DNA from: a virus | Length of the DNA: 23,221 nucleotides | Direction: 5' to 3' (one strand) | IMG/VR virus record: IMGVR_UViG_3300025645_000473 | Coordinates: 1-23,221 of that record | Shown here: positions 1 through 23,221 of the stretch, piece by piece | Layout of the letters: the number at the start of each line of letters is the position of its first letter | Position numbering within the stretch: position 1 is the stretch's first letter | Notes under the pieces: model-generated | Databases searched by the model: none | Seen by the model: only the letters and a program-made list of their open reading frames with translations | Told to the model about the DNA's origin: nothing | Program-made: the position numbers and the translations under genes

Positions 1-833
1 AGCTCCTTCCATGCGCTAGAACGCATTGCACTGGTGATGATTGCCTCACGGTTATGACGCGCTGTATGAGGGCTGCGCATATCCTGAGTGTGTGTCGCCC
101 AATGCGTTAGGGTATTGTATAAAGCCCACTTGTTCGGGCCGAGATGTCCTCGCTCATCGCCCCATAGACCGAGCAGGTTTTCTAGTTGGCGCTCGTTAGT
201 CTTGGTGGTGTTGGCTTGGCGAGTGTGCATTTTGCAGAGGTGCTTTTTGAAGAAGCTTTCTGCTTGGTCATTGCTGATCTTTACACCCATGTAAGATTGC
301 CATATGTCCTTCTGTTCTTTAAAGGCAGACATCCCATTAGCAATCTTGATAGCCGATCCTTCTACGTTAATGGATCGTGTGTGTTTGTATTTAGAATAAG
401 CTGAGATGTCAGCAGTAGTGCAACCGTTCTTGCACCATAACCGATTGCCTTGACTCCATTGAGCAAACGACCAACTACCATCAAGACTGTTGGTTGCTAG
501 CGCTTCGTATCGCACATAGTCACCGACCTCTGGTTCGATAGTTACATCAGGCCATATGATCCTAGCTCTTAGCTTGCGACCACCTTCATAGACTTCAATC
601 TTAGTCTTGAAATCTGAACTAATGTTAGCTGCTTTGGCTGCATCAAGTATAGATTCAACAGCTAGGTCATGGCTAACAGGTTTGTATTTACTGCCGTGAA
701 CACCCATCACTTCATCAGTGTCAGTGCGGATCACTTGTACCGAATTGGGTACAGGCTCACCAGTCACAGCGTTAGGCGTTGGCATCATCTTGATTGGGAA
801 GTTCCAATCGTTGATGGGCTTCATAAAAGTCAT
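1..833 (-). CDS. DUF932-type phage/plasmid-like protein, 3' end cut by window edge
   Basis: Leftward gene open from the ATG at 833 to the left edge, so the C-terminus lies outside; about 277 residues are visible. AGGAG lies 8 bases before the ATG. An in-frame upstream ATG at 851 has no ribosome binding site, so 833 is preferred. The protein begins MTFMKPINDWNFPIKMMP. It has the mixed alpha/beta look of the DUF932 (TIGR03299-like) family and near its end the typical stretch NKWALYNTLTHWATH followed by basic helices. Members occur on phages and plasmids near replication or early genes; their biochemical role is not established and I assign none. It points away from the structural genes, so it probably belongs to a separate early unit. 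The family call rests on remembered sequence pattern only. Confidence 0.72.
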   Translation of the reverse strand, partial: MTFMKPINDWNFPIKMMPTPNAVTGEPVPNSVQVIRTDTDEVMGVHGSKYKPVSHDLAVESILDAAKAANISSDFKTKIEVYEGGRKLRARIIWPDVTIEPEVGDYVRYEALATNSLDGSWSFAQWSQGNRLWCKNGCTTADISAYSKYKHTRSINVEGSAIKIANGMSAFKEQKDIWQSYMGVKISNDQAESFFKKHLCKMHTRQANTTKTNERQLENLLGLWGDERGHLGPNKWALYNTLTHWATHTQDMRSPHTARHNREAIITSAMRSSAWKE

Positions 834-897
834 TTTGTTTCTCCTTTTCATGACTGTAGGGACTGCTAGTATGCAGTGTTAATAATTAATAATCTAT

Positions 898-914
898 TGT
901 TACGTTACGTCACT
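898..914 (+). repeat. 17-bp motif TGTTACGTTACGTCACT, copy 1
   Basis: An exact 17-bp match to 1856-1872, in the same orientation. It contains tandem TTACG and a TACGTCA half-site. Both copies are intergenic, one on each side of the leftward 127-aa/26-aa gene pair, which suggests a shared binding site rather than chance. Confidence 0.7.
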
Positions 915-960
915 TTGCCTCCTTATATAAATAACCGGACACTTTTTTATACTTGGCACA

Positions 961-1018
961 ACCTTCCACACCTTCCACACCTTCCACAAGTTGAGAGAGT
1001 TGACACAGTTGAAGTTGA
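961..1018 (+). repeat. Two adjacent 9-bp repeat arrays
   Basis: Three perfect tandem copies of ACCTTCCAC occupy 961-987. After AAG a second, looser array begins with GTTGA at 990, 999, 1008 and 1014, the first three keeping the 9-bp spacing. Regular nonamer spacing (just under one helical turn) is typical of iterons or multi-site regulator binding. The arrays lie beside AT-rich DNA in the gap upstream of the leftward DUF932-type gene. Confidence 0.7.
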
Positions 1019-1101
1019 TAGTCAGCGACTGAGTTTAGAAACAATAGTCAGCTATCAAAACCACAACGCTCGGCGCTGTAGCTATGACCTCCAGAGCCGC
1101 A

Positions 1102-1182
1102 TCAGGTAAGTAATGATAACACAACAAACAGCGCCACAAAGAGTGACGCTGCTGCGATTGTGTCTGACAGTAGCGGTGGCAT
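1102..1182 (-). CDS. 26-aa single-span membrane peptide
   Basis: A small leftward gene starting at the TAATG junction where the 127-aa gene stops, so it is probably translated by re-initiation. The product is 26 residues. It starts MPPLLSDT, then has a continuous hydrophobic stretch (about residues 9-25) rich in Ala, Leu, Val and Phe, ending at Thr26. This is long enough to cross a membrane once and there is almost no soluble part. Small one-span peptides are common in phage early operons and can be inhibitors, membrane anchors or holin-like proteins; the sequence does not say which. It has no Shine-Dalgarno of its own, consistent with coupling. The frame is short, so chance cannot be excluded. 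Confidence 0.55.
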   Translation of the reverse strand: MPPLLSDTIAAASLFVALFVVLSLLT

Positions 1183-1565
1183 TAAGCCACTCGCTTTCTG
1201 AGTTCAGAGAAGTTACGTTTCTTGGGGGTGGCAACTGGCTTGTTCGGTAGCCAAGTCTCACCGCCGCTAAAGTGCTTATAAACCTCAATGTCTGCATCGT
1301 GTCGGACTTGAAGCTCCTCAAGCTCTGGGCAAAGGCGATCAATCCAGCGTTGGGTGCGTTCTTGATCGTGTAGATTCTTAACCTCAACAGCTATGTCATA
1401 TTCAGCTAGCGCGTCAGCAATTTGCTTACGTTTGAATTGCAAGCTGTTGTGTGACGTATAGCAAGCATCTCTAGATAGACCTACGAGGAACTTGCTATTA
1501 TCGTGGTTATGATAGTTTATAACTTCGAGTTTCAGTTTTGCGAGTTTAGATAATACCTTAGTCAT
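1182..1565 (-). CDS. Hypothetical 127-aa protein
   Basis: Leftward gene starting at the ATG at 1565, with a strong AAGGAG site about 8 bases upstream. I do not recognise the family. The protein is charged and looks soluble. It has an N-terminal Lys/Leu-rich segment (LSKLAKLKLEV), a probable strand region, a helical stretch around residues 43-80 (RKQIADALAEYD, LHDQERTQRWIDRL) and a basic C-terminal tail (PKKRNFSELRKRVA). No catalytic motif or membrane segment is visible. It heads a leftward unit with the coupled 26-aa peptide, and its 5' leader carries the large branched inverted-repeat element. An overlapping 101-aa frame in the same strand lacks a good start and is rejected. Confidence 0.7.
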   Translation of the reverse strand: MTKVLSKLAKLKLEVINYHNHDNSKFLVGLSRDACYTSHNSLQFKRKQIADALAEYDIAVEVKNLHDQERTQRWIDRLCPELEELQVRHDADIEVYKHFSGGETWLPNKPVATPKKRNFSELRKRVA

Positions 1566-1591
1566 TGCTAGTTCTCCTTGTTATGTGGTGC

Positions 1592-1736
1592 GAGGATCAT
1601 CCCCGCACGGCGACTTGAAGCACGGAGCAGAAACGCCCAAAGGCGCTTGCAGTTCGCAATATCCGAGGTACGAGCGGTATTGCGAACTGTTTCTGCCCGA
1701 TGCTCAACAAAGACGGGCGGGGATGACCGCAGCCTC
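1592..1736. other. Large branched inverted-repeat element (possible structured RNA or cruciform)
   Basis: Nested complementary arms give a branched fold. The outer stem pairs TCATCCCCGC (1597-1606) with GCGGGGATGA (1717-1726), and GAGG (1592-1595) with CCTC (1733-1736) may extend it. An inner stem pairs GCAGAAAC (1627-1634) with GTTTCTGC (1689-1696). Within it are a small hairpin, GCC/GGC with loop CAAA (1635-1644), and a long hairpin, CAGTTCGCAATA (1650-1661) with TATTGCGAACTG (1678-1689), 12 perfect pairs extendable by three after a bulge. In leftward transcripts it lies in the 5' leader of the 127-aa gene, ending about 25 bases before the start codon. No T-run follows, so it is not a simple terminator. 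Confidence 0.65.
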
Positions 1737-1811
1737 CACTAGCAAGGTGATCGACGCTTTGACTAATTATCTGAACGAGCAAACTGTAACGAGCGGTGTA
1801 GTATGTGGTAG

Positions 1812-1872
1812 TACGTCAATAGCTTTGGCAAGGTGTGACGTAGGGTAATTGGCAATGTTACGTTACGTCACT
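1812..1872 (+). promoter_or_regulatory. Cluster of TACGTCA half-sites including 17-bp repeat copy 2
   Basis: TACGTCA occurs at 1812-1818 and 1864-1870, with the reverse complement TGACGTA at 1836-1842. The latter two form an 8-bp inverted repeat, GTGACGTA/TACGTCAC (1835-1842 and 1864-1871). The right-hand part (1856-1872) is identical to 898-914. Three half-sites within 60 bp, with centres 24 and 28 bp apart, in a divergent control region suggest an operator array. The binding protein is unknown. Confidence 0.5.
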
Positions 1873-1873
1873 A

Positions 1874-1901
1874 TTGACAGCACATCACAGGATGGTGTTA
1901 G
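1874..1901 (+). promoter_or_regulatory. Weak candidate rightward sigma70-type promoter
   Basis: A perfect TTGACA -35 hexamer (1874-1879) sits two bases after the 17-bp repeat. The best -10 at normal spacing is only TGTTAG (1896-1901, three of six matches), so activity would need an activator, possibly one bound at the TACGTCA cluster. It would serve terS and the packaging genes. Confidence 0.25.
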
Positions 1902-1904
1902 CGT

Positions 1905-1927
1905 GGGGGGAGAGAGGGAGAGGGGGG
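1905..1927 (+). other. Polypurine G-run tract
   Basis: An uninterrupted purine stretch of 23 bases containing runs of six, three and six G. It could form a two-layer G-quadruplex or a triplex, pause polymerases, or mark a packaging region. A second G-rich tract lies just after terS (2447-2459). Confidence 0.5.
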
Positions 1928-1938
1928 CAAGCGAATGA

Positions 1939-2044
1939 GACATACAATGATACAATCCTTCTTTATGATGCTTGCACCATCTAGCAAACACAGACAACAA
2001 CAGTTAGCTATGTGTATGTCATCAGCATAGAAGAAAGGATTGTA
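1939..2044 (+). promoter_or_regulatory. terS 5' leader with crossing inverted repeats covering the ribosome binding site
   Basis: TACAATCCTT (1951-1960) is perfectly complementary to AAGGATTGTA (2035-2044), which contains the terS Shine-Dalgarno AAGG. GACATACA (1939-1946) is complementary to TGTATGTC (2013-2020). The four arms alternate, so the pairings would form a pseudoknot or be mutually exclusive. Either way terS translation could be controlled by RNA folding. Confidence 0.45.
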
Positions 2045-2046
2045 AC

Positions 2047-2421
2047 ATGGGTGAAGTTACCCGAAAGTTGACAGATAAACAGACAGCCCTCGTTGACACC
2101 ATTGTAGCAAATGGCTGCTCCATCAAGGATGCTGCTCCAATAGCAGGTTATGCAGTTGGCGAGTCTGGAAGAGTAACAGCAACCAAGACTATGAAGTTGC
2201 CTCATGTGCAGCAGTACATGATGGAAAGGATGAATGAGGAGTTTGGATTATCGGCTACTATCGCTGCAAGACAACTCCGTACCTTGGTAGTCAACGCCAA
2301 GTCTGAGTATGTCCAGTTAGAGGCATCGAAGGATTTGCTAGACCGTGCAGGGTATAAACCGATTGATCGCAGCCAAGTGCAGGTTGCAGGGGACATACGT
2401 GTCTCAATCGATCTAGGATAA
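2047..2421 (+). CDS. terS: Terminase small subunit (probable)
   Basis: A 124-aa protein likely to recognise phage DNA and hand it to the large terminase for packaging. The N-terminus (KLTDKQTALVDTIVANG, then IKDAAPIAGYAV) matches the helix-turn-helix style of phage small terminases, in which K.LT.KQ is followed by an AA..AGY helix. A second helical part with LPHVQQYMMERM (about residues 52-65) resembles the P.VQ.YI segment of this group. The rest (about 75-110) is helical and suited to oligomerisation. Larger than T7 gp18 (89 aa). The ATG is preceded by AAGG at 8 bases. It begins the rightward packaging module, with terL 1.5 kb downstream, which supports the call. It could be another HTH regulator, but position favours TerS. 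Confidence 0.75.
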   Translation: MGEVTRKLTDKQTALVDTIVANGCSIKDAAPIAGYAVGESGRVTATKTMKLPHVQQYMMERMNEEFGLSATIAARQLRTLVVNAKSEYVQLEASKDLLDRAGYKPIDRSQVQVAGDIRVSIDLG

Positions 2422-2441
2422 AACTGTTCATTGATCGTTCC

Positions 2442-2473
2442 GTCATGGGGGTGGGGGGGAAAAACTGCATGAC
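2442..2473 (+). other. G-run enclosed by a 6-bp inverted repeat after terS
   Basis: GTCATG (2442-2447) and CATGAC (2468-2473) enclose runs of five and seven G separated by one T, then AAAAACTG. No T-run follows the second arm, so an ordinary terminator is unlikely. It may be a pause site, a G-quadruplex half or a terminase-related site. Confidence 0.4.
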
Positions 2474-2520
2474 CTGTTACTGTAATAGTCTCTCACTAAC
2501 ATTATTTCCTTTCAGAGCTT

Positions 2521-2536
2521 GCCCACGAATGTGGGC
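2521..2536 (+). terminator. Compact GC-rich hairpin before the small-gene cluster
   Basis: GCCCAC (2521-2526), loop GAAT, GTGGGC (2531-2536): a perfect 6-bp stem with a tetraloop, followed by TAATTT rather than a true T-run. It sits between terS and the next genes, directly before a TTTGTGCATTG motif. A weak terminator placed before a new promoter is the likeliest reading; an RNA stability hairpin is the alternative. Confidence 0.4.
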
Positions 2537-2537
2537 T

Positions 2538-2550
2538 AATTTGTGCATTG
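2538..2550 (+). promoter_or_regulatory. TTTGTGC(A/G)TTG motif, copy 1 (candidate phage promoter)
   Basis: AATTTGTGCATTG in the gap between terS and the small-gene cluster, 33 bases before the next start codon and just after a hairpin. Similar blocks occur at 5440, 8708 and 21058. No consistent -10 hexamer follows the four copies, so it is not a plain sigma70 promoter; a phage-specific promoter element is likelier. Confidence 0.5.
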
Positions 2551-2583
2551 TCAAAAATATTTTTATCTGCATAAGGTTCTGAC

Positions 2584-2691
2584 ATGAGTAGATTTGACCG
2601 CACCCCAGAGAAGCAGCCAGAGAGGGCTGACATGACTGTCGCCAAGGCTGCGCTCAAGAGTGGTGGATACTTAAGAAAGAAGAAGGAATGA
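2584..2691 (+). CDS. Hypothetical 35-aa basic protein
   Basis: A short gene with AAGG 9 bases before its ATG, ending in an ATGA overlap with the next gene. The product starts MSRFDRTPEKQPERADM and ends in GGYLRKKKE: a charged peptide with a Lys/Arg-rich end and no membrane segment. Family not recognised. The overlap with a well-supported gene and the ribosome binding site are the main evidence that it is real. It is the first of a series of small basic proteins between terS and terL, so a role in packaging or DNA binding is possible but unproven. Confidence 0.55.
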   Translation: MSRFDRTPEKQPERADMTVAKAALKSGGYLRKKKE

Positions 2692-2957
2692 GGAAGGAAC
2701 ATAAGAGCAAGACTGGCGGCTTGACTGCTGCGGGTCGCGCTCACTTCAAGCGCAAGGAGGGGGCTAATCTAAAGCCGCCTGTTCCCAAGGGTACAAATCC
2801 TCGTCGTGTTTCTTTTGCTGCTCGGTTTGCAGGAATGAAAGGGCCGATGAAAGATGAGAAGGGTCGCCCGACTCGAAAGGCATTGGCATTAAAGAAGTGG
2901 GGCTTTGGCTCTGTGGAAGCGGCTCGTAACTTTGCGAAGCGTCACAAGAAGGGATAG
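2688..2957 (+). CDS. DUF6321-type small basic phage protein
   Basis: An 89-aa, strongly basic protein. Key features in order: SKTGGLTAAGRAHFKRKEGANLKPPVPKG (split here as SKTGGLTAAGR near residues 7-17 and NLKPPVPKG near 27-35), then FAARFAGMKGPMKD, GRPTRKALALKKWGF and a basic tail, AKRHKKG. This run of TGGL.A.GR, LK.PV..G, SF.AR..GMKGPM and PTRKALALKKW is the recognisable pattern of DUF6321 proteins, frequent near terminase genes of marine phages. Function is unknown; the charge suggests nucleic-acid contact. It starts in an ATGA overlap with the 35-aa gene. Confidence that it is a real gene is high, and for the family fairly high from memory. Confidence 0.75.
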   Translation: MRKEHKSKTGGLTAAGRAHFKRKEGANLKPPVPKGTNPRRVSFAARFAGMKGPMKDEKGRPTRKALALKKWGFGSVEAARNFAKRHKKG

Positions 2958-2960
2958 ATT

Positions 2961-3152
2961 ATGTGTTTTGGCAGCAGCGCTCAGAAGACAGCAGAAAAGT
3001 ATTATGAAGAGATGAAGGTAGAGCCTGAAGCTTTGCCTTCTCTTATGATGGACAAGAAGAAGCGCAGCGATGTGAAGTTGGGGGATGTTCCGAAGCCAAT
3101 AAGCGGTGGTCAGAGTTCTTCGTTGCTGACAGCTTTGAAGAGTAGTTATTGA
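2961..3152 (+). CDS. Small MCFG-start protein (63 aa)
   Basis: Starts ATG at 2961 with AAGGGA about 8 bases upstream, three bases after the previous stop. The product starts MCFGSSAQKTAEKYYEEM, has a charged middle with KKKRSDVKLGD, and ends in a Ser-rich LLTALKSSY. The opening MCFG followed by a small-residue run is shared with the gene at 5503 and with many short marine-phage proteins. It has no signal sequence, so a lipoprotein is unlikely. Function unknown. It overlaps the next start by one base (TGATG), so the two are translationally coupled. Confidence 0.65.
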   Translation: MCFGSSAQKTAEKYYEEMKVEPEALPSLMMDKKKRSDVKLGDVPKPISGGQSSSLLTALKSSY

Positions 3153-3412
3153 TGCCAGAGCAGAAGACATCTCCGTCTGAAAGAAAGTACGATAGCCTTC
3201 TCAATCAAATGAAAGCCTTTGAGATACCCACTAAGGTAACGGATGAAGAGGCGCAGAATAAATGGCTTCGCCGTTATCACAATGTAATGGTAGACGTTGC
3301 GTCTTACATTCGCAGCAAAGACCCAAAGTATAAGTCTCTTCTCAGCCAAGCAAAAAAGATTGAGCGGAGATGGAACTTGGAGGGGAAATACACTAGGGGA
3401 GGAAAAGATTAA
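3152..3412 (+). CDS. Hypothetical 86-aa protein
   Basis: I take the ATG at 3152, which overlaps the previous stop codon as TGATG, rather than the TTG one codon earlier. The product is helical and charged: MPEQKTSPSERKYDSLLNQM, a DEEAQNKWLRRYHNVMVDVASYI helix (here cited as KWLRRYHNVMVDVASY around residues 37-52), then KSLLSQAKKIERRWNLEG and a basic tail, RGGKD. Coiled or bundled helices are likely; there is no catalytic motif or membrane segment. Family not recognised. It ends in a TAATG junction with the next gene, inside the small-gene cluster between terS and terL. Confidence 0.65.
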   Translation: MPEQKTSPSERKYDSLLNQMKAFEIPTKVTDEEAQNKWLRRYHNVMVDVASYIRSKDPKYKSLLSQAKKIERRWNLEGKYTRGGKD

Positions 3413-3645
3413 TGGCGTTTTACATTGCGCATACTGAAGAATTATGGACTGGCGAAACCCATACGATTGCAGGGATTCATTATACTGGTAAGACGCGCAT
3501 GGCTGATGCCAAGCGTTTAGTCGAAGGGCCAGAGCCAGTAAGGGCGCGAACAACCAAGGGATCGTACAAGGCTGACAATCCTTCTACGCCTGAGATTGAT
3601 GAATCGAAAGCTGCGCCTAAAAAGAAAAGGAAGAAAAATGCCTAA
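3412..3645 (+). CDS. Hypothetical 77-aa protein with Lys-rich C-terminus
   Basis: Starts at the TAATG junction with the previous gene. The N-terminal half (AHTEELWTGETHTIAG, then YTGKTRMADAKRLVEG) looks like a small beta-rich domain of a type often seen as a hypothetical protein in tailed phages, with GETHTI.G..Y.G.TR.....RLV as its memorable pattern. The C-terminal third is disordered and ends in PKKKRKKNA. Function is unknown. The basic tail resembles those of its neighbours. The next gene starts inside its last codons (8-base overlap). Confidence 0.65.
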   Translation: MAFYIAHTEELWTGETHTIAGIHYTGKTRMADAKRLVEGPEPVRARTTKGSYKADNPSTPEIDESKAAPKKKRKKNA

Positions 3646-3727
3646 GGTTAATGGAAAGACTTTCTCCTACAGCAAAGAGGGAAAGAAAGCTGCAAAGGCT
3701 TACGCTCGGAAAAAGAAAAAGAAGTGA
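3638..3727 (+). CDS. 29-aa very basic peptide
   Basis: A tiny gene starting within the last codons of the 77-aa gene. AAAAGGAAG lies just upstream of its ATG, and its stop overlaps the next gene as GTGA. The product starts MPKVNGKTFSYSKEGKKAAK and ends in ARKKKKK; more than a third of its residues are Lys or Arg. Short peptides of the form MPKV.GK.F.Y...GKKAAK.YA recur in marine phages, which supports it as real. It may bind DNA or RNA, or balance charge in the packaged genome; both are inference. Confidence 0.65.
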   Translation: MPKVNGKTFSYSKEGKKAAKAYARKKKKK

Positions 3728-3924
3728 GTTTTACTTCTACAATTACTCAGCAAGACCGTGATATGCTTCGTGGCATTGTTCGCAAGGTTCATCTATCAAG
3801 CGTCATTGCAAAGTTCGGACAGCACTTTGTTACAGATCATGAGTGCGACAAGCTCATTGACAGCATTGCGCCAGAGGTGGTTGAAGATATGATCCGCTTT
3901 GGAGTGAACAAAGGGCTTAGATGA
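3724..3924 (+). CDS. Hypothetical 66-aa protein, GTG start
   Basis: Starts at the GTG in a GTGA overlap with the 29-aa gene and ends in an ATGA overlap with terL, so it is held between two coupled genes. The GAAAAAGAAAAAGAA run upstream serves as a weak ribosome binding site. The product (MSFTSTITQQDRDMLRGIVR, then FVTDHECDKLIDSIAPEVVEDMIRFG) is mainly helical and soluble, without a catalytic motif. Family not recognised. Its place directly before terL in the packaging module is the only functional hint. Confidence 0.65.
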   Translation: MSFTSTITQQDRDMLRGIVRKVHLSSVIAKFGQHFVTDHECDKLIDSIAPEVVEDMIRFGVNKGLR

Positions 3925-5441
3925 TAGACTTCAAATACAAGCCAGATGGAGAAGTCCTTAAAGTATTTATGAAGGACGATACATTCTTTCGTGGCATAAG
4001 AGGGCCAGTCGGTTCTGGCAAGTCCGTTGGCTGTTGTGTAGAAGTGTTTCGCCGCGCAATCCAACAGGGCAAAGGGCCAGATGGAATCCGCAAAAGCCGA
4101 TGGGCAATCATTCGTAATACCAATCCCCAACTTAGAACCACCACCATCAAGACATGGCTTGACTGGTTCCCAGAATCAGACTGGGGCAAGTTTACTTGGT
4201 CAGTGCCATATACGCATCACATCAAGAAGGGCGACATTGATCTTGAGGTTATCTTCTTAGCCTTAGACCGCCCCGAAGATGTAAAGAAACTGCTATCTTT
4301 AGAACTAACTGGCGTTTGGATTAATGAAGCTAGAGAAATTGCGAAGAGTATTATTGACGCCTGTACTATGCGTGTTGGGCGTTTTCCTTCTATGCGTGAT
4401 GGTGGCCCTACTTGGACTGGTGTCATTGCCGATACCAACGCGCCTGAAGAAGATCACTGGTGGCCGATTATGGCAGGTGAAGTCCCAGTCCCAGATCATA
4501 TACCGCGTGAGCAAGCTAAGATGTTGGTTAAGCCAGACAACTGGTCTTTCTATACCCAACCCTGCGGCATGGTTGAAAAGAAAGGTGAAGAGGGCGAGAT
4601 AGAAGACTATGAGCCAAACCCCAAAGCCGAGAACACAAAGAATATGCTCAAGAGTTATTATTCCAATCTAATAAGGGGTAAGACTAAATCATGGATAGAT
4701 GTGTATGTAATGAACCGCTTGGGCCACATCCAAGATGGGAAACCTGTCTACCCGATGTTTGCAGCAGAAGTACACATAGCAAAAGAAGAAATACCAGTAG
4801 CAGCAAATTCCCCAGTTTATGTTGGCGTGGACTTTGGCTTGACCCCTGCGGCAGTGCTTGGACAAAAGGTTCGGGGGCGATGGTTTATTCAATCCGAAAT
4901 TGTAGCCGTAGACATGGGCATCGTTCGTTTTGCAGAGGTTCTTAGAAATGAGCTAGCTATAAGATTCGCGGCAGCGTCAGAAGTAATAATCTATGGCGAC
5001 CCCGCAGGTGATTTCCGCGCACAGACTGATGAGTCTACTCCCTTTCATATCTTGCGCGGAGCAGGTTTGAGGGCGTTCCCTGCGCCCTCCAACTCCGTTG
5101 ACCTTCGGCTTGAGTCAGTGTCCTCCCAGCTGACAAAAATGGTCGAAGGGAAACCTGCTTTATTAATTGATCGCAGATGCCCACAGTTAATCAAAGGCTT
5201 TGAGGGTGGGTATGCGTACAAGCGGATGGAAGTTTCTGGTGAAAGATACGCAGACAAGCCAGACAAGAACATGTTTAGCCACGTTCACGATGCTGCACAG
5301 TACCTTTTCTTAGGTGCAGGTGAGGGTCGAGCGCTTATGAACACCCAGAAACCTGCAAGGGTATCCGTTGCAAAGCGTAGCTTTGATGTCTTTTCTAAGC
5401 AGTCACGTCCTAAAAAGCAGGGGTTTTGGGCAAGAATGTAG
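3921..5441 (+). CDS. terL: Terminase large subunit (packaging ATPase and nuclease)
   Basis: 506 aa. It powers DNA entry into the prohead and cuts the concatemer. ATPase: Walker A RGPVGSGKS (G28-S35 with K34); Walker B-like GVWINEARE (131-139) with E136 as the likely catalytic Glu. RNase H-like nuclease: VGVDFGLTPAAV with D304, IYGDPAGDFR with D360, and HVHDAAQYLFLG with D457, fitting the usual acidic triad. Slightly shorter than T7 gp19 (586 aa). The ATG at 3921 overlaps the previous stop (ATGA). It stands upstream of the head genes, whereas in T7 the terminase follows the tail genes, so this is a different arrangement from canonical T7. The TTTGTGCATTG motif begins inside the stop codon region. 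Confidence 0.95.
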   Translation: MIDFKYKPDGEVLKVFMKDDTFFRGIRGPVGSGKSVGCCVEVFRRAIQQGKGPDGIRKSRWAIIRNTNPQLRTTTIKTWLDWFPESDWGKFTWSVPYTHHIKKGDIDLEVIFLALDRPEDVKKLLSLELTGVWINEAREIAKSIIDACTMRVGRFPSMRDGGPTWTGVIADTNAPEEDHWWPIMAGEVPVPDHIPREQAKMLVKPDNWSFYTQPCGMVEKKGEEGEIEDYEPNPKAENTKNMLKSYYSNLIRGKTKSWIDVYVMNRLGHIQDGKPVYPMFAAEVHIAKEEIPVAANSPVYVGVDFGLTPAAVLGQKVRGRWFIQSEIVAVDMGIVRFAEVLRNELAIRFAAASEVIIYGDPAGDFRAQTDESTPFHILRGAGLRAFPAPSNSVDLRLESVSSQLTKMVEGKPALLIDRRCPQLIKGFEGGYAYKRMEVSGERYADKPDKNMFSHVHDAAQYLFLGAGEGRALMNTQKPARVSVAKRSFDVFSKQSRPKKQGFWARM

Positions 5442-5452
5442 TTTGTGCATTG
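5440..5452 (+). promoter_or_regulatory. TTTGTGC(A/G)TTG motif, copy 2 (candidate phage promoter)
   Basis: AGTTTGTGCATTG overlaps the terL stop codon and opens the 61-base gap before the head genes. It shares TTTGTGCATTG exactly with copy 1. TATGGT lies 19 bases after its TTGTGC. It probably drives the MCFG-portal-scaffold genes. Confidence 0.5.
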
Positions 5453-5502
5453 TGATTTATCCTGTTCTATGGTTACGAATGTAAAAAATAAAGGAGTTTA
5501 TT

Positions 5503-5739
5503 ATGTGTTTTGGTGGTGGTGGCCCAACTGATGCAGAGAACAAAGCAGCAGCAGAGCAACGTGTTGCAGCAGACGCAGCAAAAGAAGAAGAAATTCAAGC
5601 TAGAGCATCTAAAAAACGTGAAGATGTAACTGAGGCTATTGAATCAAGCACTGAGCGCCGAGGCGGTATGCGTGGTGGCGCAGGTCGCAGATCGCTTATG
5701 AGAGCAGGTGGCGCAGGGTTTTTAGGTAGGTTTGGCTAA
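5503..5739 (+). CDS. MCFG-start Ala/Gly-rich protein before portal
   Basis: 78 aa; ATG at 5503 with AAAGGAG 7 bases upstream. It opens MCFGGGGPTDAENKAAAEQ, continues as an Ala/Glu/Lys-rich helix (about residues 10-50), and ends in a Gly/Arg-rich flexible tail (RRGGMRGGAGRRSLMRAGG). Short MCFGGG proteins next to the portal are familiar in marine phages, but no function is established. The opening is shared with the protein at 2961. The stop overlaps the portal start (TAATG), which suggests matched expression and a possible head-assembly or virion role. Confidence 0.65.
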   Translation: MCFGGGGPTDAENKAAAEQRVAADAAKEEEIQARASKKREDVTEAIESSTERRGGMRGGAGRRSLMRAGGAGFLGRFG

Positions 5740-7280
5740 TGGCTGACGATCCAATTGCAAAGCAGTACATCGAAAAGTACAACAAAGCTAAAGCTTTTCG
5801 TGAGAACTGGGTTTCTCTTTTTGAGGAGTGTTATGAATACGCGCTGCCTCAACGAGAGTCATTCTATTATGAAGAAGCAGGTCAGCGTAGAGATGACAAA
5901 ATCTTTGACGAGACTGCTGTAGTTGGAGTTCAAGAGTTTGCTAGCCGTTTGCAGTCGGGTATAGTTCCTAACTTTGCGCGATGGGCTGACTTGATGGCAG
6001 GTAGTGAAGTGCCTCCAGATCAAAGAGAAGCCATTGATAATGAGCTAGATGAAGTCACCGAATATGTTTTTGAGGTTTTACAGAACTCAAACTTTAGCCA
6101 AGAGGTGCATGAATCCTTCATGGACTTGGCTGTCGGGACTGGTGTGTTGTGCGTAGAAGAGGGCGATGCAGTAAACCCAGTAAACTTCTCAGCAATACCG
6201 CTTCCTCATGTAGTGCTAGACACTGGCCCCGACGATAGAATTGACCACGTTTACCGTGAGCGCAAGAAGGTTAAGTTCGATCACCTTTCTATTATGTACC
6301 CCAAGGGAAAGTTTAGCCCGAAGGTAGAAGCGATGATGGGGGCTAATCGTGAAACAACTGTTCTTGAAGTTGTTTGCAGAGATTACTCCAAGAAGAACGA
6401 AGATGCTTTCCTTCAATATGCAATCTGCCTGACAACAAACACCTGCTTATATACGAATGAAATGAAGGGCCTTGGCTCTAATCCGTTTATTTGTTTCCGT
6501 TGGTCTAAGTGTGCAGGTGAGATTTATGGACGAGGCCCACTACTTAATGCGCTGTCTTCAATTAAGACAACGAATCTCACCATCCAGTTAATCCTTGAGA
6601 ACGCACAGATGTCGATCTCTGGCATATATCAGATGGAAGATGATGGTGTAATCAACCCTGACACGATAAATTTAGTTCCCGGCACAATCATACCGAAAGC
6701 TATGGGGTCAACTGGCCTTCAACCTATCCAAGCAGCAGGTAAGTTTGACGTTGCGCAGCTTGTTCTTAGCGATATGCGGCACAACATTAAAACTGCACTG
6801 TATAATGATATGCTTGGCAAGCCTGATACCACACCTGCAACTGCTACAGAGGTTGCAGAACGCATGGCAGACCTGTCTCGCAGGATGGGCGCAGCCTTTG
6901 GCAGACTGCAAGCAGAGCTAGTTCAGCCAGTATTGCAGCGCGTAATCTACATTCTTAAGAAGCAAGGGCGCATTGAAGTTCCAACAGTCAATGGGAGAGA
7001 GGTCAAGGTTCGCTCTGTATCTCCATTAGCCCAAGCCCAATCTAATCAGGATATTTCTAGCGTAGCAAGATTCCTAGAGTTGGTTGGCGGGACGTTTGGC
7101 CCTGAGATGTTGCAGCTTCTAATTGACGGTGAACAGACAGCAATTCACTTAGCTAAGAAATTTGGTGTGCCTGAGAGCTTGATTCGTGATGAAGAACAGC
7201 GTAAACAAATAGCTGCATTGGCGCAGCAAATGGCGCAGCAGCAACAGCAACAGGGACAGATGGTTGCCGAACAAGGTTAA
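5739..7280 (+). CDS. Portal (head-tail connector) protein, T7 gp8-like
   Basis: 513 aa, near T7 gp8 (536 aa). It forms the ring at the capsid vertex through which DNA is packaged and ejected. The N-terminus (KAFRENWVSLFEECYEYALP, then a variable loop, then LQSGIVPNFARWADLM) is the hallmark of T7-type head-tail connectors: a helix with W...Y.YALP followed by G..PN...W. Later come a FMDLAVGTGVLCVEEG segment (about residues 127-142), a beta-rich wing with ICFRWSKCAGEIYGRGP, and a C-terminal helical part with EVAERMADLSRRMGAAFGRLQ. The tail ends in a Gln-rich run (six Q). TAATG overlap at its start; its end is overlapped by the next gene. Confidence 0.93.
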   Translation: MADDPIAKQYIEKYNKAKAFRENWVSLFEECYEYALPQRESFYYEEAGQRRDDKIFDETAVVGVQEFASRLQSGIVPNFARWADLMAGSEVPPDQREAIDNELDEVTEYVFEVLQNSNFSQEVHESFMDLAVGTGVLCVEEGDAVNPVNFSAIPLPHVVLDTGPDDRIDHVYRERKKVKFDHLSIMYPKGKFSPKVEAMMGANRETTVLEVVCRDYSKKNEDAFLQYAICLTTNTCLYTNEMKGLGSNPFICFRWSKCAGEIYGRGPLLNALSSIKTTNLTIQLILENAQMSISGIYQMEDDGVINPDTINLVPGTIIPKAMGSTGLQPIQAAGKFDVAQLVLSDMRHNIKTALYNDMLGKPDTTPATATEVAERMADLSRRMGAAFGRLQAELVQPVLQRVIYILKKQGRIEVPTVNGREVKVRSVSPLAQAQSNQDISSVARFLELVGGTFGPEMLQLLIDGEQTAIHLAKKFGVPESLIRDEEQRKQIAALAQQMAQQQQQQGQMVAEQG

Positions 7281-7524
7281 TATTGGGATCGACGGAATAC
7301 AAAGAGCTTCTGCTAAAGATGTAGAGGTAAGCCACAATATCGCCCATGTATTTAGTTCGCCCACAGGACAGGAAGTCCTGCGTTATCTGCGCTCCATTAC
7401 AATCGAAATGGTTAATGGGCCTAATGTGACTACAGAAGAGTTGCGACATATAGAGGGTCAGCGTTATCTCGTCGGCCTTATTGAGCAACGTATCTCACAT
7501 TCGCACAGGAGTAAGAACAAATGA
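7264..7524 (+). CDS. Bbp19-like small phage protein
   Basis: 86 aa from a TTG start at 7264, preceded by AGGGA at 7 bases and overlapping the portal end by 17 bases. No ATG or GTG is available nearby, so the start is less certain. The pattern FSSPTGQEVLRYLRS then EELRHIEGQRYLVGLIEQ matches the small Bbp19-like family (F.T..G..VL..L, later .EGQR.....I) found between portal and scaffold genes in many podoviruses. The role is unknown; the position suggests head assembly. It ends in an ATGA-type overlap with the scaffold gene. Confidence 0.65.
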   Translation: MPNKVNIGIDGIQRASAKDVEVSHNIAHVFSSPTGQEVLRYLRSITIEMVNGPNVTTEELRHIEGQRYLVGLIEQRISHSHRSKNK

Positions 7525-8264
7525 ATGAGACAGTAGCCGAAGCAACAGCCGAAGCAGCTACAGAAGCGCCAACAGAAGAGCGTGATTTTGTTGTAGCAGA
7601 GGACAGTCAACCACAACGACCTGAGTGGTTGCCTGAAAAATACAACACAGGTGAAGACTTAGCTAAAGCATATAAGGAGCTAGAGTCAAAGCTTGGCACA
7701 AAAGATGAAGACATTCGGTCTAAGATCATCGAAGAGATTCAGACCGAAGCCTTTAGCGAGAGGCCAGAGTCAGCAGGTGACTATCAACTGCCAGATATTG
7801 TGAATGAGGAAATGGCTGTAGATAATGAATTGCTCAAGTGGTGGGCGGATCATTCATACGAGAATGGCTTTTCTCAAGAAGAGTTTAACAAAGGCATTGA
7901 GATGTATGCTCAAGCTACTGGTGGGCAAGAGCCAAACCTTGATGCAGAAGCTGCAAAGCTTGGGGATAATGCTAATGACCGCATACAAGCTGCGTCTATG
8001 TTTGCAAACAAGTTCTTTCCAGAACAAGCAATCCCTGCGGTAGAGCGCATGTGCGAAAGCCATGAAGGAATCCTTGCTCTTGAAGCTGTGATGGAAGCAA
8101 TGAAAGACGGATCGTTTACAGGCGAAACGCAGCCGAGCGCAGGTCAAAGTGAGGCCGATCTAAGGGAGATGATGAATGACCCAAGATACCATAAAGACCG
8201 CGACCCTCACTTCATTAAGCAAGTCACCGAAGGATTCCAAGCCCTTTACCCAAACAGAGGTTAA
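7521..8264 (+). CDS. Scaffolding (capsid assembly) protein, T7 gp9-like
   Basis: 247 aa (T7 gp9 is 307). Internal scaffold that guides procapsid assembly and then leaves. Acidic, Glu/Ala-rich N-terminus (TVAEATAEAATEAPTEERD), then the familiar motif RPEWLPEKYNTGEDLAKAY followed by KELESKLG (about residues 33-58). The rest is highly helical and acidic, with a more basic C-terminal helix (DRDPHFIKQVTEGFQALYP) of the kind that contacts the coat protein. Its location before the gp13-like and capsid genes agrees. The start overlaps the previous stop by four bases. An apparent gene beginning inside its last codons in another frame is rejected. Confidence 0.88.
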   Translation: MNETVAEATAEAATEAPTEERDFVVAEDSQPQRPEWLPEKYNTGEDLAKAYKELESKLGTKDEDIRSKIIEEIQTEAFSERPESAGDYQLPDIVNEEMAVDNELLKWWADHSYENGFSQEEFNKGIEMYAQATGGQEPNLDAEAAKLGDNANDRIQAASMFANKFFPEQAIPAVERMCESHEGILALEAVMEAMKDGSFTGETQPSAGQSEADLREMMNDPRYHKDRDPHFIKQVTEGFQALYPNRG

Positions 8265-8289
8265 GATTCTAAAAAGGGGGCGTTATTAC

Positions 8290-8775
8290 ATGACCCCCTT
8301 TACCTTACGTCATGTTGATGAAGTTGTTGCTAACTTGAGTAAGGAAAATAAAAGAGAGCTTGCCATCTTAGGTCACACTGACGTTGAGCAAGCCATCATT
8401 GAAATGTACGAAACATCTGAGTGCTATCTTGTAAGGCGAGAGGGCGAAAGCTTTATAGCTGTTGGGGGCTTGTTCTTTACTGAAGATCAAGACTTTCCTC
8501 AAATGTTCTGCATGTTCTCAAATAAAATAAAAGAAAACTTCACTATGCTAGCGCGTGGATCAAGGATGTTGGTCAACTTCTTTGACAAGACTCAGCCCAA
8601 CATGACCATGACTATCCTAGCAGATTATGAGGGAATATTGCAGTGGGCAGCTTGGCTTGGCTTTGAACCTGTTGGCACTTCAGTGCTAGGAGAAAACAAG
8701 TATGTTGAATTTGTGCGTTGCAATCCGAACGAAAAGAATGTTTACGATAGCTCATTACGGCCCATAATGCACTGA
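8290..8775 (+). CDS. GNAT-fold protein, T7 gp13-like internal virion protein A (probable)
   Basis: I choose the ATG at 8290, with AAGGGGG about 9 bases upstream; a longer frame from 8176 would overlap the scaffold gene heavily and lacks support. The 161-aa product begins MTPFTLRHVDEVV. It shows an acetyltransferase-like order: an N-terminal helix, then SECYLVRREGESFIAVGG (strands), FCMFSNKIKENFTMLARGSR (helix) and GILQWAAWLGFEPVGT, the classic C-terminal W...LGF element. T7 gp13 (138 aa) has a related layout (ECV...G.PLAIGG, then HIRFLKTIGAVF). It may be a virion or morphogenesis protein rather than an enzyme. A TTTGTGC(A/G)TTG motif lies inside its 3' end. Confidence 0.65.
   Translation: MTPFTLRHVDEVVANLSKENKRELAILGHTDVEQAIIEMYETSECYLVRREGESFIAVGGLFFTEDQDFPQMFCMFSNKIKENFTMLARGSRMLVNFFDKTQPNMTMTILADYEGILQWAAWLGFEPVGTSVLGENKYVEFVRCNPNEKNVYDSSLRPIMH
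8708..8720 (+). promoter_or_regulatory. TTTGTGC(A/G)TTG motif, copy 3, before the capsid gene
   Basis: AATTTGTGCGTTG lies within the last codons of the gp13-like gene, 134 bases before the capsid ATG. Its TTTGTGCGTTG core is identical to copy 4. AAGAAT lies 17 bases after its TTGTGC. The position would suit a dedicated capsid promoter, but the coding constraint means this copy could be chance. Confidence 0.4.
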
Positions 8776-8796
8776 AAGGCCCGAAAGGATACCCTT

Positions 8797-8841
8797 ATTG
8801 AAGTGCGAGAGTGGACACCCGTTGTAAACCGTAACTTCAAT
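8797..8841 (+). promoter_or_regulatory. Stem-loop in the capsid mRNA leader
   Basis: ATTGAAGT (8797-8804) and ACTTCAAT (8834-8841) form a perfect 8-bp stem with a 29-base loop. It ends one base before the TAGGA ribosome binding site (8842-8846) of the capsid gene. Such a 5' hairpin could protect the abundant capsid mRNA, mark a processing site or hold the Shine-Dalgarno open. No T-run, so not a terminator. Confidence 0.5.
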
Positions 8842-8854
8842 TAGGACTGTGAAA

Positions 8855-9664
8855 ATGGCTAATACAATTGACCAAGCCTTTATCAAGCAGTTTGAAACCG
8901 AAGTTCACATGGCGTATCAGCGTATGGGTTCTAAACTACGGAACACTGTTCGCTCTACTAATGTGACTGGTTCAACTGCTCGTTTCCAAGTAATCGGAAA
9001 AGGCACAGCCAATACGAAATCTCGTAACGGCAACGTAACCCCAATGGAATTGGCGCATACAAACGTCGAAGTCACTATGGCTGACTACTATGCACCAGAG
9101 TACATTGATAAACTAGACGAGTTGAAAATCAACATTAACGAGCGTCAAGCTGTAGCTCAATCTGCTGCTGCTGCGCTTGGTCGTAAGACAGATGAGATTC
9201 TAACAACTGCTCTTGATGCAGGTGCTAACTCAACTCAAATTCATGACGCTAGCTCTGCTTTGGAAAAGGCTGATCTGCTTTCTCTCTTTGAGACTGTTGG
9301 TAATGCTGACATGCCAGAGGACGGACAGCGCTTCTTAGCAATGTCTCCTGCGGGATTTGCTGATCTGTATAACATCACAGAGTTTGCATCTTCTGACTTC
9401 GTTGGCGATCAGAACCTGCCGTTTGCAGGTGGTATCACCATGAAGGAGTTCTTGGGCTTTAAAATCTTCTCAACGTCTGCGGTTGCAGGTGGCAAAAACT
9501 TTGCTTACCACACAAACGCTGTTGGCCTTGGCATCAATGCTGATGTTCAAACTGAGGTCAACTATGTTGCAGAAAAAGTCTCACACCTCGCAACCTCGAT
9601 GATGTCAATGGGGGCTGTCGTTATTGACGATGATGGCGTCTATGAAGTCCTCGACAATAACTAA
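8855..9664 (+). CDS. Major capsid protein
   Basis: 269 aa from the ATG at 8855; AGGA lies 8 bases upstream, whereas a GTG two codons earlier would be too close to it. The product begins MANTIDQAFIKQFETEVHMA, then has SKLRNTVRSTNVTGSTARFQ, a KSRNGNVTPMELAHTNVEV strand region (near 55-75), and a long helix with NERQAVAQSAAAALGRKTDE. This is the pattern of a family of podovirus coat proteins with a probable HK97-type fold; shorter than T7 gp10A (about 345 aa). Position after scaffold and gp13-like genes fits. All eight Arg codons are CGN with no AGA/AGG, unlike the later internal virion genes, consistent with very high expression. Confidence 0.88.
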   Translation: MANTIDQAFIKQFETEVHMAYQRMGSKLRNTVRSTNVTGSTARFQVIGKGTANTKSRNGNVTPMELAHTNVEVTMADYYAPEYIDKLDELKININERQAVAQSAAAALGRKTDEILTTALDAGANSTQIHDASSALEKADLLSLFETVGNADMPEDGQRFLAMSPAGFADLYNITEFASSDFVGDQNLPFAGGITMKEFLGFKIFSTSAVAGGKNFAYHTNAVGLGINADVQTEVNYVAEKVSHLATSMMSMGAVVIDDDGVYEVLDNN

Positions 9665-9676
9665 GGAGAGTAAAAC

Positions 9677-9940
9677 ATGGCTTATGCAGCAAGTGGACTA
9701 GCTCGAATTGGTGGTGACTCAAACGGAAGTTTGTGGATGTACACAAGCGCAGACGCAATTGCGACTGTAAACACAGAAGGTTACTTTAACAGCGCAGCAA
9801 ATATGTTAGCTGTTCGTGACCTGATTATTGTTTGTGACACCAATGTTCCATCAACCAACTTTGTTAATGTTCTCTCGAACACTGGCACTGTAGTCGATGT
9901 TTCAAACGGCACTGCTGTCGTTGAAACAGACGCTGATTAA
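9677..9940 (+). CDS. Small capsid-associated protein (possible decoration protein)
   Basis: 87 aa; ATG at 9677 preceded by GGAGAG, 12 bases after the capsid gene. Short and beta-rich: LARIGGDSNGSLWMYTSADA, then IATVNTEGYFNSAANML, RDLIIVCDTN, and a C-terminal part with NTGTVVDVSNGTAVVET. The sequence of W.Y.S.DAIATV...GYF followed by a ..V.DLI.V strand recurs in phage proteins placed directly after capsid genes. Decoration or capsid-stabilising roles are inferred from size, fold style and position only. Confidence 0.7.
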   Translation: MAYAASGLARIGGDSNGSLWMYTSADAIATVNTEGYFNSAANMLAVRDLIIVCDTNVPSTNFVNVLSNTGTVVDVSNGTAVVETDAD

Positions 9941-9948
9941 TAAAGGGG

Positions 9949-9966
9949 TGGGGGCTTCGGCCCCCA
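9949..9966 (+). promoter_or_regulatory. UUCG-tetraloop hairpin between the SD and start of the TTA gene
   Basis: TGGGGGC (9949-9955), loop TTCG (9956-9959), GCCCCCA (9960-9966): seven perfect pairs with an extra-stable UUCG loop. It starts right after AAAGGGG (9942-9948) and ends seven bases before the TTA ATG (9974). With the hairpin formed, the Shine-Dalgarno and ATG would be brought to normal spacing. Without a T-run it is a poor terminator. Confidence 0.7.
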
Positions 9967-9973
9967 TACTGCC

Positions 9974-10558
9974 ATGCCAAGAGTAGCAGATTCCGCAATA
10001 GAAGTTGCAACCAACGCTTTATATCTTATTGGCGCAGATGCCATTACTGACTTTACTGCTAATACAGTAGAGGCAAAAGTTGCGAACGCTCTTTATGAAG
10101 ACACCGTTCGTACATCGTTTGCTTCTTTTCGGTGGCGTTTTGCAACTACACAATTTAATCTCACACGGTTAGCAACAGCGCCCAAGGGCAAGTTTGAGTC
10201 TGCCTACCATATACCCTCTTCCTGCATTACAGTAATAGGCGCGACAATTAATGATGCTCCAATTAAATACGATATTTATGGTAACAAAATATTCTGCAAT
10301 GCGACCTCATCAGACACTGTAGTCTTAGACTGTGTTGAGCGTGAAGATGAATCCAATTGGCCTTCTTACTTTACAACACCAATTCAGTTTTCGCTTGCTG
10401 CATCGTTTGCAATATCAATAGCTAAAGATGCGCAGTTATCTGGCTTGATGGAGCAGAAAGCAGCCTCATTGTTTATGAAGGCTAGAAACATTGACTCGCA
10501 GCAACAGACAACGCGCAAACTAAACACTTCGAGGTTTATCACTGAAAGGCGCAGCTAA
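9974..10558 (+). CDS. Tail tubular protein A (gatekeeper), T7 gp11-like
   Basis: 194 aa, matching T7 gp11 (196 aa). It forms the ring between portal and nozzle. The start (DSAIEVATNALYLIGADAIT), then VANALYEDTVRTSFASFRWRFAT (cited in part: ALYEDTVRTSFASFRWRF, about residues 39-56), fits the helical-bundle layout of the family, in which a .N.AL..LG....I start is followed by Y....R..L....W.FA. A central beta part (YHIPSSCITVIGATIND, DIYGNKIFCN) and a C-terminal helix (AASFAISIAKDAQLSGLME) follow. No Shine-Dalgarno is adjacent; the only good one lies before a UUCG hairpin. The stop overlaps TTB as TAATG. Confidence 0.9.
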   Translation: MPRVADSAIEVATNALYLIGADAITDFTANTVEAKVANALYEDTVRTSFASFRWRFATTQFNLTRLATAPKGKFESAYHIPSSCITVIGATINDAPIKYDIYGNKIFCNATSSDTVVLDCVEREDESNWPSYFTTPIQFSLAASFAISIAKDAQLSGLMEQKAASLFMKARNIDSQQQTTRKLNTSRFITERRS

Positions 10559-13179
10559 TGCAAAAGATCAGAGTACCAATTAGCAGCTTTCAGTATGGCG
10601 AAATAAGTGACTCTCTTATTATGAGAACTGACACTGCCGTCTACAATGCGTCAGCGCAAAGCCTACAGAACATGGTTGTTATGGCAGAAGGGTCTGTCAA
10701 AAAGCGTTATGGCCTAAAGCACATCTATGACTATGGATTAAGGTATGTATCTTCTGACGGCACTGGAACTGCTGACGATGATGGAGTTGTTACTCAGTTT
10801 ACAAACACAGGGCAAACTAGCTTTACACTAAATGGAGCATTTGTTTCTGGAGGCGCTGCGTCATTTGGAACTGACGGAAGACTTGTTACATTCTACAATG
10901 ACAGCAACGCATCGGCGGGAACTCCAATTCCGTCTGCGCTTAATCTTGTCTTAACAATTACTGGCACAGATATATATGGATTAGCCCAGACGGAAACGAT
11001 TGACCTAGATGACAATACAGCAACCTACACAAGTACAAAGTCTTTTAAAACTGTTACTGCGGTTTCTATAAATACTGCACCAACAAACTTTAATCTAAAA
11101 GTAGGCGTTACTGCTGCGCTTGATTATATAAACAAAGAAGAGCAATCACATCTGTTTCCTTTTGTTTTTGATGAAAACGAAGAATACATCATCTCGGTAG
11201 AACATCAGAGAGTAAGATGCTTTCGCCTTCTAACAGACGGCACAATAAGTCTTGTTTCTACTATAGTGGCAGACACAAGTAGCGCAGCGCTGCCCTTCGA
11301 TCAGGATTATTTAAAAGAATACACCATATCGCAGTATGGCGATGTTATGTTTATTTGCCATCCACTCTTTGCGCCAAGGATGCTGACGCGAACAAGCCTT
11401 ACTGCATTTGAGATTTCTACATATAGCTTTGACAAAAGGGCAGATAACAGCGCTACGTTTCAACCTTACTCTAAGTTTCAAGGTCATGGCGTAACGCTTG
11501 ATCCTAGCGCTACAACTGGGACAGGAATAACCTTAACAACAAGCGCTGCATATTGGGATACAACAGGCAGTCAGTCTGGTGGCAATTATCCTGACTCTCT
11601 TCATGTTGGCGTAGTGGTTAGATATAGCGGCAACGAGATTACAATAACGAGTGTTCAGTCTGCGACTCAGGCAACAGGTAATGTTGTTGATGAACTATCA
11701 ACGCGCCTGTCTGTTTTAAATCCATTTCGCACTATTGATGGAAGCACAACTGTAGAAGTCACAATGATTGAGCATGGTTTTGCAGGTAGTGAATCCATTA
11801 CTTTTTCTGGGGCTTCAGCAACTGGCGGTATTAATACTGGCAACTTAAATGGAGCTAGAACTGTAAGCGGAATTATCGACGAAAACACATTTACCTTTAC
11901 TGCGGGTGGCGCTGCTTCTTCTGCTGAAGATGGCGGTGGTCAGGTAACTGTTGTAACTCATGCACCTAGATCAGATTGGGATGAGCAAGCTTGGTCGGCT
12001 AAACGTGGATACCCTGCGGCTGTTGAGTTCCATGAGAACCGTCTTTGCTTTGGTGGTACAATAGCAGAGCCAGATAATATCTGGATGTCACAGCTTGGTG
12101 AGTTCTTTAACTTTGATGTGGGCGATGCGGCAGATACAGATGCTATCTCTATGGTGGCTGCAACAGGTGATGTTAATGAAATAAGGTATCTTGTTTCAAA
12201 CAGAGACTTGCAGGTGTTTACTGCATCTAATGAACTTTATATTCCAACCTACCTTAATCAAGCCATTACGCCGACCAACGCACAGATAAGAAAGCAGACA
12301 CCATATGGGGTCGAACACGTTGAGCCTATGTCAATAGACGGCGCAACAATCTTTGTGCAGAACAATGGCAGGATTATTCGGGAGTATATCTACACTGACA
12401 CAGAGGAAGCCTATACTGCGACATCTGTTTCTACGATTGCCTCTCATTTAATAGATGCCCCAAAGTATTTAGCCGTTGTTCATAGCGGCTTTGGCCTTCC
12501 AGACTCATACGCTGCCTTAACTCTTAACAATGGCGACCTTGCATTGTTCTCATCAAACAGAGCGGAGAAGAGAGCATCATGGACTAGGGCAGTAGCCAAT
12601 GGCACATTTGGTTCAGTTTGCAGCATTGAGGATCGCCTGTTTGCTAATGTGTATGACGCAAGTGGCAACTTAAAACTTTGTGAGTTTGACACTGAGGTGG
12701 GATTAGACTTCTGGCTGTACGGTGCAGTATCAACTAATGTTGTTGATGTAAGCGCCGTATATTCTTCTGGCGATTCTGTTGATGTAATTGCTATTAAAGA
12801 TTCTACACAGTATTCGCTTGGAGCTTTTACTGTAAATGGAAGCAATCAGGTTGATCTTACTGCACACGCTTCAGAAAGCTATACCCACGCTTATGTAGGC
12901 AAGAAGTTTACAGCTAAGATAATAACAAATCCTGTTGATGCTGCTGTAAGCAATGGCCCTGCAACTGGCAGTGCGAGAGGAATTACCAACATTGTTTTAG
13001 ACTTAAAGAACGCAAACTCAGTTAAGGTAAACAGCAGAGCGCCAACGATGTCTTCTGGATTTACTGGCAAGAAAGAGTTCCGATCTTTAGGTTATAGTCG
13101 TGACCCACAAGTTACAATCGAACAAGATGACCCGCTTACTATGCAGGTTAATGGAATAATTGCGGAGTTAATAATCTAA
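10558..13179 (+). CDS. Tail tubular protein B (nozzle), T7 gp12-like
   Basis: 873 aa, comparable with T7 gp12 (794 aa). It forms the tip of the short tail. N-terminus: VPISSFQYGEISDSLIMRTD, then AQSLQNMVVMAEGSVKKRYG, the usual .F..G..SP.L..R.D...Y..... .N....  .G....R.G nozzle opening. Middle: EENRLCFGG-type segment, here EFHENRLCFGGTIAEPDNIW (about residues 491-510), typical of these proteins, plus YGVEHVEPMSIDGATIFVQN. Beta-rich and repeat-free throughout, with an extra Thr/Ser/Gly-rich region at about residues 330-470 that may be an inserted domain. Junctions on both sides are TAATG. Confidence 0.92.
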   Translation: MQKIRVPISSFQYGEISDSLIMRTDTAVYNASAQSLQNMVVMAEGSVKKRYGLKHIYDYGLRYVSSDGTGTADDDGVVTQFTNTGQTSFTLNGAFVSGGAASFGTDGRLVTFYNDSNASAGTPIPSALNLVLTITGTDIYGLAQTETIDLDDNTATYTSTKSFKTVTAVSINTAPTNFNLKVGVTAALDYINKEEQSHLFPFVFDENEEYIISVEHQRVRCFRLLTDGTISLVSTIVADTSSAALPFDQDYLKEYTISQYGDVMFICHPLFAPRMLTRTSLTAFEISTYSFDKRADNSATFQPYSKFQGHGVTLDPSATTGTGITLTTSAAYWDTTGSQSGGNYPDSLHVGVVVRYSGNEITITSVQSATQATGNVVDELSTRLSVLNPFRTIDGSTTVEVTMIEHGFAGSESITFSGASATGGINTGNLNGARTVSGIIDENTFTFTAGGAASSAEDGGGQVTVVTHAPRSDWDEQAWSAKRGYPAAVEFHENRLCFGGTIAEPDNIWMSQLGEFFNFDVGDAADTDAISMVAATGDVNEIRYLVSNRDLQVFTASNELYIPTYLNQAITPTNAQIRKQTPYGVEHVEPMSIDGATIFVQNNGRIIREYIYTDTEEAYTATSVSTIASHLIDAPKYLAVVHSGFGLPDSYAALTLNNGDLALFSSNRAEKRASWTRAVANGTFGSVCSIEDRLFANVYDASGNLKLCEFDTEVGLDFWLYGAVSTNVVDVSAVYSSGDSVDVIAIKDSTQYSLGAFTVNGSNQVDLTAHASESYTHAYVGKKFTAKIITNPVDAAVSNGPATGSARGITNIVLDLKNANSVKVNSRAPTMSSGFTGKKEFRSLGYSRDPQVTIEQDDPLTMQVNGIIAELII

Positions 13180-13619
13180 TGGCACTACCTTTAATGTTCG
13201 CTTTTATTAGCGCAGCAGGTCAAATGCAAGCAGGTGCGGCAGCAGAACAGTCTGCTAACTTAGACGCTTTTAATATAGAGACCGATAAAGTAAGAAGCGA
13301 AATAGAAACTCGACAGCGCCATGCCGCTAGACGAGAGGCTTACGATAGAAATACCTCTGCCAACATTGCAGCCGTTTATGCTAGCGGAAGAGATGTATCT
13401 AGCCGATCTGTTGAGGCTTTCCTTGGAGCGCAAAAAGAAACCTTGGGTAAAGATATTAGAACGTCCGATCTTATGGGAATGTTTGAGGCTATGAAGCTAA
13501 GTCAGCAAGCAACAACAACAAGGGTTGAAGGCAGGGCTAGAAAACAAGCAGCGATGATTGGTGCATTTACTACAATTGGCAAAGGCATTGCTGATTATGG
13601 CGATTACAAGACAACTTAG
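13179..13619 (+). CDS. Internal virion protein B, T7 gp14-like
   Basis: 146 aa (T7 gp14 is 196). It is probably ejected on infection to help form the channel in the outer membrane. It has a hydrophobic, small-residue N-terminus (PLMFAFISAAGQMQAGAAAE), then a long helix with DAFNIETDKVRSEIETRQRH and a short ASGRDVSSRSVEAFLG segment. A C-terminal AAMIGAFTTIGKGIADYG helix could insert in membranes. The A....A...NA..........A.........R pattern of the gp14 group is visible. It is the first of the three internal virion genes and starts in a TAATG overlap with TTB. Arg codons here include many AGA, unlike the capsid gene. Confidence 0.8.
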   Translation: MALPLMFAFISAAGQMQAGAAAEQSANLDAFNIETDKVRSEIETRQRHAARREAYDRNTSANIAAVYASGRDVSSRSVEAFLGAQKETLGKDIRTSDLMGMFEAMKLSQQATTTRVEGRARKQAAMIGAFTTIGKGIADYGDYKTT

Positions 13620-13630
13620 GAAAATAAGCA

Positions 13631-16600
13631 ATGGCAATGATTAGAGAAAAGCGTGAGTTTAGAATCTCGCCCATTGGCGTTGCGCGATCATCTTCCGCAG
13701 GTCAAATTACTGGTGAGGCAATAGCACGAAACGCAGCAAAGGCCGAAGCGGTTGCTTATAAAAGAGCGGTTCAAAACGCTGAGAAAAGTGGAATTGATCT
13801 AGCAAATGCTTTATCGGGTGAGCAGGTAATGGCGCTTGACCCCTCTACAGGGCTACCAGAAGTTCACGAAGGGCCAAAAGGTTTAGGTCGTGTTGCTCAA
13901 CAGGCTTACCAAAACGTATTACTTACAAGATTTGAGCAAGAGTTAGGAACTCAAATTGATGGCAAAATGAAAGAGCTTGCCCTTAAATACGATCTTAGCC
14001 CTTCTGGATTTAACAAAGCAGCATCAGAATACATTGCGCAAATGGCAAACACTGAAACAAGCACAGTGTTTAGCAATGAGATTGTAAGAGTTGGTCAGGC
14101 TGTAAAGCAGGGGTATGCTCACAATCTTAGCTTAAAGGCTTTAACTAGAGAAAGAGCAGAGCAGGTTGATGCTTATAATTTAAGAATACAAGAAAGACAG
14201 GCTGCATTAGAGATTGCTGCAAGAACAGGCGACACTGAGCAAATTCAGCTTATCCTTAAGCAAGGCGCTGTTGACGATCAGAATATGACTAACTCTCAGC
14301 TAGTAACTGCTAGCTCAACGAAGCTAAATTCTAAGTTTGACAATGTTGCAATAGCGCGTGGCACTCTAAGAAGTGTTATTGAGACTGGCAATTTTACTCA
14401 CATGGAGTTGCTAGAAATCCAGTCAGCCGTTGATATGGGGAACTTAGGCGGTCTTTCAGAAGAAATAAAAAATGCCCTTGGAAAAGACTTTCAAGATGTT
14501 CTTTCTGACCCATCAACTTTTGAGCAATTTACCCAATATGCCAATGAGTACATGGGAGATGCCGTTGGCGCTTCTTCGATCAAAGTTACCAAGTCTATTC
14601 AGGAAGCGCGTGTTGCTGCAAACTTTGGCAAAAACTCTAACATTAAGATTGGTCAAACCTCAGACTCAATAGCAAGTGGTCTTGATCCGTCTGCTGAAAC
14701 TGAGGAAGTTATTAAAGCTTATGAGGATTCTGTAACTGCACAAAACAGTGCAGTTGTTGCAGGTATATCTGATGGCAACGAGCTTGTATTGGGCGCTACC
14801 AAAAGAGTTAATGGTTTGGCAGATGGGATTCAGCGACATATCGTTAGTCAGCTAACAAGCAAAGAAGAGATTGTTAATGTTATTCAGTTTTTAAATAACC
14901 CAAGCGCACAAGGCTTTAAAGGGATACCAAAAGACCTACACGACGATTTAAAAGATTTAGTGCTATTAGATAGTAAGACTGGTCTTGGCCTTAAGAAAAG
15001 TGCCATTACTTTTTTTGAAGGCTTTAAAGATGAGACAGCCTTTAAAGAAAACCAAGTAAAAATTAAGGCAGGAATTGAGCTTTACAAAGATGTAAACGAA
15101 GCAATTGACAATACAATAAGAACAGGTTCTGACGTTGATGGTGTAAACACTTCTTACGCTGAAACGATGTCTAATATAGAAAGCTCTAAAGCAGACAAGG
15201 AAGTAATAGAACGGCAGAAAAACTCTCTTAATAATGCTGCGGCAACAGCATATATAAGACTGGCCATAAGTTCTGCGCCAACAGCAGAAATGGCAGAAGC
15301 TATGGTAGCTTATGCTAAAGGAATAGAGCCTAGCATTTCACTGCCAGACAATGTTCGTGATGTTTTAGACAAAGCTAAAAGACTTGGCGATGAATCAACA
15401 ATAACAACCGCAGCAAATAATAAGTCTCAAGCTAAAATTAAAGATTTAAAAAACAGAGCAGCTTTAAGTAAAATGGATAAGTTGAACTCTGATATTAGTC
15501 GTGGAATGGCTGATGCTTCTGACAAGGATAATAGAGAGCATGTAGATACCGTTCTTAAGCTAGGGGATGATTTCTATAGAGTTTCCTCTAGCAAACAAGA
15601 TCAAGGCTTTAAAGCCGTAGGCCAAGTTATTCTTCCACAGTCATTTGTTAGCCTCCTTGACCAAGCCGCAAATGGTAATGTCCCGACAGGGATGATGAAT
15701 AGATTGCTGTCTCTCTATGCCAATACATCTACTCAGATTGATAGAAACGGAATAGAAAGCCTTTCTAATAGTCACTCTGCTTTAGATGCAAAGACTAAAG
15801 CATTTTGGGACTTAATGTCTTCATATCAACAGCAATCCGATACACCAATTAATGAGGCGCAGTTTAAACAGTTTGCCGACTTTTATAAAGAAACTGCACG
15901 AGGCGAAGGCTTTGCTACAGTAATAGGTTCTCAGTTAGCTCAGTATGCTGCTGAAGAAACAGGAGATACGGCTACAAAAAATCAGACTGCAACACCCCTG
16001 CAGTACCTTCAATCTTTAACTGGCCCAGATAAAGACACTCCAATAAGCGCTGCTATAAGAAATACAAAGATGGCAGAAATGTTAGAGGCATCTGTCTTCG
16101 CTTGGTTTGCTGATCGCGGTGGCGCAAACAAAATAGACATGCCTTTAAAAGATTATGTAACCCAAAAAGCAGAGGCGCTTTATGTTGAGGACGAAAATGT
16201 TTTGCCTGAGTTTGGTGAAACAAAAACAATATATCCTCTCTCTGCTACATTAAGCAGCGATCCTAAAACGCAGGAAATGTTTCTTGATGCAGTAAGAAAA
16301 GACTTGCATTTAATGGATAAGGATTTTGGTTGGGCGACTAAAGAGTTTAAGCTTAGACCAGTTGGGCAAAACCTAGACACAGGCATGACGTATGCTGTTA
16401 TGGTTAAGGGCGAAGATGGCGAGTTTTCTTTGTATGAGTATTCTCATGATGTAGTAACGGACTACAATATTACTGATACATTTATGATTCCTGCTTTTAT
16501 CTCTACTAAAGAAGAAAAGTATTTGCAAAATATAAGGGCTTTGGAATCTTACCAAGGAGAAGCGGCTGTTACTAGAGCCGAAGAAACGGCTCGTATGGAA

Positions 16601-17257
16601 GAGGCTAGGCGATTATACCCTGCTCACAGTGTTCAGCTAAAAGAAAAAGTATCAGAGATAAAAGGCACTATTGATATAAATGTCTTTAGCAGTTTAACCG
16701 ATGAGCAAAGAAAAGTTTTTGCTAATCTTACTGACAGCAATGAGCAAGATTTAGTTGGCGTTACACCGTCACCTGAGTTTGCTGCTCTTTATGAAGCAAT
16801 GCAAAATCATTATGATGTAAGCAACAATAATGCTTTAGGGCCGTCCTCTTCAATGGAGAAGGTCAATCAAGAGTTTGCCAAAGCAACTCAGCTTTTCATG
16901 CTTCTGTCTGGTCAGGGCATAGTGCCAATAGAAGATGTAAACAGGATGCTGACTGGTAAGTTCTCTAGCATGGACGATACAGAAGCACAGCTAACAGGCG
17001 ATGCCCCAGAAGCAGAAGCGCCGCCAGAGCCACAGCCTATAGACCTCGGCCCTTCTATGGCTATCTACAATAACCCAACAAACGAAACATATCTAATTAA
17101 GATAAAGGGAAAGATCGGTACATTTAGAGTGGATAGCGAAAGCCTGTCATCTATACCTAGAAGCCAAATAGAAGGTAAAAATGTAACGATCACAGAGGAT
17201 GATGGCGACGATTACAAGAAAAGAAGTTCAAGCTATCTCAAAAGGGTTTTTAAGTAA
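13631..17257 (+). CDS. Internal virion protein C, T7 gp15-like (large)
   Basis: 1208 aa, much longer than T7 gp15 (747). Core protein probably ejected to build the tube that crosses the periplasm. It starts MAMIREKREFRISPIGVARS after AGGAAAA. It is nearly all helical, with long stretches such as ARNAAKAEAVAYKRAVQNAE and LTRFEQELGTQIDGKMKELA (residues about 100-120). A central region contains many Ala/Lys/Glu helices, and a late acidic linker (APEAEAPPEPQPIDLGPS, about 1127-1144) precedes a small beta-rich C-terminal domain ending KRSSSYLKRVFK. No lysozyme or transglycosylase motif is evident. The stop overlaps the next gene (TAATG). The function comes from position and overall architecture. 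Confidence 0.8.
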   Translation: MAMIREKREFRISPIGVARSSSAGQITGEAIARNAAKAEAVAYKRAVQNAEKSGIDLANALSGEQVMALDPSTGLPEVHEGPKGLGRVAQQAYQNVLLTRFEQELGTQIDGKMKELALKYDLSPSGFNKAASEYIAQMANTETSTVFSNEIVRVGQAVKQGYAHNLSLKALTRERAEQVDAYNLRIQERQAALEIAARTGDTEQIQLILKQGAVDDQNMTNSQLVTASSTKLNSKFDNVAIARGTLRSVIETGNFTHMELLEIQSAVDMGNLGGLSEEIKNALGKDFQDVLSDPSTFEQFTQYANEYMGDAVGASSIKVTKSIQEARVAANFGKNSNIKIGQTSDSIASGLDPSAETEEVIKAYEDSVTAQNSAVVAGISDGNELVLGATKRVNGLADGIQRHIVSQLTSKEEIVNVIQFLNNPSAQGFKGIPKDLHDDLKDLVLLDSKTGLGLKKSAITFFEGFKDETAFKENQVKIKAGIELYKDVNEAIDNTIRTGSDVDGVNTSYAETMSNIESSKADKEVIERQKNSLNNAAATAYIRLAISSAPTAEMAEAMVAYAKGIEPSISLPDNVRDVLDKAKRLGDESTITTAANNKSQAKIKDLKNRAALSKMDKLNSDISRGMADASDKDNREHVDTVLKLGDDFYRVSSSKQDQGFKAVGQVILPQSFVSLLDQAANGNVPTGMMNRLLSLYANTSTQIDRNGIESLSNSHSALDAKTKAFWDLMSSYQQQSDTPINEAQFKQFADFYKETARGEGFATVIGSQLAQYAAEETGDTATKNQTATPLQYLQSLTGPDKDTPISAAIRNTKMAEMLEASVFAWFADRGGANKIDMPLKDYVTQKAEALYVEDENVLPEFGETKTIYPLSATLSSDPKTQEMFLDAVRKDLHLMDKDFGWATKEFKLRPVGQNLDTGMTYAVMVKGEDGEFSLYEYSHDVVTDYNITDTFMIPAFISTKEEKYLQNIRALESYQGEAAVTRAEETARMEEARRLYPAHSVQLKEKVSEIKGTIDINVFSSLTDEQRKVFANLTDSNEQDLVGVTPSPEFAALYEAMQNHYDVSNNNALGPSSSMEKVNQEFAKATQLFMLLSGQGIVPIEDVNRMLTGKFSSMDDTEAQLTGDAPEAEAPPEPQPIDLGPSMAIYNNPTNETYLIKIKGKIGTFRVDSESLSSIPRSQIEGKNVTITEDDGDDYKKRSSSYLKRVFK

Positions 17258-20200
17258 TGGTCGTTAATCCAAACAGTTTTAGGTATGGCAACTTTGACCA
17301 GTTAAATCCTCAAGACTCCAGACAGCCTTCCTTCTCAGATACTTTGTCTGCATCATTCGGCTATACATATGACCCTGCATATGAAGCATTTCAAAACAAA
17401 CGTAAATTTGGAAGTGTTAGGCAGCAAGGATATAACCCATTAGAAGACCTTGGCGAGTATTCTTTACACGCAATGGAGTTACGCAGTGCTGTTAGCCCAG
17501 AGCATATGATTGAGATGAAGCGTGGCATAGATGAATCGCTTGAAAGACGCAGGGTGCTTGGCGAATCTTCATTTATCTCTCAGCTTGGCGCAGGTCTGTT
17601 TGATCCTCTTAACTTCTTAGCCTTGCCTTTTGGTGGCCCCACATTGGGCATAGGGCGGTCAGCACTTAGGGTCGGCGCAGGGACAGCAGCAATTCAAGCA
17701 GGTGTTGAGGCGACTTTAATACAGCCATATGATGCTGTGCAAACTAGCACTGAGAGCGCAGTAAATGTAGCAGGTGCATTTTTGTTTGGTGGTGCAATGG
17801 GTGGGGCTATATCAATTCCCATTACTAAACGCGCTGCGGCTTATGGCAAAATAAAACAATCACTTGAGACTCACGCTAAATCATTAAGGCAAATAGAATA
17901 TGCTAGCGAACTTACCGCAGATGACTTTGGCACAATAGGTTCGCCAGAACTTAGACCACTATCTGAAGTGGCTGAAGCAGATGTAAACAAAAAAATTACA
18001 GAGCTTACTGCAAAACAACAGCAGCTTGTTGCTGCAACAGACGAAGCACAATTAAGTTCGGCGACAGAGATTCAGTTAGAAGAGGTAAACGCAGAGCTTT
18101 CTTTGCATAAAAGAGAACATGCAATAAGAAAGCTTGAAAGCGATGGCTTTGACCAAAGCAAGATGTGGTCAATGGCTGATAATGCTTTTACTGATAGTGG
18201 CTTTTATAAATTTGTAACCACACCGTTTAAAAGAATTATACAGTCAAATAGAGCTACAGCTTCTATAAAGGAGGCTACAGTAAGGCTAGCAGGTGATGCG
18301 GGTATCAACTTAGTAATGAACACCCTTGGCTTTGCTAGCCCCCTCTCAGTGCATCAGAGGGCTGCTGTAAGGAACGGACAGTGGATTAAAGCAAACGACG
18401 ATATTGTTCGCTTGTTCCGCGAAGACGTTGGGCTGTCAAATACATCTAGGCTTGACGTTGATCCTGTTCTTGCTTGGCGATCTTTAACAAATAGAGATGA
18501 CAGTTATGGTAATTGGCTTAGACGCATAAACGAAAAGCGAACTAAAAAAGATACCAACCTTAGTGACCTTGAAAAAAGAACCATTAAGATTCTAGATGAG
18601 TTTTTTCAAAAAGCAGAGCGTGAGCTAAATGATGTTGGTTTAATAGGATCAACAAAATCAATAACCAATCGACTAAAACATGTTGAGCGAGAGCTTCTTG
18701 ATTTGGAAGATTCTTTATCAAAAATGGCAGATAATGTTAAGTTTGCAAGGCTGCGTGAAGAAGACATAAGAAGAAAAGGGTATTTAGAAAGGCAGAAATC
18801 AGAGCTTAAGGCTAGCTTGCAAGCATTTAGAGATGAGCCGCAAGAGCTAACAGATAACTTTTTGCCTCGTTTCTGGGACATGGGAGCAATTAAGGCCCGA
18901 AGAGGAGAGCTTTTTAATATATTGTTTAAACATTACTCTGATAACCCTACAATATGGATGTTTCAAAACAATAAATGGGGATTGGTTCGTTTAAAAACCG
19001 ACACAGGTTCTATAGAAAAACGTGTTGATGAAACAATAGACACAATTCTTGGCGACAATAACCCAACAGATGAAGCCAATATTGGTTTTGGTTATGGAAG
19101 ATCAAAGCACTTTCGTCATAGGCAAGTAGACATTCCAAATGAATTGGTCTGGGACTTTATTGTTCAAGACCCCATTGCAATTATGAAGACTTACACTGCG
19201 CGAGTTGCTCCACGACTTGAGTTTAGAAGGCAGTTTGGAGGTGACGTTGATGATGTCACTTATAAATTAAGAAGAGATATGGTTGCCAAGGGCTTTTCTG
19301 AGGATCAGATTAATAAAGACATGAAAGACTTTATGATTCTGTACGATAGAATTGCAGGTGCTGTCTTAGACAATCCATCAGCCTTAAGCCAAAGAACAGC
19401 ATACATGATGAAGGAAGCTGCTTCTTTGAATTATATGGGCGGTGCTTGGGCTGCTGCCATTCCTGAGTTTGGCAGAATTATTATGGAGCATGACGGCGGC
19501 GTTATGGTGAAGGCCATGCAGGGCATGCTTGATAAAGAGGTGTTGGCTGCGTCTGCTGCGGAAACTCGCATGAGTGGTGAGGCTGCTGATATTGTAAGGG
19601 GCAGCGCTCATGCTCGTTTGGTCGATGACATGGCAAACAATGTAGATGCAGGTGAGTTATGGAACAAGGCTCGTAATGCTTACTATGTTTTAAACGGACT
19701 AGGGCCAGTTACGCAAATTAGCAAAATGCTTGATGGCATGGCTAGAGCGCATACAATTATTGAGCGCTCAGTAAAACTGTCAGAAGGAAAAGCAACAAAG
19801 TTTGAGAAAACATGGCTTGCAAGAAATGGCATTAGTAATGAAGCTGCTTTAGAAATAGCAAAAGCGCCTTGGCAAAAATCTGATAGCGGATTAATTTTAG
19901 CTAATACTGAACAATGGCTTGATAGCATTTATGTCCCAGAGATGGATGGTAAGCGAGTTAATATTGTTGAAGCAAAAGAAGATGGATCGCCTGTTGGCAC
20001 ACAAGGTGTAGGAGCAGATGGTGAAAGCATATATGTTCCTGCTAGATATAATGAAAAATCAAATACTATTTTCTTTGATAGAGAATACATTGAGGGCAAG
20101 TTTTTTGAAAACAAGGTTTGGTTAAATCCTAGAAGAGAAGGGATTAAGCCTTTAGAGGATGTTTTTAAAACGCCTAAGTCTTGGTCTAACTTTGTTATGC

Positions 20201-21045
20201 TGCATGAAATTATGCACACAAGGTTTAGAGCAAAAGACCTTGGGTTTAATAAAGAAACCAACGAAGGTTTTGTTGGATACGAAAACAAAATTAACGAACT
20301 GGCTTTTGCTGAGTGGAAAAAGCAATCAAAAGTACGAGAGCAAACAGTTAGCGATTTTCGCGCTGCACTAAATACTGGAATCCTAAATACAATTATGATG
20401 GCAACCCCTGCGGATAGGCCAATTATCAGTGATGGCGTTGCTTTTGTCCCATATCGCATTGCTAAGAAATTTGGTTACTCAGAAGACAAAAAATATAAAG
20501 GTTACTCTCGCATTGAGAATGGCTTTATGGCTTTGCCGTTTCAGTTCTATAGCTACACCCTTGCTAATGTAAACAAAATGGTTGGCGGCATGGCTCACGG
20601 TCAAATGAAGAACAGAGTTGTTGGTGTTTCTGCAATGTTAGGTTTGGGTTACATATCTGTTAAGGCTAAAACCCCAGACTTTGTTTGGGAGGACATGGAA
20701 TGGAGAGATAGGTTTGCTAGGTCTTATGACTCAAGTGGCTTAACAGCGCTTTACAGTGATTTGTTTTATACTTCTATGCACACAAGCTTGGCGCTTGGTG
20801 GGCCAAACATAACTAATGGATATTTAAGCCCTAAGTTTCCACAAGAACCAAGTGTAGCTGATGCAATTACAGGGCTTGCAGGTGCAGGGCCGTCTATAAC
20901 CTACGACATCGGAGCGGGTGCTGCTCAGTTTGCGTCTGGTGAATATGGTGAGGGCGCTAAAAATGTATTTAGGAATCTGCCTTTTACTAGAATGTGGTTC
21001 TGGAAAGATGAGATGAATCAAATGACTCGCGCTTGGTCACAGTAA
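17257..21045 (+). CDS. Internal virion protein D, T7 gp16-like, with putative metallopeptidase domain
   Basis: 1262 aa (T7 gp16 is 1318). Ejected protein thought to complete the trans-envelope channel. After a disordered N-terminus come hydrophobic Gly/Ala-rich segments (about 108-148 and 168-190) preceded by SQLGAGLFDPLNFLALPFGG, as in gp16-like proteins. A coiled-coil region (about 195-300) and long helical stretches follow. No transglycosylase (SLT) domain is visible at the N-terminus, where T7 gp16 has one. Residues about 890-1025 form an inserted-looking domain with H983-E984-I-M-H987, a zinc-metallopeptidase HExxH signature, and NELAFAEW 26 residues later with E1014 as a possible third ligand (gluzincin-like). 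Starts at a TAATG overlap. Confidence 0.82.
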   Translation: MVVNPNSFRYGNFDQLNPQDSRQPSFSDTLSASFGYTYDPAYEAFQNKRKFGSVRQQGYNPLEDLGEYSLHAMELRSAVSPEHMIEMKRGIDESLERRRVLGESSFISQLGAGLFDPLNFLALPFGGPTLGIGRSALRVGAGTAAIQAGVEATLIQPYDAVQTSTESAVNVAGAFLFGGAMGGAISIPITKRAAAYGKIKQSLETHAKSLRQIEYASELTADDFGTIGSPELRPLSEVAEADVNKKITELTAKQQQLVAATDEAQLSSATEIQLEEVNAELSLHKREHAIRKLESDGFDQSKMWSMADNAFTDSGFYKFVTTPFKRIIQSNRATASIKEATVRLAGDAGINLVMNTLGFASPLSVHQRAAVRNGQWIKANDDIVRLFREDVGLSNTSRLDVDPVLAWRSLTNRDDSYGNWLRRINEKRTKKDTNLSDLEKRTIKILDEFFQKAERELNDVGLIGSTKSITNRLKHVERELLDLEDSLSKMADNVKFARLREEDIRRKGYLERQKSELKASLQAFRDEPQELTDNFLPRFWDMGAIKARRGELFNILFKHYSDNPTIWMFQNNKWGLVRLKTDTGSIEKRVDETIDTILGDNNPTDEANIGFGYGRSKHFRHRQVDIPNELVWDFIVQDPIAIMKTYTARVAPRLEFRRQFGGDVDDVTYKLRRDMVAKGFSEDQINKDMKDFMILYDRIAGAVLDNPSALSQRTAYMMKEAASLNYMGGAWAAAIPEFGRIIMEHDGGVMVKAMQGMLDKEVLAASAAETRMSGEAADIVRGSAHARLVDDMANNVDAGELWNKARNAYYVLNGLGPVTQISKMLDGMARAHTIIERSVKLSEGKATKFEKTWLARNGISNEAALEIAKAPWQKSDSGLILANTEQWLDSIYVPEMDGKRVNIVEAKEDGSPVGTQGVGADGESIYVPARYNEKSNTIFFDREYIEGKFFENKVWLNPRREGIKPLEDVFKTPKSWSNFVMLHEIMHTRFRAKDLGFNKETNEGFVGYENKINELAFAEWKKQSKVREQTVSDFRAALNTGILNTIMMATPADRPIISDGVAFVPYRIAKKFGYSEDKKYKGYSRIENGFMALPFQFYSYTLANVNKMVGGMAHGQMKNRVVGVSAMLGLGYISVKAKTPDFVWEDMEWRDRFARSYDSSGLTALYSDLFYTSMHTSLALGGPNITNGYLSPKFPQEPSVADAITGLAGAGPSITYDIGAGAAQFASGEYGEGAKNVFRNLPFTRMWFWKDEMNQMTRAWSQ

Positions 21046-21057
21046 TTTGTAATGGTT

Positions 21058-21070
21058 TATTTGTGCGTTG
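21058..21070 (+). promoter_or_regulatory. TTTGTGC(A/G)TTG motif, copy 4 (candidate phage promoter)
   Basis: TATTTGTGCGTTG opens the 88-base gap between the internal virion and fibre genes. Its core matches copy 3 exactly and copies 1 and 2 with one change. It probably drives the fibre module. Confidence 0.5.
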
Positions 21071-21076
21071 ATGTTT

Positions 21077-21097
21077 CCTTGTTTTTGTAGAACAAGG
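21077..21097 (+). other. Hairpin in the leader of the fibre module
   Basis: CCTTGTT (21077-21083) pairs with AACAAGG (21091-21097) across a 7-base loop. It lies 37 bases before the next ATG and shortly after motif copy 4, so it would be near the 5' end of any transcript starting there. No T-run. It could be an mRNA-stability hairpin or part of a protein binding site. Confidence 0.5.
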
Positions 21098-21133
21098 AGT
21101 AAACTGGTGTTTAACAGCTAAAGGAAAATAGAA

Positions 21134-21559
21134 ATGGCTAGTTTTGTAAAAGTAAATGACTTTGTAGAGTATGCGGTTGAGGGCATGAACCTCGGCAGTG
21201 ATACCCTAATTGTCGCTCTATCTAACACAGACCCGACTGCGGGAACAAATGTTACAGCAGATGGGAACGGCGTATTGGCTAATATCACACAGATTAGTTA
21301 CACAAATTTGTCGTCAAGAACTCTGACAAGTGTAACAAGCGCTCAGTCATCTGGCACATATAAGCTTGGTGCTGCCGACCTGACGCTAACTGCATCTGGT
21401 GGTTCTGTAGCAGCGTTTCGTTATGTGGTTATTTACAATGACACTGTGACGAATGACCCTGTTATTGGCTATTATGATTATGGAAGCTCACTGACACTGA
21501 ACGACGGTGATACCTTTACAATCGACATTGGCAGCAATGGTATCCTGACCCTCGCATAA
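21134..21559 (+). CDS. Probable virion/appendage protein (141 aa)
   Basis: ATG at 21134 with AAAGGA 8 bases upstream. Starts MASFVKVNDFVEYAVEGMNL, then GSDTLIVALSNTDPTAGTN and a beta-rich C-terminal part with AAFRYVVIYNDT, VIGYYDYGSSLTLNDGDTF and NGILTLA. The pattern (a short helix, then LGSDTL.VALSNT.P, later RYVV.YNDT......GY.DYG) is a common small protein in the tail or fibre modules of marine phages. It is not assigned a precise role; a structural part of the appendages is likely. First gene after the ejectosome genes, and the probable first product of motif copy 4. Confidence 0.7.
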   Translation: MASFVKVNDFVEYAVEGMNLGSDTLIVALSNTDPTAGTNVTADGNGVLANITQISYTNLSSRTLTSVTSAQSSGTYKLGAADLTLTASGGSVAAFRYVVIYNDTVTNDPVIGYYDYGSSLTLNDGDTFTIDIGSNGILTLA

Positions 21560-21570
21560 AGGGGTGTAAA

Positions 21571-21882
21571 ATGGCTAACGTAAAAATATCAGGGTTGCCA
21601 GCGGCAAGCGCTGGCGGTGCGGCCCAAGAGTTCGAGATTAACGATAGCGGTACGTCCAAAAAACTGACGGGCGCTCAAGTCAAAACTTTCGTCAACTCTG
21701 ACCGCGCAGCGTTGGGGGCAAACTCTGACATCACAAGCCTGTCGGGTCTGACAACCGCAATCAGCATTGCGCAGGGCGGCACTGGCGCAACCTCTGCGGG
21801 CGCTGCTTTGACAGCCTTGGGAGCTACAACGGCAACAGCGGCGGCTGACGAAGCTACGGCTCTGGCAATTGCGTTAGGATAG
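21571..21882 (+). CDS. Short tail-fibre-like protein (103 aa)
   Basis: ATG at 21571 with AAAGGGGTG upstream. Starts MANVKISGLPAASAGGAAQE, then FEINDSGTSKKLTGAQVK and a fibre-type repeat (LGANSDITSLSGLTTAISIA then QGGTGATSAGAALTALGA). The S.ITSLSGL.T.I...QGGTGATSA..AL segment is well known from phage tail fibres. Here the protein stops after one such unit, so it may be a truncated fibre, an adaptor or an assembly partner rather than a whole fibre. It is visibly more GC-rich and Ala/Gly-rich than the long internal virion genes before it, which suggests it was exchanged as a module. Confidence 0.7.
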   Translation: MANVKISGLPAASAGGAAQEFEINDSGTSKKLTGAQVKTFVNSDRAALGANSDITSLSGLTTAISIAQGGTGATSAGAALTALGATTATAAADEATALAIALG

Positions 21883-21885
21883 GGT

Positions 21886-22230
21886 ATGGCAAATACATTC
21901 AAGACAATAACTAAAGCAGGGGTCACAAGCCTCGACACAATCTACACTGTAGCATCTTCGACAACTACTGTTGTTCTTGGCTTGGTGCTAGGCAACACGA
22001 CAGGCTCAAGTGTGACTGCAACGGTTACGCTGTCGAGCGACACAGCCAATCGTGCAGGGGCTAACAACGAAGCCAACCAAGATGTTGAGATTGTCACCAA
22101 TGCACCCATTCCATCAGCAAGCTCTCTTTCAGTTCTAGATGGCAAGATCATTATGGAAACAACAGATATACTGAAGGTGTCAGCCTCTGGTGCAACTGAT
22201 GTCATCCTATCAATTATGGAACAAACATAA
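21886..22230 (+). CDS. Probable virion/appendage protein (114 aa)
   Basis: ATG at 21886, three bases after the previous stop, with AGGATAGGG upstream; it ends in a TAATG junction with the S74 fibre. Starts MANTFKTITKAGVTSLDTIY, then TVVLGLVLGNTTGSSVTATV and a beta strand-rich remainder with VTNAPIPSASSLSVLDGKI and ILKVSASGATDVILSIMEQT. The order T..VLGLVLGN....V...V.L, P.P.GSSL..L.G.KI..E..D...V matches a small beta-sandwich protein frequent in marine phage tail modules. Exact location in the virion is unknown; a tail or collar attachment role is inferred. Confidence 0.7.
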   Translation: MANTFKTITKAGVTSLDTIYTVASSTTTVVLGLVLGNTTGSSVTATVTLSSDTANRAGANNEANQDVEIVTNAPIPSASSLSVLDGKIIMETTDILKVSASGATDVILSIMEQT

Positions 22231-22967
22231 TGGCAGGGTATATCGGAAGCAAAGCAGCCGTCACTCAGGCTGATGGATACACCAAGACAGAGGCTGATGG
22301 AAGGTACGTTGAGGGTGACGATACTCTGTACGTTGACCAGACGAATAATCGGGTTGGCGTGGGAACCAGTTCGCCTAATGCAACTTTAGATGTTGCAGAC
22401 GGTACGGTTTCGACAATACGCTCAACATCTGGTTCTTACCATTTAACAGCTTATCAGTACGCAAGTGGTTTTGCTTATTTGCTAACAAATGGGCAGTTTG
22501 AAATTGGTACATCTGGGGCAAATATTCTTGCTTTCAAAACTAACAACACAGAACGTATGCGCATCGACAGCAGCGGATTATTATTTTCCCCTCCGACCTA
22601 CAGCAATACTTCTGGCGGCTCATCAAATGTTGGAATTGGTGCATCAGGAGAGTTTTATAGATCAACGTCATCACGCAAATATAAAAACACTATTAATGAT
22701 GCAACGCATGGTTTAGCTGAACTACTTACTCTTAGACCCGTTACGTACAAAGGGAACTCTGATGGAGACACTATTTTTGGAGGCCTTATTGCAGAAGAAG
22801 TTCACGAAGCAGGTTTAGCAGAGTTTGTCCAATACGCTGAAGACGGATCACCAGATGCTCTTTCCTATAGCAACATGGTAGCTCTGTGCATCAAAGCAAT
22901 TCAAGAACAGCAAGCTAAGATTGAAACTCTTGAAACTAAAGTTGCAGCTTTGGAGGCAGGGGAATGA
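22230..22967 (+). CDS. Tail fibre/spike with self-cleaving S74 chaperone domain
   Basis: 245 aa, starting MAGYIGSKAAVTQADGYTK at a TAATG junction. The N-terminal tag is followed by a beta-rich stalk containing NNRVGVGTSSPNATLDV and NTERMRIDSSGLL, both typical of S74 fibres. The C-terminal domain from about S147 (SSRKYKNTINDATHGLAELL, then LRPVTYKG, FGGLIAEEVHEAG, LSYSNMVALCIKAIQEQQ and a terminal coiled coil) is an intramolecular chaperone of peptidase family S74. The Ser-Lys pair S147 and K152, five residues apart, fits its autoproteolytic dyad. It should trimerise, then cut itself off just before S147, leaving about 146 residues. ATGA overlap with the next gene. Confidence 0.88.
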   Translation: MAGYIGSKAAVTQADGYTKTEADGRYVEGDDTLYVDQTNNRVGVGTSSPNATLDVADGTVSTIRSTSGSYHLTAYQYASGFAYLLTNGQFEIGTSGANILAFKTNNTERMRIDSSGLLFSPPTYSNTSGGSSNVGIGASGEFYRSTSSRKYKNTINDATHGLAELLTLRPVTYKGNSDGDTIFGGLIAEEVHEAGLAEFVQYAEDGSPDALSYSNMVALCIKAIQEQQAKIETLETKVAALEAGE

Positions 22968-23221
22968 GTGGATACATAGGCACAACACCTGTCCCACAGG
23001 CTAGTCAGACTAGGGATGTTTTCACAGCTACAGCATCACAGACAACCTTTGCCACGACAGGCTATACTCCATCGTTCTTAGATGTTTACGTGAACGGCTC
23101 ACACTTAAAAAACGGCACTGACTACACAGCTTCCAATGGCTCAGATGTGGTTATGGCTTCTGGCCTGACTGTTGGTGATTACGTCGAGGTTGTTGCCTAC
23201 ACCACTTTTGAAACAGCAGTT
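22964..23221 (+). CDS. Tail fibre protein, N-terminal part (cut by right edge)
   Basis: Starts in an ATGA overlap with the S74 fibre, with GGAGGCAGGGG just upstream, and stays open to the right edge: 86 codons are visible. Starts MSGYIGTTPVPQASQTRDVF, then QTTFATTGYTPSFLDVYVNG and YTASNGSDVVMASGLTVGDY, ending in VEVVAYTTFETAV. This N-terminal domain (GYIG tag, then TRD.FTATA.QT.F...GY.P.F.DVY.NG..L....DYTA.NGS.VV...G...GD.VEV...) is a common virion-attachment part of marine phage fibres. The receptor-binding end is outside the window. The GYIG start is shared with the preceding fibre. Confidence 0.82.
   Translation, partial: MSGYIGTTPVPQASQTRDVFTATASQTTFATTGYTPSFLDVYVNGSHLKNGTDYTASNGSDVVMASGLTVGDYVEVVAYTTFETAV

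Follow-up and report, generated by a model that had tools for sequence, protein, structure and literature searches.

A predicted branched leader with two competing pairings, opposite the terminase genes of marine phages

Structured 5' leaders that limit ribosome access are known from early phage genes, including the leaders of lambda N and cIII and other leaders controlled by RNase III. The put antiterminator RNAs of phage HK022 are two simple hairpins, folded RNA with which an early set of phage genes begins. The phi29-type packaging RNA is about 140-170 nt long and contains a three-way junction; it lies near packaging genes and keeps its structure while the sequence drifts. In translational riboswitches, e.g. 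SAM-II, two exclusive pairings decide whether the Shine-Dalgarno sequence (SD) is free (PMC9373788), and a phage glutamine riboswitch was reported in Melnitz (PMC9004378). The cabRNA of staphylococcal phages is a structured, sequence-diverse RNA produced from within terS-terL on the sense strand (PMC10686824).

In the window (the whole stretch of DNA analysed, 23,221 nt), positions 1576-1757 are predicted to form a branched element with a three-way junction. The contig is a 23-kb IMG/VR virus record with terminase, portal, capsid and tail-protein matches. The nearest isolate among the phage records is the Pelagibacter phage EXVC031P Hodr (TerL 64.6% identical). The element precedes a left-facing gene for a 127-aa protein, predicted to be a two-helix hairpin (AlphaFold pLDDT 87). 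This protein has no Pfam match and only weak PHROG matches, and no significant fold match to its AlphaFold model was found. The second left-facing gene encodes a DUF932 protein (window 3-851, minus strand; Pfam 1e-15) and is incomplete at the window edge. The features of the region are the following:

1182..1565, minus strand: left-facing gene of 127 aa, downstream of the element; 45 viral loci carry relatives
1574..1579, minus strand: SD AAGGAG of the 127-aa gene, from the sequence and the spacing to the ATG at 1565-1563
1576..1757, minus strand: complete structured leader, spanning the SD-pairing stem at its base through to the upstream arm; adjoins the start codon of the 127-aa gene; z -6.8/-7.0
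1588..1608, minus strand: competing hairpin P1' immediately ahead of the SD, built from arm b GTGCGGGG (which it shares with P1), a loop and arm c CCTCGCAC
1590..1731, minus strand: core element of 142 nt (outer stem, inner stem and two hairpins); matched by covariance model R1 with 139.7 bits
1617..1633, minus strand: inner stem P2, one side; pairs with 1690-1705
1634..1645, minus strand: hairpin A, CGCC(CAAA)GGCG, with a tetraloop; from the predicted fold and the alignments
1650..1689, minus strand: hairpin B, a 12-bp stem CAGTTCGCAATA..TATTGCGAACTG with near-invariant GTTCGCAA..TTGCGAAC (near-invariant columns of alignment A1), followed by the linker CAAGC
1690..1705, minus strand: inner stem P2, other side; pairs with 1617-1633
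1717..1728, minus strand: arm a of the outer stem P1, GGTCATCCCCGC; pairs with arm b; compensatory changes in alignments A2 and A3
1736..1747, minus strand: anti-SD arm CCTTGCTAGTGG; pairs with 1576-1588; relatives have a counterpart in different letters
1814..1819, minus strand: left-facing TTGACG box, then TACTACA; about eight relatives keep it upstream of the element
1831..1948, no strand assigned: conserved block of the divergent control region with TTGACA boxes and the TGACGTAACGT motif; 85% nt identity to L068/L069 though the elements differ

All four sets of complementary arms named in the original prediction are present at window 1592-1736. The nested arms lie within that extent; however, the structure is longer, and in its basal stem (1576-1588 with 1736-1747) the SD of the 127-aa gene is paired. 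The branched fold is confirmed, but two states are possible: segment 1588-1608 can form a hairpin of its own, in competition with the outer stem. The outer stem P1 is formed by ATCATCCCCGC and GCGGGGATGA (about 1596-1606 with 1718-1727), and the inner stem contains AGCAGAAA and TTTCTGCCC (about 1626-1633 with 1690-1698). Read leftward, the order is the 5' anti-SD arm, arm a, P2, hairpin B, the linker CAAGC, hairpin A, P2 again, arm b, arm c, the SD, and the ATG. The fold of 1580-1750 has -83.5 kcal/mol on the plus strand (z -6.8) and -80.8 kcal/mol on the minus strand (z -7.0). None of the 200 shuffles was as good on either strand, which bears out the view that this much nested pairing is beyond chance. 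Moreover, the element is the strongest among 923 segments of 170 nt across the 23 kb (-84.4, with the runner-up at -69.1, a mean of -40.6 and an sd of 7.5).

The element has no match to a known riboswitch or tRNA, as had been supposed. Rfam 15 gave no match above the gathering threshold in the window, with only a chance-level snoU30 match (E 4.2), and membership of a tRNA, tmRNA or Rfam family was rejected as none was found by Rfam or ARAGORN. A search of the literature, incomplete in its coverage, found no earlier description. The element resembles the lambda N/cIII and RNase III-controlled leaders in its alternative structures and in the long duplex near the SD. This near-perfect duplex might be a candidate for cleavage, as in RNase III-processed leaders. 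The lambda N/cIII leaders differ in sequence and architecture, whereas the element is a three-way junction with competing P1 and P1'; unlike them, it is kept across a large group of marine phages with fast sequence turnover. Like HK022 put, it is a (predicted) folded RNA at the start of a gene set, but it is longer and includes the SD. The phi29-type packaging RNA is similar in size, three-way junction, sequence drift and packaging-gene neighbourhood; however, the element is encoded on the strand that leads away from the terminase genes, joined to the SD of a different gene, and this position and strand argue against membership. The translational riboswitches SAM-II (PMC9373788) and the Melnitz glutamine riboswitch (PMC9004378) are likewise cis leaders with exclusive pairings at the SD. 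The element differs from these riboswitches in having no Rfam match, and its pocket-like conservation is limited to hairpin B plus the linker in one clade; a ligand would be only hypothetical. Similar to cabRNA (PMC10686824), the element is structured, sequence-diverse and in the terminase region; cabRNA lies inside terS-terL, whereas the element is outside those genes.

Relatives were collected from IMG/VR by TerL, 127-aa-protein and DNA-pattern searches. Dozens of related contigs of marine phages have this architecture in the same place, between the terminase genes and the left-facing gene. The covariance model R1, built from ten of the relatives, matches 25 of the 57 loci of the first search (E < 0.001; 32-140 bits); each of these loci has a single match, oriented like the left gene in every case. 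Eleven members of the closest set have a core of constant length (142-143 nt). Distant members carry long inserts in hairpin B, and their R1 matches extend to about 230 nt. The other loci mostly also have a strong branched fold before TerS, often in different letters. At one locus (L240), R1 scored 81 bits, but the 234-nt leader fold only modestly beats its shuffles (z -1.8). This contig was binned in a marine Euryarchaeota MAG and carries a 40% relative of the 127-aa protein; it is probably a wrongly binned phage contig. An exact-pattern scan of IMG/VR returned 31 stretches, all of them upstream of a relative of the terminase small subunit and/or adjoining a relative of the left gene, and the element DNA had no match in the phage and plasmid records. 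A dispersed mobile repeat was therefore rejected.

The stems were compared for covariation among the homologues, a check that the original prediction had named as able to refute it; compensatory changes were found, and the prediction stood. Changes on both sides were present in 34 of the 37 pairs of alignment A3, including compensatory change in 9 of the 12 pairs of hairpin B. The alignment cells with such two-sided changes numbered 191, whereas shuffles gave 66 and slid controls no more than 56. The covariation score was 0.473 (0.138 shuffled, at most 0.096 in slid controls). A3 was fitted to R1 and hence leans to the model; the MAFFT alignments A1 and A2, which were made without the model, agree with it.

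Pairing of the SD is what a cis-acting translational leader should have, and in the window fold the predicted long-range pairing of the SD is 0.82. Across the left-gene leaders this value averages 0.57 and exceeds 0.5 in 41 of 64 lineages, where in loci without the 127-aa gene the left gene and its start codon were picked by rule (the ATG frame with an SD nearest TerS) and some picks may be wrong. The control genes gave lower values: 0.23 for TerS (>0.5 in 10 of 62), 0.23 for portal (4 of 13) and 0.22 for the 89-aa gene (1 of 12). The letters of the SD vary by lineage (AGGAGAAC, AAGGAGTC, AAAGGAGTA or GAAAGGAGG), and the opposite arm follows. For example, GTTCTCC pairs with GGAGAAC in one case and GACTCCTT with AAGGAGTC in another.

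Arm b can pair either with arm a, forming the long stem, or with arm c, forming the short hairpin just before the SD. The two predicted pairings exclude each other, and both show covariation at the sequence level. The hairpin P1' is kept in 15 leaders with compensatory and G-U changes. In the subclade of the window, an A-to-G change in arm b is matched by a T-to-C change in arm a, and b:c is still paired via G-U. Since such A-U to G-C changes of a:b leave b:c paired through G-U, both pairings appear to be kept.

Judged from the sequence, the element may best be read as a structured leader at the 5' end of the mRNA for the left-facing genes, which would hide the ribosome-binding site of the first gene (probability about 0.58). 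This leader is probably a two-state switch. In the closed state, the long stem would hide the ribosome-binding site and the first protein would not be made; opening of the stem would free the SD. Three opening routes are conceivable: the long duplex could be cleaved, for which RNase III is the natural candidate; a protein could bind the near-invariant hairpin B and linker; or the RNA could switch to the short hairpin P1'. The leader would thereby set the timing or the amount of the first left-facing protein.

A comparable stem precedes the left gene set of Hodr, which was cultured on Candidatus Pelagibacter HTCC1062. In the Hodr leader CATTTTCCTCCTTTGG lies opposite CCAAAGGAGGATAAAATG (z -6.6), and the opposite arm is a near-inverted copy of the SD plus start codon. 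Relatives of Hodr have a similar stem in other letters. The R1 search of Hodr gave no match, so the Hodr stem is called analogous, not a proven homologue. The gene set behind the stem encodes ArdC, an HTH+DnaT protein, a YqaJ recombinase and an SSB, which indicates that the left gene set probably has early and replication functions. In the fold scan of the Hodr genome, the strongest structure (-75.6 kcal/mol) was located at the 3' part of TerS (L158 about 11626-11815), outside the leader.

The element also appears to move between genomes. In L006 and L007 the element is 93-94% identical to the window at the nucleotide level; TerS is about 71% identical (nt) and the left protein 37% (aa). L005 has flanking proteins about 95% identical to those of the window, yet it lacks a recognisable 127-aa gene and is not clearly matched by R1. 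These patterns indicate that the element is swapped as a module, and such exchange independent of the gene implies that it is not tuned to one protein. L005 is the closest relative by flanking proteins, and its stretch 1336-3380 carries a different cassette between the DUF932 gene and TerS, which suggests a recombination spot.

With odds slightly below even, we tentatively propose a new family of phage leader RNA: a three-way junction with two states that acts as a switch for the first gene opposite the terminase genes, keeps its shape rather than its letters, is exchanged independently of the gene, and has analogues of unrelated sequence in SAR11 phages. Marine podovirus-like phages, including those of SAR11, are very common, and their gene timing is little understood. 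The element spans a broad phage group and, given its strong covariation support, would add a new family of RNA; an analogue is available in a cultured phage. The strict conservation of structure, set against rapid sequence replacement and gene-independent swapping, raises the question of what drives this diversity.

The original prediction had listed a cis-acting leader among several options, and this one is favoured by position, SD sequestration, the compensatory changes and the alternative hairpin. A role at the DNA level is unlikely but still deserves weight. The inverted repeats could then form a cruciform or single-stranded hairpins, for instance to start replication, to mark a site of recombination or packaging, or to give a DNA-binding protein a nested operator in the divergent control region. 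Both strands fold almost equally, the pairs are mostly Watson-Crick with no G-U excess, and the cassettes are exchanged from genome to genome; lineages that have the fold but no SD pairing, and the replication and recombination proteins of the Hodr divergent set, also suit such a role. However, in about two thirds of lineages the structure extends at its base to the SD or the start codon, more than a DNA site would require, and the competing second pairing beside the SD is kept. The GC skew merely follows gene direction; it offers this reading no help, and its turning point was rejected as an origin signal. In strand-neutral folding, single (1x1) mismatches were G-T in 9 cases and A-C in 35, and one-sided changes of Watson-Crick pairs gave G-T/A-C counts of 31/41, 18/24 or 6/17 depending on the identity cut. 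The G-U changes outnumber A-C in A2 (28 vs 4) mostly through two nearly fixed G-U pairs, and the excess in P1' is likewise largely due to these. In A3 the counts are 44 vs 30, or 13 vs 30 minus the two pairs. These two pairs are wobbles in the leftward RNA sense, which speaks against a DNA element. The position and the SD pairing point to RNA, and the wobble statistics do not establish selection on RNA over DNA; the better folding of the opposite strand in 53 of 72 windows does not favour a leftward RNA either. The absence of a wobble preference could be explained by a DNA role; a preference could also be hidden by concerted change of the two arms or by selection for very stable duplexes.

A leader RNA might also act on transcription or RNA stability, through antitermination of the HK022 put type or as a 5' stabiliser or processing site, with the SD pairing as a side effect. 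This is rather improbable. Its position at the head of the left-facing genes is as expected, and hairpin B with its linker is near-invariant, like a binding site. Moreover, the large fold exists in L022, L056, L069 and L072 with little predicted long-range SD pairing, so that SD hiding may not be the sole role. Against this, the region yielded no terminator-like sites, the near-invariant motif occurs only in the clade of the window (with no R1 match in Hodr), and SD coverage is common and follows different letters.

A separate small RNA from either strand, e.g. a decoy or packaging RNA, is very improbable: the nearly constant core size in the closest set, the sharp structure, the adjoining terminase genes and the slightly better folding of the opposite (rightward) strand in 53 of 72 windows would fit it, but no promoter/terminator pair was found on either strand, nothing similar is in Rfam, and TerS of Hodr has its own consensus promoter (TTGACA-17-TATACT) beyond the element. 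The location of that promoter also makes a rightward leader of TerS unlikely.

For the favoured mRNA leader, most elements have a conserved left-facing TTGAC box on one side and the start of the gene on the other. The TTGACG box at 1814..1819 is a possible left promoter; a sigma-70 consensus scan reported no left promoter, this box included. Sites of the form TTACGTTACGTCA / TGACGTAACGTAA occur at window 900-912, upstream of the DUF932 gene, and at 1858-1870 in the divergent control region. With two mismatches allowed, this motif has 10 occurrences compared with 1.8 expected, and the sites are likely an operator of a phage regulator. The 89-aa protein (window 2688-2957, plus strand) belongs to a widespread family, and its gene is common to Methylophilales, Pelagibacter and cyanophages (about 70-81% nt identity over short stretches).
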